IMG/VR virus record: IMGVR_UViG_3300030104_002502
Span: 1-58,408 of that record
Length of the DNA: 58,408 nt
Direction: 5' to 3' (one strand)
DNA from: a virus
Each line of letters starts with the position of its first letter. The first letter of the stretch is position 1. Below are positions 1-58,408 of this stretch, piece by piece. The notes below the pieces were generated by a model, which saw only the letters and a list, made by a program, of their open reading frames with translations, searched no databases and was not told the DNA's origin. A program made the position numbers and the translations under genes.

Positions 1-1
1 C

Positions 2-3000
2 AGATCGATGGGGATGTTGCTTACTACTAACCCAGAACTTAGACAAAGGTTTCAAGAACAAACCGATGAAAATTTATATGACACAGCAGCTTTAGATAAT
101 ACTTTGGCTGAAATACTTGGTTATTCACATAGTAGAGACAAATCTGGGGATATAGTTGTAGAAGTATTGAATGATAGTAATGTACCCGTTTGGTATCAAA
201 ATACAAACGTACAAGACGAAAAATCAACAAAAGAAGCAGCTATAAAATTATTCGGACCAGATGCGAACATTGTTACTAAACCTGTAGAACAACACGTTGA
301 AGAACGAAACAAGGCTATTACTCCCATACAAAAAGAACTTTTTGAGGATGCAGAACAGCAACCTAAAAAACGTAGTATGGACCTTGAGGACCAGCAAACT
401 GCTAAAGAAGATGAAGCATTAATTGCTAGGTATCAAGGGCTTTTAAAAGAAGCAAGAGCAGCAGGCGGAATAGAAAACCTATCTCCACAAAAACAACAGA
501 CTTTAAGACAAGACTTCCAAGCTATTGAACTTATTAGACAGGGAGCAAGCGGTGCTCAAGAAGCGGCCCCAGAAGGCCAACTTCAACAAGAACTTGCAGG
601 TATAGCTTCCCAAGAAGAACAGGTTGATGAATTAGATTTAGCAGCTCTTGATGATCGTATGGCATCTTTTGCAGCTGGTGCAATGGGAGCAACTTCTTTT
701 GAGTCTGAGTTAGTAACAGATGAGCCAGGTTCTAAAGCTGACCCAATTAAATCTTCTAAACACGAGTCTCAAAACACAGAAGACAGACAAAAAGAACAAG
801 GGTGGAAAGGGAATGACTCAACTAGACCCATGAGTACAAAACCAGACAGCGGGGGGCAAGGCGTAACTGCAGCCGAAGCTTACGAAACAAGCAAAGAAAA
901 TGCTTTGGTTTACGCATTTGGTTTTCAACCTGAACTTATTGCTAATATAAAAGACAATATTTATTCAAATTCTCTTCTTAAAAACTTTGCAAAAAGATCT
1001 AAAGAAGCTGGACAGGCATTTTACTTTGATATTATTGAAATTGGACAAGATGAAGACGGCACTCCTCGTCACGGCATGCTTAAGTACACCTTACCGGGTG
1101 AGTTAGATATGGATGTAGAAGTTGCGCATTGGGTAAAAGAAGCAAAAATTACAGCTAGAAAATATAAAGGTTCTCCTTGGACAGTTTTAACTCCAGCAAA
1201 TAAAGAGAAAGGAGAAAAGTCTCAGCCTGTAGATATGCCAAGACTTACTAACTTCGGTCGTGGATATAACAATAGAACCAAAGCTCAAGTTAGTGCTACT
1301 GGCGACTTAGAAACTGCTAACCAAGGCTTTCAAATAGCTGCAGCAGAAGCTTTAGTTTTAGGGTATGAGCTCTTTTGGAATGGTAAACCAATAGCAGAAT
1401 TAACTGCAGAAGAAGAAGCAGAAGCAGTTGTTTACACAAAAGGCCGAGGGGACCAACAATTTTCTATGACAGAACTAGCTGCAGAACGTGGCGAGTTTTC
1501 TGATAGAAGTACTGAATTACAAAATCGTATACAAGACCTTGAAAATGCGCCCGAAGAAATAGCTAAACGAGAAAAAAAGTTAGCAACTTCTAACAGTCTT
1601 TCTGAAGAACAAAGAGCTAAAATAGAAGCAGAAATAAAAGACTTAGAAAATCCAAGAAAGCCATACGAAAGTATTGGACAAGAACTAGCTGCTTTACAAG
1701 TTGCATTAAAAACAGAAGAGGAAGGTACTGCTGCAGAAAGGGATTTAAGTAGGCAACAATTAGCTGGAACCGCTACACAACCTAAAAACCCAGACGAATT
1801 TATAGCTACAGGTGGAGAAAGTGGTGCTGCTGGTGGTACTACTGGCGAGGCTGCTACTGTTCCTGTAAATCAAGATGCTAATCAAGAGCGTACAAGAACA
1901 ATAATTGCTAGAATTCAAAAAAAAATAACCAGGGTAATAAACGAAAATTTGGAAGAGGGTGGATTAGGTAGTTTATATAACAAAATACAAGCTTCAATTA
2001 AAACTAAAGAAGAACGTGTAGAGTTTTTAAAATTTGCAAGCACGATAGACCCTACTACAGGTGTAGTAGAGTCTGTACCTGAACCCGAAAGAAGAAAGGA
2101 AAGAAACCAGCTTGCAGAAGATTTAACCATTTTAAAAAGAGAAAAAGCACGGGTAGAAAAAGAATTAGGTATTGAAGGAAGTATTAGTTTTGTAAGGCAA
2201 TTAGAAACAAAAGGGAGCTATGACCCTGTTTTAGCACAAGGTCCATTGCCAGCACCAGACACCACACAAAAAAACATAGCCCTAGACTCTACAGATATGG
2301 CAGATGCAAGGGTTGCAGACGAGTTTAAAAACAGACCTAAAGACCCTTTACGACCTGAAACTACTAGAAGAGACCCTGTATCTTTTATATCAAAAAAAGT
2401 TACTGAGTCTTTTCAAGATGCTAAATTTTTACCTACAGTTATGAATATTGTTAGGAATGATTTTAAAAACAAGCGTGATATATATATTTTTACTACTGAT
2501 GATGTAGTTAAGTTTAGAGATGTAGGAAACAACCAAGTCTTAAATGAAATTATGAAAGAACAAGAATATATACGCCAGGGTAATGCTGGTGGTAGAATTA
2601 TTAGTTATCGAACTGGAGCAGACGGCGCAGATTTTATAATTATTGATGCTAAAAAAGGCGCAAGCGCTGAAGCAGAAGGCAAAGCAGCTATTTCTCTCAT
2701 GCACGAGTTAGGCCACTCTATTTTAGAACAAGAGTTTTCTATGAGTCTAAAACAAAATAGTAATGCTTATAAGTTACTTGTGGCAAACTTTAAGAAGTTT
2801 GAACTAGAGCAAGATTTAAACTTTCCTGGTATGGAAGGTTCAGAACCTAAAAACATAGCAGCCAGATTTGAAGAACATGGTGCTAACCAAATTGCTAAGT
2901 TTTTACTTGATGAAACCGCAAAAGCAACTGACGGTGGAGAAGCTATTTACAAAAGAATAGCTGCAAAACTAAGAGCTTTCTTTAAAAAGATGTCTCAATC

Positions 3001-5212
3001 ATTTAGAAACAGATTTAAAGTAGATCCGGCTTTTGATGAGTATATAACAAAACTTATTTCTGATAGAAAACGTGGATTAGGTAACCCACAACGTACACCA
3101 AACCGAATGTTCAATAGCGCAATTATAAGAAGTATTGTTATTGATGAGTTACCAAAAATATCTAAAAATGCGGGGTCAAAACCCGCAGTAGAAAGACTAG
3201 CAAGAACAGCAAAAAAACTAGCTGAATCTGAATCTAAGACAGCAAGATGGATTAGAAAAGCGCTTGGCGTAGGTAAAGAAATATCTTATACAGCTGATAA
3301 CATGCTTAGGGGACTTGGGCCTATAGGTGTCAAAATAGCAAACATTTTATATTCTCAATCACAAACAACTAGTGAGTTAGGTTGGAGTAAAGCTAAACAA
3401 CAAAAAATATATGAGTACACAAATAAAATAGCTCGTATTTTAGGTTTTGAAGAACTTAGCGAAGTCACTGATGAAGCTATGGAGATTTTGTATGAAGCAG
3501 AAGATGGCCGAGTAAACACTGATAAACTAAGCCCTAAAGCACGTGAAATTAGAGAGTTTTTATCAAAAATGTATGATGACGAAAACTTTGCAAAGTATGC
3601 TGGCATAAGAAAAATGAGCAATTATTTTCCGCGTTCTATTGCTTTACAAAACATAGAAAACAGCACTGTAATACAAGATAAAGTTGTTGCTTTATTAGTA
3701 GAGTTTAACAAAGGTAAAAAGTTTAAAGACGGCGAAAAAGAGTTTACTATTACCCCTAAAGTTGCAAGAGAAATGGTAAATCTTCTTATATCTGATCCTG
3801 AAAACACTAATATAGATCTTTACAGCGATGCTGGAAAATTTGCATTGGGACTTTCTAAAAGTAGATCTGATGCATTTAGAAACATCCCTACTACAGAATT
3901 AAGAAATGCTGTAGATGAAAAAGACAACTCGGCTCTTGTAAACCCAGCACAAGCTTTGCGTAATTATGTAACTTCTACAATTAAACGAAATGAATTAAAC
4001 AAAAGGGGCGGGGCTAAACGTATACAAGAGTTAATAGATCAGCTTCCTACTGAAAAAGACAAAGAGATTGCTACAAGCATGGTGCTAGCTTCTTTGGGTA
4101 AGATTAACCCAGAGTTATTTGTAAAATACCCTAAATTAAAAACTGCAAACAGTTGGGCTTTAACAGCAAACATTTTTGGCTTGTTGGCTTTAACAGTGTT
4201 TGCATCTTTCCCTGATGTAGCAGGACCTGTGCTTAGGTCTAAAGAACTACCTAAGTTAAGGGAGACAGCAAAAATATTTTATAATGCTTTAAAAGGCGAT
4301 GAAGAAGCCATGCGATTGGCCTACGATATAGGGGCTGTTAGCACCGATGCAATTAACATGATGTTTGTTAATGCGGGTGAAATGGACTACATGACAGAAG
4401 GCTCTAAACGTGCGAATGAAGCTTTTTTTAAATATACAGGGACAGAGTGGTTTACTAAATTTACTAGGGTTTTTGCTGCTGGTATGGGTAAAAGTTTTAT
4501 TATTGAACATGGCAGAAGGGCGCAAGAGGGTGATCAACGTTCTATTAGGTATTTAAAAGAATTAGATTTAACTCCACAAGACGTTGCAGATTGGAACGCT
4601 GGCGAACAATCACTTGAAACCCCTGCTGGTAAAAAAGTAAAAGTAGCTTTATATAGATTTGTAGATGAGTCTATTGTAAGACCCAATGCTTCTGAAAGAC
4701 CTGCTTGGGCTTCAGATCCTAGATTTGCTTTAGTTTGGCAATTAAAAGCTTTCTTCTATGCCTATGGTAAAGTTGTTATTGGTGGTATAGGTCGAGAGAT
4801 GAACGCAAGGAGAGAAGCAGGAGAACCTATGTCTCAATCTGCAGCACCGTTGCTTTTAGCTGCAGCTACTTTGATTCCATTGACTATGCTAGGATTTGAT
4901 TTGCGAGAAAGGTTTAAAGGTGGATTGGCTTGGGCTCTTCCAGGTGTAGACTCTACAGAAAAAAATTATAGAAAATCTTTAGACATGGACTATGGAGAAT
5001 ACTCTATGGAAATACTTGATAGAAGTGGGGCATTAGGACCATTCGCACTTATGCTACCTGTAATTTCTGGCAAAACCTATGGAGATCCTTTCTTTGTTGG
5101 CCCACTAGGACCAACTTTTGAAAAACTATGGGATTTCCCACAGGGTAAATTAAAAATAGATGACTTCATACCGGGCTACAATCAAGTAGGTGGGTTTGAC
5201 AGAGAAAATTAG
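2..5212 (+). CDS. Giant internal virion (ejection) protein with HExxH metallopeptidase motif, 5' end cut by window
   Basis: The frame is open from base 2 and the first ATGs (8, 14) lack a ribosome binding site, so this is the 3' part of a longer gene, about 1736 residues here. It is a mosaic: a charged N-terminal half with Glu/Lys-rich probable coiled coil (about residues 490-720), a zinc-protease motif HELGH at about residue 901 in a hydrophobic helix context, and two hydrophobic stretches near residues 1380-1410 and 1614-1632. This pattern fits the large polyvalent, ejected internal proteins of podoviruses, which enter the cell with the DNA and may carry enzymatic domains. It follows other internal virion genes if the right window end joins base 1. 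Whether the protease acts on virion proteins or the host is not shown. Confidence 0.75.
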   Translation, partial: RSMGMLLTTNPELRQRFQEQTDENLYDTAALDNTLAEILGYSHSRDKSGDIVVEVLNDSNVPVWYQNTNVQDEKSTKEAAIKLFGPDANIVTKPVEQHVEERNKAITPIQKELFEDAEQQPKKRSMDLEDQQTAKEDEALIARYQGLLKEARAAGGIENLSPQKQQTLRQDFQAIELIRQGASGAQEAAPEGQLQQELAGIASQEEQVDELDLAALDDRMASFAAGAMGATSFESELVTDEPGSKADPIKSSKHESQNTEDRQKEQGWKGNDSTRPMSTKPDSGGQGVTAAEAYETSKENALVYAFGFQPELIANIKDNIYSNSLLKNFAKRSKEAGQAFYFDIIEIGQDEDGTPRHGMLKYTLPGELDMDVEVAHWVKEAKITARKYKGSPWTVLTPANKEKGEKSQPVDMPRLTNFGRGYNNRTKAQVSATGDLETANQGFQIAAAEALVLGYELFWNGKPIAELTAEEEAEAVVYTKGRGDQQFSMTELAAERGEFSDRSTELQNRIQDLENAPEEIAKREKKLATSNSLSEEQRAKIEAEIKDLENPRKPYESIGQELAALQVALKTEEEGTAAERDLSRQQLAGTATQPKNPDEFIATGGESGAAGGTTGEAATVPVNQDANQERTRTIIARIQKKITRVINENLEEGGLGSLYNKIQASIKTKEERVEFLKFASTIDPTTGVVESVPEPERRKERNQLAEDLTILKREKARVEKELGIEGSISFVRQLETKGSYDPVLAQGPLPAPDTTQKNIALDSTDMADARVADEFKNRPKDPLRPETTRRDPVSFISKKVTESFQDAKFLPTVMNIVRNDFKNKRDIYIFTTDDVVKFRDVGNNQVLNEIMKEQEYIRQGNAGGRIISYRTGADGADFIIIDAKKGASAEAEGKAAISLMHELGHSILEQEFSMSLKQNSNAYKLLVANFKKFELEQDLNFPGMEGSEPKNIAARFEEHGANQIAKFLLDETAKATDGGEAIYKRIAAKLRAFFKKMSQSFRNRFKVDPAFDEYITKLISDRKRGLGNPQRTPNRMFNSAIIRSIVIDELPKISKNAGSKPAVERLARTAKKLAESESKTARWIRKALGVGKEISYTADNMLRGLGPIGVKIANILYSQSQTTSELGWSKAKQQKIYEYTNKIARILGFEELSEVTDEAMEILYEAEDGRVNTDKLSPKAREIREFLSKMYDDENFAKYAGIRKMSNYFPRSIALQNIENSTVIQDKVVALLVEFNKGKKFKDGEKEFTITPKVAREMVNLLISDPENTNIDLYSDAGKFALGLSKSRSDAFRNIPTTELRNAVDEKDNSALVNPAQALRNYVTSTIKRNELNKRGGAKRIQELIDQLPTEKDKEIATSMVLASLGKINPELFVKYPKLKTANSWALTANIFGLLALTVFASFPDVAGPVLRSKELPKLRETAKIFYNALKGDEEAMRLAYDIGAVSTDAINMMFVNAGEMDYMTEGSKRANEAFFKYTGTEWFTKFTRVFAAGMGKSFIIEHGRRAQEGDQRSIRYLKELDLTPQDVADWNAGEQSLETPAGKKVKVALYRFVDESIVRPNASERPAWASDPRFALVWQLKAFFYAYGKVVIGGIGREMNARREAGEPMSQSAAPLLLAAATLIPLTMLGFDLRERFKGGLAWALPGVDSTEKNYRKSLDMDYGEYSMEILDRSGALGPFALMLPVISGKTYGDPFFVGPLGPTFEKLWDFPQGKLKIDDFIPGYNQVGGFDREN

Positions 5213-5231
5213 GTATAATAAGAGGTAATTT

Positions 5232-5606
5232 ATGGCATATTCAGACACATTAAAATTAGTAGTAGGAGACACTCTCCCACAACTTAACTTTACATTAAAA
5301 GACAGTAATTCTGCGGCATCGGGTTTTACACTAGATGCTGATGATAGTAGTACATGGGAAGCTGTTAATTTAACAAGCGGTACAGTTAGACTAAGAATTA
5401 GAGAAGTTGGCCAAACTACTGTTCTTTCCACTATTACAGCTACTTTAACAAGTGCGGCTAATGGCCAATGCGCAATTAATTTTCCTTCGGGGACTTGGAC
5501 GGCAGCAGGAACCTTCGAGGGAGAACTTGAATACACAACTTCTGGAGGCGGTATACAAACCGTACAAGATTTCATTAAGTTCAAAGTTAGAGAAGACTTT
5601 GATTAA
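5232..5606 (+). CDS. BppU-N-like immunoglobulin-fold baseplate/tail protein
   Basis: A 124-residue protein starting after a GAGG ribosome binding site and overlapping the next gene by one base. The sequence begins with a short strand leading to GDTLPQLNFTLKD, followed by a Thr/Ser-rich beta pattern and a C-terminal segment ending FIKFKVREDF. This is the layout of the BppU N-terminal domain family, in which an Ig-like fold attaches receptor-binding proteins to a baseplate or fibre. It opens the tail-fibre block. Exact role in this short-tailed virion is inferred. Confidence 0.6.
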   Translation: MAYSDTLKLVVGDTLPQLNFTLKDSNSAASGFTLDADDSSTWEAVNLTSGTVRLRIREVGQTTVLSTITATLTSAANGQCAINFPSGTWTAAGTFEGELEYTTSGGGIQTVQDFIKFKVREDFD

Positions 5607-6271
5607 TGGCGTTCAAACAAACAGTTAGTTACGTTGACTTAAAGTCAACCGTTACATTTACAGATATCAATGGGCTTGTACAGTATGTAAATTTGTCTGC
5701 TGTAGATGTAATACTAGATGCTTATTCTAAAGATTTATTTTTTGTTGTAGGGCATCCAAACGCAGAAACAGTCACTATTTCAGAGTCTGTGGCTATTACA
5801 AGTTTTGCTAAAGCGCTAGGAGAAACAGCTACTTTAGAAGAAGAAGCCGCGTTAGCCTTTGCTTTAGGTACACAAACAGAGTCTGTTTCTGTTAGTGAAA
5901 GTTTTAGTAAAGTAGTAAGTTTTGTAAGGGCTTTTTCTGAATCTGTTAGTTTAGTTGATACAGCAAGTAATAGTGACCCTCTAACCACTGATTTTTCAAC
6001 TGGTATAGGACACTCTGCTACACTAAGTGATGTTGTGGCTTTAGCTTATTCAACTACTGTTGCTGATTCAACTTCAATATCAGAGTCATCAGTAACATCT
6101 TTTGCAAAAGCCCTAGCTGAAACGCCGTCTGTTTCAGAAACCTTGGCATATAGTTTTAGTACATCTGCGTCAGATAGTGCTACAATATCTGAGTCGATAA
6201 GTGTTCTACGTATATCTGGTGCAAACAGTGTATTGAATGCATCGCCTCTAAACACTTATAGTTTTAATTAG
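5606..6271 (+). CDS. Ser/Glu-rich repetitive tail-associated protein
   Basis: A 221-residue protein whose N-terminal ~50 residues look folded, followed by degenerate repeats built on SES/ATLSD/SVSES motifs (about residues 55-210), with a repeated SFAKAL element. Such Ser-rich repeats are typical of structural spacer regions in phage fibres. Its ATG overlaps the stop region of the BppU-like gene, so the two are translationally coupled. I do not recognise a catalytic domain. A fibre shaft or linker is the best guess. Confidence 0.55.
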   Translation: MAFKQTVSYVDLKSTVTFTDINGLVQYVNLSAVDVILDAYSKDLFFVVGHPNAETVTISESVAITSFAKALGETATLEEEAALAFALGTQTESVSVSESFSKVVSFVRAFSESVSLVDTASNSDPLTTDFSTGIGHSATLSDVVALAYSTTVADSTSISESSVTSFAKALAETPSVSETLAYSFSTSASDSATISESISVLRISGANSVLNASPLNTYSFN

Positions 6272-6279
6272 GAGAAAAT

Positions 6280-6714
6280 ATGATTAATGATGGTTTTAAT
6301 CTAAAAGGTAAAGTAGAAGTTCGTCTAAATGATGAGGTTGTACGTGAAATTGATAACATAGTTGTTACCGCAGGTAAAAACTTTGTGGCTGCAAGTATGA
6401 TAAAAACAACTTCAAACAGCCCAGCAGCAATGACACACATGGCTATCGGATCTAACACAACCAACCCAGCAGCTGGTGATACTGCGTTAGGAACTGAACT
6501 TGGTAGGGTTGCCCTTACAAGTGGTACGGTTTCTAGTGCTGTAGTAACTTATGTAGCTACATTCCCAGCGGGTACAGGAACAGGTGCAGTGGTAGAAGCA
6601 GGTATTTTAAATGCTTCTTCTGGCGGTACTTTGTTATGTCATACTGAGTTTGATGTAGTTAACAAAGGTTCAGCTGACGCTATTACGATCACTTGGACTG
6701 TTACTGTTAGTTAA
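6280..6714 (+). CDS. Phage tail fibre/collar-type structural protein
   Basis: 144 residues preceded by an AGGAG site. The start resembles widespread phage tail proteins: a short N-terminal segment, then NIVVTAGKNFVAASMI and MTHMAIGSN, then a Thr/Ala-rich beta C-terminus. Proteins of this kind are common in fibre clusters of Vibrio and marine phages. It sits between two fibre-like genes. No enzyme motif is visible. Confidence 0.55.
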   Translation: MINDGFNLKGKVEVRLNDEVVREIDNIVVTAGKNFVAASMIKTTSNSPAAMTHMAIGSNTTNPAAGDTALGTELGRVALTSGTVSSAVVTYVATFPAGTGTGAVVEAGILNASSGGTLLCHTEFDVVNKGSADAITITWTVTVS

Positions 6715-6732
6715 TTTTTAGGAGTTTTTTAA

Positions 6733-8442
6733 ATGGCGAGTATTAAATATACTAACAATGCCACAACAACTCTTTCAGCAGACATAAACAATAGTGTAAC
6801 TAGTGCTAATGTAGCTGATGGATCTGTATTCCCTTCCCTAAGTGCAGGCGAGCACTTTTATTGCACCTTTGATGACGAAACTAATACAGAAATTGTAAAA
6901 GTTACTGCCCGTAGTAGTAATACTTTAACAATTGTAAGAGCCCAAGATAATACTTCTGCAAGAGCATTTAGTTCAGGCGATAAAGCCGAATTAAGACTAA
7001 CTGCGGTTGTACTTGAAGAAGTTAGAGATAACATAAATGCAACAGCAAACAATTCCACTGATGAAACGGTATTTCCAACTTTTGTAGATGGGGCAACAGG
7101 TACGCAAGGAATAGAAACCGATACGGGTTTTACTTATAACCCATCTAGTGGCCTGCTTACAATAGCGGGTGAGCTTGATGCAGGAAGCCTTGATATATCA
7201 GGAGATGCAGATATTGATGGTACTTTAGAAGCTGATGCAATAACTATTGGAGGTGTAACACTAGCTGAAACTATTTCTGACACAGTTGGTGCTATGGTAT
7301 CAAGTAATACTGAAACAGGAATTACAGTTGCCTATCAAGATGCTGATAACACACTAGACTTTACAATTGGCACACTTAATCAAGACACTACAGGTACTGC
7401 TGCTATTGCAACTACAGTTACGATAACAGACAACGAAAGTACAAATGAAGAAAACGCTGTTATATTTACAGCAGGTGGTGATGTAGATGGTGGTAATTTA
7501 GGTTTAGAGTCAGATGGTAATTTAACTTATAATCCAAGTTCAGGAACACTAACTGCAACAGCTTTTGCAGGAGCACTTACAGGTAACGTAACCGGAAACG
7601 CTTCAGGAACTGCAGCAACGGTTACAGGTGCAGCACAATCAAATATTACAAGTCTTGGAACTCTTACAACTCTTACTGTTGATAATGTAATAGTTAATGG
7701 TACTACTATTGGTCATACAGACGATACAGATTTAATGACTCTTGCCGATGGAGTATTGACAGTAGCAGGAGAAGTAGATGCAGCAAGTTTAGATGTTTCA
7801 GGCGATGCTGATATAGACGGGACTTTAGAAGCCGATGCAATTACAGTAGATGGCACAGCTCTTAATGAATTTATAGCAGATACTGTAGGAGCTATGGTTG
7901 GTTCAAATACTGAATCGGGCATAACCGTAGCTTATCAAGATGCAGATAACACTTTAGATTTTACAGTAGGAACATTAAACCAAAACACAACAGGCTCAGC
8001 AGCTACTTTAACAACTGCTAGAACTATTGGTGGGGTAAGTTTTGATGGTTCTGCTAATATTACACCAACAACTTTTGCAACAGCATCTTTTTCAGGTGTA
8101 GTTACAGCAGCAACTTCAGCAAAAATTACACAAGTTGCAATAACATCAAGTTCTAATGCTACAGCTTGGGATGCAGCAGCAGCAGCTAACGCATATTATG
8201 TTACAAGTGAAAATACAACTATATCGGCTCCAAGTAATGCTGTAGAAGGTGCAATTATTTCTGTAGAAATAGCACAAGGTGGTACAGCTAGGACAGTTGC
8301 TTGGAATACTGTGTTTGAATTTGCAGCTTCAACAGCCCCTACGGTTACGGCTACCGCAAACAAAACTGATATATTCTCATTTAGATACAACGGATCTGTG
8401 TGGCAAGAAATAGGCAGAGTCCAGAATATGGCCCAGACCTAA
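6733..8442 (+). CDS. Large beta-rich tail fibre protein with internal duplication
   Basis: 569 residues after an AGGAG ribosome binding site. The N-terminal ~110 residues form a domain typical of phage fibres that ends in LEEVRDNI. Two copies of an 82-residue module then follow, each containing SGDADIDGTLEADAIT and VAYQDADNTLDFT, exactly 200 residues apart. The C-terminal ~120 residues have a head-domain-like Gly/Thr/Ala beta pattern ending FSFRYNGSVWQEIGRV. Ala, Thr and Gly dominate and no enzyme motif is seen. A trimeric adsorption fibre is likely. Confidence 0.7.
   Translation: MASIKYTNNATTTLSADINNSVTSANVADGSVFPSLSAGEHFYCTFDDETNTEIVKVTARSSNTLTIVRAQDNTSARAFSSGDKAELRLTAVVLEEVRDNINATANNSTDETVFPTFVDGATGTQGIETDTGFTYNPSSGLLTIAGELDAGSLDISGDADIDGTLEADAITIGGVTLAETISDTVGAMVSSNTETGITVAYQDADNTLDFTIGTLNQDTTGTAAIATTVTITDNESTNEENAVIFTAGGDVDGGNLGLESDGNLTYNPSSGTLTATAFAGALTGNVTGNASGTAATVTGAAQSNITSLGTLTTLTVDNVIVNGTTIGHTDDTDLMTLADGVLTVAGEVDAASLDVSGDADIDGTLEADAITVDGTALNEFIADTVGAMVGSNTESGITVAYQDADNTLDFTVGTLNQNTTGSAATLTTARTIGGVSFDGSANITPTTFATASFSGVVTAATSAKITQVAITSSSNATAWDAAAAANAYYVTSENTTISAPSNAVEGAIISVEIAQGGTARTVAWNTVFEFAASTAPTVTATANKTDIFSFRYNGSVWQEIGRVQNMAQT
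7159..8004 (+). repeat. Two in-frame 246-bp repeat copies, 600 bp apart, within the fibre gene
   Basis: Copy one covers 7159-7404 and copy two 7759-8004. The encoded 82-residue modules align without gaps over their length and start exactly 600 bases apart, so the intervening 118 residues are part of the duplicated unit or were kept at constant length. The DNA has diverged while the protein stays close, so the duplication is not recent. Confidence 0.8.
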
Positions 8443-8443
8443 A

Positions 8444-9880
8444 ATGGAGGTCCTACAAAGAACGGCAAATCGTGGAAGCATATCTACTGCAGCTTATGAG
8501 ATTGATAACTCTATTTCTTTTGATAAAAACACCAATGAAAGTTTGTATAGAACACCATCAAGTAGTGGCAACCAGCGAACATTTACTTTCTCTGCGTGGG
8601 TAAAATTCTCCCATATTAATACTGGAGTATCTGACTGGTCAACTCTTTATTCGGCAGGTGATTATACATCTACAGGACCCAGTTTTAGAATAGGTCATCA
8701 CACTAATAATTCTTTACAAGTTTCTTTTTATACTAATAGTGCTTACACAGGATATTATCGTACTGATGCTCTTTTTAGAGATTGTTCGGCATGGTATCAT
8801 TTTGTGTGTGCTATAGATACAACACAAGCAACAAATACTAATAGAGTTAAAATTTATGTGAATGGTGAACAAGCATCAACAGATTCTGTAGTTAGTCATA
8901 TAAGTCAAAATTACGATACTGGTGTAAATACAGGAATACAGCATGAACTAGGACTCTTTACCAATGGGGGCAATCCAACAGCTGTAGCTTCAGAATATAT
9001 AGCTGAAACACATTTAATTGATGGACAAGCATTAGCGCCTACAGAGTTTGGAGAAGTTGATAGTGATACTGGTATTTGGATTCCTAAAAAATACACAGGT
9101 TCTTATGGTACAAACGGAGTTTATTTAGATTATGCTGATGCAGGTGATTTGGGTGATGATGAAAGTGGTAATGGAAATGATTACACAGAATACAATATGG
9201 ATGCATCCGACCAAGCAACTGATACACCTACTAATAATTTTTGTACTCTCAACCCTAATGTTAATTTTAAATATGGCACTAATGCAGGTGGAATGATTAA
9301 TGGTGCTACAGTATATGGCGACGATACAGGTGGTGGAGTTGGTGGTGCTTTTGGTACTTTTGGAGTAACAGCGGGTAAATGGTATTGGGAAATGAAACTT
9401 TCACAACAAGTCTCACATTACCCCGGTATTAGTGCTGTTGATGATGGTGCTAATGTTTTAGTTACTTCAGACCCACATGAAGTTAATTCAACATTTAACT
9501 ATAATATATCAGCAGCTAGACGAGAATATTTTAATAGCGGTACAAGAACTTATGGTTCGCTAGATGAATTTGGTGACTTTCATACTCCAGGAGATATTAT
9601 AGCAATAGCTTTAAACATGGACGATAATCAAATTAGCATTTATTGTAATGGTACATTACAAAGTGGTATTGCTAATTCTTCTATTTTTGATGCAGCAAAC
9701 AAAATGGTAGTACCTTTTCATGGCACTATTAATGATGAAGTACAATATAACTTTGGTGGCTATTCAGCATGGACACCATCAAGTGCAGCGACAGATGCTA
9801 ACGGATATGGAACATTCGAGTATGCGCCACCTACAGGCTACTACGCCTTATGCACTAAAAACTTAGCGGAGTACGGATAA
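8444..9880 (+). CDS. LamG-like plus SPRY-like lectin-fold tail protein
   Basis: 478 residues. The N-terminal half (about 15-215) reads as a concanavalin/LamG jelly roll: TFTFSAWVKFS, then WYHFVCAIDTT, KIYVNGEQ and YIAETHLIDGQAL. The second half (about 285-460) carries a B30.2/SPRY-like pattern: GKWYWEMKLS, PGDIIAIALNMD, ISIYCNGTL. Both folds commonly bind glycans or proteins, so a receptor-binding role is inferred. The start follows the previous stop almost directly and has only a weak ribosome binding site, which suggests coupled translation. Confidence 0.7.
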   Translation: MEVLQRTANRGSISTAAYEIDNSISFDKNTNESLYRTPSSSGNQRTFTFSAWVKFSHINTGVSDWSTLYSAGDYTSTGPSFRIGHHTNNSLQVSFYTNSAYTGYYRTDALFRDCSAWYHFVCAIDTTQATNTNRVKIYVNGEQASTDSVVSHISQNYDTGVNTGIQHELGLFTNGGNPTAVASEYIAETHLIDGQALAPTEFGEVDSDTGIWIPKKYTGSYGTNGVYLDYADAGDLGDDESGNGNDYTEYNMDASDQATDTPTNNFCTLNPNVNFKYGTNAGGMINGATVYGDDTGGGVGGAFGTFGVTAGKWYWEMKLSQQVSHYPGISAVDDGANVLVTSDPHEVNSTFNYNISAARREYFNSGTRTYGSLDEFGDFHTPGDIIAIALNMDDNQISIYCNGTLQSGIANSSIFDAANKMVVPFHGTINDEVQYNFGGYSAWTPSSAATDANGYGTFEYAPPTGYYALCTKNLAEYG

Positions 9881-10959
9881 TGGCTTATACAAATATAGAC
9901 GATCCATCAGCATATTTTCAGACTGCTCTTTATACTGGTAATAGTGGAACTTTAGCTGTTACTAATGATGGTAATAGTGATTTACAGCCTGATTGGGTTT
10001 GGACTAAAAAAAGAAGTGATACTTCACACCATGCTTTGGTTGATTCAAGCAGGGGTGCAACCAAACAAATATATTCAAACTTAACAGCGGCAGAAGAAAC
10101 TGTAAGTGGAGTAACTGCATTTAACACAGATGGTTTTACTTTGGGCAGTAATGGAACAGCCAATCTCAATGGAGCAACTTTTGTCGGATGGCAATGGAAA
10201 TGTAATGGTGGTACGACCGCAAGCAATACGGATGGAGATATTAATTCAACTGTACAAGTCAATCAAGATGCTGGATTTAGTATTGTTACTTATACAGGTA
10301 ATGGCTCTACTTCTGACCAAACTATAGGACATGGTTTAGGTGTAAGAGCAAATGCTGTGATAGTTAAAAATAGAGATGCAGCAGTAAATTGGGTAGTTTG
10401 GTCTGAGGGTGTAGACGCAAATCATTCTTTAGAACTAAATACTACTGATGGCATAAGTGATAGTACGCAAGGCAGAGTTTTATCAAACGCTGGTAGTCGT
10501 GGCACTTCAACAATTTTTTCTATTAGAAGTGGCGGTGGCTCAGTTGTACAAACAAATACTAGCGGCGAGGACTATATAGCCTACTGCTTTGCAGAAAAAC
10601 AAGGCTACAGCAAGTTTGGAAAGTACCGCGGAAATTCTAGTGATGACGGCGCTTTTGTTTATACAGGATTTAAACCAAGATGGATAATGTTTAAATCTAC
10701 TCAAGCAGGTATGTCTTGGGATATTATAGATACTGCTAGAAGTACATCAAATGTAATGAATGATTATTTAACCGCCAATACATCTGATCCTCAAGGAACA
10801 AGTACAACTAAAAATATAGATTTTTTAAGTAATGGGTTTAAATGCAGAGATGATAATAACCTTAATTTTAGCGACCATACATACATCTATATGGCTTTTG
10901 CAGAAAACCCATTTGTAACATCAACAGATACTAATAGTATTCCAACAACAGCGAGGTAA
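9880..10959 (+). CDS. DUF7483-like tail fibre / adhesin protein
   Basis: 359 residues, with the start overlapping the preceding stop by one base. Features recalled from this recurrent marine-phage fibre module are visible: PDWVWTKKRS, HHALVDSSRG, FVGWQWKCNGG, GFSIVTYTGNG, IGHGLG, DYIAYCFAEKQGYSKFGKY and the C-terminal YIYMAFAENPF. The module usually sits in lectin-bearing fibre proteins. No catalytic residues are evident. It probably forms a distal fibre or adhesin with the gene at 8444. Confidence 0.65.
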   Translation: MAYTNIDDPSAYFQTALYTGNSGTLAVTNDGNSDLQPDWVWTKKRSDTSHHALVDSSRGATKQIYSNLTAAEETVSGVTAFNTDGFTLGSNGTANLNGATFVGWQWKCNGGTTASNTDGDINSTVQVNQDAGFSIVTYTGNGSTSDQTIGHGLGVRANAVIVKNRDAAVNWVVWSEGVDANHSLELNTTDGISDSTQGRVLSNAGSRGTSTIFSIRSGGGSVVQTNTSGEDYIAYCFAEKQGYSKFGKYRGNSSDDGAFVYTGFKPRWIMFKSTQAGMSWDIIDTARSTSNVMNDYLTANTSDPQGTSTTKNIDFLSNGFKCRDDNNLNFSDHTYIYMAFAENPFVTSTDTNSIPTTAR

Positions 10960-10964
10960 AGATT

Positions 10965-11564
10965 ATGTGGGCATTAGTAGAATCAGGCAGTGTAACCCAA
11001 ATTTACACACGACCTAAACAATTAACCATAGGAGATGTAAATTATCCTAGTAATATTTTTAGTATGTGGACTAGCTCTGAGCTAGAAGCTATAAGTATTT
11101 ATGAAGTTATAATAGATAACACCAATTATAAAAACCCTAAATATTACATTAATACTGACCAATCGTTTAACTTTGCAAGTGGTAAAGTTACAGCCACCTA
11201 TGGAACAGCTACAGCAAGAGCTATAGCAGATACTTTATACACTGCACAAGACGAAACAGATGGTTTTGGTACAGAGGGCGAAGTAAAAAGTAAAGGCTTA
11301 AAAACTTTACACAAAGAAGTTATCAACTCAGGAGCAGCTAGTAGACTATCACCTACAGACTGGATGGTGGTTAGAGCTGCAGAAGGTGGTACAGCAGTAC
11401 CTAGTTCTATTACAACTAAAAGAGCTGCAGTAAGAACTAAAGCTAACGCTATGTGTACACAGATTACAAATGCTGCAGACGTAGATGCTTTAGCAGCTTT
11501 GTATGTATACAACAATGCAGACCCAGCAGTTAGACCGATTGGCGAACTACCAACTGTAGAATAA
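10965..11564 (+). CDS. Hypothetical tail protein, DUF4376-like C-terminus
   Basis: 199 residues. The first ~95 residues begin MWALVESGSVTQIYTRPKQL and describe a small beta domain common beside fibre proteins. The rest is helical with TTKRAAVRTKANAMCTQI, resembling DUF4376-type tail fibre assembly or chaperone proteins. The position at the end of the fibre block supports a fibre accessory role. I could not settle whether it is a virion part or a chaperone. Confidence 0.45.
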   Translation: MWALVESGSVTQIYTRPKQLTIGDVNYPSNIFSMWTSSELEAISIYEVIIDNTNYKNPKYYINTDQSFNFASGKVTATYGTATARAIADTLYTAQDETDGFGTEGEVKSKGLKTLHKEVINSGAASRLSPTDWMVVRAAEGGTAVPSSITTKRAAVRTKANAMCTQITNAADVDALAALYVYNNADPAVRPIGELPTVE

Positions 11565-11582
11565 TTATAACAAGGAGTAAAT

Positions 11583-12068
11583 ATGAAATTTAACTTAATT
11601 AAAAATGTAATAGGTGCAGTAGCACCAACACTAGGATCCGCATTAGGTGGGCCTTTAGGTGGACAAGCAGCCTCAGTTGTTGCGCAAGTTCTTGGGTGCG
11701 CCCCAGAACCCAAAGCAATTAGTCAAGCAATACAAACCGCAAGCCCAGAACAAATGCTTGAACTTAAAAAAGCTGAAGCACAATTTGAAGTTCAAATGAA
11801 AGAACTAGAAGTTGATATTTTTGCTTTAGAAACTGCAGATAAACAAGATGCACGTGTTAAATTTAGTAAAGATTGGACAACAAGAACTTTAGGGTTTGTT
11901 ACTATTTGTGGGTTTATGGGTTATATATTTTTAGTAACTTTACAGCCACCAGAACAAAATAGTGAAGCTTTAATTAACTTGGTTCTTGGGTATTTAGGGG
12001 GATTAGCTAGTGCTGTTATTTCTTTTTATTTTGGAGCTTCCAACTCATCCGGCAAAGATAAGGAGTAA
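11583..12068 (+). CDS. Three-TM type holin
   Basis: 161 residues after an AAGGAG site. An amphipathic Gly/Ala-rich N-terminus (about residues 8-40), a helical charged middle with SPEQMLELKKAEAQFE, then KDWTTRTLGF leading to two hydrophobic segments (about 107-123 and 133-152). The order matches the 3TM_holin family found in gene-transfer agents and marine phages. Holins make membrane lesions that release the endolysin. The adjacent M15 peptidase gene fits a lysis cassette. Confidence 0.75.
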   Translation: MKFNLIKNVIGAVAPTLGSALGGPLGGQAASVVAQVLGCAPEPKAISQAIQTASPEQMLELKKAEAQFEVQMKELEVDIFALETADKQDARVKFSKDWTTRTLGFVTICGFMGYIFLVTLQPPEQNSEALINLVLGYLGGLASAVISFYFGASNSSGKDKE

Positions 12069-12071
12069 ACT

Positions 12072-12317
12072 ATGTCAGATAAAAAACAAGAAATTGACTC
12101 AGTCAATTTTGATGGTGAACAATATTTAATAAAAAACCTTACTTCTAGGGTTTTAGAGCATCTTAACCTTTTAGTTAAATTACAAAGTGCTATAGCAGAA
12201 ATTGCGTTTGATTTAAAAGTTAAACAAAGTGCACAGCTACATATTTCTGAAGAAGTAAAAAGTTTTATTAAAGAAGATAAAATTAAACCTAATTTAAAAA
12301 AGGACAACAATGGCTAA
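12072..12317 (+). CDS. Small lysis-cassette protein of unknown function, DUF6447-like
   Basis: 81 residues, charged and helical with no membrane segment. VNFDGEQYLIKNLTSRVLEHL followed by a helical repeat resembles small phage proteins of the DUF6447 type, but I am not certain. It lies between holin and endolysin genes and overlaps the latter by eight bases, so it is co-translated with lysis functions. Confidence 0.5.
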   Translation: MSDKKQEIDSVNFDGEQYLIKNLTSRVLEHLNLLVKLQSAIAEIAFDLKVKQSAQLHISEEVKSFIKEDKIKPNLKKDNNG

Positions 12318-12687
12318 CTGGAAATACTTTTCTGAAAATGAATTAAAGTGCAAACATAGTGGTATTTGCAATATGGATGATGATTTCATGCAAAAACTAG
12401 ATATAATACGAGAAGAGGTAGGAGTGCCTTTTATAGTAACTAGTGCTTATCGAGATAAAACTCATCCAATAGAAGCCAAGAAAAAAACGCCAGGGGCCCA
12501 TGCTTCTGGTAAGGCGATCGACATACTAATACGTGGCAAGGATGCTTTAAATTTAATTGAAGTAGCCCTTAAACATGGTATTACAGGGCTAGGGGTAAAA
12601 CAGCATGGCGATAGCCGATTTATACATCTTGATACGCTCGATGCGCAACCAAGTAGACCTAGACCACATATATGGAGTTACAAGTGA
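12310..12687 (+). CDS. Endolysin, peptidase M15 (D,D/L,D-carboxypeptidase type)
   Basis: 125 residues starting with FSENELKCKHSGICNMDD, the usual N-terminus of phage M15_3 peptidases. The zinc-site signature is present: TSAYRDKTHPIEAKKKTPGA, then HASGKAIDI (the SxHxxGxAxD pattern) and the distal HLDT. The enzyme would cut peptide cross-links in murein. It is full length for a single-domain endolysin and has no signal peptide, consistent with holin-dependent export by the upstream gene. Confidence 0.88.
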   Translation: MANWKYFSENELKCKHSGICNMDDDFMQKLDIIREEVGVPFIVTSAYRDKTHPIEAKKKTPGAHASGKAIDILIRGKDALNLIEVALKHGITGLGVKQHGDSRFIHLDTLDAQPSRPRPHIWSYK

Positions 12688-12959
12688 TCGACGAAGTATC
12701 AAATAGATTAGACAAATTAGAAGGTAAAATAGACAGGCTTGCAGATGCCGTCATAACTATTGCTCGTATAGAAGAAAGGGTAACCACTGTATTGAAACAA
12801 AACGATAGATTTATCATGCGTTTAGACAGGCTCGAAGATAGAGTAGAGACTGTTGAACAAACTACTAAGCTAAACAAAAAAGATGTAAGCAACGGCGAAC
12901 GTGTGTTTTGGGTTGTCTTTTCGGCAGTTATAGCCGCAATAATGTATACTTTCAGATGA
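12684..12959 (+). CDS. Coiled-coil protein with C-terminal membrane anchor
   Basis: The GTG at 12684 is preferred because GGAG lies six bases upstream and the codon overlaps the endolysin stop as GTGA; an ATG at 12672 would also work. About 91 residues: heptad-patterned helix (IDEVSNRLDKLEGKIDRLAD and LDRLEDRVETVEQ), then a hydrophobic segment VFWVVFSAVIAAIMYTF at the end. Its place after the endolysin suggests a holin-accessory or spanin-like role, which is inference. Confidence 0.55.
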   Translation: MIDEVSNRLDKLEGKIDRLADAVITIARIEERVTTVLKQNDRFIMRLDRLEDRVETVEQTTKLNKKDVSNGERVFWVVFSAVIAAIMYTFR

Positions 12960-12960
12960 T

Positions 12961-14976
12961 ATGGCGTATTTTAAACTTATCCAGTTTGGTGGAATTGCTC
13001 CGCAGGTCTCACCTCGATTACTAGAGGATACTCTAGCGCAAACAGCTTCAAACGTTAACTTAGAAAGTCAACGTTTAACTCCTATAACTGATGATACAGT
13101 TATAAACCCAAAAGCAGATGTAACCACTTTATCTAATTCTAATAGACTAAGTATTTATAAATACACTGATACTCAGTGGCTACAGTTTGATGAAGATGTA
13201 GATGTTGTACCTGGCCCGATTGCTGGTGATACAAACAACACTGTTTATTGGACCGGTCAATCTTTTCCACGTATGGGTAGAAGTACTAATGTAATTGGGG
13301 GAACTGTGTACCCCAACGCATTTTTTAGGTTGGGGATTGAAGCTCCTGCAAATACACCAACTGTTGCAATTAAAACACCGGTATCAATTAACGCTACTTT
13401 AACCACGGCCAGCAGTTCATCAGTGCTGACAGTGACCACAGCAAGTAACCACGGTGCAGCCGTAGGCCAGTACGTAACACTTGCAGGCTTTGGTGCTCAA
13501 AACGCTGTACCGGCAGATGATATAAACCAAACACACAAAATAGCTACTGTACCCAGTGCAACTACTTTAACCGTAGAAGTTGCTGTATCGGCTACAGGCG
13601 CAAGCACATCGGGAACTATTAGCAACGGTGCTACATTTAAAGGTCTTGCAGACCAACTACCTGATTTTTCTACTTCTTATATTTATACCTTTGTAAGTTC
13701 ATATGGCGAAGAAGGGCCTCCATCAGCAGCTTCTACTGTACTTACAACCGACGACAACGCAGTAATTACTGTAAGTAACTTATCAACAGCTGGTGCTAAA
13801 TCAAATAACAATTTTGGTTCTAGTGCGGGTACAAAACGTATCTACAGATCTAATACAGGTTCTAATACAACAGCTTTTCAGTTTGTTGCAGAAGTTGCAA
13901 TGGCAACTACTAGTTACGATGATACTTCTAATAATGATGAATTAGCTGAAGTTATTCCTTCTTATTATTGGGTTGCACCACCAGATGATGATAGTTCTAC
14001 CTACCCCGATGGCCCAATGAAAGGTTTAACGGCTTTACCAAATGGCATAATGGCAGGGTTTACTGGGAAGCGAATTTGTTTTTCTGAGCCTTTTTTACCG
14101 CACGCTTGGCCTACTTCTTATCGCACCGCTATAGAAGATAACATTGTAGGTATGAAGGCTGTTGGTAATGGTTTAATTGTAACCACTGAGGGTTCTCCCT
14201 ATTTAGTTGCGGGGTCTGATCCTGCATCTATGAGTGCAATTAAAATTGAATCTACACAATCCTGTTTAAGTAAAACATCTATGGTAGACATGGGCCAATA
14301 TGTTATATATGCAGGGGCAGAGGGGTTAGTTGCAGCTGCTGGTACAGATGTACAAATTATTACTGAAGGTTTAATTAGTCCAGATCAATGGCAATCTACT
14401 TACTACCCAAGTACTATTAATGCTACTTTATGGAAAGGCAGATATTTAGGTTTTTATAATACGGGTTCTGGGTTTGGTGGTTTTATATTTGACCCTAGGG
14501 GGGGTAAAAACGCATTAACTGAGTTAACTGCAAGCGCACTTATTAGGGGCACATTTACTGATCCCGATGACGGTAATGCCTATTTAATTATTGCAAACCA
14601 AATTAAAAAGTTTCAAGGTGGTACAACAAACCAAACATATACTTGGAAATCTAAAGACTTTGTTCCGCCCAAGCCAACCAGCATGGGGTTTGTTAAAGTA
14701 GATGCTGAAACATTTCCTGTTACAGTAAAAGTGTATGGAGATGGCACTTTGTTCTACACAGGAACTATTGCTCTTTCTGGTACTCAACACTCAGTTTCAG
14801 GTAGTTATGTTAATGCGGCTGGTAACTCTGTAACTATAAATTCTACTAATATACCTGAACCTGTTCTTAGGCTACCACCAAGAGTATTTAAAGACTTTGC
14901 AATAGAAGTATCTTCTGCAAAAGTAGTAAATGAAATTTGTATTGCTGAATCAATAGATGAACTAAGAGGAATCTAA
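12961..14976 (+). CDS. Large tail tube / hub protein of marine podoviruses
   Basis: 671 residues, beginning FKLIQFGGIAPQVSPRLLED, a start I associate with tail proteins in marine podoviruses and with gp10-like stabilisation proteins. A Thr/Ser-rich inserted domain (about 135-220) interrupts it. The C-terminal third contains YYPSTINATLWKGRYLGFY and FVPPKPTSMGFVKVDAETFPV, consistent with a beta-propeller-like tail component. It overlaps the following gene by one base. It is probably part of the short tail. Confidence 0.55.
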   Translation: MAYFKLIQFGGIAPQVSPRLLEDTLAQTASNVNLESQRLTPITDDTVINPKADVTTLSNSNRLSIYKYTDTQWLQFDEDVDVVPGPIAGDTNNTVYWTGQSFPRMGRSTNVIGGTVYPNAFFRLGIEAPANTPTVAIKTPVSINATLTTASSSSVLTVTTASNHGAAVGQYVTLAGFGAQNAVPADDINQTHKIATVPSATTLTVEVAVSATGASTSGTISNGATFKGLADQLPDFSTSYIYTFVSSYGEEGPPSAASTVLTTDDNAVITVSNLSTAGAKSNNNFGSSAGTKRIYRSNTGSNTTAFQFVAEVAMATTSYDDTSNNDELAEVIPSYYWVAPPDDDSSTYPDGPMKGLTALPNGIMAGFTGKRICFSEPFLPHAWPTSYRTAIEDNIVGMKAVGNGLIVTTEGSPYLVAGSDPASMSAIKIESTQSCLSKTSMVDMGQYVIYAGAEGLVAAAGTDVQIITEGLISPDQWQSTYYPSTINATLWKGRYLGFYNTGSGFGGFIFDPRGGKNALTELTASALIRGTFTDPDDGNAYLIIANQIKKFQGGTTNQTYTWKSKDFVPPKPTSMGFVKVDAETFPVTVKVYGDGTLFYTGTIALSGTQHSVSGSYVNAAGNSVTINSTNIPEPVLRLPPRVFKDFAIEVSSAKVVNEICIAESIDELRGI

Positions 14977-16883
14977 TGGCTGAAACTAAAATTCCAGCCC
15001 TTAAGAACATTCCGGCTCAAATAGACACCGAAACTAAACTTGCATTAGAGTCTATGAAAGAAGCCCTTGAAGTGCGGCTTGGTAGAAGGGGGGACCCAAA
15101 AGATAGAGCTGTAACCCATCGAGATCTTGTAGATAGTGGTTTAGCTACAGACTTAGCTAAAGCCCCATATAATCCAAACATAGCAGGCGCAACTGGCTTT
15201 GGCCCAGCCGCTGATGAAGTTGGGGATGTAACCGTACCTCCCGCTCCTACATCTCTTACTGCTAGTGGCTTATTTACCGATGTTCTTTTATCTTGGAACC
15301 AATCTACTAATACTGCTCCTTATGGCAATCACGCTTTTACAGAAATCTGGCGTTCTCAAGCAGAAGATTTAAGTAGTGCTGTATTAGTCGGAACTACTAA
15401 TGCTTTTATATATACAGATAAAGGTTTGGAGTATGACTCAACTTATTATTATTGGGTTAGGTTTATAAGCACAACTAACATTCCTGGACCCTGGTCTAAC
15501 ATGGCTAGTGCTACAACTGTTGAAAACATAGCGGCTACAATGACAGCACTTAGTGAAACTTTGTCTGGATTACCAGGTTATAGTTTGCTTGCTCTTAATT
15601 CCGGTGTAGCAAATATAATCAAACAAAGCAGTTCTCCAAGTACTAGAACAGATGGTTCTGCCATAGGCACGCATGATATTTGGTTTGATACAGATGATAG
15701 TCAAGTCTATACAAGAAATGCAGCTAACAATGGTTGGGTAGCAGGACGCGATGCAACGTTAGTTAATGTATTTGGGAGTACAAGTTTTACTGGCAGCACT
15801 ATTACCGCAGCTATGGCCACTGCGCAATCTAATATTGTTACAGTAACTAATGCGAATTCTGCTACATCTTCTTCTTTAACAACACTTTCTGCCTATGTAG
15901 GCTCTGGAGATGATAACAGCGGTACTGCTTATAGTGCTTCAAATACAATTCTTTCTCATGTAAATGCAACAGATGCTAACGCAGCTGCGGCTTATGTACT
16001 TAAAGTCGAAGCCAATGGAGCGGTAGCTGGCATGGTCCTAGAAGCAAATGCTTCAGATAGTGGGACTGGTTCTGCTATACAGTTTCAAGCTGACAAGTTT
16101 GCTATTTGGGATGGTTCAGGTGCGGCTGGTTCTAATTCTGTAGCCCCATTTATTGTTGATAGCGGTGTTGTTTATATAGACCAAGCACGTATCAAAGATG
16201 CCGCTATTCTTGACGCTAAAATTGGTACTTTAAATGGTGGAAAAATTATAGCTGATACTATTACAGCTACTCAAATTGATGGTGACACTATTACAGCTAC
16301 TGAAATAGCCGGTAATACTATTACAGCCGATCAAATAGCCGGTAATACTATTACAGCTAATGAAATAGCCGCTGATACTATTACAGGTACAGAAATAAAT
16401 GTAGATACTTTAGCCGTTAAAAAGTTTGCTGATGTAGAAACTAAAATAATAAGCCATAGAGCAGATGCTGCTGAAGTGCCTTTGCAAGTTACCGGAGAAA
16501 ATTCTTCTTGGTCAGGTACATACCCCGGTAGCACTATTGTTTCCGTAGAAACTAGTTCTGTTGTAAATTTTGGGGTTACTATTACTAATGTAAGAAATGG
16601 AGCGGGGTATAGAGTTATATACTCTGCAGTGCTTGGTGATGTTAGAAACGGCACTATTCAATATAGTTTTGATAATTCTAACTTTACAAGTCTTAGTCCT
16701 CTAGTAAATGCAGATTCAGGTACTTATAGGTCTTATGTGTATGTTTGGGATGGTAATATATCAGGATTAAGTTCTACTCAAAGCACTGTGTATTGGAGGA
16801 TAAATTGGAATGTAACAGGCGGCCAAGTTAACTCCACTTATGCAGCTTTGTACGTAACTATGGATAATACGCAAGGAACGTAA
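14976..16883 (+). CDS. Tail protein with fibronectin III-like domain and 10-residue repeats
   Basis: 635 residues. A helical start contains ALESMKEALEVRLGRRGDPKDRAV. A fibronectin type III-like domain follows at about 85-185, with PPAPTSLTASGLFTDVLLSW and YYYWVRFIS. DWIFDT-type fibre motifs are seen near 235 (HDIWFDTDDSQVYTRN). A central region resembles host-specificity protein J C-terminal segments (FAIWDGSG, ARIKDAAILDAKIGTLNGGKI). A run of TITA-type decapeptide repeats precedes a C-terminal beta domain. This is likely a tail fibre or central tip protein. Confidence 0.65.
   Translation: MAETKIPALKNIPAQIDTETKLALESMKEALEVRLGRRGDPKDRAVTHRDLVDSGLATDLAKAPYNPNIAGATGFGPAADEVGDVTVPPAPTSLTASGLFTDVLLSWNQSTNTAPYGNHAFTEIWRSQAEDLSSAVLVGTTNAFIYTDKGLEYDSTYYYWVRFISTTNIPGPWSNMASATTVENIAATMTALSETLSGLPGYSLLALNSGVANIIKQSSSPSTRTDGSAIGTHDIWFDTDDSQVYTRNAANNGWVAGRDATLVNVFGSTSFTGSTITAAMATAQSNIVTVTNANSATSSSLTTLSAYVGSGDDNSGTAYSASNTILSHVNATDANAAAAYVLKVEANGAVAGMVLEANASDSGTGSAIQFQADKFAIWDGSGAAGSNSVAPFIVDSGVVYIDQARIKDAAILDAKIGTLNGGKIIADTITATQIDGDTITATEIAGNTITADQIAGNTITANEIAADTITGTEINVDTLAVKKFADVETKIISHRADAAEVPLQVTGENSSWSGTYPGSTIVSVETSSVVNFGVTITNVRNGAGYRVIYSAVLGDVRNGTIQYSFDNSNFTSLSPLVNADSGTYRSYVYVWDGNISGLSSTQSTVYWRINWNVTGGQVNSTYAALYVTMDNTQGT
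16251..16400 (+). repeat. Five 30-bp tandem repeats in the tail gene
   Basis: The nonamer ACTATTACA recurs at 16257, 16287, 16317, 16347 and 16377, exactly every 30 bases. It encodes decapeptides such as GNTITADQIA. The regular period suggests a short beta-solenoid or triple-stranded shaft, and the near-identical DNA makes copy-number change by slippage possible. Confidence 0.9.
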
Positions 16884-16884
16884 A

Positions 16885-17253
16885 ATGAAATACACTGTAT
16901 ATACAACATCAACTGGCGAAGTAATTAGCATAGGAAGTTCTAATGTTACTAATGTATCTGACATAGGTTTAGCTAGTGGACAAACAGCTGTAGAAGGGAC
17001 GTACCCTCCAGGTCAGTATAAATTTGTAGATGGTAGTCCAGTGGCTTTTACTCCTGATTTTTGGCCTAAAGTTAGACGCGATAGAAACACTTTGTTGACT
17101 GAATCAGATTGGACACAAACTGTTGACAGTCCGCTTTCTTCTTCTAAAAAAACAGAATGGGCTACATACAGACAAGCATTAAGGGATGTACCTGCAAACA
17201 ATTCAAGTAAAACATCTTTCGATAATGTAGTCTGGCCAACTGAGCCTAGTTAA
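16885..17253 (+). CDS. Tail fibre assembly/XkdW-like protein
   Basis: 122 residues. The C-terminal half has RDRNTLLTESDWTQ, DSPLSSSKKTEWATYRQALR and VVWPTEP, a signature of phage tail assembly chaperones of the XkdW / DUF4376-associated type. The N-terminal half is a small beta domain (TSTGEVISIGSS). It directly follows the fibre-type gene at 14976, the usual place for a fibre chaperone. The last gene before the basic-protein cluster. Confidence 0.6.
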   Translation: MKYTVYTTSTGEVISIGSSNVTNVSDIGLASGQTAVEGTYPPGQYKFVDGSPVAFTPDFWPKVRRDRNTLLTESDWTQTVDSPLSSSKKTEWATYRQALRDVPANNSSKTSFDNVVWPTEPS

Positions 17254-17269
17254 GGTACTATAAATTATT

Positions 17270-17383
17270 ATGAAATGCGGAGGTATAAATCAAATGGGTA
17301 TGAAAGGAATGTACAAAAAGAAGCCTGCTAAAAAGAAAAAGCCAGCTAAAAAAGGTAAAAAGAAATCTTCATACGGTTACTAG
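17270..17383 (+). CDS. Tiny Lys-rich basic protein
   Basis: ATG at 17270 gives 37 residues with Lys-Pro-Ala-Lys repeats and a C-terminal SSYGY. An internal in-frame ATG at 17294 follows GGAGG (11 bases) and could be the true start, giving 29 residues. There is no hydrophobic segment. It heads a cluster of ten small genes, most very basic. Function unknown; nucleic-acid binding or condensation is plausible from charge alone. Confidence 0.6.
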   Translation: MKCGGINQMGMKGMYKKKPAKKKKPAKKGKKKSSYGY

Positions 17384-17425
17384 CCGTGGAAGATGAAGTA
17401 ATAGAACACTTCTAAGGAGAGATAA

Positions 17426-17644
17426 ATGGATAAAGGATCTATCTACATAGCTTATAAAGCATCGCTTGAAGGACAACGGGCCCAGGTCAGTTTAGACCTA
17501 GAAGTTCTTACTTCAAACGCTACTTCTATACCAGAGCACACTAACTTTACAGAGTACTTAGACCAACTGGTTGGTAAATTAGTTGAAATTAATGATAAAA
17601 TAAAGTTAGTTGATTTTTTAATTGCACAGGAGAAAAATGACTAG
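17426..17644 (+). CDS. Small hypothetical helical protein
   Basis: 72 residues after a clear AAGGAGAG site. Unlike its neighbours it is not basic: a predicted helical hairpin with EGQRAQVSLDLEVL and FTEYLDQLVGKLVEINDKIK. The stop overlaps the next start. I do not recognise a family. Confidence 0.65.
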   Translation: MDKGSIYIAYKASLEGQRAQVSLDLEVLTSNATSIPEHTNFTEYLDQLVGKLVEINDKIKLVDFLIAQEKND

Positions 17645-17840
17645 AAAACAAACTACCCCTACAAAAACAAAAATTGGGGAAAATAACGTTGAAGAAAGCA
17701 AAATGGAGCATGTTGTACCTGAAAGAGAACGCGCAGAAGATGCTATAAATTTTGAAGGTTTACCTACAAAAAACGCACAAGAAATTGCTCAAGAAATTGC
17801 AATATCTTACAACCCTAAAAAACCTAAAGGAAAGCAATGA
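17637..17840 (+). CDS. Small hypothetical charged protein
   Basis: The ATG at 17637 is chosen because AGGAG precedes it; it overlaps the previous stop. 67 residues with basic ends and an acidic middle (EHVVPERERAEDAINFEGLP). The end (ISYNPKKPKGKQ) is basic. Its stop overlaps the following ATG as ATGA, indicating coupled translation. Family unknown. Confidence 0.6.
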   Translation: MTRKQTTPTKTKIGENNVEESKMEHVVPERERAEDAINFEGLPTKNAQEIAQEIAISYNPKKPKGKQ

Positions 17841-17944
17841 AAATGATGAAAAAAAAGAAACCAGCTAAAAAACTTACAGCAAAACAAAAAACTTTGCCTG
17901 CATTTTTACAGAAAAAAATTGCTAAAAAGAAAGGCAAAAAATAA
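17837..17944 (+). CDS. Tiny Lys-rich basic protein (35 aa)
   Basis: 35 residues of which 16 are lysine, starting MKMMKKKKPAKK and ending KKIAKKKGKK. It overlaps its neighbours at both ends (ATGA upstream, TAATG downstream), which argues that it is translated. The composition resembles the gene at 17270. Electrostatic nucleic-acid binding is the only function suggested by the sequence. Confidence 0.6.
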   Translation: MKMMKKKKPAKKLTAKQKTLPAFLQKKIAKKKGKK

Positions 17945-18135
17945 TGCCTAGAAAACGTAAAAGACCATCTCAACAAGTTAAAAAGAAAAGTATTTCTAAA
18001 CGCCAAGAGGCATCTTTAAAAAGACACAGCAAACACCACAGCGCAAAACACATGGCTTTTATGAAAAGGCGTATGCTTATGGGTGATACCATGAGACAAG
18101 CACACAAAAAAGCTATGAATAAAACTGGCAAGTAA
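17944..18135 (+). CDS. Small Lys/Arg/His-rich basic protein
   Basis: 63 residues, starting within the previous stop (TAATG). Strongly basic N-terminus, a His/Lys-rich centre (SLKRHSKHHSAKHMAFMKRR) and a helical C-terminus. No cysteine and no catalytic motif. It continues the coupled series of basic genes. Confidence 0.65.
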   Translation: MPRKRKRPSQQVKKKSISKRQEASLKRHSKHHSAKHMAFMKRRMLMGDTMRQAHKKAMNKTGK

Positions 18136-18383
18136 TGGCCAGAAGAAACTACCGTAAAGAATATGACAACTACCAGGGTACAGCTGCACAAAAGAAACGC
18201 AGAGCTGGTAGAAACAAAGCACGGCGTATAATGATAGCTAAAGGCAAAGCGAAAAAAGGTGACGGTAAAGATGTTGCACATAAAGACAACAACCCTTTAA
18301 ACAGCGTGGCTAAAAATATGAAAATGGAATCAAAAAGATCAAACCGTTCTTTTAAAAGAACAAAAAACGCAAGGAGAGCATAA
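18135..18383 (+). CDS. Basic protein with HNH-like remnant
   Basis: 82 residues, coupled to both neighbours by TAATG. The start ARRNYRKEYDNYQGTAAQKK followed by RRAGRNKARRIM recurs in marine phages as I recall. The C-terminal part, GDGKDVAHKDNNPLN and RSNRSFKR, resembles the HxD/N-rich core of HNH-type proteins, but key metal residues look incomplete, so nuclease activity is doubtful. Likely a DNA-binding or virion-associated protein. Confidence 0.65.
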   Translation: MARRNYRKEYDNYQGTAAQKKRRAGRNKARRIMIAKGKAKKGDGKDVAHKDNNPLNSVAKNMKMESKRSNRSFKRTKNARRA

Positions 18384-18523
18384 TGCCAACACCCACAAAT
18401 AAAAAACTATACGCTAGAGTAAAAGCAGAAGCTAAAAGAAAATTTAAAGTTTACCCATCAGCATATGCAAATGGCTGGTTAGTCAGAACTTATAAAAAAA
18501 GAGGTGGGGGCTATAAAAAATAA
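18383..18523 (+). CDS. Small basic protein with conserved YPSAYANGWLV motif
   Basis: 46 residues beginning within the previous stop (TAATG), preceded by AGGAG. KLYARVKAEAKRKF then KVYPSAYANGWLVRTYKKRG is a motif I associate with short proteins in many phages and large viruses. The biochemical role is not known to me. It is followed by a DUF5872-like gene, a pairing that supports a shared role. Confidence 0.65.
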   Translation: MPTPTNKKLYARVKAEAKRKFKVYPSAYANGWLVRTYKKRGGGYKK

Positions 18524-18813
18524 TGGCTAGTGCTAAACCAAAAGGTGGCCTAACAAAATGGTTTAAGGAAGAATGGGTTGATATAGGAAGAAAGAAAAAA
18601 GGTGGTGGACACGCACCCTGCGGTAGAAAAAAAGCTTCTACCAAAAGAAAAGGTTATCCTAAATGTGTCCCTAAGTCCAAAGCAGCTCGCATGACAGCCG
18701 CACAAAAACGAAGTGCGGTTAAACGCAAACGTGCTAAGGCCCAAGGTGTAGGTGGTAAACCTACAAGAGTCAGAACAATGGCTAAAAAAAAGACTACTAG
18801 GAGACGAAAATAA
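18523..18813 (+). CDS. DUF5872-like basic protein
   Basis: 96 residues. GGLTKWFKEEWVDIGRKK, then PCGRKK and GYPKCVPKSKAARMT match the pattern recalled for DUF5872, a family seen in phages and giant viruses. Two cysteines (CGR, KCVP) could bind metal. The C-terminal 40 residues are almost purely Lys/Arg/Thr. Function of the family is not established. Confidence 0.75.
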   Translation: MASAKPKGGLTKWFKEEWVDIGRKKKGGGHAPCGRKKASTKRKGYPKCVPKSKAARMTAAQKRSAVKRKRAKAQGVGGKPTRVRTMAKKKTTRRRK

Positions 18814-18851
18814 CTGTAATTTGTTATACTATTGTTTTAGCTCTTTTATTA

Positions 18852-19007
18852 ATGAGTATAATTATGTATATAGAATATATTGAAAAGTTTTTGGATAAGG
18901 TAAAAAAAGCCTATGCAAAGCTGTTTAAGAAGAATTTAAAACAACCAATAAGGAAGAAACGTGCCCCGCAAAAAAGAAAACCCAATACGAAAAACAACAA
19001 GGGGTAA
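18852..19007 (+). CDS. Small basic protein, possibly with upstream hydrophobic extension
   Basis: From ATG 18852 the product has 51 residues: MSIIMYIEYIEKFLDKVKKA, then a Lys/Arg-rich tail. The frame is open upstream to 18801 and would add a hydrophobic segment (ITVICYTIVLALLL). An AGGAG at 18799-18803 sits at ideal spacing for the ATA codon at 18810, not for an ATG, so a non-standard start is possible. It overlaps the next gene by 47 bases. Confidence 0.4.
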   Translation: MSIIMYIEYIEKFLDKVKKAYAKLFKKNLKQPIRKKRAPQKRKPNTKNNKG

Positions 19008-19257
19008 GGGCGCCAACTACCGAAAGACTAAGTCAGGCGCTGGCATGACTAAGAAAGGCGTAGCCGCTTATCGTAGAGCAAATCCAGGGTCTAAATTAAA
19101 AACCGCAGTAACAGGAAAAGTTAAAAAGGGAAGTAAAGCCGCTAAAAGACGTAAGTCTTTTTGCGCTAGATCTGCAGGGCAGATGAAAAAATTCCCTAAA
19201 GCTGCAAAAAACCCAAACTCAAGGCTAAGGCAAGCTAGAAGGCGTTGGAAATGTTAA
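18961..19257 (+). CDS. DUF6321-like basic protein
   Basis: 98 residues from GTG, preceded by AAGGAAG. The pattern GVAAYRRANPGSKLKTAVTG, RRKSFCARSAGQMKKF and the end LRQARRRWKC fits DUF6321, a family of short basic phage proteins. Two cysteines are present, one at the extreme C-terminus. No function is known to me. It closes the basic cluster. Confidence 0.75.
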   Translation: MPRKKENPIRKTTRGKGANYRKTKSGAGMTKKGVAAYRRANPGSKLKTAVTGKVKKGSKAAKRRKSFCARSAGQMKKFPKAAKNPNSRLRQARRRWKC

Positions 19258-19266
19258 TAAAAAATT

Positions 19267-20265
19267 ATGAACAAACGCACACTTCTAGCTTTAGGGTTGA
19301 TATTCTCTTTTAATTCGTATGGGGATCAGACAGGTAACTGTACTGCTGGCTCTCAGTATTGCGAGCAAAATAGTTTGGATACTACTAACAATACCACCAC
19401 AAATAACACCAATACTAATACTAATACCAATAATAATACCAACAGTAATACCAACGTAAATACTAATACTAATACTAATGTTAGTACTAATCAAAATACA
19501 AATATAAATACAGCAACAAATACTAACAATAATACTAACAATAATACTAACAACAGCACATCAACTTCTAACAATACTAATACAAACAACAATGTTAATA
19601 CTTCGACCTCTACTTCTAACTCAACTGTTAATTCTACGGTAAATCAAAATGTCACCAATTCGAGTACTTCTAACAACACCAACACTAACACTTCTAACAA
19701 TACGAATATCAATCAATCGACTTCGGATTCAAATGTTACAACGGACAATAGGAATGTTAATGAGAATAACTCAAAATCTGACAACACGAACAGAAACATT
19801 AACGAGTCGAACTCAACTCAAACAATCAACCAAAACATAAAATCAGAAGCACCCCCTGCATCTGCTATCGCTCCATCTATAATGTCTTATTCACAGGACT
19901 TATGTACTGTAGGAAGATCGGGCGCGTTCCAAGGCCAAGTGTTTGGTTTTTCTGGTGGTAAAACTGTAAGAGACCAAAACTGTGAAAGATTAAAATTATC
20001 TAAATACCTTTACGATATGGGTATGAAAGTGGCTTCTATATCATTGTTATGTGCAGATCCTAGGGTATTTGCTGCAATGGAAATGGCAGGCACACCATGT
20101 CCTTACCAAGGTAAAATAGGTAAAGAAGCAACAGTTGCTTGGAGTGAAAACAAACAAGACCGACCTGACTATAAAGTTTGGTATAAAGAAAAAGTACAAA
20201 AGTGTAAACAAGTCTGGCATTCAAATTCTCAACTTAAGAAAGAATGTATCGCTGGCTTAAAGTAA
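19267..20265 (+). CDS. Secreted Asn/Thr-repeat protein
   Basis: 332 residues. A signal peptide (MNKRTLLALGLIFSFNSYGD) is followed by about 150 residues of Asn-Thr/Ser low-complexity repeats (NTNTNNNTN type) and a folded C-terminal domain from about residue 205: DLCTVGRSGAFQGQVFGFS, CERLKLSKYLYDMGMKVASI, LLCADPRVFAAMEMAGTPCP. Five or more cysteines suggest disulfides in the periplasm. I recall homologues of this architecture in marine phages with no assigned role. Overlaps the next gene by 22 bases. Confidence 0.7.
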   Translation: MNKRTLLALGLIFSFNSYGDQTGNCTAGSQYCEQNSLDTTNNTTTNNTNTNTNTNNNTNSNTNVNTNTNTNVSTNQNTNINTATNTNNNTNNNTNNSTSTSNNTNTNNNVNTSTSTSNSTVNSTVNQNVTNSSTSNNTNTNTSNNTNINQSTSDSNVTTDNRNVNENNSKSDNTNRNINESNSTQTINQNIKSEAPPASAIAPSIMSYSQDLCTVGRSGAFQGQVFGFSGGKTVRDQNCERLKLSKYLYDMGMKVASISLLCADPRVFAAMEMAGTPCPYQGKIGKEATVAWSENKQDRPDYKVWYKEKVQKCKQVWHSNSQLKKECIAGLK

Positions 20266-22313
20266 TAAGTTGTTTATTACTTACAAGTAATTTATCAGCT
20301 CAATATGTTTATGAAAATAATCAAGACCTTTACGACCTTAATGCTAATGCCAACAACTTTGAGGGCGAGTTAGCTTACTCAGTATCTGACGATGGAATTT
20401 CTCCTGCAATTGACCTTTCTTTTGATTTTTCTTTTTATGGGTCTACATTTAGCCAAGCGAGAATGGCAACTAATGGATGTCTCCATTTTGGTTCTAGTGG
20501 TAGCTATTGTAATGACTATACTCCTGACCCTATCAATGGACAGCATACTTATACCATATACGCCTTCTGGACTGATTTAATTAGAGACTCGGGCTCACGT
20601 ATGAAGTCGTGGGGGGATTCAAGTAAAATGATCTTTGGTTGGTATAACCTTAGAGAATATAACAGAGCATCAGATAATAGTTTTGAAATAATACTTTGGA
20701 ACAATAACTCTTTTGATTTACGCTATCGTGAACTAAATATAATCAATCACGATGTGCTTATAGGCGAAGTGGGGTCTAATAAAGCAAACTCATACACTTA
20801 TTACTATCATGATGAATGTTCTACTGGCACTACTAATAGTTCTACTTGTGTAAATACTAACTGGAATAACACAGCAATAAACACAACATTAGAAAACGGC
20901 GGTTCTTTATATGGTTCTGGTAGTGGTAATAACATAGATTGTAGCAACCCTTTAAATAATACAAGTTGTGCAGGTTATGCTGATGCTTATCAAACTCAAC
21001 AATGTAATATAGATCAACTGTATTCAGAGTCGTGCCCTTATTATTGGGATGCTTATGATGATTGGCAATGTGATCTTGATCCTCAATATGGGCCTTTTTG
21101 TCAAGGCTACAGGCAAGAAGACTCTATCGCTTACTTTCAAGAAGAAGAATATTTTGATTATGGGTATGAAGAAGAAATGTTTGAGTATGACACTCAGTAT
21201 GACACTTTTGAAGAATTACTTACATTTGAAGAAGAATATTATGTATTTGAAGAACCAGAATTTATATTTGAAGAAGAAATATTTTTTGAACAATTTATAC
21301 CGCGAGATGAATTTGTAGAAACTTTTGAAATTATGCACGATTTACCTATGCATGAAGAAGAAGTTTTTTTACCCATAGAAGATATAATGCTTGAAGAGTT
21401 TATTTTTCAAGAAACTTTTCTTGTAGAAGATTTTAGAGAGCCCGAAACATTTATTGAATTAGAAACCATTGAAGAATTGGAGGAGTGGTTTGAGGAAGAG
21501 ACAGCAATGGAAGAAGAACTTGCGCATGCAGAAGAGCCGGCGGAAGAACCTATTGAAGAACTTGTTGAAGAAGAAGAAGTTATAGAAGAAGTTATAGAAG
21601 AAGAACTTATAGCTTCTGAGGGAAAAAGTTCTATAAGTAAAGAAATGGCTTTAAGTGTTGTTTCATCTACTTTAGCTACCGCACAAGCCAGTGTTAGTGG
21701 TACAACTGCAGGCACATCGGTACATGCCACGGGTAACAGCACTGCGGCTGGTAATGCAGTAAACTCTTCATCTAACTCTGGTATTAGCACTAGTAGTTCT
21801 CCTAGTATGTCAGATCAATTTGCGTCCTCTACAGCACAAACTAACCAAGTTCTTGATATGAGTAGCACCTCTGTATCTGATACTTCTATAAGTACAAGCA
21901 CAGTTGAAACAGAAACAACTACTACTGAAGTTGTTATTGCAACGGTAGCAAATGTATCTAGTCAAGACAGTTTAAACATATCAGTTAATTCGGTTAATAC
22001 CGATTCTGATACAGACACAACAGTAGAAAATATAATTGCAGAAAACTTACAAAATGCGCAAGAGGATGTGCAAACACAACAAGAAGAGACAGGGGAGTAT
22101 GGATCTGAAAACGCTATTATAGCTGTTATGGGTTTTGTTCCTGGGTTTAATAACTATAGATTAGTTAGTTTGCCAGAGAAAGAAGTTTGGTATGAACCCA
22201 AAAGCATTTATACTACTAATACTATTCAAGATAACACAGCTGCGTTTTATCAATTAGCGGGTACTAATATTAGAACTCTTACTAAACTAAAAGAAATGCA
22301 GCCAACATTTTAG
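20244..22313 (+). CDS. Secreted NIDO-like domain protein with long acidic region
   Basis: 689 residues. Signal peptide MYRWLKVISCLLLTSNLSAQ. Residues ~40-190 read as a nidogen-like beta domain: FYGSTFSQARMATNGCLHFG, YTIYAFWTDLIRD, NSFEIILWNNNSFDLRYREL. A Cys/Tyr-rich section (about 210-300) follows, then an extremely Glu-rich stretch (about 300-460), a Ser/Thr-rich stretch and a short C-terminal motif (YGSENAIIAVMGFVPGFNNYRL). It is probably exported and may alter the cell envelope; function unknown. Confidence 0.65.
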   Translation: MYRWLKVISCLLLTSNLSAQYVYENNQDLYDLNANANNFEGELAYSVSDDGISPAIDLSFDFSFYGSTFSQARMATNGCLHFGSSGSYCNDYTPDPINGQHTYTIYAFWTDLIRDSGSRMKSWGDSSKMIFGWYNLREYNRASDNSFEIILWNNNSFDLRYRELNIINHDVLIGEVGSNKANSYTYYYHDECSTGTTNSSTCVNTNWNNTAINTTLENGGSLYGSGSGNNIDCSNPLNNTSCAGYADAYQTQQCNIDQLYSESCPYYWDAYDDWQCDLDPQYGPFCQGYRQEDSIAYFQEEEYFDYGYEEEMFEYDTQYDTFEELLTFEEEYYVFEEPEFIFEEEIFFEQFIPRDEFVETFEIMHDLPMHEEEVFLPIEDIMLEEFIFQETFLVEDFREPETFIELETIEELEEWFEEETAMEEELAHAEEPAEEPIEELVEEEEVIEEVIEEELIASEGKSSISKEMALSVVSSTLATAQASVSGTTAGTSVHATGNSTAAGNAVNSSSNSGISTSSSPSMSDQFASSTAQTNQVLDMSSTSVSDTSISTSTVETETTTTEVVIATVANVSSQDSLNISVNSVNTDSDTDTTVENIIAENLQNAQEDVQTQQEETGEYGSENAIIAVMGFVPGFNNYRLVSLPEKEVWYEPKSIYTTNTIQDNTAAFYQLAGTNIRTLTKLKEMQPTF

Positions 22314-22322
22314 GAGACTTAT

Positions 22323-22661
22323 ATGGATTGGTTACAAAGTAAAACAACACAGGTGATTGCTTTAGTAGGAATTGTTTCTACTCTTGCAGGGTTTGGTTAC
22401 ACAGGAGCTACCTATGTAAACCGCATAACAAACTTAGAAGCTAAGATTGGTGGTATAGGTGATACAAAACAAGCACAAAAAGCTATTGAAGAACGATTTG
22501 CATCTATAGAAACTTCTGTAAAGTTTTTAGAAAAAGAAATTAATGGTATAAAAGTTCCAGATGTTACAGAAATTAAAACAGATATAGCTACAATTAAAGC
22601 TGAAATTTCTTCTTTAGAACAAAAAATAGCAGAAAATAACAAAAACCCCCTATCTGGGTAA
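22323..22661 (+). CDS. Membrane-anchored coiled-coil protein
   Basis: 112 residues after AGGAG. One N-terminal membrane segment (VIALVGIVSTLAGFGYTGATY) then a long helix with heptads (ITNLEAKIGGIG, IKTDIATIKAEISSLEQKI). The shape resembles inner-membrane spanin or holin-accessory proteins. It is the last gene of the rightward arm, just before a terminator-like hairpin. Confidence 0.6.
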   Translation: MDWLQSKTTQVIALVGIVSTLAGFGYTGATYVNRITNLEAKIGGIGDTKQAQKAIEERFASIETSVKFLEKEINGIKVPDVTEIKTDIATIKAEISSLEQKIAENNKNPLSG

Positions 22662-22677
22662 ATTTTAAGGGCTTTTT
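22641..22677. terminator. Probable bidirectional terminator between converging arms
   Basis: A-rich/CCC and GGGC/T-rich arms (22641-22650 and 22669-22677) can pair around an ~18-base loop, with T runs on the 3' side in both directions. It sits exactly where rightward and leftward transcription converge. The stem is weak and partly overlaps the last codons at 22661. Confidence 0.5.
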
Positions 22678-22755
22678 AGAAAAACGTGGGCTCAGGATGC
22701 CACAGGTGCGCATATCACCATTAGGCCAATGCAATTGCTTACGTTAGGCCAATAA

Positions 22756-23031
22756 TTAACTGACGGCCTTCTTAGGCTCTTCTACGCGGGTTCCCCTTTG
22801 TAGCTGCCTAATACCATAGTTTTCTGATGCATTTCGTAGATTTATGATTTTTCTTTCTATTTTAGAGAAAGTATTCCAATCTCGAACTTCGGTCGCGGTT
22901 CGTCCGCAACCTTTGCAGCGATCATCACCCCATTGGGTGCAACTACATATACCGACACAAGGACAATCTGCAATGCTTGTACAACGTCCGAGTGTTTTTG
23001 AAAGATTAGTAAAAATTCCTATCTCTTTCAT
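22756..23031 (-). CDS. DUF1289-like cysteine-rich small protein
   Basis: 91 residues after AGGAGG. CPCVGICSCTQWGDDRCKGCG and RTATEVRDWNTFSKIE match the DUF1289 pattern, in which clustered cysteines probably bind iron-sulfur or zinc. It has more cysteines than needed for one site. Last gene of the leftward arm. Role unknown; redox or metal-linked regulation is a guess. Confidence 0.75.
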   Translation of the reverse strand: MKEIGIFTNLSKTLGRCTSIADCPCVGICSCTQWGDDRCKGCGRTATEVRDWNTFSKIERKIINLRNASENYGIRQLQRGTRVEEPKKAVS

Positions 23032-23244
23032 TTATTCCTCCTGCGACTTAACGAGCCTGTCTAAGTACCATTGAGCTTTTTTTAAGTCCTCAACTTTGTT
23101 CTTATACTCGTAACGCCACAAATACTTAATAACATTGCCTTTACAGTAACCAGCAAACGCTTCCTTGCTCATGCTTGCTTCTATTCCGTCAATGCACTCA
23201 ATACCACCCTGATTATAATGAGGTGGTTGATTTACCATATCCAT
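23032..23244 (-). CDS. DUF3310 (SaV-like) protein
   Basis: 70 residues. PPHYNQGGIECIDGIEA, GYCKGNVIKYLWRYEYKN and DLKKAQWYLDRLV are the hallmarks of DUF3310, a family spread through phage early regions. A nucleotide kinase-like or metabolic link has been suggested for relatives but is not proven. GGGAG precedes the ATG. It lies just upstream of the DUF1289 gene. Confidence 0.85.
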   Translation of the reverse strand: MDMVNQPPHYNQGGIECIDGIEASMSKEAFAGYCKGNVIKYLWRYEYKNKVEDLKKAQWYLDRLVKSQEE

Positions 23245-23247
23245 CTA

Positions 23248-23646
23248 TTACTCCCTAATAGTTAAACATATGTTGCTTATTTTATCGATATATGTTTCAA
23301 AAGTCACGGCACACCTTAAAAAGCAATCTAAATAAAAAAATTCTGCTAAAGGATTATTTGTTATACATACACCATCAGGATATCCCAGGACTATGTACGT
23401 AGGTAACTTATGTGTGTGCGCCCGCTGGATCCAGAGGCGTTGTTGTTGAGAAAGATTGATGGGTACTTTTGACGTACCACGGTCAGGTAAGGATTGCACA
23501 TATTTATATTCTACAAAACAAAAGCCGCCAGGGCCAGAATAGAATGCGTCAGGAACACCCCCATGATATGGGTCGTTGATTTTCCACTTATAAATTTCTT
23601 TAGGAAGTTTTTTGTGGATTTTGTTTATGAAGTCCTTTTCTTTCAA
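23248..23646 (-). CDS. Putative VRR-NUC/PD-(D/E)xK endonuclease
   Basis: 132 residues from a TTG codon at 23646. NDPYHGGVPDAFYSGPGGFCFVEYKYV shows the PD...(E)xK core of small phage nucleases, followed by LSQQQRLWIQRAH typical of VRR-NUC/resolvase-like proteins. Such enzymes process branched DNA. It overlaps the upstream small gene. The TTG start has no strong ribosome binding site, so a coupled start is likely. Confidence 0.7.
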   Translation of the reverse strand: MKEKDFINKIHKKLPKEIYKWKINDPYHGGVPDAFYSGPGGFCFVEYKYVQSLPDRGTSKVPINLSQQQRLWIQRAHTHKLPTYIVLGYPDGVCITNNPLAEFFYLDCFLRCAVTFETYIDKISNICLTIRE

Positions 23647-23797
23647 CTTTTACTGCTCGCTCTCTCATGAGGAGTTGTAGATCATGCCAACGATACATAC
23701 GTCTGTTTACGTCATCCCAGAACCAACCTTTATGTTTTGAATCAGGCATTTGAGTAGTATACATGATGCGACAGTATGTGTCGCACCATGTACGCAA
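23600..23797 (-). CDS. Small hypothetical protein (TQMPxSKHKGWFW family)
   Basis: 65 residues from TTG 23797 or 54 from ATG 23764. YTTQMPDSKHKGWFWDDVNR and MYRWHDLQLLMRERA look like a conserved short phage protein I have seen beside replication genes, with no known role. It begins right after the stop of the upstream gene and overlaps the nuclease gene by 47 bases. The overlap lowers certainty. Confidence 0.5.
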   Translation of the reverse strand: MRTWCDTYCRIMYTTQMPDSKHKGWFWDDVNRRMYRWHDLQLLMRERAVKVERKGLHKQNPQKTS

Positions 23798-23802
23798 GTT
23801 AA

Positions 23803-24462
23803 TTACTTAATACTTTCAAACACTGTTTTAGCATTGTTGTAATCGTCGTCAGTTGCCCATCCAACTTTTTCAACTTGGATGTTATAGAACTTTTGTCCAG
23901 TTCTATTTTCAGTTCTAACAGAAGACATTTTCCATAAAGATGAAAAACGATCTCCACTTAGACCAGCAATTTGAGTATTCCATTCTCTGGATACTCGCAA
24001 CTTAGAAGATGCACAGTCAAATAAAAATGGAACGTCAAGGTTTCCTGATTCTTCATTTTTTCTTATTAACATGTGAGAGTGAGTCTCAGTAATATCATAA
24101 TCTTCTGGATTAAGATCTTGAGATTTAAGAGATTCAATAGCGTCTTCTTTGCTTGCAAAGCTGCCTGCTAATCCTCCACCTTTTTCACGCTTCTTCCACG
24201 CTACAAACTCTTCAGTAAATCGTATGTTTAACACATAGATTGACTGCCCATAGTTTTCTCGCGTTACAGTGTTAATAAAGTCACCAACTTTGGCTCCTTC
24301 AATATGCTCACTGTGTTGCTCGTCAACTTCATTGCTAAGCTGTTGTAACTGCTTAACTCTGGGAGTTTGTAAATGAGCTGCAGTAATGTTTTCATTACCC
24401 AACCCGCTGCCTTTTTGTACATGCGCCGGCACTTTATCGCTTACTAGTGTAATATCAGTCAT
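23803..24462 (-). CDS. Replication-associated, SSB-like phage protein
   Basis: 219 residues. The N-terminal ~70 residues are polar; a beta-rich core follows: GQSIYVLNIRFTEEFVAWKK, SHMLIRKN, VPFLFDCASSKLRVSREWN, TGQKFYNIQVEKVGW. This pattern recurs beside polymerase and helicase genes in podoviruses and is compatible with an OB-fold single-strand binding or recombination-accessory protein, but no motif proves it. Encoded in the replication operon. Confidence 0.55.
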   Translation of the reverse strand: MTDITLVSDKVPAHVQKGSGLGNENITAAHLQTPRVKQLQQLSNEVDEQHSEHIEGAKVGDFINTVTRENYGQSIYVLNIRFTEEFVAWKKREKGGGLAGSFASKEDAIESLKSQDLNPEDYDITETHSHMLIRKNEESGNLDVPFLFDCASSKLRVSREWNTQIAGLSGDRFSSLWKMSSVRTENRTGQKFYNIQVEKVGWATDDDYNNAKTVFESIK

Positions 24463-24491
24463 CGTTATTTCTCCGTTTTTCGTTGATATTA

Positions 24492-24857
24492 TTATTTTGA
24501 CCTGAAGTTCATTCGGGTCAGTTCAGTTGCTTCTACGCCTGGAACTTCATGTCCCATTTGTATTAGCTCCCTATAGGCTGTTGCTGACATGCGTTTTTGC
24601 ATTAACTCGAACTGCCCAGTGGCAAGTACGTGTTCATGCACCGCGTCCCAGTTACGGACTGTAGGGACTATTTCCTGTTTAATGGAAACAGTACACGCAT
24701 CATTACCAACTCGATCAACTCCTTGATCTTTAAGGCTGATAATAATCTGTGTTTCTAAATCATCCTTTTTTGTTTTAAGGACTTTTTCTTGTTCATGTAA
24801 ATCGACAATAGATTGTCGGGTTGTAGCTAATTCATTTAGCATTTCATCCATATTCAT
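24492..24857 (-). CDS. Hypothetical replication-module protein
   Basis: 121 residues: an N-terminal coiled coil (LATTRQSIVDLHEQEKVLKT) then a small mixed domain with ACTVSIKQEIVPTVRNWDAV and a conserved-looking C-terminus MGHEVPGVEATELTRMNF. I recall similar proteins next to phage helicases, possibly involved in recombination-dependent replication, but I cannot name the family. Its ATG overlaps the upstream gene's stop. Confidence 0.6.
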   Translation of the reverse strand: MNMDEMLNELATTRQSIVDLHEQEKVLKTKKDDLETQIIISLKDQGVDRVGNDACTVSIKQEIVPTVRNWDAVHEHVLATGQFELMQKRMSATAYRELIQMGHEVPGVEATELTRMNFRSK

Positions 24858-25120
24858 TAGTGTATGGTCTCCGTTTCTGAGGGTGGTTTTGCAAGATATA
24901 CCTCATCAGTTAAAGTTAAAGCCTCCTTGCCGGCTTGTGAAATAAGTTCTTCCATAGTGTCAGGTAATTCTTCTTCTTTAGTAGCACGGGTGTGTACTAG
25001 TTCAGTCACTGCAAAAACTAATGCAATAGCAATAGCTTCAGATGGTCGTTTTAAAATATCAAGAATTGCGTCTTTCATAAGTTCTTGTAATTTTTCAAAG
25101 GGGATATCATTATTTGTCAT
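24857..25120 (-). CDS. Small hypothetical protein
   Basis: 87 residues, largely helical, acidic at the C-terminus, with no recognisable motif. It overlaps the helicase gene at its start and the coiled-coil gene at its stop, so it is part of the replication operon. Function unknown. Confidence 0.6.
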   Translation of the reverse strand: MTNNDIPFEKLQELMKDAILDILKRPSEAIAIALVFAVTELVHTRATKEEELPDTMEELISQAGKEALTLTDEVYLAKPPSETETIH

Positions 25121-26468
25121 TGTTTAGTGCCGTTAGTATATGTAACAAATTTTCCATTTTGCCTAATTTACTGTTTAGTTTTTTGTATACATCTTCTTCC
25201 CAAGTCTTATGTGCAGCAATAAGAATTGTTTCTGTTTTTTCTTTTTGGCTTGCTCTATATATACGTTTATTAAATTGTTGAAAATGTTCTGCATTATAAG
25301 TAGGTGAACACCATATAGCTGTGGTAGCTTTTGTAAGAGTAAGACCATGACTAGCTGATTGTGGGTGACAGAAAAGTACTTGTATATGACCAGCTTGAAA
25401 ACGTTCTACAATGTCTTTGCGTTTGTGTGCAGGTACTGACCCATCTATAAGTTCGTATGTAATGTTTTGTTTTTCTGCTATTTCTATAAGAGCGTCGCGT
25501 TCATGTTTCCAATTAAAAGCAACAATAGAATGTTTGCGTGCTGCTACAAGTTCCATAACAATATCGTAGCGTTCTTGGTGTAAATACTGAACGTTACCAT
25601 CTTCGTCGTACACGCCCCCTGATACTAGTTGTAGTAACTTTTTAACCCGGGCTCCTGCATGTACTGCATTAATAGTGCCAGAGTTAGTATATAGAACAGA
25701 TTCTTTAACAAAGATATCGTACATAGCTTGTACTTTTGAAGACAATTTTGTACGCATAGTTCGTACAATATTTTCTGGAAGGTCTATGCAATCTTCTAGT
25801 GCATAGCGAATAGTGATGTCGCTTAGTTTAGCAGCGACTGCTTCTTCAATACCTGGTTTGTCAATCCACTCGTTAGCAAAGCCATTAAAGCGGGGTGTAC
25901 AAACTTGGTTACGAAAAGCCCAGTAGCGCTCCCCTAGATGTTCTCCGTCATCTACAAGGAGCACTGGGTGCCATAGGTCTAGAATAGTATTACTATTAGG
26001 AGTACCAGACATGGCAATCCTATTAGTAAAATGTGAGATAAGTGATTTAATATTTTTACTGCGTTGTGCTGATTGGTTTTTAAAAGCAGTAAATTCATCA
26101 ATAACGATTGTAGAAAATTTTTCAACATATTGTGGGTTTTTACGTAGAAAGTTGACAGCTTCAAAGTTAGTGATGACCATATCGAAGGAATCATCTTCAA
26201 ATATTTTTTTACGATTTTTAGCATATGCTACTCCAAAATTAATATCAGGCTGAAACTTGTGTATATCTTCTGCCCATGCTGCTTCTAATATTGAAAGCGG
26301 GGCAAGAACAAGTGTTTTACCTGATAAGTTAATATGGGCGTCAAGAACTGCACGTGTTTTACCTGTACCAGGATCTGATGTAATAAGACACCTAGGGTGG
26401 TTAAGAATAAAATTAGTGGTGTTGGCTTGATGCTCATAGGGTGGGGGTATAGAGTGTTCGTTGGTCAT
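25110..26468 (-). CDS. SNF2-like superfamily 2 DNA helicase/translocase
   Basis: 452 residues, compact for the family. Motif I SDPGTGKTRA (about residues 31-40), motif II VIDEFTAFK, motif III MSGTPNS, and C-terminal-lobe motifs FCHPQSASHGLTLTKAT and FQQFNKRIYRASQ. Such phage helicases remodel or unwind DNA during replication or recombination. Neighbours are a Cas4-like nuclease and prim-pol, so a replisome or recombination role is likely. No DnaB-type helicase is present elsewhere in the window. Confidence 0.88.
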   Translation of the reverse strand: MTNEHSIPPPYEHQANTTNFILNHPRCLITSDPGTGKTRAVLDAHINLSGKTLVLAPLSILEAAWAEDIHKFQPDINFGVAYAKNRKKIFEDDSFDMVITNFEAVNFLRKNPQYVEKFSTIVIDEFTAFKNQSAQRSKNIKSLISHFTNRIAMSGTPNSNTILDLWHPVLLVDDGEHLGERYWAFRNQVCTPRFNGFANEWIDKPGIEEAVAAKLSDITIRYALEDCIDLPENIVRTMRTKLSSKVQAMYDIFVKESVLYTNSGTINAVHAGARVKKLLQLVSGGVYDEDGNVQYLHQERYDIVMELVAARKHSIVAFNWKHERDALIEIAEKQNITYELIDGSVPAHKRKDIVERFQAGHIQVLFCHPQSASHGLTLTKATTAIWCSPTYNAEHFQQFNKRIYRASQKEKTETILIAAHKTWEEDVYKKLNSKLGKMENLLHILTALNNDK

Positions 26469-26486
26469 TGTTCTTTTTCCTCGTTA

Positions 26487-26552
26487 TTAACATTCGGTGT
26501 TAGTTGATTGAATGTTAAGTGGTTATTATACTAATTTATAGCCCATTCGCAA
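26487..26552 (-). promoter_or_regulatory. Candidate internal promoter with palindromic operator before the helicase gene
   Basis: On the leftward strand TTGCGA (26552-26547) and TATAAT (26530-26525) are 16 bases apart. Just downstream lies a perfect 9-bp inverted repeat, TTAACATTC at 26487-26495 with GAATGTTAA at 26510-26518. The repeat could be an operator or an RNA hairpin. It occupies the only real gap (62 bases) in the replication operon. Confidence 0.45.
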
Positions 26553-27286
26553 TAGGGGTTTTCTCCTTTACCAAATGAACACCATCTGCAACTATTTTTA
26601 GACGGATTAGGTGGAAACTTAGTTGCTGTTGTCATAGCAATTGCTCGCTCTTGTAGTTTTGGTAGAAACATAAGAGCCTGATCTCGTGTGTATGTTTTTT
26701 CCATGGTAGTGCCATGGTCTAAATACCACATTTCTGTTTTAGCCATTTCTAAATCTGGGTAACGTAAAAAACTACCAATAGCATATGTAAGTGCTTGTTG
26801 TGAGTGAGCTATTTCATTACCATATTGTCTGCCTGTTTTATAGTCTATTACTCGCGCTGATGTTTCTGTTTCTTCTACATAAGCATCTAATTTTACTCTT
26901 GCCCATACACCTTTTTCCATCCAGCCACAGGGTTCCCAGTCAATTGTAAACCCCCATTCTCCTTCTAGCTCTACAACAGCTTCATTAAAGCCTTCACGTA
27001 AATCTTCAAATTGAGATTGAAATTTTTTAAGTGTGTCGGGTACTTCTTTTAAAATCCCCCTTACATAGTCTTCAGCTTGTTGGTGGATGTCAGTACCGCG
27101 TGCAGCAGCTGGGCCAAAGTCTTCTTTTATTTTTTTAACTTTTCCAATATATGAACGATAAGCGCAAGTTTCATAAGTTTTTAAGGCGGAGTAAGACCAG
27201 GCTGGGATTAATCCCAACTCTTTTGGGGCCTCAGTCTCTATTACATTAATGAGATCTGGGCGCTTGTCTTGTACAAGCTCGGTCAT
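26531..27286 (-). CDS. Cas4/RecB-like PD-(D/E)xK exonuclease with Cys cluster
   Basis: 251 residues. CAYRSYIGKVKKI near the start, then the His motif GTDIHQQAEDYV, the catalytic pair KLDAYV...ARVIDYKTG, the QALTYAIG helix motif, and CRWCSFGKGENPYC at the end. The four cysteines match the iron-sulfur site of Cas4/AddB-type nucleases. The enzyme probably resects DNA ends for recombination-linked replication with the adjacent helicase. Confidence 0.85.
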   Translation of the reverse strand: MTELVQDKRPDLINVIETEAPKELGLIPAWSYSALKTYETCAYRSYIGKVKKIKEDFGPAAARGTDIHQQAEDYVRGILKEVPDTLKKFQSQFEDLREGFNEAVVELEGEWGFTIDWEPCGWMEKGVWARVKLDAYVEETETSARVIDYKTGRQYGNEIAHSQQALTYAIGSFLRYPDLEMAKTEMWYLDHGTTMEKTYTRDQALMFLPKLQERAIAMTTATKFPPNPSKNSCRWCSFGKGENPYCEWAIN

Positions 27287-27302
27287 TTGTTATACAGCCT
27301 TC

Positions 27303-29762
27303 CTAGCTAGTTTTTTGTAATAGTAAATTATCTCTATCTTCAAAATGTTCTTTAATTAAAGAAGTACGAATATTGTCGTCTAATTTCCAAGTCAATACAA
27401 CCCCTCTAGGTATAGACGCATTTTTATCTGCACTTATTCTTTTTCTAGAAGTTTTAATATTTAACCTAGACATAGCTTTTGTAAAGTCTCTTGTAGATAA
27501 TTTGTTACGACTGTCAGTAAGTATGTCGTAAACTAATTTAAATTGAGACATAGGTATAATTATTTCATTACCTACTTCTGCTATCCAATACTTAAGATAT
27601 CTTTGTGCTGTACTAATACCCCCTGCATCAAAGGTGTTTGTAAGTGGTATATCCAATACTTCTGTAAAATATTCAAGGTTGCGTTGACGTACTGCAGCTG
27701 CAAACTCTTCAAGTACAGACATTGAAATGTTTTTCATTTGTATTTTAGCTTCGTTTTCTAATGCTGTGTGAGCCATACGTTGATCTACTTGAAACTTGTT
27801 TAACACTCCAGCAAAGATATAAAGCTCTTGTTCAAGGTTACCTATATTATTAATAAGATCAGCATTTGCATTTTCTAGTTTTACTTCTTGGCGTGGAGCT
27901 ACGTTGTAACGTCTATCGCCTTCTTCTATTTTGACTGCGTCTGCTCTATTAGTTAAGAACAAGAAGTTACAAAAGCTTGGTAGTTCTATTTGATTAGAAC
28001 GCATTGCACGAATAGTAAGATTGGGTTCAGTAATTTGGTGTTTAAGTTTATCAGCCATTTTACCTATGCTACCTGCGTCTCCCATTCTAAATTCATCTAC
28101 TACTAAAAAGAGTGCTGTTCTCATATATAAATTGAATTGTTCTTCAATATTTTCTAAGGCCCGCATAGGTGTTTGTTGTTCTCCAAATAATGGCTTAAGT
28201 ACTTTGTGTACAAACAAGCCCTTGCCAGTCCCAGGTACGCCTGTAAAAATCCAAGCAGTCATAGCTTTGTTTTTGTTTTGATAAATATAAGCTAACCAAT
28301 TAACAAAATGTTCAAACTCAGTTTTACCATTACCTAATACATGCATCAAAAGCTGCGCTATGTGTGGTGTTATTGTGTGTAATTTTTCAGCTTCCCCGTA
28401 TGTTAACTCAGATACATGGTCTTCCTGATTTAACATGTACTCAGTTTTTCTATATAAGTTTACATAGTAAGGAGCTTCATCTAACTCAATACCTTTGTTA
28501 TTGCTTGGATCAAATACGACCCTAGCATCAGGAATGTAATCCAAGGAAGGGCGATTATGAGAGCGCATAAAGTCATCAATAGACTGCTTATTGGTGGGCG
28601 TGAGGGGGTAGTCGTTGGTAAATTGTTGAGTTGTTTCATCGTATATTCCGTTATAGTAAGTGTCAGTGTAAAAGTCGCGTAATGCGACAGGTTTTATTTT
28701 TTTATCTTTATCAATTTTATCTGCAAAAATTTCAAATATATTTCGATAAAAATCTGGGTCGGCTTTTTGTATTTCCCATACAGGTTCGCCTTTAAAGTTG
28801 TACATATAATGAGGGTTAGTTAATACAAAGTAATATCCATTGCTATCGCCCCCATTAACATTGCAATTAACATAGGGTTCATTAACTCTTGATATTTCAA
28901 TAGTCATTTTATCTGGGTTTTGTAACACCTCTTGTGCTTCTCCCCCTATGCTTACAGTGCTTAGCTTGCTTGTTTTTTTAGGTAAGTTAAGTTTTTTACG
29001 CAGTCCATCTTTAACCTGGACGCCTAAGTTATGTACGCGTTCTGGGTTAACATGAACTAACAATGGTCTAGGATCTATGGTTACCGAACCACGTTCGATT
29101 AGTACAAACCTATCTGATGAGATGGGGTCTTGTATGTCATCTTTAAAAGTAGGTGGTGCTATATAAATTATTTTAGAATTTTCAGCAACACTAGGGTCTA
29201 GTTTATAAGATAAGCTTTGTCCATTTGCAGACAAAGATAATTGAGATGACAAAATGTCTGTTTCGTAATTTAATAATTTAAACCATTCTTTTAATATTTT
29301 AGGTTGGGTGGGTTGATTTAATAAAAAGAAAAAGTGCATAGATACTTTGTCTTTTTTAAACCCTAAAGATGCACTCGCTTGAGCTATGTAGCTTACATCT
29401 TGAAAACATTCTGGTAGTTGTGCAACTATTTTTTCTGCAACTGTGCGTACATCAGGGGACTGGCTGGTAGGCATTTGTATACCGTCTATATCAAGGATTA
29501 ATAATTCTGTTGACGCTACACGGTCAGCCATCATAGCTCGTGATTCGTTTTTAAGTGGGCGTTTTAATAAACCTTTGTGCAAACAAGCTCCTGATGCAGC
29601 TTGTGTTTGTAAAGTTTTTAAAAACTCTTGTAAACCTTTTTTAGTTTTAGATACTTGTACATGTTGAGATGTAAAATTCTTAGTAAGTGGGTAAGGTGTA
29701 GTACCTTTATTTGATATTTCTTTTGCAAGGCGTTGCTTTGCTTTTAAGAAAACTAATTCCAT
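27303..29762 (-). CDS. Prim-pol (AEP) fused to SF3/DUF5906-type helicase
   Basis: 819 residues after CGGAG. The N-terminal ~260 residues carry archaeo-eukaryotic primase motifs: LLILDIDGI (metal-binding D-I-D), SASLGFKKDKVSMHFFFLLN (His motif) and LDPSVAENSKIIYIAPP. The C-terminal half has helicase motifs: GVPGTGKGLF (Walker A), ALFLVVDEFRM (Walker B) and NFLFLTNRADAV (sensor). This matches NrS-1-like primase-helicases that can start DNA synthesis without a separate primase. It explains the absence of DnaG and DnaB genes. Confidence 0.85.
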   Translation of the reverse strand: MELVFLKAKQRLAKEISNKGTTPYPLTKNFTSQHVQVSKTKKGLQEFLKTLQTQAASGACLHKGLLKRPLKNESRAMMADRVASTELLILDIDGIQMPTSQSPDVRTVAEKIVAQLPECFQDVSYIAQASASLGFKKDKVSMHFFFLLNQPTQPKILKEWFKLLNYETDILSSQLSLSANGQSLSYKLDPSVAENSKIIYIAPPTFKDDIQDPISSDRFVLIERGSVTIDPRPLLVHVNPERVHNLGVQVKDGLRKKLNLPKKTSKLSTVSIGGEAQEVLQNPDKMTIEISRVNEPYVNCNVNGGDSNGYYFVLTNPHYMYNFKGEPVWEIQKADPDFYRNIFEIFADKIDKDKKIKPVALRDFYTDTYYNGIYDETTQQFTNDYPLTPTNKQSIDDFMRSHNRPSLDYIPDARVVFDPSNNKGIELDEAPYYVNLYRKTEYMLNQEDHVSELTYGEAEKLHTITPHIAQLLMHVLGNGKTEFEHFVNWLAYIYQNKNKAMTAWIFTGVPGTGKGLFVHKVLKPLFGEQQTPMRALENIEEQFNLYMRTALFLVVDEFRMGDAGSIGKMADKLKHQITEPNLTIRAMRSNQIELPSFCNFLFLTNRADAVKIEEGDRRYNVAPRQEVKLENANADLINNIGNLEQELYIFAGVLNKFQVDQRMAHTALENEAKIQMKNISMSVLEEFAAAVRQRNLEYFTEVLDIPLTNTFDAGGISTAQRYLKYWIAEVGNEIIIPMSQFKLVYDILTDSRNKLSTRDFTKAMSRLNIKTSRKRISADKNASIPRGVVLTWKLDDNIRTSLIKEHFEDRDNLLLQKTS

Positions 29763-29774
29763 ATAATTCTCCGA

Positions 29775-29960
29775 TTAATTGTTAGCTTGTTTAGCTTCGT
29801 ATATTTCTTGTCTATCTATTTTAACAGATTCATCTGCATTAAAACCTAATTTAACTTGTTTAGGGCCTAATGCAGTAATAGTAATAACACATAATTCTTC
29901 ACCATCCTGGTGTAAAACTACTGAGTCATGCTTACGTCTTGTTAGTACTAGATTGCTCAT
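29775..29960 (-). CDS. csrA: Phage-encoded CsrA/RsmA-type RNA-binding regulator
   Basis: 61 residues, the family's usual length. SNLVLTRRKHDSVVLH matches the CsrA N-terminus including the LTRR RNA-contact strand, and VKIDRQEIYEAKQAN matches the VHREEIY end with the key arginine kept. An insertion of one or two residues lies near residue 18. CsrA dimers bind GGA in RNA hairpin loops and usually block translation. The ATG overlaps the polymerase stop (ATGA), so it is made with the replication proteins. It could retune host metabolism or phage mRNAs. Confidence 0.9.
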   Translation of the reverse strand: MSNLVLTRRKHDSVVLHQDGEELCVITITALGPKQVKLGFNADESVKIDRQEIYEAKQANN

Positions 29961-31756
29961 TTGTCATATCGTTGGCTGTAGCCTCCTTCAGCATCTAGTG
30001 GTAAATCTGAACACCAAGAAGGAGGTGTTTTCATTATAGCTAGTATTTTATCTAGTGTCTTGTCAGAATCTATATTAGAACCAATTGATATAATTTCATC
30101 GTGTACTTGTAAAACAACTTGTACTTCAGGTAAAGATTGTACATCTAACATTTGATCTACAATAACAATTCGCGCCAGGGCTTGTACGATGTTTTCTGTT
30201 AATCGTGCACCGTACGTTTTTACCATTGTTTTCCCTGAGTTGTACATAAAATTACCATCAATAAAATCTAAATCTGGGTATTTAAGAAACATATCATTAG
30301 GTAGTTGTATAGAACCTGGTTTAATAATCAAGGGCCCATACGGTCGTCCTTCTGGGTTACCTGTATGACGCATTGTAAATAAAGCTTGTTTGCATGCATT
30401 CCAAAGTTTAGGTATGTTTGGGTACATAGCACGATACTGAGCAACAATTGATATAGCTGTACTTTCTCCTACATCAACAGATGGTGATCCGTTTTTAAGA
30501 GTGTCTCTAAATTTATCAGGGCCCATGCCATAACCTAATCCTAAAATAGCTGTTTTACCTACGTAACGTTCTAATTTGTCAGCTTTTGTTACAGGCCTAC
30601 CATATATTTGAGATGCAAACTCACTGTAAACATCACGCCCAGCTGCAAACGCATCAAGTAAGTCAGCTTCTTTAGCTAGCCATGCAAGCATGCGCGCTTC
30701 AATGTTTGATAAATCCACAACATAAAGTTGTTGTCCTTCAGGGGCCATGACTGCTTTACGTAATGCAGATCCCCGGGGTAAATTTTGTAAGTTAATACTT
30801 TCTGTACCACCGAATCGACCTGTATGTGCTGCATAATAACGCAAAGGTACAGAGAAAGTACCATCAGGATTAATGCTTTCTAAAAACCTTTGTGCACGGG
30901 TTTCTTCAATACGTGATTTTACTGCTTCTCTACCATCCCAAAGATGTTTGTATTGAGGGTACATGTTTTGCATTTGTATATATGCAGAGTCAGTTTTACT
31001 AAAAGCGGGTATTTGTTTGCCAGTTGTAGGACTTTTTTTTGTGGGTACAGTAATGCCAAGATCTTCTAGATATTGTGCAAACTTTTGTTGAGATGCCATA
31101 ATTTCACGGGTTGTACCAGAATCTTCAATTGCTTGTGCTGTTTCTTCTTTAATTTTTTCTTTGTGTGCAATAAGCATTTCTTTATCTAAAATTAATTTGG
31201 GTTCTACAAACATACGCACAGTCATATCAATAATGTCTAGTTCAGTTTGTGGGTAACCTTCCATCATTTTGTGATATATCTGATAAGTTATATCTACATC
31301 TTGAATACAATAACCTCCAATTTGTGCATCAAGTTCTGGATCTAAGTCACGTACGCCTTTAGCATTAATAAGTTCTTCCCCTTTACGTAATTTTTCATCG
31401 TTTGGAAAACAACGAATAGCTACATCTTTTAGTCGTGCAGATTGATTCGGGTACACGCCCCGACTTAAGGAAGCGGTGTCGTAGTAGTACGCAGGGTAGT
31501 GGCCCAGATATTGTGTAAGTATGTATGCATCGAACAATGTGTTGTGGCATACAACTGCGGTCTCATCCCAAGGTATTTGTGAAAGAGCTTCTTCATACTC
31601 ATCTTCTGAATACCAACCTGTTTCACCATCATTGAATTTTAAACCTACTCCCCATATTTTAAAATCAGAGTGGTTAACGTATTGTACAGTTGTCATCTTA
31701 CTCAAGCTTAGTTGTACATCGTAGTAAGTTTCAAAGTCTAAATATAATAAATTCAT
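29957..31756 (-). CDS. Family A DNA polymerase with 3'-5' exonuclease domain
   Basis: 599 residues from the ATG with AAGGA upstream. Exonuclease motif I LDFETYYD and a later QDVDITYQIYH; polymerase motif A VVDLSNIEARMLAWLA, motif B region KTAILGLGYGMGPDKF and motif C LQVHDEIISI. The size is smaller than T7 polymerase but all core motifs are present, so it should be active. It leads the replication operon and is followed by csrA. Confidence 0.93.
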   Translation of the reverse strand: MNLLYLDFETYYDVQLSLSKMTTVQYVNHSDFKIWGVGLKFNDGETGWYSEDEYEEALSQIPWDETAVVCHNTLFDAYILTQYLGHYPAYYYDTASLSRGVYPNQSARLKDVAIRCFPNDEKLRKGEELINAKGVRDLDPELDAQIGGYCIQDVDITYQIYHKMMEGYPQTELDIIDMTVRMFVEPKLILDKEMLIAHKEKIKEETAQAIEDSGTTREIMASQQKFAQYLEDLGITVPTKKSPTTGKQIPAFSKTDSAYIQMQNMYPQYKHLWDGREAVKSRIEETRAQRFLESINPDGTFSVPLRYYAAHTGRFGGTESINLQNLPRGSALRKAVMAPEGQQLYVVDLSNIEARMLAWLAKEADLLDAFAAGRDVYSEFASQIYGRPVTKADKLERYVGKTAILGLGYGMGPDKFRDTLKNGSPSVDVGESTAISIVAQYRAMYPNIPKLWNACKQALFTMRHTGNPEGRPYGPLIIKPGSIQLPNDMFLKYPDLDFIDGNFMYNSGKTMVKTYGARLTENIVQALARIVIVDQMLDVQSLPEVQVVLQVHDEIISIGSNIDSDKTLDKILAIMKTPPSWCSDLPLDAEGGYSQRYDK

Positions 31757-31965
31757 AAGTTTTCCTTTCTTAATTTTTCCATGCGAACACACCAGTCCTC
31801 ATACTCCCCTTTCTTTGCACGCTCCCATCCAACTTGTTTACTGTGGACCATATTGTAGGCAACACCTTTGCTGACCAACTTCCACTGTATATAGGGAAGA
31901 TGTTCAGGAGTGTTGTACCGATAATAGGCTAAGGGATTACGTTTTACGTAGACTCGATTATCCAT
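31753..31965 (-). CDS. Small hypothetical protein upstream of DNA polymerase
   Basis: 70 residues rich in Tyr, Lys and Trp (VKRNPLAYYRYNTPEHLPYI, GVAYNMVHSKQVGWERAKKG). It overlaps the polymerase start by four bases and is probably its translational partner. I do not recognise a family. It is the first leftward gene after the inserted rightward cassette. Confidence 0.6.
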   Translation of the reverse strand: MDNRVYVKRNPLAYYRYNTPEHLPYIQWKLVSKGVAYNMVHSKQVGWERAKKGEYEDWCVRMEKLRKENL

Positions 31966-31974
31966 AATTTACAG

Positions 31975-32002
31975 TTGACATTCATCCTGAATGCTTTATG
32001 TT
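31975..32002 (+). promoter_or_regulatory. Sigma70-type promoter of the inserted rightward cassette
   Basis: A perfect -35 TTGACA (31975-31980) and TATGTT (31997-32002) lie 16 bases apart, about 50 bases before the ATG at 32051. A short inverted repeat, ACAC-AATTAA-GTGT (about 32012-32026), follows, and could be an operator. A second TATATA box lies closer to the gene. Confidence 0.6.
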
Positions 32003-32050
32003 TTTTAAGTATGACACAATTAAGTGTTATATAACAATAAAGGTGAAAAT

Positions 32051-32461
32051 ATGGCAACTTTTACAAGTGATCCTGTTTCAGGTAACCAGTCATTCAAACC
32101 ATTTCCTAGTGGTGCGATTGGCGTAAGATACGCTAAGTTTAATGTAACTGCTGCACCAAATGCTGCTGATGTATACCAAATGGTAGATATCTTTGCTGGT
32201 GAAACTTTACATGACATCAAAATTAAATCTTCTGATTTAGACACAGGCTCAGGTTTAGTACTTGACGTTGGTGACGCTACAGATCCAGATAGATTTATTG
32301 ATGGTTCTACAATCGGCCAAGCCGGTGGTACAGACCATGAAGATGCAAACCTTGCTCCTATTACCTATAGTGCAGATGATACTATTGACATTACTTGTCA
32401 AGTAGCACCTGCAGGTGATGTTGCAACTGGCACATTAGAAATGTGGATTTACATATCGTAA
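32051..32461 (+). CDS. Probable capsid decoration/virion beta protein in autonomous cassette
   Basis: 136 residues from ATG 32051 after AAAGGTG. Almost wholly beta with no Lys-rich stretch: SDPVSGNQSFKPFPSGAIGV, VYQMVDIFAGETLHDIKIKS, GSGLVLDVGDATDPDRFIDG, and a C-terminus LEMWIYIS. This resembles small head-decoration or head-fibre proteins of marine phages. It is the only rightward gene within 21 kb of leftward genes and has its own promoter and terminator, so it is probably expressed strongly and late. Confidence 0.7.
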   Translation: MATFTSDPVSGNQSFKPFPSGAIGVRYAKFNVTAAPNAADVYQMVDIFAGETLHDIKIKSSDLDTGSGLVLDVGDATDPDRFIDGSTIGQAGGTDHEDANLAPITYSADDTIDITCQVAPAGDVATGTLEMWIYIS

Positions 32462-32477
32462 GTTAAGCAAATCTTAA

Positions 32478-32504
32478 AGGGGTCTTTATAGGCCCCTTTT
32501 TTTT
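32478..32504 (+). terminator. Rho-independent terminator of the rightward cassette
   Basis: Seven-base stem (AGGGGTC at 32478-32484 with GGCCCCT at 32491-32497), a six-base loop and eight T residues. It overlaps the 3' end of the opposing leftward gene. Confidence 0.9.
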
Positions 32505-32707
32505 GCTGCTTCATTTGAATTAGCCATTGTTTGTTTTATATCGTTTGCTATAACAAACTCAGCCCAACTTTTTTTCCATTGAACATGGTTCATGGTTGCA
32601 GTTTTAACATCATCAACAGAGATGTCATACTTTTTAGCAGTGTTACGAACACCCATAGATAAGCAATCATCATGAACATCATGCATCCAACGTTTCATAG
32701 CTCCCAT
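32486..32707 (-). CDS. Small hypothetical protein ending in the opposing terminator
   Basis: 73 residues, helical and mixed charge: MKRWMHDVHDDCLSMGVRNT, HVQWKKSWAEFVIANDI. The GAMKRW start overlaps the upstream stop as TAATG. Its last codons form one arm of the rightward terminator, so sequence here serves two purposes. Family unknown; an HTH-like fold is possible. Confidence 0.6.
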   Translation of the reverse strand: MGAMKRWMHDVHDDCLSMGVRNTAKKYDISVDDVKTATMNHVQWKKSWAEFVIANDIKQTMANSNEAAKKRGL

Positions 32708-33543
32708 TAGTTATCTAATAGTTTACTAGTTAACACAGTGCTATTCATTTCTTCTTTAACTTCATCAGGTAAGATAGCATTTGGATCAAACTTAGGTAAA
32801 TTAGAAGGAACAGAAGGTTTAGCTGCTTCAAACATTTTATCTAAATAGCTTTGGGGAACGCAGTCTTTACCTGCAGGCCATGTATCTAAAAATCGTTTAA
32901 GTGTAGTACAACTTTTTAACAAATGTTTTATTTGAAGTTTAGATTCGTTAATCTTTATAGTACCTTCAGCAAACTTATTAATATCACTTATATCTGTAGA
33001 AGATGAAACAATTATAGGGTTTTTATAAGATTCCACATTTTCTTCTGCAGACCATATTCCATTTCTTTCATGGTTTTGTACAAGTTGAATAGGTTCATCT
33101 AACTGTAATGTTAAAGATACATCGCCATCTACGTAATTATCACTTGGTGGATTTTCTTTATCATCATAACGATTTGTATAACCTGGATGCCAATCTTCGC
33201 CAGTCATAAAAGTTAATGATTCGTCATGTGGTCGATGTGAATTAATAACAAAATTAATTTCTCTAACTTGATTAAAATCTGATCGGCCATGATAACCTTT
33301 AAAATATTTTTTAGGTGAAAATTCTTCATTAGCTTTTTTAGGATTTTTAAACCTAAATATACGCTCATGCAATTTTAAATAATCATTCATTAATTCGCGT
33401 TCTTCAACCGAATAAAATGATTCTAAAATAGACTTAAGATAGTCTTGTAGACCACTATTGTTTTCGTATACTTTATAAATTTGCTCTTTAAAATTTTTAT
33501 AAATTTTATCTCGCAATTCTCCACTCATTCTTACACTTGCCAT
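32707..33543 (-). CDS. Paralogue B of the MoxR/VWA block
   Basis: ATG 33543 is chosen: it has GGAGG nine bases upstream, overlaps the previous stop (TAATG), and aligns with the start of the paralogue at 36370. 278 residues. Shared features with that protein: the N-terminus SVRMSGELRDKI, a central LDTWPAGKD...YLDKMFEAA and the C-terminal MNSTVLTSKLLDN. The middle domain is beta-rich with no known enzyme motif. Probable partner or substrate of the MoxR ATPase. Confidence 0.7.
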   Translation of the reverse strand: MASVRMSGELRDKIYKNFKEQIYKVYENNSGLQDYLKSILESFYSVEERELMNDYLKLHERIFRFKNPKKANEEFSPKKYFKGYHGRSDFNQVREINFVINSHRPHDESLTFMTGEDWHPGYTNRYDDKENPPSDNYVDGDVSLTLQLDEPIQLVQNHERNGIWSAEENVESYKNPIIVSSSTDISDINKFAEGTIKINESKLQIKHLLKSCTTLKRFLDTWPAGKDCVPQSYLDKMFEAAKPSVPSNLPKFDPNAILPDEVKEEMNSTVLTSKLLDN

Positions 33544-33869
33544 TACACTTTCCTCCATGTAGGTTTTACTTTTTGCCACTTAATTGTGGGAGTATTAATT
33601 ACAAACTTGTTAAAAACTCGCTTAGGCTGTTTTGTAACAGTTAGTTTTTCATGCACCATAGTCTTTTTAAGAATAAAAAGAATAATGGATGCAGTTAAGC
33701 CACCAACCATAGCTGCAGTCATGCCACTGTAAGTGCCATAAAAACAAACCATTAAGGTGACTGTAATAATGACATCTATAAAGATGTCATTACCAATTGT
33801 TTTGCGTCCACCTGCTTTAAGCGCTAGCAAAAGCAGTCCTAGCGCGCTCACTATACCGATTAACAACAT
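33543..33869 (-). CDS. Two-TM small membrane protein
   Basis: 108 residues from the ATG with GGAGGGA upstream. Hydrophobic segments LLIGIVSALGLLLLALKAGG and IFIDVIITVTLMVCFYGTYS, then MTAAMVGGLTASIILFILKK, followed by a basic tail. Likely three membrane passes. Encoded directly upstream of paralogue B. Function unknown. Confidence 0.65.
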   Translation of the reverse strand: MLLIGIVSALGLLLLALKAGGRKTIGNDIFIDVIITVTLMVCFYGTYSGMTAAMVGGLTASIILFILKKTMVHEKLTVTKQPKRVFNKFVINTPTIKWQKVKPTWRKV

Positions 33870-33972
33870 TGTTTCTGTCCCTCCACATAAGATATGCCAT
33901 ATAGGCAAATTGAATTAATTCGATCATTATCCACATAGCTGTGGTAATACTAGTTATTACAGTACTAGACAT
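33817..33972 (-). CDS. 51-residue single-TM protein
   Basis: Starts at ATG 33972 with a strong GGAGGATATTAG leader. Sequence: MSSTVITSITTAMWIMIELI then QFAYMAYLMWRDRNNVV, giving one membrane helix and a basic tail. It overlaps the next small membrane gene by 53 bases. Too short for family assignment, but the leader and position make it credible. Confidence 0.6.
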   Translation of the reverse strand: MSSTVITSITTAMWIMIELIQFAYMAYLMWRDRNNVVNRYSERARTAFASA

Positions 33973-34150
33973 CTAATATCCTCCAGATTAAATATATAAC
34001 TGCACCCAATGCTATTGAGATTGCAATTAACATTAAAAAATGATGCATAGATGTTGCGATAGCTAATAAGCCAAGCAACACTGCACCGCCAGTTAAAATA
34101 GAAAGACCGAAGTCTTTAATATTTTGTTTAAATTTTGATGATTTCACCAT
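33965..34150 (-). CDS. 61-residue two-TM protein
   Basis: A basic N-terminus (MVKSSKFKQNIKDFG) and two hydrophobic segments (LSILTGGAVLLGLLAIATS and FLMLIAISIALGAVIYLIW). It overlaps the VWA gene's end by 23 bases and the next small gene's start. The third small membrane protein in the MoxR/VWA block. Confidence 0.65.
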   Translation of the reverse strand: MVKSSKFKQNIKDFGLSILTGGAVLLGLLAIATSMHHFLMLIAISIALGAVIYLIWRILDV

Positions 34151-35225
34151 AAGGTGCTTCTCCTTCGTGTGTTGTTATCCACAAGACCGGATAACTTGGT
34201 CTGTCTCCAAAATCGCTAGACTCAAGATCTGTAAGATAAACTAAAGCACTAACATTTGGATAATTTTCATTTATATATTCAATGCCAGGTGAGAAACAAG
34301 TTCCACCTCTACCAGTCATAGTAGTTTTAAGAGGAAGCGACTCGCGTGTGTACTCAGTATAATTTTGTACTTCAGTGTCTACTTCTACAAAATGAACTTT
34401 AGTAGGGTTGGCATCAAGAATAATAGAAGAAATTTCTGCAAGGTCTTGGTTTAGTTCTTCGTCAGTTCTAGAGCCTGATGTATCAGACACAACTGCAATT
34501 TCATCAACTGATGGGTTGTACATAGAAGGTAAATACAAGCCTTGGCCAATAAAACGACGATTAGGTTTTTGCCAACTAAAGTCGTCTGTGTTGTTAGAAC
34601 GCAAGAACCTAGCAAGTACTTGTTTCCAACATACTTTAGGTTCTTTAATTTCATCAAGTATAGATTCTAGTGAGCCAGGTAGTTTACCAGCTTTGCGTGC
34701 ACTTTCTGCTGCTTGATTAATTGCAACAGTAAGTTCTGCTTTAGCTTTACCAATGCTACCGTCTTCAGTGCCAGGATGGTCAAGCACAGCACCACAATTG
34801 CCAAAGTCAACAGCTAAAGATTCCCAGCCACCTTCGGGTTCAGGAAGTAAGTTGTATATTTCTTCGGCATTCATGTTGTCGTATTGTTCATCAAGTAAGG
34901 CACCTTTAGGTAATATAAAGTTAGCTTGTTTGAGTAAATAATTTTCTGCATAGTCGCATGCAACGTTCCACTTTTGTGGTTGACGTTCTTCTCTACGAAA
35001 TATGTGCATAAGCACAACATGCATAACTTCATGCGCAAGAAAACCAATACGCTCTAAAGGTTGCAATTTGTCAAACCATTTGGGATTATAGAAAAGATGC
35101 ACACCATCTGTGGCACCCGTATCCATGTCATCACGTTCAACGGGTTTGAGGCGAAGACAAAGGGTGCCAAAGAATGGCTGGTTGAGCACAAGCTGTGTGC
35201 GTGCATTTGTAAAATTTTGACTCAT
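34128..35225 (-). CDS. DUF2201/VWA-like metallopeptidase-domain protein
   Basis: 365 residues. An N-terminal zinc-peptidase-like helix FLAHEVMHVVLMHIFRREER (HExxH), then the VWA part: MIDAS motif VVSDTSGSRTDEEL, downstream Thr TMTGRGGTCFSPGIEYI and VYLTDLESSDFG. The combination is the DUF2201 architecture that normally pairs with a MoxR AAA+ ATPase, which is encoded at 37402-36380. Known pairs act in metal insertion or protein maturation; here the target is unknown. Confidence 0.85.
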   Translation of the reverse strand: MSQNFTNARTQLVLNQPFFGTLCLRLKPVERDDMDTGATDGVHLFYNPKWFDKLQPLERIGFLAHEVMHVVLMHIFRREERQPQKWNVACDYAENYLLKQANFILPKGALLDEQYDNMNAEEIYNLLPEPEGGWESLAVDFGNCGAVLDHPGTEDGSIGKAKAELTVAINQAAESARKAGKLPGSLESILDEIKEPKVCWKQVLARFLRSNNTDDFSWQKPNRRFIGQGLYLPSMYNPSVDEIAVVSDTSGSRTDEELNQDLAEISSIILDANPTKVHFVEVDTEVQNYTEYTRESLPLKTTMTGRGGTCFSPGIEYINENYPNVSALVYLTDLESSDFGDRPSYPVLWITTHEGEAPYGEIIKI

Positions 35226-35228
35226 AAG

Positions 35229-35609
35229 TTACTCCTTATTACTTATTACTAATTGTTCAGTTTCAGCAGTCATACCTGGTTTAAGATATTTAAGTTTAAA
35301 TTCTTTATTAGCAGGTATAAGTTTACTAATTTCACATTCACTGATGTCTAGTTTTAAATTTCTAGACCAGTGAGCGTTACGTAGATTAGGTACATCTTCT
35401 GTACTAGTACCGTAATGTTTAGCTACTTGATAAAACCAACCACTGGGATTATGTCTTGCATAATATTGAGGCACATTTCCTTCACGCATATCTTTGTCAT
35501 GTCTACGATTACGTTTGACTTTGTTGATCATAGCTTTGCAATGACCAGAGCCAAAATATATACGTACATAATCGCCTTGGTTGTATTTAGGTGGGCCTAT
35601 TTCTAACAT
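35229..35609 (-). CDS. Hypothetical protein of the MoxR/VWA block
   Basis: 126 residues, beginning MLEIGPPKYNQGDYVRIYFG, a possible SH3-like barrel, with a basic region (INKVKRNRRHDKDM) and a KHYGTSTEDV helix. It sits between paralogue A and the VWA gene, three bases from its upstream neighbour. Unknown function. Confidence 0.6.
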   Translation of the reverse strand: MLEIGPPKYNQGDYVRIYFGSGHCKAMINKVKRNRRHDKDMREGNVPQYYARHNPSGWFYQVAKHYGTSTEDVPNLRNAHWSRNLKLDISECEISKLIPANKEFKLKYLKPGMTAETEQLVISNKE

Positions 35610-35611
35610 AA

Positions 35612-36370
35612 TTAATCTCCTAATAATGATGCAGTTAAAATAACTGAGTTAAGTTCTTGTTCTTGCACTTCAATAGCTTCTCGCTGTTGCTGTTGCTTAG
35701 CTTTGCGTTCTACTTTTTCGTAGACTTTGTCTAATTTAGTTTGAGATACAAGATCTTTAAGTGCAGGCCAAGCTTTAAGTGCTTGGTTTAAGGTTGTAAA
35801 AGACGCAATAGTTTCTTGTACTTTTTGTTTGTATTCTCTACCGCCTGTATATAATTTATCGTTGTATTCTCGGGTAGAAACTAACTCAGAAAGTAAAGGA
35901 CAACTAAGATCAACATATTCTCTACATGGGTTGTCGTCTTTGTCGTTACCAGTGATATCTATATGAAGTCTAACTGTTACGTATTCATTGTAACCTTCAG
36001 GATCTTTAGATAACAAAGCCATAATTTCTCTGTTAGATACATCTAAATCAAAGTCCATGTGTTCGTTAACAAGTTCCATTGTAGCGTTGCCTTCATAATC
36101 AGTTTGTTCTTGGATATCACTGTATGTAAGTAATAAACGCAATTTAGTTATAGGCTTAATTTTTGCATAAATAGGATCTATAACTGATACATTTTCTTCA
36201 GAAAGCAAAAATGTTTGCATGTTTTCATGCTTTTGTTTTAGATATTTGTCATACATTTTGTTACCCATATCAGAAGGAATTTCTCGTTCTGGGTTTGCTT
36301 TGTCGTAAGTGTTTATTGCTTCTCTTGCAATATCACGTTGTAGTTGATCTGACATTCTTACTGTGCTCAT
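35612..36370 (-). CDS. Paralogue A of the MoxR/VWA block
   Basis: 252 residues after GGAGG. Shares N-terminal STVRMSDQLQRDI, central LNQALKAWPALKDLVSQTKL and C-terminal LNSVILTASLLGD with the protein at 33543. A beta-rich centre (ATMELVNEHMDFDLDVSNRE, YVTVRLHIDITGND) suggests a beta-sandwich between helical ends. It immediately follows the MoxR gene. No family recalled; a regulatory or substrate-like role is inferred. Confidence 0.7.
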   Translation of the reverse strand: MSTVRMSDQLQRDIAREAINTYDKANPEREIPSDMGNKMYDKYLKQKHENMQTFLLSEENVSVIDPIYAKIKPITKLRLLLTYSDIQEQTDYEGNATMELVNEHMDFDLDVSNREIMALLSKDPEGYNEYVTVRLHIDITGNDKDDNPCREYVDLSCPLLSELVSTREYNDKLYTGGREYKQKVQETIASFTTLNQALKAWPALKDLVSQTKLDKVYEKVERKAKQQQQREAIEVQEQELNSVILTASLLGD

Positions 36371-36379
36371 GTTTACCTC

Positions 36380-37402
36380 CTATGATAATAAGCCGTGATT
36401 ATCTTGAATCCATTTAGTACAAAATTGATTTTTGATAAAGTCTTTGTTAATTGCGAAAATACCTTTCATTAGTATTACTTGAAACTCTGATGGGAGTTTG
36501 TTACATACTTTGATAATATTTTCTAGGGTGTCATCACTCGCTCGGGTAGCGATAGATGTTGAAAGTGCATACAAGACAGCTGGGTTGTCATCTTTCTTGT
36601 ATTTACCAGGGTCTTTGATAAGTTCGTCGATATCTTGTAACTTGTCAGCTATTTGTTTGTAAGCAACAAACTCGCCAGCTGGGCCGTCGCCGACTGTCGC
36701 TGCGACACCAAAGAAGAGTGTATCGTCGTTGGCGGTCGACGGTCGATTAGATAGCTTTTTGTCAACAAACGCCCACGAACGTGGTGTTGGGAATGCATAC
36801 TCGTCAGCTTTGAAACTGTTAAGTAAGCCAGGTCTGTAACGCAAGAAGCCAATAACTTCTGAGTTAATACCATTTTTAAAAGCCCACTCAACCCAGTCAT
36901 CAATGCTTGCTTCGAGTTCGTAATGCAATAGACGATTACGTACTGGTGTTGGCATTTGGAATACAGCAGCTGAGTCAGTCAGTCTGTTACCTGCGGCAAC
37001 AATTGACCAGCCAACTGGCATTTCATAATCACCAATTTGTCTAGTTAACAAGAGTTGCAGGAAAGCGTTCTGCGTAGCTGGTGGTGCAGTAGGCAATTCG
37101 TCAATGAAGAGAATACCCGTTTCGCCATCGCGTGATGCAATAGGAAACACATCAGGCACTGCCCAACGTGTAAAACGCTTCCCTGTTTCTTGTTCTTGCA
37201 TAATGTGAGGTATGCCACGCACATCGACTGGGTCGAATAAGTTGGCACGGAAGTCAAGCAACGGTATACCTAAGTCATCAGCTACCTGTTGTGGTATGTC
37301 TGACTTACCAATACCTGGCCCACCCCATATCATGGTGTTAAGTCCTGTACGGATGTTATCTTTAATCTCAGATTTGAGATCGTTTGGGTTAATGTTGTTC
37401 AT
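36380..37402 (-). CDS. MoxR-type AAA+ ATPase
   Basis: 340 residues, AGGAGG upstream. Walker A WGGPGIGKSDIPQQ, Walker B GILFIDELPTAP, sensor-1 IVAAGNR and arginine-finger region PTPVRNRLLH, then a winged-helix-like lid with PTPRSWAFVDKKLS. These are MoxR features, chaperone-like ATPases that work with VWA proteins. The VWA partner lies at 35225-34128. It heads the ~5-kb block. Confidence 0.92.
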   Translation of the reverse strand: MNNINPNDLKSEIKDNIRTGLNTMIWGGPGIGKSDIPQQVADDLGIPLLDFRANLFDPVDVRGIPHIMQEQETGKRFTRWAVPDVFPIASRDGETGILFIDELPTAPPATQNAFLQLLLTRQIGDYEMPVGWSIVAAGNRLTDSAAVFQMPTPVRNRLLHYELEASIDDWVEWAFKNGINSEVIGFLRYRPGLLNSFKADEYAFPTPRSWAFVDKKLSNRPSTANDDTLFFGVAATVGDGPAGEFVAYKQIADKLQDIDELIKDPGKYKKDDNPAVLYALSTSIATRASDDTLENIIKVCNKLPSEFQVILMKGIFAINKDFIKNQFCTKWIQDNHGLLS

Positions 37403-37428
37403 AAATCCTCCTATAGATTTTTATAAGC

Positions 37429-37617
37429 TTATCTTTCGACAGGCTCAACATTGGTTATTTTTAAAGGTGATGCGTAGTTCTTAAGCATGCGTACAAATAC
37501 TACTCGCGCTAGGTGTGAGTAGTTTATGTTTTTGTCATAGCGTGGTGCTTGAAACTCTACAGTCATTTGTTGATTTTCGTAGGTTAAAGTAGCACGCCAT
37601 TTAATTTGTTCAGTCAT
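37429..37617 (-). CDS. Small hypothetical protein
   Basis: 62 residues, beta-rich: MTEQIKWRATLTYENQQMTV, then VVFVRMLKNYASPLKITNVE. Overlaps the preceding gene's end by eight bases. Unknown function. Confidence 0.6.
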   Translation of the reverse strand: MTEQIKWRATLTYENQQMTVEFQAPRYDKNINYSHLARVVFVRMLKNYASPLKITNVEPVER

Positions 37618-37939
37618 CTTTACCTCCTTGTATGACTCGTAAATCGGGTTGGGTATTTAAAACTGGCTCCCATTCTTTCCACTCAATTTGAGGTTCTGGA
37701 ATTGGAGTTTCAAACCACACTCCTACTAGTAGCGGAACATTATTAGCTAATTGATTGTGTTCTCTGTAAGTACGGATAACATGCACAAGTTGAGCCTCAA
37801 GATCTTTTTCTTCTAGCACATCGCTTTTCCAAGCTAAACAATATTGAGTAACTTGACTTAAAATTGTAAAGTCATCTTCTCTGCACGCGACTTCTTCTGC
37901 ATTAACAGATACTTGTATGTGTATATTAGCTATTTCCAT
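37610..37939 (-). CDS. Hypothetical protein with hairpin-masked ribosome binding site
   Basis: ATG 37939 is chosen over the in-frame GTG at 37945 because AGGAGG lies seven bases before it. 109 residues, mixed alpha/beta, with CREDDFTILSQVTQYCLAWK and VWFETPIPEPQIEWKEWEPV. No family recognised. Its leader is identical over 24 bases to that of the gene at 38305 and places the ribosome binding site in a hairpin loop. Confidence 0.65.
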   Translation of the reverse strand: MEIANIHIQVSVNAEEVACREDDFTILSQVTQYCLAWKSDVLEEKDLEAQLVHVIRTYREHNQLANNVPLLVGVWFETPIPEPQIEWKEWEPVLNTQPDLRVIQGGKDD

Positions 37940-37942
37940 AAG

Positions 37943-37957
37943 CACACCTCCTGTGTG
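37943..37957 (-). promoter_or_regulatory. Leader hairpin exposing AGGAG in its loop (copy 1)
   Basis: On the leftward RNA, CACAC (37957-37953) pairs with GUGUG (37947-37943) around the loop AGGAG, which is the ribosome binding site of the gene at 37939. GGA in a hairpin loop with flanking ACA and GU resembles a CsrA site; the phage encodes CsrA. Confidence 0.6.
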
Positions 37958-38305
37958 TTAAAAGTTATACCGTTTTTTGTTGTAGGCATATTTAAATCTT
38001 GCGTTTTGTCTAGCAATACGTTGAGATGAAGAAAGCATTTTTGCCACAGTAGGTGATACTGGGTGTTCTGTAAGAAAAGGATTTTCATTAATATTAGTTT
38101 GTTGTTTTATTCTTGTTTCGTGTAAACGAAGACGACCAAACAATAATAATTTATATAAAGATTCGTATTCGTTTCGTTCTTCTTTTGAATAATTTTTATC
38201 AAATATAATAGATTCACAAAAATCTAAAACTTCTTCTAAAGTGTCGCCATTGGCACACTTATAGTTAAATACAAGTTCTCGAATTTCTGTAAATGTATAC
38301 ATCAT
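37958..38305 (-). CDS. Hypothetical helical protein with hairpin-masked ribosome binding site
   Basis: 115 residues from ATG 38305. Mostly helical: YTFTEIRELVFNYKCANGDT, EYESLYKLLLFGRLRLHETR, SQRIARQNARFKYAYNKKRY. No family recognised. Its stop lies immediately before the duplicated leader of the next gene, so both share identical translational control. Confidence 0.65.
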   Translation of the reverse strand: MMYTFTEIRELVFNYKCANGDTLEEVLDFCESIIFDKNYSKEERNEYESLYKLLLFGRLRLHETRIKQQTNINENPFLTEHPVSPTVAKMLSSSQRIARQNARFKYAYNKKRYNF

Positions 38306-38308
38306 AAG

Positions 38309-38323
38309 CACACCTCCTGTGTG
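38309..38323 (-). promoter_or_regulatory. Leader hairpin exposing AGGAG in its loop (copy 2)
   Basis: The same five-base stem and AGGAG loop as at 37943-37957, directly before ATG 38305. The identical block covers 38303-38326 here and 37937-37960 in copy 1. Confidence 0.6.
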
Positions 38324-38331
38324 TTATTAAA

Positions 38332-38491
38332 GGTGAAGTGCTTTCGGCCCGCCTGCACTTCAAAGACACGGTATACCTCAATAATGATGAATCAACATTT
38401 AAGCGCAATATTGATGGTGCCTATAGGTTTATGATTGTGAAACCTACTAAAAACTGGTGAAGTGCTTTCGGCAATACCTGCACTTCAAAGA
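38332..38491 (-). repeat. Two copies of a GAAGTGC/GCACTTC hairpin element
   Basis: The two outer blocks, GGTGAAGTGCTTTCGGC and CCTGCACTTCAAAGA (rightward strand), occur at 38332-38348 with 38352-38366 and again at 38456-38472 with 38477-38491. Seven-base stems match while the inner loop bases differ, as expected for a conserved RNA structure. They lie in a gap without genes between 38306 and 38606; the rest of that gap shows only a weak direct repeat near 38561-38603. Confidence 0.75.
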
Positions 38492-38606
38492 TACATGAAG
38501 GCTAATAAAAATAAAAACCTTGCCTAAAAAAGTAATATCAGAGACTTAATATAGAATCGCAGCAATGTCTGTTCTAGTTTGTGAGCTCTAGCGATTGTCT
38601 GGTCAA

Positions 38607-38777
38607 TTACTTTTTGTTTTGTAAATCAACAGTAACAACTCTGCCACTGGCGTAGGTCACCTTTCTAAAATGTAACCCCGCTCCGTTCTGGTATTCCCAT
38701 TGGACAATTGTGTTGTTATCTTTTTCTTGTTGAATTTCTTTTTTTCGTTGTTCAAGTTTCTTCGTATGTTGTGTCAT
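38607..38777 (-). CDS. 56-residue hypothetical protein
   Basis: ATG 38777 has AGGAGGTCAG directly before it. The product starts with a charged helix (MTQHTKKLEQRKKEIQQEKD) and ends in a small beta unit (WEYQNGAGLHFRKVTYASGR). It overlaps the preceding gene's end by 26 bases. Family unknown. Confidence 0.65.
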   Translation of the reverse strand: MTQHTKKLEQRKKEIQQEKDNNTIVQWEYQNGAGLHFRKVTYASGRVVTVDLQNKK

Positions 38778-39234
38778 CTGACCTCCTAATTGGTTCGTCT
38801 ATATATAATTGCACATCGACCGGCGTTTCACCTGCTTTTATTTGTTTTTCAGAATACTGATTAGGTCTAACTTCAATTTTTAAATCCTCCGCAGTTATTT
38901 CCATTTGATAGCTTTTAGGCATAAAAGTTACTGGTAAAAAATCATCTGGATATGTAGGGGTAGTTGAATGTCCCTCTTCATTAACGGCGCCAACAATTAA
39001 ACCGTTGCCGGCAAACACTTTGTTATCAATACTAAAGAAGCGTTGTTCTTCAACAAGCAATCCTTCGTCGTCAATAAACAAATCAGTGTCCTCGCTTAAT
39101 GAATGCACATCAAAAGTAGCACACTCTAATAAATCATAAATAGTAGCTAGCTCCAGTTTGTCGTTGGGTAAATCTATAACTCTAATCTCTTCTTTATAAG
39201 AGTCAATTACAAAACAATATTTAACTTCATTCAT
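38752..39234 (-). CDS. DUF3846-like protein
   Basis: 160 residues. LFIDDEGLLVEEQRFFSIDN followed by KVFAGNGLIVGAVNEEGHST resembles DUF3846, a family with a beta strand set and an AGxGLIVG motif that is frequent in phages and plasmids. The N-terminal DLPNDKLELATIYDLL matches the usual lead-in. Function of the family is not settled. Overlaps its neighbours at both ends. Confidence 0.55.
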   Translation of the reverse strand: MNEVKYCFVIDSYKEEIRVIDLPNDKLELATIYDLLECATFDVHSLSEDTDLFIDDEGLLVEEQRFFSIDNKVFAGNGLIVGAVNEEGHSTTPTYPDDFLPVTFMPKSYQMEITAEDLKIEVRPNQYSEKQIKAGETPVDVQLYIDEPIRRSDDTTYEET

Positions 39235-39658
39235 GATTAAAGAGTTGGTCTAATTTACCACTTTCTATTTCGCCAAGCTCAGTTTCAAGATTGTCAAATA
39301 CCATTTTAACATCGTCTTCCATAGCTTTATGTAATCTGCGTTCTTCAACAGTAGTTATAGTGTCATAGTAATTATAAAAACTAGTAAGAATGTCAGCTTT
39401 TAAGCGTTCCATAATTTTAGCGTCGTGGTAGCTATTGTGGTAATTATAAGTAGAAGGCACATTGTTTTTCTTTTCTAACATAGAATCAATTGATTTTTGT
39501 GTTTTTTCCATAGTATCCATTTGCTTAGTAGCAATAGAAACTTCTGCTCGCAACCTGGCGACTTCAGCACACAAAAATTCAGCAGTTTGATTTGCCTCTT
39601 GCAAGGCTTTTTTAATCTTGCGATTAGAACGATTGGTAAATAAATCAAAGATTTTCAT
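39227..39658 (-). CDS. Coiled-coil hypothetical protein
   Basis: 143 residues. Strong heptad pattern over residues 15-70 (ALQEANQTAEFLCAEVARLR, VSIATKQMDTMEKTQKSIDS), then a Tyr/Asn-rich linker and an acidic helix. Preceded by AGGAG. No family recognised. Downstream of the structured intergenic RNA at 39690. Confidence 0.6.
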   Translation of the reverse strand: MKIFDLFTNRSNRKIKKALQEANQTAEFLCAEVARLRAEVSIATKQMDTMEKTQKSIDSMLEKKNNVPSTYNYHNSYHDAKIMERLKADILTSFYNYYDTITTVEERRLHKAMEDDVKMVFDNLETELGEIESGKLDQLFNHE

Positions 39659-39689
39659 ATTTTTCTCCTATAAAAATTAAAAATTAAAG

Positions 39690-39841
39690 GCGACGGTGCT
39701 GGGCAGGCTTATTAAGCCGTACTCCCCCAGATTCACCGTCAGTAAGACTTTTCATTCCTACATGGCTGTTAGGTCAGCAACCTTTCATAGTTAACGCACC
39801 ATGAACAACGGGCGGTGGAGACATAAGAGCTAGCCTCCACC
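39690..39841 (-). ncRNA. Structured intergenic RNA candidate
   Basis: Nested stems: GACGGTG/CACCGTC (39692-39698 with 39734-39740), CTGGG/CCCAG (39699-39703 with 39726-39730) and GGCTT/AAGCC (39706-39710 with 39714-39718). Further stems: GCTG/CAGC (39765-39768 with 39775-39778) and GGTGGAG/CTCCACC (39814-39820 with 39835-39841). No reading frame or ribosome binding site fits here. It could be a riboswitch-like leader, processing site or ncRNA; I could not match a known class. Confidence 0.4.
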
Positions 39842-39851
39842 CCATTAACAC

Positions 39852-40649
39852 TTAAGCGTTAGCGAATACTTGCTTTGCGTGTTCAACTGTAGCACTGTTA
39901 AGCTCCGAAGCAACTTTGCCTGAATTATCAGCTAAATTGTTGAAGTTCCATTCAGCCATGCGTTGCTGGCGTCTCTCGACCTCAGTCTGTACTCGCATAG
40001 CTTGAACGCCCAAGTCGCCAATGCCAAACAAATTGTCGATGCTAAATATAGCGTCTCTAATCATTCTTGCTTTGCGACCAAGTGCCCACATTTTTGCCTC
40101 GCGTTCAATGAGCCATGTTGGTAGCTCGTCTACAGGATTAACGCGTTGCATGGACTCGTTGTATTCATAAGCAATACTTACAAATTCAGCCCATGTTCTG
40201 GTTGCCAATGTTAAATAATTGTAACCAGTAGTTGGTGCGTCAATATCAAGTAAAGGCTTGATACCTGCAACAACCAGCTCTAACTCTAAGTCATATTTTT
40301 CTTGCAACTTAGTTATAGTTTTAGCGTCGTCAGTTGGGAAACCGACTGGAGTTATTTTTTTGTCGTTAAAGACTTCCATAATTGCTTTGACTCTAGAAGC
40401 CAAAAATATAGGTTTTCCTTCATCATCCAAACCATATTTAGCATAAAAATGGTCTGGCAATTGAATGGCGTCTTTTTCAGCTCTTTTTTCAGAACCGACT
40501 GGGTCGCCATTGGTATCTGGCAACCAAGCATTTTCTGGTGTGTGTTGACCATTGACCAACTCACCAGTTTCGCCGTTTGCCATATCGACTTTTGGTTCAA
40601 AGTCTGCTGGGTCTACAAATGTAGCATTACTGCTTTTCTTTTTACTCAT
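39852..40649 (-). CDS. Hypothetical protein
   Basis: 265 residues: a polar N-terminus (DPADFEPKVDMANGETGELV) then a mainly helical body with LATRTWAEFVSIAYEYNESM and KARMIRDAIFSIDNLFGIGD. No motif recognised. It ends in ANA with a stop embedded in a TTAAGCGTT palindromic context similar to the dispersed hairpin family. Coupled to the small upstream gene by ATGA. Confidence 0.65.
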   Translation of the reverse strand: MSKKKSSNATFVDPADFEPKVDMANGETGELVNGQHTPENAWLPDTNGDPVGSEKRAEKDAIQLPDHFYAKYGLDDEGKPIFLASRVKAIMEVFNDKKITPVGFPTDDAKTITKLQEKYDLELELVVAGIKPLLDIDAPTTGYNYLTLATRTWAEFVSIAYEYNESMQRVNPVDELPTWLIEREAKMWALGRKARMIRDAIFSIDNLFGIGDLGVQAMRVQTEVERRQQRMAEWNFNNLADNSGKVASELNSATVEHAKQVFANA

Positions 40650-40786
40650 TTTTCATCTCCTATAATGTTTTGAGTTTCCGTTCTATTAGTAACTACTCGC
40701 TTTATATCTGAATACTTTTCTTCAGGTATGTGCATGTAGCCTACCGCTTGTTGACGAATGTCTTCGTCTATTAAATGTTCTGGCAT
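40646..40786 (-). CDS. 46-residue hypothetical protein
   Basis: ATG 40786 follows AGGAGATATAT. MPEHLIDEDIRQQAVGYMHI then PEEKYSDIKRVVTNRTETQ; a short helical, acidic protein. Its stop overlaps the next start as ATGA. Family unknown. Confidence 0.6.
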   Translation of the reverse strand: MPEHLIDEDIRQQAVGYMHIPEEKYSDIKRVVTNRTETQNIIGDEK

Positions 40787-40869
40787 ATATATCTCCTATA
40801 ATATAAGAACCAATTACTTAAATACACAAACAACAACTCGCTTGTATACAATTACTCAACCAAAACACA

Positions 40870-40894
40870 CAACCGGCGCTGTAAGCGACGGTTG
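40870..40894. repeat. Dispersed hairpin family, copy 1
   Basis: CAACCG...CGGTTG with an inner GCGCT/AGCG stem. The rest of the gap 40787-40964 holds AT-rich sequence with possible -10 boxes. Confidence 0.65.
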
Positions 40895-40942
40895 CACACT
40901 TGACGCACACTAAGCACGCACGCCTCTAAACTCTAACCAGCT

Positions 40943-40958
40943 GGGGGCCGAAGCCCCC
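40943..40958 (-). terminator. Strong UUCG-capped hairpin after small gene
   Basis: GGGGGC/GCCCCC around CGAA (UUCG on the leftward RNA), 7 bases beyond the stop at 40965. An identical 16-base hairpin occurs at 43620-43635. No T run follows, so it may stabilise or process RNA rather than terminate. Confidence 0.55.
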
Positions 40959-40964
40959 GATGGT

Positions 40965-41195
40965 TTAAGCAAAATCAATTTCAGCTTGTTTAGCATTTAA
41001 TTTAGATTTTGCTTGTGCTAGTGCAATAGACTGCTCTGCCTTGAAACGGGCTTTGTTGTGTCTATTGATTTTGCTTTGGGTATAACCAATTGCAAATGCA
41101 TTAGGTATACCTTTTACTGACTCAGTTACTGGTGTAACTAAGTTAACGATTTTCTCAGAAAAGTTTCCAAGAAATTGTATTGATGAATTGAACAT
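40965..41195 (-). CDS. Small hypothetical Ala/Lys-rich helical protein
   Basis: 76 residues after CGGGAGGAC. MFNSSIQFLGNFSEKIVNLV and a Lys/Ala-rich C-terminal helix (FKAEQSIALAQAKSKLNAKQ). No family recognised. Its leader resembles that of the gene at 41684 (AAAG(T)CGGGAGGACAT). Confidence 0.6.
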   Translation of the reverse strand: MFNSSIQFLGNFSEKIVNLVTPVTESVKGIPNAFAIGYTQSKINRHNKARFKAEQSIALAQAKSKLNAKQAEIDFA

Positions 41196-41239
41196 GTGTA
41201 TGTCCTCCCGCTTTCGCTGTTATCATCGGTTGAAATCAG

Positions 41240-41395
41240 TGGCACTTGCGTGTTTGTTTACCAAGTGCCATGTGCAGTTCTTCTCCGCAGGTCTGCCAAC
41301 TACTCCTTTCTGTTCTTTTTACTTCGACCTAACCTCGAAAGGTATGTTTAAGTTAGGGGTGAAGTGTCGCCAGTTTGAGTAATAAACCACTGGCG
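41240..41395 (-). other. Gene-free stretch with two stable hairpins
   Basis: A perfect 9-bp stem, TGGCACTTG/CAAGTGCCA (41240-41248 with 41262-41270), and a 7-bp stem, CGCCAGT/ACTGGCG (41368-41374 with 41389-41395), lie between the genes at 41684 and 41195. The second is just downstream of the stop at 41403 and may mark the transcript end. Confidence 0.55.
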
Positions 41396-41402
41396 GGGTT
41401 CG

Positions 41403-41684
41403 TTAAGCTACTTCAGCTTTCGCTTGTGCCTCAGCTTGAGCAACTGATTGCTCAGATGGGTAGAAGCGTAGTTCTGGCTTATCCCAGAACTTAACTACAT
41501 GGCAACCATCAGCTGTTAAGTATGAATACTCAACTAGGTTTCCCATTGGCAAGGTGGCGCTAGCGCCTTCTTTGCCAGCGTTAGAATTTAATCTGACGCA
41601 GTTAGTTCTAAGAAATCCCTTTGGTGTAAGGGAAAATGACCTGCCCTCTCTAGGAGTAGCAGTAATAGTAAATGAATCTGACAT
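41403..41684 (-). CDS. Hypothetical protein, Ala/Glu-rich C-terminus
   Basis: ATG 41684 has GGGAGGAC upstream. 93 residues: a beta domain (SFTITATPREGRSFSLTPKG, NLVEYSYLTADGCHVVKFWD) and a C-terminal AEAQAKAEVA helix. No family recognised. Confidence 0.65.
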   Translation of the reverse strand: MSDSFTITATPREGRSFSLTPKGFLRTNCVRLNSNAGKEGASATLPMGNLVEYSYLTADGCHVVKFWDKPELRFYPSEQSVAQAEAQAKAEVA

Positions 41685-41734
41685 GATAATGTCCTCCCGA
41701 CTTTCGTCTAAATGATTCACAAAATAAAAACTCA

Positions 41735-41760
41735 CAACCAGCGCTGTTAAGCGTTGGTTG
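41735..41760. repeat. Dispersed hairpin family, copy 2 (contains a stop codon)
   Basis: CAACCA/TGGTTG outer and CGCT/AGCG inner stems. The TAA of the gene at 41747 falls in the loop. Confidence 0.75.
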
Positions 41761-42019
41761 CAAATTTCAACAAAATATCGCCATGACATGAATTGGGATG
41801 GCAATAACAAACTAAATTCTTATGCTTTAATTCACTCAATGAACTTAATAATTCATCAGAGTTCATTAAATATTCTTCATATTTAGTAATAACTTCTTCT
41901 CTATTACCATGCACACCAATCTTGAAGGGGTTCCCCCATTTGGAACCTCTTCCTATATACACATCAGAAGAGCTTTTGGGCTCTCTGATGTGTTTAACTC
42001 TTCCAAGATTTAACTCCAT
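41747..42019 (-). CDS. DUF4326 protein
   Basis: 90 residues from ATG 42019 (GGAG upstream). VYIGRGSKWGNPFKIGVHGN, then EVITKYEEYLMNS and the end KNLVCYCHPNSCHGDILLKF are diagnostic for DUF4326, with its paired Cys/His residues. Function of the family is unproven; a metal-dependent or nucleotide-related role has been suspected. The C-terminal ATNA and stop lie within a family hairpin. Preceded by a 16-codon leader frame. Confidence 0.88.
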   Translation of the reverse strand: MELNLGRVKHIREPKSSSDVYIGRGSKWGNPFKIGVHGNREEVITKYEEYLMNSDELLSSLSELKHKNLVCYCHPNSCHGDILLKFATNA

Positions 42020-42060
42020 AATTTTCTCCAAAATTCAATAAAAAATTCTCTTCTATTCAT
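42010..42060 (-). CDS. 16-residue leader peptide overlapping the DUF4326 start
   Basis: AGGAGATAAAT precedes ATG 42060; the frame MNRREFFIEFWRKLWS stops at 42010, ten bases inside the DUF4326 gene. The strong site and overlap suggest translational coupling. The upstream 190 bases (42061-42250) contain a CCTCTAT/ATAGAGG stem and a TATTAT box. Confidence 0.4.
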   Translation of the reverse strand: MNRREFFIEFWRKLWS

Positions 42061-42238
42061 ATTTATCTCCTAAATTAAATGATTAAATGCCATAGACTAA
42101 AAGCTAGTTCCAACACCTTATTTTGACAATCCCTATGGACTTTTTAGGACTGCCCTCTATGTACTTCCGATAGTGCAATTGTATCTTTCTGAATAGAGGC
42201 TCCAGATACTACTTGCTATAATACAAATACCAAACCAA

Positions 42239-42265
42239 CAACCAAACGCTGTTAAGCGTTGGTTG
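42239..42265. repeat. Dispersed hairpin family, copy 3 (contains a stop codon)
   Basis: CAACCAAACGCT pairs with AGCGTTGGTTG; the TAA of the AlkB-like gene (42252-42254) lies in the loop. A TATTAT box with TTGGTT 16 bases upstream follows on the leftward strand, a possible promoter for the next gene. Confidence 0.75.
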
Positions 42266-42857
42266 CAATGGTTCTCCAGGTCAGGTTGTATCTAGCGTGA
42301 GCATAGATAGGTCCTGATGCTTCTTCATCGTATCCGCAGGATTCGACTCTGGCTGGTATTGGTAAGCCAACGCCATGCCTGAGCTTGGTGAAGAAGTTAC
42401 GGTTACCAATCAGGAAGTCGCCTTGGCGAACTTCAACTGAATTGTTGCCGTAGTAGAATGGAGCTGATGCCCCAATGCTCAAAGATGCAATGGGCCCGAT
42501 TAGTTCGGGTTCATCGTCTTTGTGCATTGCCAGCTTTTGAGTGCCGATGTATCGGTTAATCAAAAGGTGGTTAAAAAGTGGTAGCTTTTCAGGGTTGAAG
42601 CCCATTTCGATGGCGTTGCGCCTCGCAAGGTCAGTGAAATCAGAGAGCATGTCAAAGTCCGCAAGGTCTTTGGCAATGTGGTCTCTGCCCGTGTAACGGT
42701 AATTCAGACCAGGCTCTCCGAGCCACGCAGTGTCTCGGCCGAATTCGGTAACGAATTCTAGCCTGTCGAATTCCGCCTCGAGGCAAGGGAAGCAAAGTCC
42801 AGTGATGGTCTTTGCGAGATATGCCCCGAGTGTGGGGTCTTTGTAAATAAATTCCAT
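42252..42857 (-). CDS. AlkB-like 2-oxoglutarate/Fe(II) dioxygenase
   Basis: 201 residues from ATG 42857 (AAGGAGG upstream). NRYIGTQKLAMHKDDEPEL holds the HxD iron ligands, SIGASAPFYY follows, then the distal His in FTKLRHGV and the ARYNLTWR motif that binds 2-oxoglutarate. This is the core of AlkB DNA/RNA demethylases. A role in repair of alkylated phage DNA or RNA, or reversal of a host modification, is plausible. Full length for the core fold. Confidence 0.88.
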   Translation of the reverse strand: MEFIYKDPTLGAYLAKTITGLCFPCLEAEFDRLEFVTEFGRDTAWLGEPGLNYRYTGRDHIAKDLADFDMLSDFTDLARRNAIEMGFNPEKLPLFNHLLINRYIGTQKLAMHKDDEPELIGPIASLSIGASAPFYYGNNSVEVRQGDFLIGNRNFFTKLRHGVGLPIPARVESCGYDEEASGPIYAHARYNLTWRTIATNA

Positions 42858-42897
42858 AGTTCCTCCTTGGAAATTGAATTTGCACAACTAAAACCAA

Positions 42898-42923
42898 CAA
42901 CGCTCACTGTAAGGTGAGCGTTG
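42898..42923. repeat. Dispersed hairpin family, copy 4
   Basis: A perfect 10-bp stem, CAACGCTCAC/GTGAGCGTTG, with a six-base loop, 40 bases upstream of the AlkB-like start. Confidence 0.75.
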
Positions 42924-43012
42924 AAAAAATAATATTCCCCCTACTCACTAGTAGAGTAGGAGGCATGGGGAGAGTGTATAGTCCCCATCTTTAGACTCCA
43001 CGAGCCTTTAAA

Positions 43013-43141
43013 TTATTGGTCAATAAAATGTGAACCACATTCAAAACAGTTAAAAGGCACGAATACCTCTGTTCCGTCTGTTGTAACTTCAGTAACACAT
43101 TTACATTCTTCACATTCAATAACATTAACTACTTCTTTCAT
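43013..43141 (-). CDS. 42-residue zinc-ribbon protein
   Basis: ATG 43141 follows AGGAGATAAAT. CEECKC near residue 10 and CFECGSHF at 33-40 give two Cys pairs suited to one zinc ribbon. Small zinc-ribbon proteins of phages often bind nucleic acid or RNA polymerase. No specific family recognised. Confidence 0.65.
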   Translation of the reverse strand: MKEVVNVIECEECKCVTEVTTDGTEVFVPFNCFECGSHFIDQ

Positions 43142-43178
43142 ATTTATCTCCTAATTAATAATACAAATATAAGACCTA

Positions 43179-43204
43179 CAACGGACGGCGCCAGCCGGTC
43201 GTTG
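43179..43204. repeat. Dispersed hairpin family, copy 5
   Basis: CAACG/CGTTG outer stem with an inner CGGC/GCCG stem. Adjacent to a TATTTGTATTAT box that also occurs beside copy 3. Confidence 0.65.
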
Positions 43205-43210
43205 ATAAAT

Positions 43211-43498
43211 GTTCCACGATGTTCCACAATGTTCCACTTAAAATGGGCCTCGTGGAACACGCGAAAGGTGCTTGGTTAGTGGATAATTGGGAAATGTTCC
43301 ATGTGTTCCAGTACTTTTTGGTTAACAAAATTAAAGAACAAAGAACAACGGTCGACGGTCAGTCTTACGCAAGTTCTGTTTTTGCTGGAACATTGGAACA
43401 TTCGTACCAATATCCGGTGCTATGTCGCATAGCTGTGGTATAAATCGTGTTCCACATAAATGTTCCACAAGGTGCTTAGACCGTGGAACATGTGGAAC
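43211..43498. repeat. Iteron-like array: twelve GTTCCA(C)/(G)TGGAAC sites
   Basis: Direct sites at 43211, 43221 and 43231 are exactly 10 bp apart; others at 43296, 43305, 43449 and 43462; inverted sites at 43252, 43386, 43394, 43483 and 43492. No credible gene lies between 43142 and 43643. The pattern suits cooperative protein binding: origin, repressor or partition-like. Confidence 0.8.
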
Positions 43499-43510
43499 AT
43501 ATTTCACACA

Positions 43511-43581
43511 GCGTGCACATACGCACGCAATCCACATCGCTTCGCGATGATAGTAGTGCGCAAGCGCACATGATAGTAGTG
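43511..43581. repeat. Three consecutive hairpins with two direct repeats
   Basis: GCGTGC/GCACGC (43511-43528), CATCGC/GCGATG (43535-43549) and GTGCGC/GCGCAC (43556-43569). ATGATAGTAGTG occurs at 43547-43558 and 43570-43581. Confidence 0.7.
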
Positions 43582-43619
43582 GCACACGGATGCCCCCCCC
43601 GAGCCCCCTGGGCGAGGGT

Positions 43620-43635
43620 GGGGGCCGAAGCCCCC
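43620..43635 (-). terminator. Second copy of the UUCG-capped GGGGGC hairpin
   Basis: Identical to 40943-40958; placed 8 bases downstream of the stop at 43644. C-runs of 8 and 5 lie beyond it (43592-43608). No T run. Confidence 0.55.
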
Positions 43636-43643
43636 GGGGAGAA

Positions 43644-43781
43644 CTAGTCTCTGTATCTAAATTCGCCATTGATTTGTCTTCTCTTAAGAATTAGTTCTAA
43701 GAAAACAAGATGGGTCATGCCTAGTGCTAATGGTATTACTACCAAGTAACCAATGACCTCTAATATATATAATATATCCAT
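43644..43781 (-). CDS. 45-residue membrane protein
   Basis: ATG 43781 with AGGAG upstream. MDILYILEVIGYLVVIPLAL gives one or two hydrophobic helices, then a basic end (LKRRQINGEFRYRD). Part of a run of small early membrane proteins. Unknown function. Confidence 0.6.
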   Translation of the reverse strand: MDILYILEVIGYLVVIPLALGMTHLVFLELILKRRQINGEFRYRD

Positions 43782-43783
43782 GA

Positions 43784-43963
43784 TTATCTCCTGTTTGTGA
43801 CCGTGAGCGCGTACCCGAGGCCGATTGTAGTTAAGCTTATTAAAAGCCATATAGCATAGTGCAGGTAACCCCAATAGATGGAGTTGCCTGTTTTAATTTC
43901 AATAGACATAAGTGTCCATAGAATCATTGATGCAGAGAATAGAAGTAGTGATAGTAGTCTCAT
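43784..43963 (-). CDS. 59-residue two-TM protein
   Basis: ATG 43963 with GGAG upstream. MRLLSLLLFSASMILWTLMS and YLHYAIWLLISLTTIGLGYA are two membrane helices with a short loop. Basic C-terminus (TVTNRR). Separated by two bases from the next gene. Unknown function. Confidence 0.6.
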   Translation of the reverse strand: MRLLSLLLFSASMILWTLMSIEIKTGNSIYWGYLHYAIWLLISLTTIGLGYALTVTNRR

Positions 43964-43965
43964 AA

Positions 43966-44238
43966 TTATCTCCAGCATTGGTATGTCTGACAGTGACCGT
44001 CGACATATGGTCCTGTGCAGATGTTACATATCCCAACATCCCCCGAATCTTCTTCGGAGGTTGTTGGCTTAGCGATAGAGGATGGCTTATCTTTATTCCA
44101 TTCTCTGTTCCATGTATCTATGAACTCTTTGGTTCTAGGTACTGCGTGCTCAGCTACTTTAGCTACTGCTTGAGTAGTTAACTTAACTGTTGGCTTAGCT
44201 ATGAATTGCATAGCGCGTATTGTTTTATCAAATGACAT
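43966..44238 (-). CDS. 90-residue protein with C-terminal Cys pairs; first leftward gene
   Basis: CGGGAGAC precedes the ATG. A helical, basic N-terminus (SFDKTIRAMQFIAKPTVKLT) and a Cys-rich end (DVGICNICTGPYVDGHCQTY then QCWR). The first gene of the leftward arm, so likely among the earliest made. No family recognised; metal binding is possible. Confidence 0.65.
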   Translation of the reverse strand: MSFDKTIRAMQFIAKPTVKLTTQAVAKVAEHAVPRTKEFIDTWNREWNKDKPSSIAKPTTSEEDSGDVGICNICTGPYVDGHCQTYQCWR

Positions 44239-44292
44239 GATGTTGTCTCCCGGGTCTCCCCTATATTATTTAAAACATAATACATAAGACTT

Positions 44293-44319
44293 ACGACGGA
44301 CGAGGTACGAGGCTGTCGT
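44293..44319. repeat. Dispersed hairpin family, copy 6 (divergent)
   Basis: ACGAC/GTCGT stem with GGACGAGG interior; shares the flanking ATAAGAC and TATTAT-box context with copy 5. It lies in the divergent intergenic region. Confidence 0.5.
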
Positions 44320-44336
44320 TGCCTACTGGTTTTCAT

Positions 44337-44371
44337 ACAAGGTTCCAAAAGTTAGAAACAAGGTTCCAAAA
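44337..44371. repeat. Two ACAAGGTTCCAAAA direct repeats 21 bp apart
   Basis: Identical 14-mers at 44337-44350 and 44358-44371, two DNA turns apart. They share the GTTCCA core of the array at 43211-43498 and lie between the divergent arms. Operator-like. Confidence 0.7.
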
Positions 44372-44385
44372 CAAAAAACCGAATC

Positions 44386-44421
44386 GGGGGTTGGGGGGGT
44401 CTACTGGTCGAGGGGGGAGGG
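44386..44421 (+). other. G-run tract upstream of the packaging genes
   Basis: Four G runs of 5, 7, 6 and 3 within 36 bases of an AT-rich genome. Could form a quadruplex or mark a packaging/origin site. Confidence 0.6.
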
Positions 44422-44439
44422 AATGAGAGTGTGATATGG

Positions 44440-44445
44440 TATAGT
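44440..44445 (+). promoter_or_regulatory. Candidate -10 box of the rightward arm
   Basis: TATAGT, about 30 bases before ATG 44476. No clear -35 is seen; the G-rich tract sits just upstream. Confidence 0.35.
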
Positions 44446-44475
44446 TTTTTTATTAAAAAATTTTCACAAAAAATT

Positions 44476-44931
44476 ATGGCAAATAAAATATGTGATAGGT
44501 GTGAAAAAAGTCTACCTAAAAAAGACTTTGAGTCTCACCGAAGAGTGTGTAGAGCTTGTGCTTTGTCACTTACTAATATTGCCAAAAGTTCAAGCCCTTA
44601 TAGATATTTAAAAAATTTATGGAATCAACTTAAGTATTCAAGAGAAAAGGAAGAAGGCATGTTATTTGAAATAACTCCAGAACAACTTAATGATTTATGG
44701 GACAAACAAGACGGACGTTGTGCGTTGTCCGGGATCTTCATGACGTGGCACAAGGGTGGAGAAAAACGAAATACCAATGTCTCAATTGACAGAATTGACC
44801 CTAACACTGAATACACAATAACCAACATTCAACTGGTTTGTTGGCGTGTTAACTTAATTAAGCATACAATGACAGAAGATGAATTATATTGGTGGTGTAA
44901 AAATATAGTTACACACAAGGAAAAATTTTAA
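44476..44931 (+). CDS. HNH endonuclease-like protein
   Basis: 151 residues from ATG 44476; a GTG at 44431 would overlap the presumed promoter. An N-terminal zinc-binding part (CDRCEKSL, CRACALSL) and an HNH core: GRCALSGIFMTWHKGG, NVSIDRIDPNTEYTITNIQL then CWRVNLIKHTM. HNH proteins next to terminase genes often assist genome cutting in packaging. The metal site looks usable. Alternatively a free-standing homing nuclease. Confidence 0.75.
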   Translation: MANKICDRCEKSLPKKDFESHRRVCRACALSLTNIAKSSSPYRYLKNLWNQLKYSREKEEGMLFEITPEQLNDLWDKQDGRCALSGIFMTWHKGGEKRNTNVSIDRIDPNTEYTITNIQLVCWRVNLIKHTMTEDELYWWCKNIVTHKEKF

Positions 44932-44945
44932 TATAATCTTTCAGC

Positions 44946-45467
44946 ATGCGATTATTAGACGAAGATAGACCCACAGACATGACCGAACAAGATAGAACTG
45001 AGTTACAATCTCATCTGCCTTATGCCGGTTTACAACTTAACGAGCTTTCGGTTCAAGAAGAGCGGCTGGTTTTGTTTCATCTAAGGGGAATGAGCAAAGC
45101 AGCCGCGGGCCGTGCTGCGGGGTACAAGGACATGGACCGTGTCTATCAAATATTCAAAACTTCCAAAATGCAAAAAGCTCTAACCTATCTACGTAATGAA
45201 ATGCGCGAAGAGGTAAAGTTTGATAAGAACACAGCAACTGGCATGTATTTAGAAGCTCATTCAAAAGCAGCCAATTCGACGGAAGAAAAGAATGTTGTTG
45301 ATTCGTTATGCAAGCTCCACGGTCTACACATTCCTGAACAAGCGACCATGATTAATATAAATGTAGAGAAAGTAGAACAGTTAGAAAAATTATCTGATGC
45401 GCAACTTTTAAAACTTGCAGGTAATGAACAAAACTATTTGGAGCCAGATGGAAGTAACGAAGACTGA
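44946..45467 (+). CDS. terS: Terminase small subunit
   Basis: 173 residues. Helix-turn-helix region around LHFHLRG-type helices: LVLFHLRGMSKAAAGRAAGY then DMDRVYQIFKTSKMQKAL, typical of small terminases that recognise the packaging site. A helical C-terminal part with NVEKVEQLEKLSDAQLLKL. It overlaps the large terminase gene by 20 bases, which supports the assignment. Confidence 0.8.
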   Translation: MRLLDEDRPTDMTEQDRTELQSHLPYAGLQLNELSVQEERLVLFHLRGMSKAAAGRAAGYKDMDRVYQIFKTSKMQKALTYLRNEMREEVKFDKNTATGMYLEAHSKAANSTEEKNVVDSLCKLHGLHIPEQATMININVEKVEQLEKLSDAQLLKLAGNEQNYLEPDGSNED

Positions 45468-47094
45468 ATGTAAAAGATGTCGCGGGCTCTATCCGGAGAA
45501 CTTAGTTCTTATCGATGAAATCTGCGTATACTGTCGAGCTGACGAAGTTGAAGCAATACCCGAGCCCCAAAAGCTGATTGATCAGAAGTTGCAAAAAGTA
45601 GAAATGTCTGCCCAAGCAAAAGCAGAACAAGAATTAGCGAAAAGAGTCTTAGCACGTAAAAGATTACTCCCATTTGTTGAACGATTTAATACAGACTATC
45701 AAGCAGGTTGGGTACACAAAGATATTTGTCAACGACTAGAGAAATTTAGCGAACAGGTTGCGAATAAAGAATCACCGAGACTGATGCTCTTTATGCCGCC
45801 TCGACATGGTAAATCTACGTTAGCTAGTATTGCTTTCCCTGCCTGGCACTTGGGCCGGCATCCCGAGCATGAGTTTATAAGTTGTTCTTATTCAGGCTCT
45901 TTGGCTATGAACTTTTCACGAAAAGTACGTCAACTGCTTAGAGAACCAGTATACAAAAATGTGTTTGAAAAATCTAGACTAGATAAAGATTCTCAGTCAG
46001 TAGAATCATGGCAAACGACCCAAGGCGGCGGTTATGTTGCGGCGGGTGTTGGTGGTGGTATTACTGGTAAAGGTGCGCACGTAATGGTGATCGATGATCC
46101 AGTAAAAAACAGAGAAGATGCAGAATCTGATAATAACAGAGATGCGACCTGGGATTGGTATACATCCACAGCTTATACAAGGTTGTCCCCAGGTGGAGGC
46201 ATACTTGTAATTCTTACGCGTTGGCACGACGACGACCTGGCCGGTCGCTTGTTGACCCAAGCAGAAGAAGGCGCAGACGAGTGGGAAGTCATTCGCTACC
46301 CAGCCATTGCAGAAGAAGACGAAAGTTTTAGAAAAACAGGTGAAAGTTTACACCCAGAAAGGTACAATGTAGATGCTCTCGAGCAGATAAGGAAAGCCAT
46401 CGGCCCGCGCGATTGGTCTGCTCTATACCAACAGAATCCAGTATCTGACGAAGGCGATTACTTTAACCGCGACATGATCGCATATTATGACTTCGATGAA
46501 ATCGATACTTCAAAACTTCGTTACTACTGTGCGTGGGATCTTGCGATCGGACAGCGTGACCGGAACGATTACTCAGTTGGTATTGTTGTCGGTGTCGATG
46601 AATACGATAATTTATTTGTTGTTGACGTCGTTCGCGGTAAGTACGATGGCTTTGAATTAGTAGAACAAATTTTAGACTTGTACGAACTATGGCGTCCGGG
46701 TATAGTGGGAATAGAAAGAGGTCATATCGAAATGGCCCTGGGGCCGTTTTTAGAAAAAAGAACAAGGGAACGGGGCCTATCTGAAGCTTACTTTAAAGAC
46801 TTAAAAGTTGGTAGGCGAGATAAGGAGTTACGTGCACGAGCAATCCAGGGTAGAATGCAACAAGGTATGGTATACTTTCCACAAGATGCTGTTTGGACTG
46901 GACCGATGGTTGCAGAACTATTACGTTTTCCAAATGGTACACATGACGACCAAGTGGATGCCTTGGCGTGGATCGGTTTAATGATGACAGAATTTGCTAC
47001 ATTTTATGAAAGGCCTGAGCATGTTCCGTCGTGGAGAGATGGATTAAAACATTTAGTAAAAGACGGAAAACGTAAATCATCAATGAGCGCTTAA
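45448..47094 (+). CDS. terL: Terminase large subunit with N-terminal zinc ribbon
   Basis: 548 residues from ATG 45448 (TTGGAG upstream). C8/C11/C26/C29 form a zinc-ribbon-like N-terminus. ATPase: PPRHGKSTLA (Walker A) and VMVIDDPV (Walker B). Nuclease: YYCAWDLAIG, GIVGIERGH, and GTHDDQVDALAW. These domains translocate and cut the DNA. The zinc ribbon before the ATPase is less usual and may bind the small subunit or DNA. Confidence 0.93.
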   Translation: MEVTKTECKRCRGLYPENLVLIDEICVYCRADEVEAIPEPQKLIDQKLQKVEMSAQAKAEQELAKRVLARKRLLPFVERFNTDYQAGWVHKDICQRLEKFSEQVANKESPRLMLFMPPRHGKSTLASIAFPAWHLGRHPEHEFISCSYSGSLAMNFSRKVRQLLREPVYKNVFEKSRLDKDSQSVESWQTTQGGGYVAAGVGGGITGKGAHVMVIDDPVKNREDAESDNNRDATWDWYTSTAYTRLSPGGGILVILTRWHDDDLAGRLLTQAEEGADEWEVIRYPAIAEEDESFRKTGESLHPERYNVDALEQIRKAIGPRDWSALYQQNPVSDEGDYFNRDMIAYYDFDEIDTSKLRYYCAWDLAIGQRDRNDYSVGIVVGVDEYDNLFVVDVVRGKYDGFELVEQILDLYELWRPGIVGIERGHIEMALGPFLEKRTRERGLSEAYFKDLKVGRRDKELRARAIQGRMQQGMVYFPQDAVWTGPMVAELLRFPNGTHDDQVDALAWIGLMMTEFATFYERPEHVPSWRDGLKHLVKDGKRKSSMSA

Positions 47095-49211
47095 TGGCAA
47101 GTTATAAAAAACCAAAAAAGAAACTCGGCGCAGGGGAAGAACAAACTCTTGCTAAAAGACAATGGGAAGCTTACAGCCGAGCTAGAGATCATGGGCATTT
47201 AGATTACGTAGAAATGGCGCAACAATGCGACGCATTTTATCGCGGCGAACAGTGGGACGAAGCTGACATATCCGCGCTCGACGACCAGGGTCGACCAGCA
47301 TTAACAATCAACACTATTTTACCAACAGTTAACACAGTTCTTGGCGAACAAAGTACGCGAAGAGCAGATGTACAATTTAAACCTAGAGGAAATGGTAACC
47401 AAGAAACAGCAGATGTACTTTCTAGGTTGTACATGCAAATTGCAGACAACAACAAATTAGAATGGTTAGAAAGTCAAGCATTTGCTGATGGGTTAATTCA
47501 AGATAGAGGCTGGTTCGATGTTCGTATAGATTTTTCTGATCACATTAATGGTGAAGTAAGAGTTGAAACTAAAGATCCTTTAGATATTATTATTGACCCA
47601 GATGCCAAAGAATATGATCCAAGAACTTGGAATGAGATTTTTGAAACTAAATGGATGAGTCTAGAAGAAATTGAAGAAACCTACGGGCAAGAAAAAGCAG
47701 ACAAGTTGAGAATGATCGCTGAGGTTGGTACAACTCTTGGTGCAGACTCTATGGAGTATGAAGATGAAACTTATGGCGATACTGATAAAGAAAATTATCA
47801 TGGGGCAGATTATCCAAATAATCCGGAAGACGCGAGAGCGTTAAGGTCTATACGAGTTATAGAAAGACAGCATTATAAATTAAAAGATTGCATACTTTAT
47901 GTTGATCCAGTAACAGGTGATCAAAGACCAGTACCTTATGATTGGACTAAAAAGAAAAGAGAAAAGTTTGCTGATGATTATGGCCTTTATATAGTAGAGA
48001 AAAAAATGAGAGCGGTTCGCTGGACAGTAACAGCAGACACAGTAGTGCTGCATGATGACTGGTCTCCATATGATCATTTTACTTTAGTACCTTACTTTCC
48101 ATATTGGAGAAGAGGTAAACCTTTTGGCATGGTTAGAAATTTAATTTCACCACAAGAACAGTTAAATAAAATTTCATCTCAAGAACTACACATAGTTAAC
48201 ACAACTGCTAATAGCGGTTGGATTGTAGAATCTGGTTCTTTAACAGGAATGAATGCGGATGACTTAGAAGAACACGGTGCGGAAACTGGTTTAGTACTCG
48301 AGTTTAACCGCGGTAGTACCCCCCCTGGTAAAATACCGCCAAACCAGATTCCCACCGGTCTAGATAGAATTGCACAAAAAGCAGCTGCTAATATAAAACA
48401 AATAAGTGGTATAAGTGATTCTATGTTGGGTACAGATGGGGCTGAGGTTTCTGGAGTTGCTATACAAGCAAAACAAAACCGTGGCGTTTTAATGATTCAA
48501 GTTCCTTTGGATAATTTGAAAAAAACAAGGCAATACTTAGCAGAGAAAGTATTGAATCTTGTACAAAGGTATTACACCGAAGAGCGAGTTATCCAAATTA
48601 CCGATGAATCAAATCCATTTAAACCAAGAGAGCCAATGGCAGTAAATCAAGTTACTCCTGAAGGTCAAATTATAAATGATTTAACTTTGGGTGAGTATGA
48701 CGTTATTATTGCAAGCGCTCCGGCTAGGGATAATTTTGATGAAGTACAATTTGCAGAAGCAGTAGAACTTAGAAAAGCTGGTGTACCAATACCGGATGAT
48801 TTAATTGTTGAATACTCGCATCTTGCACGTAAAGCAAATATTGCACAACGTATTAGACAAATGCAAGGTACTGAACCACCAACTCCAGAACAAGCACAGC
48901 TTGCACAGTTTGAAATGGAATCTAGAATTAGAAGCACACAACTTGAAATTGCTAAACTTGAAGCAGAAGTCAAAAATCTTGAATCTACTGCTCAACTTAA
49001 TATGGCAAAAGCACAAGGTGAGGCTACTGACCCACAACTTAAAGTTGCGGAACTACAAAGTAAAATTCAGTTGAAGCAAGAAGAGCTTGAACTAAGAGAG
49101 AGATTAGCAGGAATGACTAATGAAGTCCGAAGAGGACAATCAGAAACCCAGGCAGCAGCCAAGTTGGCAACTGCCGCCATGAAACCTACAGGAGGTAATA
49201 GAGATGGCTAA
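47094..49211 (+). CDS. Portal protein, P22-like
   Basis: 705 residues. CDAFYRGEQWDEADISALDD, GRPALTINTILPTVNTVLGE and FADGLIQDRGWFDVRIDF are P22-type portal features, with FGMVRNLISPQEQLNKISSQ and GVAIQAKQNRG later. The C-terminal ~120 residues are a long coiled coil. It forms the dodecameric DNA entry ring. Overlaps TerL by one base and the scaffold gene by eight. Confidence 0.88.
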   Translation: MASYKKPKKKLGAGEEQTLAKRQWEAYSRARDHGHLDYVEMAQQCDAFYRGEQWDEADISALDDQGRPALTINTILPTVNTVLGEQSTRRADVQFKPRGNGNQETADVLSRLYMQIADNNKLEWLESQAFADGLIQDRGWFDVRIDFSDHINGEVRVETKDPLDIIIDPDAKEYDPRTWNEIFETKWMSLEEIEETYGQEKADKLRMIAEVGTTLGADSMEYEDETYGDTDKENYHGADYPNNPEDARALRSIRVIERQHYKLKDCILYVDPVTGDQRPVPYDWTKKKREKFADDYGLYIVEKKMRAVRWTVTADTVVLHDDWSPYDHFTLVPYFPYWRRGKPFGMVRNLISPQEQLNKISSQELHIVNTTANSGWIVESGSLTGMNADDLEEHGAETGLVLEFNRGSTPPGKIPPNQIPTGLDRIAQKAAANIKQISGISDSMLGTDGAEVSGVAIQAKQNRGVLMIQVPLDNLKKTRQYLAEKVLNLVQRYYTEERVIQITDESNPFKPREPMAVNQVTPEGQIINDLTLGEYDVIIASAPARDNFDEVQFAEAVELRKAGVPIPDDLIVEYSHLARKANIAQRIRQMQGTEPPTPEQAQLAQFEMESRIRSTQLEIAKLEAEVKNLESTAQLNMAKAQGEATDPQLKVAELQSKIQLKQEELELRERLAGMTNEVRRGQSETQAAAKLATAAMKPTGGNRDG

Positions 49212-50280
49212 AAATAAAAAGCAAGATAATGCGGAAACAAAAGAAGATATTGTAATGGAAGTTATGCCAGGGGCAGATGCAGTTTCAGAGGAAGAAGTAA
49301 AACCGTTTGAAGTAGATTTAAATTTCGAGGAAGATGCTCCAGAGGAGGAAGCAGAAAATGAAGAAGTCGAACAGGAAGTTGACGCCGCTCCAGAAGAAGA
49401 AGCTGTTGCGGAAGAACCAGAACCAGAAGTTGCGGAAGAGGAAACAGCTGAACCAGAAGCAGTTAGCGAAGAAGGAGTGGTTGAAGACAGCGAGCCAGCT
49501 TCACAACCAGATATTCCAGCAATTGAAGGAAGCGAGCAAAACCTTGACGGACAAGATAAAGTAAAAGCACCTATGGTGCCTAAGTCTAGACTTGATGAAG
49601 TTTTGGCAAAAAACAAAGCTATGCAAAAAAAGCTACAAGAAGCTACAGAAGCAGAGCAAAAAGCCTTAGAAAACGCTCCAGAGTATGATTTTAATGCAAA
49701 AGAAGTCGAATATCAGGATTTAGTGCTTAATGGAGAGACTGAAAAGGCTGTAGATCTTAGAAATGAGATAAGAAATGCTGAAAAAGAGCAATTTATGTTT
49801 GAAGTTCAAGCAAAAATGGGCCAAACAGTACAACAAAGCCAAGAAATGACTGAATTACAAGCCAAAGCGGCTGAAATTGAAGCAACTTTTCCTGTATTAA
49901 ATGAAAATAGCGCTGAATTTGATGCAGATTTGCAAGCTGAGGTTATAGATCTTAGAGATGCGTTTACTGTACAAGGCTACTCTGCCGCGGATGCGTTAGC
50001 AAAAGCTACAAATTACACTTTGGCGGCTAAAAAACCAGAATTATTACAACCTGCAGACGCGGCGCCGGCAGCAAAAGTTGATTCGGAGCTTCAAGCTAAG
50101 AAAAAAACAGCTACAGTTAACAAAAAGCTACAAGCCGCTGAATCTCAACCACCTGCAATGAAAGGTGAGGGTTCAAATGCAAAAGGTGAAAAGAAAATAG
50201 ATTTATCATTGTTATCAAGTGAAGAGTTTGATGCCCTTCCAGCTGAAACATTGCGCAGAATGCGTGGTGACTTTGGTTAA
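49204..50280 (+). CDS. Scaffolding protein
   Basis: 358 residues. The first ~125 residues are extremely acidic (EEEA/EEPEPEV repeats), followed by helical coiled-coil segments (SRLDEVLAKNKAMQKKLQEA) and a basic-ended C-terminus with SSEEFDALPAETLRRMRGDF. This is the usual composition and position of phage scaffolds between portal and capsid genes. Scaffold guides shell assembly and is removed before packaging. Confidence 0.8.
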   Translation: MAKNKKQDNAETKEDIVMEVMPGADAVSEEEVKPFEVDLNFEEDAPEEEAENEEVEQEVDAAPEEEAVAEEPEPEVAEEETAEPEAVSEEGVVEDSEPASQPDIPAIEGSEQNLDGQDKVKAPMVPKSRLDEVLAKNKAMQKKLQEATEAEQKALENAPEYDFNAKEVEYQDLVLNGETEKAVDLRNEIRNAEKEQFMFEVQAKMGQTVQQSQEMTELQAKAAEIEATFPVLNENSAEFDADLQAEVIDLRDAFTVQGYSAADALAKATNYTLAAKKPELLQPADAAPAAKVDSELQAKKKTATVNKKLQAAESQPPAMKGEGSNAKGEKKIDLSLLSSEEFDALPAETLRRMRGDFG

Positions 50281-50326
50281 GGCTTGGTATAAGATATAAG
50301 AATTCGGTACTAATACGATAATTAGT

Positions 50327-50437
50327 GTGGGTCGTTCCACTAAAAAACGTTTTCGCCTATCACGGCGTAAAACTGGTCGAAGTCATGGTCGTAAAATTAT
50401 GAAAGCGTCTCCCCAACGAAAAAGGGTATACGGGTAA
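50327..50437 (+). CDS. 36-residue Arg/Lys-rich protein
   Basis: From GTG 50327: MGRSTKKRFRLSRRKTGRSH then GRKIMKASPQRKRVYG; 15 of 36 residues are Arg or Lys. No ribosome binding site is obvious, which lowers confidence. It resembles the tiny basic proteins at 17.3-19.3 kb but lies between scaffold and capsid genes, where a DNA- or core-binding virion peptide would fit. Confidence 0.45.
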   Translation: MGRSTKKRFRLSRRKTGRSHGRKIMKASPQRKRVYG

Positions 50438-50489
50438 ATAGCCGCTCCAATAAGTTGGCTAAGTATTAATTTTTTTGGAGGATAGCCCA

Positions 50490-51635
50490 ATGGCTAACAC
50501 AAATTTTAGCGCGTTGACCAGCGAACAATTAACGATCTGGTCGCGTGATTTTTGGCGTGTCGCTAGGAATATGTCTTTCATTAACCAATTCGCAGGTAGC
50601 GGATCTAATGCTATGGTTCAGAGAATATCTGAACTTACTCAATCAGAAAAAGGAGCTAGAGCTGTATTAACACTTTTAGCTGACATGACTGGTGACGGTA
50701 TCATTGGAGACAACACTTTAGAAGGTAATGAAGAGACTTTAAGAGCCTACGACATTGTTGTACAACTCGATCAATTAAGATTTGCTAACAGACTTTCTGG
50801 TAGATTAGCTGATCAAAAATCAGTTGTTAATTTCCGTGAGAACTCACGTGATGCACTTGCTTACGCAATGGCAGATCGTATTGACCAATTAGCGTTCTTA
50901 ACGCTTTCTGGTATTTCTTACACACTCAAAAACAGTGGTGCTTTGAGACCTGTTCTGACTTCAGGACAAAATCTTGGCGACATGGTTTTTGGTTCAGATG
51001 TAACAGCTCCAACTTCTAACAGACATAGAAGATGGGATGCTACTAGTAAACTTGTTGCTGGTGACGTAACTGCTACTGTTGCAGCCGACACCATTACTTA
51101 CGAGTGTATTGTTGCTCTTAAAGCTTATGCTAAAGATAACTACATCCGTGGAGTAAGAGGCGCAGGTGGAGATGAGGTATATCATTTATTTGTATCACCT
51201 CAAGTAATGGCCGACCTTAAACTTGATTCAGATTTCTTGGCTAACGTCAGAAATGCTGGAGTCAGAGGACCAAGCTCAAGCTTGTTCTCAGGTTCTTCAA
51301 GTCTAATGGTTGACGGTGTTATGGTCCATGAGTTCAGACATGTATTTAATACAGAGAATGCACTTACTGGAACATCTTCAAACGCCGGTTCTGCTGGGTA
51401 CAAGTGGGGAGCTGATGCTGACATCAACGGTTCTGCTTGTTTATTCTGTGGAGCTCAAGCTCTTGCTATGGCAGATATTGGTCTACCACAAATAGTTGAA
51501 GATACTTTCGACTATGGTAACCAAAATGGTATCTCCATTGGTAAAATCTTTGGTCTTAAGAAGCCTAAGTTTAACAGCGACTACAATAGTGGCGTTGAAG
51601 ACTTTGGTGTCATTAGATTGGATGTTGCATACTAA
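50490..51635 (+). CDS. Major capsid protein, N4-gp56 family
   Basis: 381 residues from ATG 50490, with GGAGG upstream. WSRDFWRVARNMSFINQFAG near the start, ISELTQSEKGARAVLTLLAD, RLSGRLADQKSVVNFRENSR and the C-terminal ISIGKIFGLKKPKF are the hallmarks of the N4-gp56 HK97-fold family. It builds the head shell. A strong terminator follows, so this may be the most abundant late product. Confidence 0.9.
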   Translation: MANTNFSALTSEQLTIWSRDFWRVARNMSFINQFAGSGSNAMVQRISELTQSEKGARAVLTLLADMTGDGIIGDNTLEGNEETLRAYDIVVQLDQLRFANRLSGRLADQKSVVNFRENSRDALAYAMADRIDQLAFLTLSGISYTLKNSGALRPVLTSGQNLGDMVFGSDVTAPTSNRHRRWDATSKLVAGDVTATVAADTITYECIVALKAYAKDNYIRGVRGAGGDEVYHLFVSPQVMADLKLDSDFLANVRNAGVRGPSSSLFSGSSSLMVDGVMVHEFRHVFNTENALTGTSSNAGSAGYKWGADADINGSACLFCGAQALAMADIGLPQIVEDTFDYGNQNGISIGKIFGLKKPKFNSDYNSGVEDFGVIRLDVAY

Positions 51636-51647
51636 GTATGTTTTTGT

Positions 51648-51677
51648 GGGTGGTTCATTTTGAGCCACCCCTTTTTT
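51648..51677 (+). terminator. Rho-independent terminator after the capsid gene
   Basis: GGGTGG (51648-51653) pairs with CCACCC (51665-51670), followed by six T residues at 51672-51677. Confidence 0.85.
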
Positions 51678-51688
51678 AGGAGTAAAAG

Positions 51689-52006
51689 ATGATAGTAATA
51701 TCAGATATTGACAGGTATATTTCGACCACCTGGGGCGCATCAATCAGACTGGAAGCTGGCGTACCAAAAGAAGTTGGACAAGACATGGGCCTATTGTGCT
51801 TACAAGAGGGGTGTACAGAACACAAACCTCATTCAATTAAAGACAAAAAGCCAAGTGAACCTATTAGGGCTAGAGATGAAAAAGGACATTATATTCCTGA
51901 CGATCCCTCTACACCTGATATAAACGAAGCCTATGTAAATGAGAAAGCACCCGCTAAGAAAAAGCCGGCTGCTAAAAAAACTGCAAAGAAAACTGCTAAG
52001 AAATAA
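51689..52006 (+). CDS. Small virion-region protein with Lys/Ala-rich tail
   Basis: 105 residues after TAGGAG. A folded N-terminal ~60 residues (WGASIRLEAGVPKEVGQDMG, LCLQEGCTEHK) followed by a Lys-Ala-Pro tail (APAKKKPAAKKTAKKTAKK) of the histone-tail type. It overlaps the following adaptor gene by one base. Role unknown; DNA contact in the head is plausible. Confidence 0.6.
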   Translation: MIVISDIDRYISTTWGASIRLEAGVPKEVGQDMGLLCLQEGCTEHKPHSIKDKKPSEPIRARDEKGHYIPDDPSTPDINEAYVNEKAPAKKKPAAKKTAKKTAKK

Positions 52007-52731
52007 TGGGCACATTAACGGGCGCTAACTTAATATCCAGAATACAGGACAGCCTGCAGGATACAACTGGCGTTCGATGGACTGAAGCTGAATTGCTTAG
52101 GTACATAAATGATGCACAAAGAGAAGTAGTTAACTTTAAACCTCAAGCTTCAGCTGATCATTCAAACGTACAATTAGCTACTGGTACAGAGCAATCTATA
52201 CCAGACGTAGCTATGTCTTTAATAAAAGTAGTACGCAACATGAGTGCTACTGGTGGCAGTGCAACAGGTAAAAAATCAATTAGGCTAGTAGATGAAGACA
52301 TTTTAAATTCTATAGAACCTGATTGGCATGATCCTACTGTTACAGGAGATGCAGCTCATGGTTCTGTAATTAAACATTATATTTTTGATCCAGATGACCC
52401 AAGAAGGTTTTACGTGTATCCAGGTGTAAAATCCGGATCAAACGCTTACGTAGAATTAATAACTTCTAGAAGCCCTACTGATTTAAGTGCTACAAGTAGT
52501 ACTATTTATATTGATGATATTTATGGTAATGCCCTTGTAGATTATGTTTTGTTTAGATGCTATATGAAAGACTCTGAGTTTGCAGGTAATGCACAAAGAG
52601 CTAGCCAACATTATCAACTATTTTTAAATAGTGTATCTAGTGGCATTTCATCTAAAAATTTAATTAACCCAAACTTTGATAGAAATGGACAAAATATTGC
52701 TCCACCTCCTGTTCAAGGGTTAGGAGTATAA
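52006..52731 (+). CDS. Head-tail adaptor protein, DUF6682-like
   Basis: 241 residues. LISRIQDSLQDTTGVRWTEA and ELLRYINDAQREVVNFKP match the start of phage adaptor proteins (DUF6682 type). FDPDDPRRFYVYPGVKSGSN and GNALVDYVLFRCYMKDSEFA fit the later part. Adaptors join the portal to the tail. It lies in the standard place after the capsid gene. Confidence 0.7.
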   Translation: MGTLTGANLISRIQDSLQDTTGVRWTEAELLRYINDAQREVVNFKPQASADHSNVQLATGTEQSIPDVAMSLIKVVRNMSATGGSATGKKSIRLVDEDILNSIEPDWHDPTVTGDAAHGSVIKHYIFDPDDPRRFYVYPGVKSGSNAYVELITSRSPTDLSATSSTIYIDDIYGNALVDYVLFRCYMKDSEFAGNAQRASQHYQLFLNSVSSGISSKNLINPNFDRNGQNIAPPPVQGLGV

Positions 52732-52732
52732 A

Positions 52733-53416
52733 ATGGCATCCTTTAGTTCTTTAGTAAAAGACATATTACCTTATGTTCCTAATTGTCCTGACTCTTTAGT
52801 AGAATCTACTTTAAGGTCTGCTTGTATAGAGTTTGCAGAAAGATCAAAAGCTTATGTATATGACTTAGACCCTATCACAACAATTAGTGGTGTGTATGAG
52901 TATGAGTTTGATCAACCAAGTGGAACTGATGTTCATCAAATTTTGTGGATGACTTATGATGGTGATGATTTAGACCCTATAAGTCCTAGAAGTTTAGAGT
53001 TAAATTATCCAGATTGGAGAGATAAAACATCTTTGCCACAAGTGTACTTGCAAAAAAACCCAAGTACTTTTTGGGTTATTCCAGTACCAAATAGTGCTGT
53101 TACTAATGGTTTACTTTTAAGTGTTGCTTTAAAACCAAGCAGAACAACTAGCAACATTGATACAATTTTTTCTAACAGTTACAGAGATGGAATTGTTTAT
53201 GGAACTTTGTATAGATTACTTAGAATACCTGCAAAAGATTGGACCGACCCACAAGCAGCAGCAGATTATTTAAGTTTATTCAATCAAGAAGTAGTACAAG
53301 CTGAGTTAAAAGCTAGAGGCGGAGACTTAGGTGTACGCAGAGTTGTAAAATATAAAGGAGCAGGAATGTCTCCTCGTAAACGATATAAGAGATATGGTTC
53401 AGAGATTGACTATTAA
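52733..53416 (+). CDS. Second head-tail adaptor / tail tubular-like protein
   Basis: 227 residues after TAGGAG. KDILPYVPNCPDSLVESTLR, then ACIEFAERSKAYVYDLDPI, TFWVIPVPNSAVTNGLLLSV and GTLYRLLRIPAKDWTDPQAA make a familiar podovirus connector pattern. Likely forms the ring below the first adaptor. It ends 23 bases inside the next gene. Confidence 0.65.
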   Translation: MASFSSLVKDILPYVPNCPDSLVESTLRSACIEFAERSKAYVYDLDPITTISGVYEYEFDQPSGTDVHQILWMTYDGDDLDPISPRSLELNYPDWRDKTSLPQVYLQKNPSTFWVIPVPNSAVTNGLLLSVALKPSRTTSNIDTIFSNSYRDGIVYGTLYRLLRIPAKDWTDPQAAADYLSLFNQEVVQAELKARGGDLGVRRVVKYKGAGMSPRKRYKRYGSEIDY

Positions 53417-53837
53417 TGGAGTCTCTGTTGAAGAAATACCTGTAGATGAGATCCGATATGCGTATGAAACAATCGAATCTGATCTACATGTTATAAGGAA
53501 GAAAAGTTATTCTGACTGGATTCCAGCAGATATATACTTAGCATTACGAAACAGTAATGCAACTTTATATATGTTTTATAAAGAAGACATATACATTGGA
53601 TTTATAATTTGCTCAATGATAGCAGACCCTGGCGGCGAGCCAACGCTTTTTGTCTGGGCAACCTACCAAAAACCAGAGTATAATTATAATAAAGTAGGGT
53701 TTACCTTTTTAGATAAGCTTGCTTTAGAAAAAAATGTGAAGGTCATTGAGTTTCACACAAGTCGTCCAGGATGGGCAAAGACTGCAACTGCTAATGGATT
53801 TAAGTTAACAAGTTATGTTTATAAAAAAGAAGTATGA
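53394..53837 (+). CDS. GNAT-like acetyltransferase-fold protein
   Basis: 147 residues. The layout YIGFIICSMIADPGGEPTLF, VWATYQKPEYNYNKVGFTFL and ALEKNVKVIEFHTSRPGWAK, NGFKLTSYVYKK matches short GNAT-fold proteins often found in the same place in podoviruses. The usual Q/RxxGxG/A acetyl-CoA motif is not clear, so the catalytic role is uncertain. Confidence 0.6.
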   Translation: MVQRLTINGVSVEEIPVDEIRYAYETIESDLHVIRKKSYSDWIPADIYLALRNSNATLYMFYKEDIYIGFIICSMIADPGGEPTLFVWATYQKPEYNYNKVGFTFLDKLALEKNVKVIEFHTSRPGWAKTATANGFKLTSYVYKKEV

Positions 53838-54442
53838 GTAGTAAACCAAAAGCACAAGATTACAAACCTAGTGAAGCTGAAAGAACACAAGCTTCTGTAG
53901 CAAAAGCAGAGAAAGATTATTTTAATCAGACTTATGCACCTTTGCTTAGAGAAATGCGTGATAAAGCAAGCGGTGAAGATTTAGGCAGTGTAGCGCGTGG
54001 CGTTGCAGGCGCAGACACTATGCAGACCTTAACAGGCAGACCAACTTTGTCTGGCGCAAGATCAGTAGATGAATCTGCTGACTTAGCATCAGCAGCAGTA
54101 GGACAAATGGCCGCTGCAAGTGCGCAAGGTTTAGCTGCACAAAGACAACAACAAACTGGTGTTTTAGGTACAGCACGGGGCCAAGCCGGCGAAGCTATGT
54201 CTGGATTAGCGCAAGCATCAAGAATACAAAACACAAAAGATTTACAAGCTGCAAGAGCTAAACAACAAGTTAGAAATGCCCAAACTGCAGCTGCAGTGAA
54301 AATAGGTACAACTTTAGGAAAACAAGGATTTGAAAATTTAGGGAATGATACAAGTTTCTTTGGTGGTGAAACTATGGGAGATAATAATAAACCAGAAAAG
54401 AATACTTGGTCTGACAGATTTAAAATGGGGGCTTACGGCTAA
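53834..54442 (+). CDS. Internal virion protein 1
   Basis: 202 residues, Ala/Gln-rich and helical: KAQDYKPSEAERTQASVAKA, LASAAVGQMAAASAQGLAAQ, RQQQTGVLGTARGQAGEAMS. The composition matches ejection proteins that line the pore during DNA entry. Overlaps both neighbours by four and one bases. Paired with the next gene. Confidence 0.6.
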   Translation: MSSKPKAQDYKPSEAERTQASVAKAEKDYFNQTYAPLLREMRDKASGEDLGSVARGVAGADTMQTLTGRPTLSGARSVDESADLASAAVGQMAAASAQGLAAQRQQQTGVLGTARGQAGEAMSGLAQASRIQNTKDLQAARAKQQVRNAQTAAAVKIGTTLGKQGFENLGNDTSFFGGETMGDNNKPEKNTWSDRFKMGAYG

Positions 54443-55020
54443 TGGCTTTAGAAGACTACCAAAGCAATATGGCTCAAACTAGAAGTTATTCAACTTCTAC
54501 TTTGCCAAGTGTAGATGACCCAGAAAAAGCTTTTGCGGATATAACTCGACAAGACTATGAAAACTATGTAAAAGACTATAGACAGTTTGAAAATGAGTTA
54601 ATTGCTGCTAAAGACGACACTTCTTTAATAGACAGAGCACCAGAAGACGCAGCTAAACAAGCAGAAATTGCTAAAGGTATACAAGAAAGAAACATTTCTC
54701 GTTATAGTGGGGCCGGATTAAGTATTGCTCAAAGACAAGAACAACAAAGGGCTTTACAAAGACAGGGGCAAATTGGTTTAGCTGGGGGTTTAAATACTGC
54801 ACGTGTTGCGCAAAAAGACATTAATCAAACAACGCTAGCAGATTTAATTAATATTGGGCAGGGTGTAAACAGGTCTTCTTTGGCTAGTATGGGAACAGCT
54901 TCGCAAAATGCTGCAGCAAAGGCTTCAGCTTATAAAAATGCAAAAGCGGCTCATACTTCACAAATGATAGGCATGGGTAGCTCGCTTGCAGCAACTGCTA
55001 TTATGGCGTTTGCAATTTAG
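54442..55020 (+). CDS. Internal virion protein 2
   Basis: 192 residues. An acidic start, then RYSGAGLSIAQRQEQQRALQ and ARVAQKDINQTTLADLINIG, helical and Ala/Gln-rich, ending in a hydrophobic stretch (HTSQMIGMGSSLAATAIMAF). It resembles gp14-like ejection proteins with a membrane-inserting end. Role inferred from position. Confidence 0.6.
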   Translation: MALEDYQSNMAQTRSYSTSTLPSVDDPEKAFADITRQDYENYVKDYRQFENELIAAKDDTSLIDRAPEDAAKQAEIAKGIQERNISRYSGAGLSIAQRQEQQRALQRQGQIGLAGGLNTARVAQKDINQTTLADLINIGQGVNRSSLASMGTASQNAAAKASAYKNAKAAHTSQMIGMGSSLAATAIMAFAI

Positions 55021-55029
55021 GTAAAGATT

Positions 55030-57039
55030 ATGGCAACAAATGATTTTGGTTTTGGTTCAGCATTAGCAGGTTTTGAAAGCGCTTATTCTAATAAAGCCAA
55101 CAGAAAATTCACACAAGAAAGAACTAAAGTATTAGCTGACGAAAATAAACGTAAGGATATTCAAAATGTTAGTAACACTGTTCTTGGTCAAGACGCTTTT
55201 GGTGTAAAAGACGGTGGTTTAATTGCAGATGTTCCTAAATTTTTAAATCTATCTAAAAGTGCGCAAGAAAATTTTTTAAACGCAGGAAACAATGTTAGAA
55301 AATATTATCAGGTTGATCCAGTAACAGGTGAAAAAAACGTAGTAACCGGTTATTTACTTGCTCCAGAAGTACTTGAAGATGATGGAAGCGGTGTAAAACG
55401 CTATGCATTTAAAATAAGAACTGAAGATGGCGAAGAAAAAGCCGTTACTGTAGGACGAAGTGGGGACGAATCAGAAGCTCCTGCATTCGTAGATAAAAAT
55501 GCTTTGGCCACTCTTTTAGAGGGGCAATTAGCAAACACTCTTACTCAAGGCGGGATAAGTGGTTATGCCTATGGCAAATTAAAAGGTCTTAATATGCAAA
55601 GCAACCGCGGAAAAGCGCAGGCTTTGATGGCGCAGGGCTTAGCAGACGAAAACCTTTTGCCTGAAGAATCCATGCAGCTCATTGGTGGAATTAATGAAAC
55701 ACTAGAAGGATTAAGAGAAGAAGGAGAAATTTCAGATGCAGAGGGCGGAACCCGTCTGTCTCAAATTACTGCAAAAAGAGCGGTTAATACAGGTGCAGAT
55801 GGTTCTGAACTACCTGGCGCTAGACAAATGGCTTTAGAAGAAGACATGTCTAGAAAACCAATTACAAACATGAAAGAGTTTGTAGAAAACTCACCTTTTG
55901 AATCTGATCCACTTAAAAAAGCCTTAACAACAACAGGTCGATCTGCTGATATAGTACAAGCTAAAAAATTAATTACAGATGACCTTCTTGAGCAACTTGG
56001 TTATTATGATCCTGAAACACAAGAAAAAGGAGTAGGACCAGGTACTATTGCACTTAGAAAAAATGCAGCTAAAAATAGATTTTTAGATGACTTTAAAGAA
56101 GAAATTAAACAACCAGAAGTTTCTACAGAGGGAGTAAAAGATGTTACAACTGTACCCTCAAACATTCCAACTGATGAAAAAGGTATACGAGAATGGTTTG
56201 CTAACGAAGATAACGTAGCAGCTTTACAACAAATTAGCCCAGATGATGTAACACGAGTGCAAGAGTTATTAGAACAAAAACAAATTAATAGTAAAGCAGA
56301 CCTTGTTAAGGCAGTAAACGATAAAGTTTTAAATGATACTGAATATAGACAAGTGGCAGCTTTAATTGCTTTTTCTTACAACGGCGGTACTAGCGTAGCG
56401 GACTCAAGGGCCCTTTATTCAGACTTAGTAAATGAATTAGAGACCGGCAATCCTAATGTAACGAGCGATGATGTTAGAAATACTAATATTAGACGAGACA
56501 AATTAGCATTTGATATTGAAAAATATGCTAATGATAACGCAACAGCTTTTGCAACCAATTTAAGTGAGTTATATGCAGCCGGAGTAAAAGGCGAAGAAGG
56601 AGATAAAGAATCTGATTACAGTACAAATAACCCTGAATTTATAGCCAAACTAAAAGGTACTTTACCTAAGTTTTTAGGGCTAGTTAGAAGCGGGAAAGCT
56701 ACAACTGAACAATTAGAACTTATGGATGGAGTTATAGCCGAAGCTGTATCTGACGAAATTAATAGTGGTTCTGAAGGACTAGTAGATTTAATTGGAGACA
56801 TACTTTTTAGAGGTGATAGAACCGAAACTCTTGGAAGTTCTTTTGATAATTTTGAAATTATTTATGGCAATGCTAAAAAAGCTAATGGTCAACCTAAACC
56901 AATTCGGATTCAATTTACAAACACTGTAGGGTCTAGCCAACTTCCTAGCGAACAAAGTATGGACTGGGAAGAGTTTACTGCTAAAATTGGTCAGGGAGAA
57001 CTTGCAAACTATATCGAACAAAGAGCAAAAAAGAGATAA
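55030..57039 (+). CDS. Internal virion protein 3
   Basis: 669 residues, mostly helical with charged segments: FGFGSALAGFESAYSNKANR, LAPEVLEDDGSGVKRYAFKI, GISGYAYGKLKGLNMQSNRG. No lysozyme or transglycosylase motif is clear. The size and location between smaller ejection proteins and the giant C-terminal-end gene correspond to T7 gp15-like internal core proteins, by analogy. Confidence 0.6.
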   Translation: MATNDFGFGSALAGFESAYSNKANRKFTQERTKVLADENKRKDIQNVSNTVLGQDAFGVKDGGLIADVPKFLNLSKSAQENFLNAGNNVRKYYQVDPVTGEKNVVTGYLLAPEVLEDDGSGVKRYAFKIRTEDGEEKAVTVGRSGDESEAPAFVDKNALATLLEGQLANTLTQGGISGYAYGKLKGLNMQSNRGKAQALMAQGLADENLLPEESMQLIGGINETLEGLREEGEISDAEGGTRLSQITAKRAVNTGADGSELPGARQMALEEDMSRKPITNMKEFVENSPFESDPLKKALTTTGRSADIVQAKKLITDDLLEQLGYYDPETQEKGVGPGTIALRKNAAKNRFLDDFKEEIKQPEVSTEGVKDVTTVPSNIPTDEKGIREWFANEDNVAALQQISPDDVTRVQELLEQKQINSKADLVKAVNDKVLNDTEYRQVAALIAFSYNGGTSVADSRALYSDLVNELETGNPNVTSDDVRNTNIRRDKLAFDIEKYANDNATAFATNLSELYAAGVKGEEGDKESDYSTNNPEFIAKLKGTLPKFLGLVRSGKATTEQLELMDGVIAEAVSDEINSGSEGLVDLIGDILFRGDRTETLGSSFDNFEIIYGNAKKANGQPKPIRIQFTNTVGSSQLPSEQSMDWEEFTAKIGQGELANYIEQRAKKR

Positions 57040-57042
57040 GAA

Positions 57043-58408
57043 GTGGCTAGTAAAGTACCACAGGCTTATACACAAAAAGTTGGTCAAGAGAAGGCGTATG
57101 AAGTACCTGGTACTTACACCGAACAATCTTCCGGCAGGGGCGAACTAAAAGATCCAATAAAAATCTTTAAAAAAGGTTTTCAATCTGGTGGTTACAATGT
57201 AGCTGCTAACTTAAATTATTTTTCAGCTTTAGCTAATTCAATTAAAGGTGATGAAGTTGCTATGCGCGACAACATAGACCAAGCTGAAAGAAATGAAAGT
57301 TATTCCGGTGCTGTAATGGAACCGGTTGAGGACTTTCATCAATTTTTAGAAGAACCCACTTTCGGGGGTTTTATAAATCAAGTCTCAAGTGCAACTGGAC
57401 AATTTGGCCCTTCAGCTATTAATAGTTTTATTTCTGGTTTAGCAGGCGCAGGAGCCGGTGCAATACTTGCAGGACCCGCGGGGGCAGTTGCAGGAAGTAT
57501 GACGGGCTTTGCTAAAAGTTTAACTGGTAATGTAGCCAAAAAAGAATTGGCTCGAATAGCTAAAAAGCGCATGAAAGGTCTAGCTCTTGATAAAGATGAA
57601 AACGATATGCTAGATGGGGCTTACCAAGTTTATAGAAAACAAATGGGCAGAGCAAAATTTGCAAAGCGTGGAGCAGTTGCAGGTGCTATAAGCCAAGAAT
57701 ACCCACAGGGTGCTGGTATAGCTTTTGGTACTTTTGCAGAACAAGATATGACTGACCCAGTTCAAGCTTTTCAATCGTTAGGATTAGGTGTGCCGTTTGC
57801 TGCAGTAGGTGTAGGTGGTGAAGCTTTAGTATTTAAGGGTTTTTTAAACCAAATAAAAAAAGGCAAAGGTCAAGCCCACAGAACTATTTTACAGTCTTTA
57901 GGGGCTGGTGCTGCTAAATCTTCAGGTGTTGAAGGTCTTACTGAATTATTACAAGAAGAAATAACTGTACAACAAAAATTTGCAATTGATGATGACTACA
58001 CGGCATCTATGGCTAGCCTTGATAGAGCACAAGCGGCTTTTATGGGGTTTTTTGGTGGTGCTGGTATTGGTGCTGCGGGGGGCACAGTAACTGGAATTGT
58101 TAATACACCAAACAAAGTTGTTGACAGGGCTAGAACACTTGTAAAGGAGCAGTATGATAAAGCTAAACTAGAACAGTTTTATAAAGAACGCTACGGCGAA
58201 AATGAACCGGGCACCGTGTATACAGAACCAGAAGCTTGGTTGGAAGCACAAATAGAAGCCATGATAGACCCCGCTAACAATAAAGAAGCGGTGTACATAG
58301 ATCCTGATAGCTTTAATCAGCTTGCCCAGTTATTAAAAAATAAACCAGAACTACAACAAAAATTACAAGATGCGGGTGTTACACAGCACATAGCTGGAGA
58401 CCAACAAG
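57043..58408 (+). CDS. 5' part of a giant internal virion protein, cut by window end
   Basis: From GTG 57043 the frame is open to the end, 455 complete codons plus one base. Hydrophobic Gly/Ala-rich segments occur near residues 130-155 (SFISGLAGAGAGAILAGPAG), 205-245 and 340-360 (MGFFGGAGIGAAGGTVTGIV), separated by charged helices. Such a membrane-active N-terminus suits an ejected protein. It is probably the front of the gene that reappears at base 2; together about 2190 residues. Confidence 0.7.
   Translation, partial: MASKVPQAYTQKVGQEKAYEVPGTYTEQSSGRGELKDPIKIFKKGFQSGGYNVAANLNYFSALANSIKGDEVAMRDNIDQAERNESYSGAVMEPVEDFHQFLEEPTFGGFINQVSSATGQFGPSAINSFISGLAGAGAGAILAGPAGAVAGSMTGFAKSLTGNVAKKELARIAKKRMKGLALDKDENDMLDGAYQVYRKQMGRAKFAKRGAVAGAISQEYPQGAGIAFGTFAEQDMTDPVQAFQSLGLGVPFAAVGVGGEALVFKGFLNQIKKGKGQAHRTILQSLGAGAAKSSGVEGLTELLQEEITVQQKFAIDDDYTASMASLDRAQAAFMGFFGGAGIGAAGGTVTGIVNTPNKVVDRARTLVKEQYDKAKLEQFYKERYGENEPGTVYTEPEAWLEAQIEAMIDPANNKEAVYIDPDSFNQLAQLLKNKPELQQKLQDAGVTQHIAGDQQ

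Follow-up and report, generated by a model that had tools for sequence, protein, structure and literature searches.

A MoxR-VWA gene block of uncultured phages with an Nmad5-like third gene and its paralogue

Pairs of a MoxR AAA+ ATPase and a VWA protein are described as ATP-driven remodellers, in which the MIDAS of the VWA protein captures a substrate peptide and the VWA protein acts as co-chaperone of MoxR (PMC7159879). Many phages carry such a pair among their core genes, as N4 does with gp24/gp25, and the group 2.2 jumbo phages have the same MoxR-vWA pair with an N-terminal metallopeptidase domain (PMC7824862). Bacteria have MoxR-vWA ternary conflict systems with a third protein (PMC7159879). 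The Nmad5 family (PF18757), with members in phage YuA (gp15) and Dhillonvirus, has been named solely from gene neighbourhoods and has once been tied to a defence system, Tmn. Here we describe a block in which an Nmad5-like gene stands between the two members of the MoxR-VWA pair. It was found in a viral DNA of 58,408 nucleotides (IMG/VR record IMGVR_UViG_3300030104_002502), the whole of which was analysed and is called the window below.

Gene order and the MoxR-VWA pair

The block at positions 32486-37402 is one tight gene run on the minus strand. All open reading frames named there by the original prediction are real, and their positions and strand were confirmed. Two further genes of the run, coding for 126 and 73 residues, had been left out of its list. 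The genes are as follows:

36380..37402, minus strand: MoxR-type AAA+ ATPase, 340 aa (PHROG_1297, E=8.8e-91; conserved Walker A/B, sensor and Arg residues)
35612..36370, minus strand: paralogue A (NMa), Nmad5-like, 252 aa (Pfam Nmad5, 31.3 bits; AlphaFold2 pLDDT 87.7)
35229..35609, minus strand: clade-specific protein between A and the VWA protein, 126 aa, fast evolving (dN/dS 0.37-0.45)
34128..35225, minus strand: putative co-chaperone with metallopeptidase-like (HExxHxxxxH) and VWA (MIDAS) parts, 365 aa (DUF2201_N, DUF2201)
33965..34150, minus strand: tm1, 61 aa, one to two predicted membrane segments (hydropathy, conservation)
33817..33972, minus strand: tm2, 51 aa, one predicted membrane segment, highly conserved (hydropathy, conservation)
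33543..33869, minus strand: tm3, 108 aa, three predicted membrane segments, basic C-terminus, highly conserved (hydropathy, conservation)
32707..33543, minus strand: paralogue B (NMb), 278 aa from the preferred ATG, 290 aa from GTG 33579 (profile match to A)
32486..32707, minus strand: orf73, 73 aa, downstream of B and last gene of the run (syntenic in relatives)

Ribosome sites of the AGGAG or GGAGG type lie close upstream of A, the 126-aa gene, the VWA gene and B. The VWA gene overlaps tm1, tm1 overlaps tm2, and tm2 overlaps tm3. The start of B is most likely ATG 33543 and not GTG 33579, since the former is preceded by GGAGG and overlaps the tm3 stop codon (TAATG). The start of tm3 is probably at 33869, within tm2. 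The 126-aa gene occurs only in the close clade of the window.

The block is located in a replication operon adjoining the DNA polymerase gene, with the structural genes on the opposite strand. A conserved cement-like gene lies antisense inside this operon, and a 2OG-Fe(II) oxygenase-like gene is found at 42252-42887. The plus-strand late genes include an M15 peptidase-like candidate endolysin and, adjoining it, a small gene (12672-12959) whose product has one C-terminal hydrophobic segment. With these two genes in the late region, tm3 is not favoured as a holin.

The ATPase, whose Walker A and B motifs are intact, is annotated by its PHROG match as 'ATPase', while its scores against AAA_5, AAA_3 and bpMoxR are all under the Pfam cut-offs. 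In an alignment of 187 MoxR homologues the Walker A/B, sensor and Arg residues, the sensor 1 Asn and the Arg finger among them, are conserved in 180-187 proteins; K33, D101, E102, R157 and R208 are present in every one and N139 in 186. The VWA protein scores 187.9 bits against DUF2201_N and 88.4 bits against DUF2201, both over cut-off, and has a full MIDAS. The HExxH and DTSGS sequences predicted for it are present, the first as HEVMH. Residues H65, E66, H69 and H74 of the metallopeptidase-like part and D248, S250, S252 and T309 are found in 210 of 210 homologues, and D333 in 209, with D333V as the single exception. The chain terminates with the VWA domain and carries no fused C-terminal effector domain. 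The predicted two-partner machine thus corresponds to the known pair (PHROG_1297/PHROG_1314, N4 gp24/gp25; PMC7824862), and VWA homologues occur in 637 isolate phage records. No convincing sequence relatives of the VWA, MoxR or NM (Nmad5-like) proteins were found in the PDB. The PADLOC defence models, which exclude anti-defence genes, were matched by neither the VWA nor the NM proteins and only weakly by MoxR.

A conserved unit with an Nmad5-like third gene

Related loci were fetched from IMG/VR by alignments of MoxR or VWA alone, which avoids circularity. In 105 of the 106 distinct loci having both genes, an NM gene lies between them, separated from MoxR by a median of 10 nt and from VWA by a median of 0 nt; the lone exception (L186) is interrupted by a contig end. 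The reverse fetch, with an alignment of A, returned 79 loci, and in all 79 MoxR and/or VWA adjoins NM. One partner is absent from 12 of them, and these are all cut by contig ends. The block is therefore kept as a unit in relatives, where its dispersal had been named in advance as grounds for rejecting the original prediction. The relatives were drawn almost solely from IMG/VR, with no isolate among them, and the carriers are uncultured phages of one family, most of them marine. No match to A, B or a third NM protein was found by tblastn in 50,697 isolate phage records. One such cassette was located in a Ca. Neomarinimicrobiota metagenome-assembled genome, on one of its contigs, which is only a hint at the host.

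The other members of the block were counted in the 65 loci that also show the DNA polymerase gene. In 47 of these the tm1-tm2-tm3 trio comes after VWA, in 6 it comes before MoxR, and 12 distant ones are without it; the trio changes location as one block. A second NM gene follows in 27 of the 65. The pair of A and B thus also occurs beyond the window, and A is its near-obligatory member. The proposal of duplicated flanking partners holds in that the two are paralogues, but only A is near-universal, and B is an old duplicate present in part of the loci.

In nearly all cases the DNA polymerase gene follows a short way downstream of the block. This position could mean that the machine remodels the replication complex of the phage itself. 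We give this explanation only a slim chance, since it accounts for neither the membrane trio nor the fast-evolving middles of the NM proteins described below, and the adjacency to the polymerase gene may reflect early or middle expression alone.

A and B are true paralogues, as judged from their sequences. Profile-profile comparison (hhalign) aligns them over the whole length at a probability of 99.7% and E=1.6e-25, and BLASTP gives E=2e-10, restricted to the C-terminal 75 residues or so. The motifs common to both, (S/T)VRMS, WPA(L/G)KD and LNSxxLT, are thus similar beyond chance, and the profile comparison, on which the claim of paralogy had been staked, is significant. The motifs are real as predicted, except that the WP motif is not central but belongs to the C-terminal third. 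Chance similarity is ruled out by BLASTP, the profile comparison, the tree and the common fold matches. The tree of 133 NM proteins has one clade with all A copies and another with every B copy except L194; this one seems to be mislabelled by position, as a second VWA match is found at the same locus. The tree also rules out a recent duplication within the window. Since the A copies and B copies form two clades, a single old duplication with the copies kept in fixed positions is the simplest reading.

The paralogues, for which the original prediction did not name a family, are both divergent Nmad5 proteins. Paralogue A passes the Pfam Nmad5 cut-off (31.3 against 27 bits); paralogue B alone does not (19.5 against 27 bits) and is tied to the family only through A and the fold search. 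Matches to Nmad5 at E<0.01 were obtained for 46 of 80 A-type and 11 of 38 B-type proteins, while no other family collects more than two of them. The AlphaFold2 models of A and B (pLDDT 87.7 and 79.0) are built alike: helices at the N-terminus, long strands and one long helix, then the WP helices, and finally, beyond a low-confidence linker, a C-terminal helix. Searched separately against BFVD, the two models return the same top models, with Nmad-named proteins in both lists; against the PDB, the model of A has no fold match at E<=0.001. The free Nmad5 members (YuA gp15, Dhillonvirus SM_S22, HK542, Schitoviridae SP-058, D454 and others) have the same order of motifs: a start of the R(L/M)(T/S/N) type, the WP motif and LN near the end.

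The family name and the presence of Nmad5 within a hypermodification operon of M6/YuA-type phages (PMC9476957) would suit a role in DNA or nucleotide modification, in which NM helps to make modified bases and MoxR-VWA activates the enzyme. The 2OG-Fe(II) oxygenase-like gene at 42252-42887 is also in line with it. However, no pyrimidine hydroxymethylase, aGPT-PPlase or nucleotide kinase was seen among the scanned window proteins, and free Nmad5 also occurs outside such operons, near gene N in a lambdoid phage and in Schitoviridae. Such a role appears very unlikely.

Variable middles, conserved ends and the possible mechanism

In paralogue A, conserved N- and C-terminal parts flank a variable beta-rich middle, and B likewise keeps its ends while its middle diverges; that the middle is the variable part was also missing from the original prediction. 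Where the VWA proteins of two loci are 54-73% identical, identity is 13-30% in the middles of A and B and 37-62% in their C-termini. At a VWA identity of 60-70%, the values are 66% for MoxR, 60% for tm2, 70% for tm3 and 67% for the DNA polymerase, so that tm2 and tm3 are conserved at about the level of the polymerase; those for both middles are 19%, and those for the C-termini are 43% (A) and 37% (B). Compared with three close relatives, dN/dS is 0.34-0.80 for the middles and 0.01-0.13 for MoxR and VWA. This suggests selection of the middles by a target, with all values below 1, and relaxed constraint could instead explain the high values.

The tail (L/I/V)-L-T-xx-LL-G-D is found in 130 of 133 MoxR-linked NM proteins and in 0 of 9 free Nmad5 proteins; with so few free proteins and an expression fixed after the sequences had been viewed, this is a description and not an independent test. 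Binding of an acidic C-terminus by the MIDAS is unsupported, since a distant clade lacks the acidic C-terminal residue of NM and retains an intact MIDAS.

A conserved C-terminus on a variable precursor is the pattern known from the FxSxx-COOH peptides of bacterial VMAP systems, for which an analogous proposal was made (PMC7159879), and the HExxHxxxxH sequence is invariant in 210 of 210 proteins. By analogy, the zincin-like domain of the VWA protein might cleave the conserved tail from the diverging NM proteins. This peptide processing is quite unlikely in our opinion: no cleavage site was recognised in NM, the conserved part is a C-terminal region of 70 residues, which is more than a peptide, and no radical SAM partner is among the scanned window proteins.

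The original prediction spoke of a bespoke substrate or adaptor, which is how an obligatory third gene is most naturally understood; as candidate targets it put forward a membrane complex, host protein maturation and counter-defence. A protein that is obligatory, has its conserved tail on a tether and varies in the middle suits the role of adaptor or client in this machine. We tentatively propose, at somewhat under an even chance and from sequence comparison, a MoxR-VWA remodeller with dedicated adaptors or clients of the Nmad5 fold, which would have docking tails and a variable middle facing a changing, probably host, target. The MoxR AAA+ ring and the metallopeptidase-VWA co-chaperone would act with NMa in essentially all members, with the anciently duplicated NMb in many, and with the small membrane trio. 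Docking of NM on VWA or MoxR may be the task of two conserved elements, the VRMS part at the N-terminus and, on its flexible tether, the C-terminal helix (LN-x-V-I/L-L-T-xx-LLGD). The variable beta-rich middle would touch a changing target, which is most likely a defence complex or a protein of the host and may be met near the inner membrane in the early or middle phase of infection. Hydrolysis of ATP would then remodel the target complex.

That the target may be a host or defence component is suggested by the fast-evolving middle together with the finding for the Dhillonvirus Nmad5. In that protein the change K296E leads to escape of the phage from Tmn (PMC11846954). It is tied to the triggering of Tmn and is not an anti-Tmn protein; its deletion gave no escape, and its cloning failed with apparent toxicity (PMC11846954). 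Counted back from the Trp of the common WP motif, K296 is the fifth residue, at a position equivalent to Q196 in A and R229 in B. With this escape change near a common motif, at least one member of the Nmad5 family is linked to a host defence (PMC11846954).

It is important to weigh the adaptor reading against a chaperone for virion assembly. Such a role has been proposed for the pair in jumbo phages of group 2.2 and likewise in Acidianus two-tailed virus (PMC7824862), and virion proteins of the N4-like phage RPP1 adjoin the gp24/gp25 homologues (PMC4193335). By analogy, NM might be the scaffold or client of a MoxR-VWA pair that assembles or processes virion proteins, and the conserved antisense cement-like gene within the operon would agree with this. 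However, the block belongs to the replication operon, and the structural genes are on the other strand; NMa matches no structural family and its model no solved fold; and fast-evolving middles are unexpected for an internal assembly factor. On balance we regard virion assembly as unlikely, although the jumbo-phage proposal, the RPP1 gene order and the cement-like gene keep it in consideration.

A more specific form of the adaptor reading is a phage-borne ternary system with a pair of Nmad5-fold adaptors of ancient duplication. Docking by their conserved ends and binding targets by their fast-diverging middles, these would deliver changing host complexes, immune or membrane, to a membrane-associated ATP-driven remodeller. 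This form is rather doubtful. If true, it would represent a general machine for counter-defence or host takeover, and Nmad5 would be re-cast as an adaptor fold and not a DNA-modification domain.

Comparison with known systems

The MoxR-VWA pair in phages is known, while the third component and the pair of paralogues appear to be new. No description of a MoxR-Nmad5-VWA arrangement was found in the literature searched; this, the lack of a tblastn relative in isolates and the lack of NM between MoxR and VWA in the cultured phages examined are the basis for its apparent novelty. This clade offers an obligatory, genetically linked partner, so that the substrate of phage MoxR-VWA machines becomes testable.

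The closest phage system is gp24/gp25 of N4 (Schitoviridae), with an adjacent and homologous MoxR and metallopeptidase-VWA pair and the same active sites. However, N4, EcP1 and SBP1 have neither an Nmad5-like gene between the pair nor the tm trio, and in the Schitoviridae SP-058 and D454 a free Nmad5 is located several kb from the pair. The group 2.2 jumbo phages resemble the block in the pair and its metallopeptidase domain; in the large phages examined, PA5oct and phage G, no Nmad5-like third gene is found within 6 kb of the pair, and the same holds for cyanophage S-TIM61. The free Nmad5 proteins, such as YuA gp15 and that of Dhillonvirus, share with NM the N-terminal VRLT/VRMS, the WP motif, LN near the C-terminus and the same predicted fold, but they end in LNxxIGLP, lack the LLGD-type tail and have no directly adjoining MoxR-VWA pair in those examined.

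The bacterial ternary systems (PMC7159879) use VMAP, iSTAND, FtsH or a beta-propeller, where the third protein here is Nmad5-like. They also carry effector domains fused C-terminally to vWA, whereas the present block is phage-borne and without such a fusion. In both, MoxR and vWA are joined by an obligatory third protein, and a variable part stands beside a conserved core.

Genes within and beside the MoxR-VWA block

The interval between A, one of the two paralogous Nmad5-like (NM) proteins, and the metallopeptidase-VWA protein contains a gene seen only in the close clade of the window. Its product evolves rapidly, with a dN/dS of 0.37-0.45.

35229-35609, - strand, 126-aa protein

A further gene is antisense to the replication operon.

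32051-32461, + strand, 136-aa cement-like protein
31975-32002, promoter-like site of this gene
32476-32499, strong terminator-like site of this gene

The family profile of the 136-aa protein matched cement/decoration proteins in the PDB (7eel_H, E=3.5e-11; 8h89_J, 2e-9). Its homologues comprise more than 80 ORFs in relatives, usually located between orf73, the last gene of the block's run, and orf70; those listed are encoded antisense to the operon.

Other genes of the window are as follows.

42252-42887, - strand, 2OG-Fe(II) oxygenase superfamily protein (PF13532, E=1.1e-12)
12310-12687, + strand, candidate endolysin resembling M15 peptidases
12672-12959, small neighbour of the M15 peptidase-like gene, with one C-terminal hydrophobic segment

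The membrane-protein trio in related loci

The three small predicted membrane proteins tm1-tm2-tm3 precede MoxR, rather than following the VWA gene, in the related loci L132, L135, L136, L138, L139, L143 and L266, and therefore the trio relocates as one block. In L266 (PBPT01000002.1), the contig that carries the entire cassette, its two NM genes included, is 60.8 kb long and has been placed in a Ca. Neomarinimicrobiota MAG; this assignment is only a possible hint that Ca. Neomarinimicrobiota is the host.

Identity of the VWA family

The VWA/metallopeptidase family (N4 gp25; 34128-35225 in the window; 637 isolate phage records) is labelled 'HNH endonuclease' in PHROG_1314, and because of this label many GenBank records give that name to the N4 gp25-type proteins. 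The family's identity indicated by Pfam, and by the HExxHxxxxH and MIDAS residues that are invariant in the sequences, is DUF2201 and not an HNH endonuclease.
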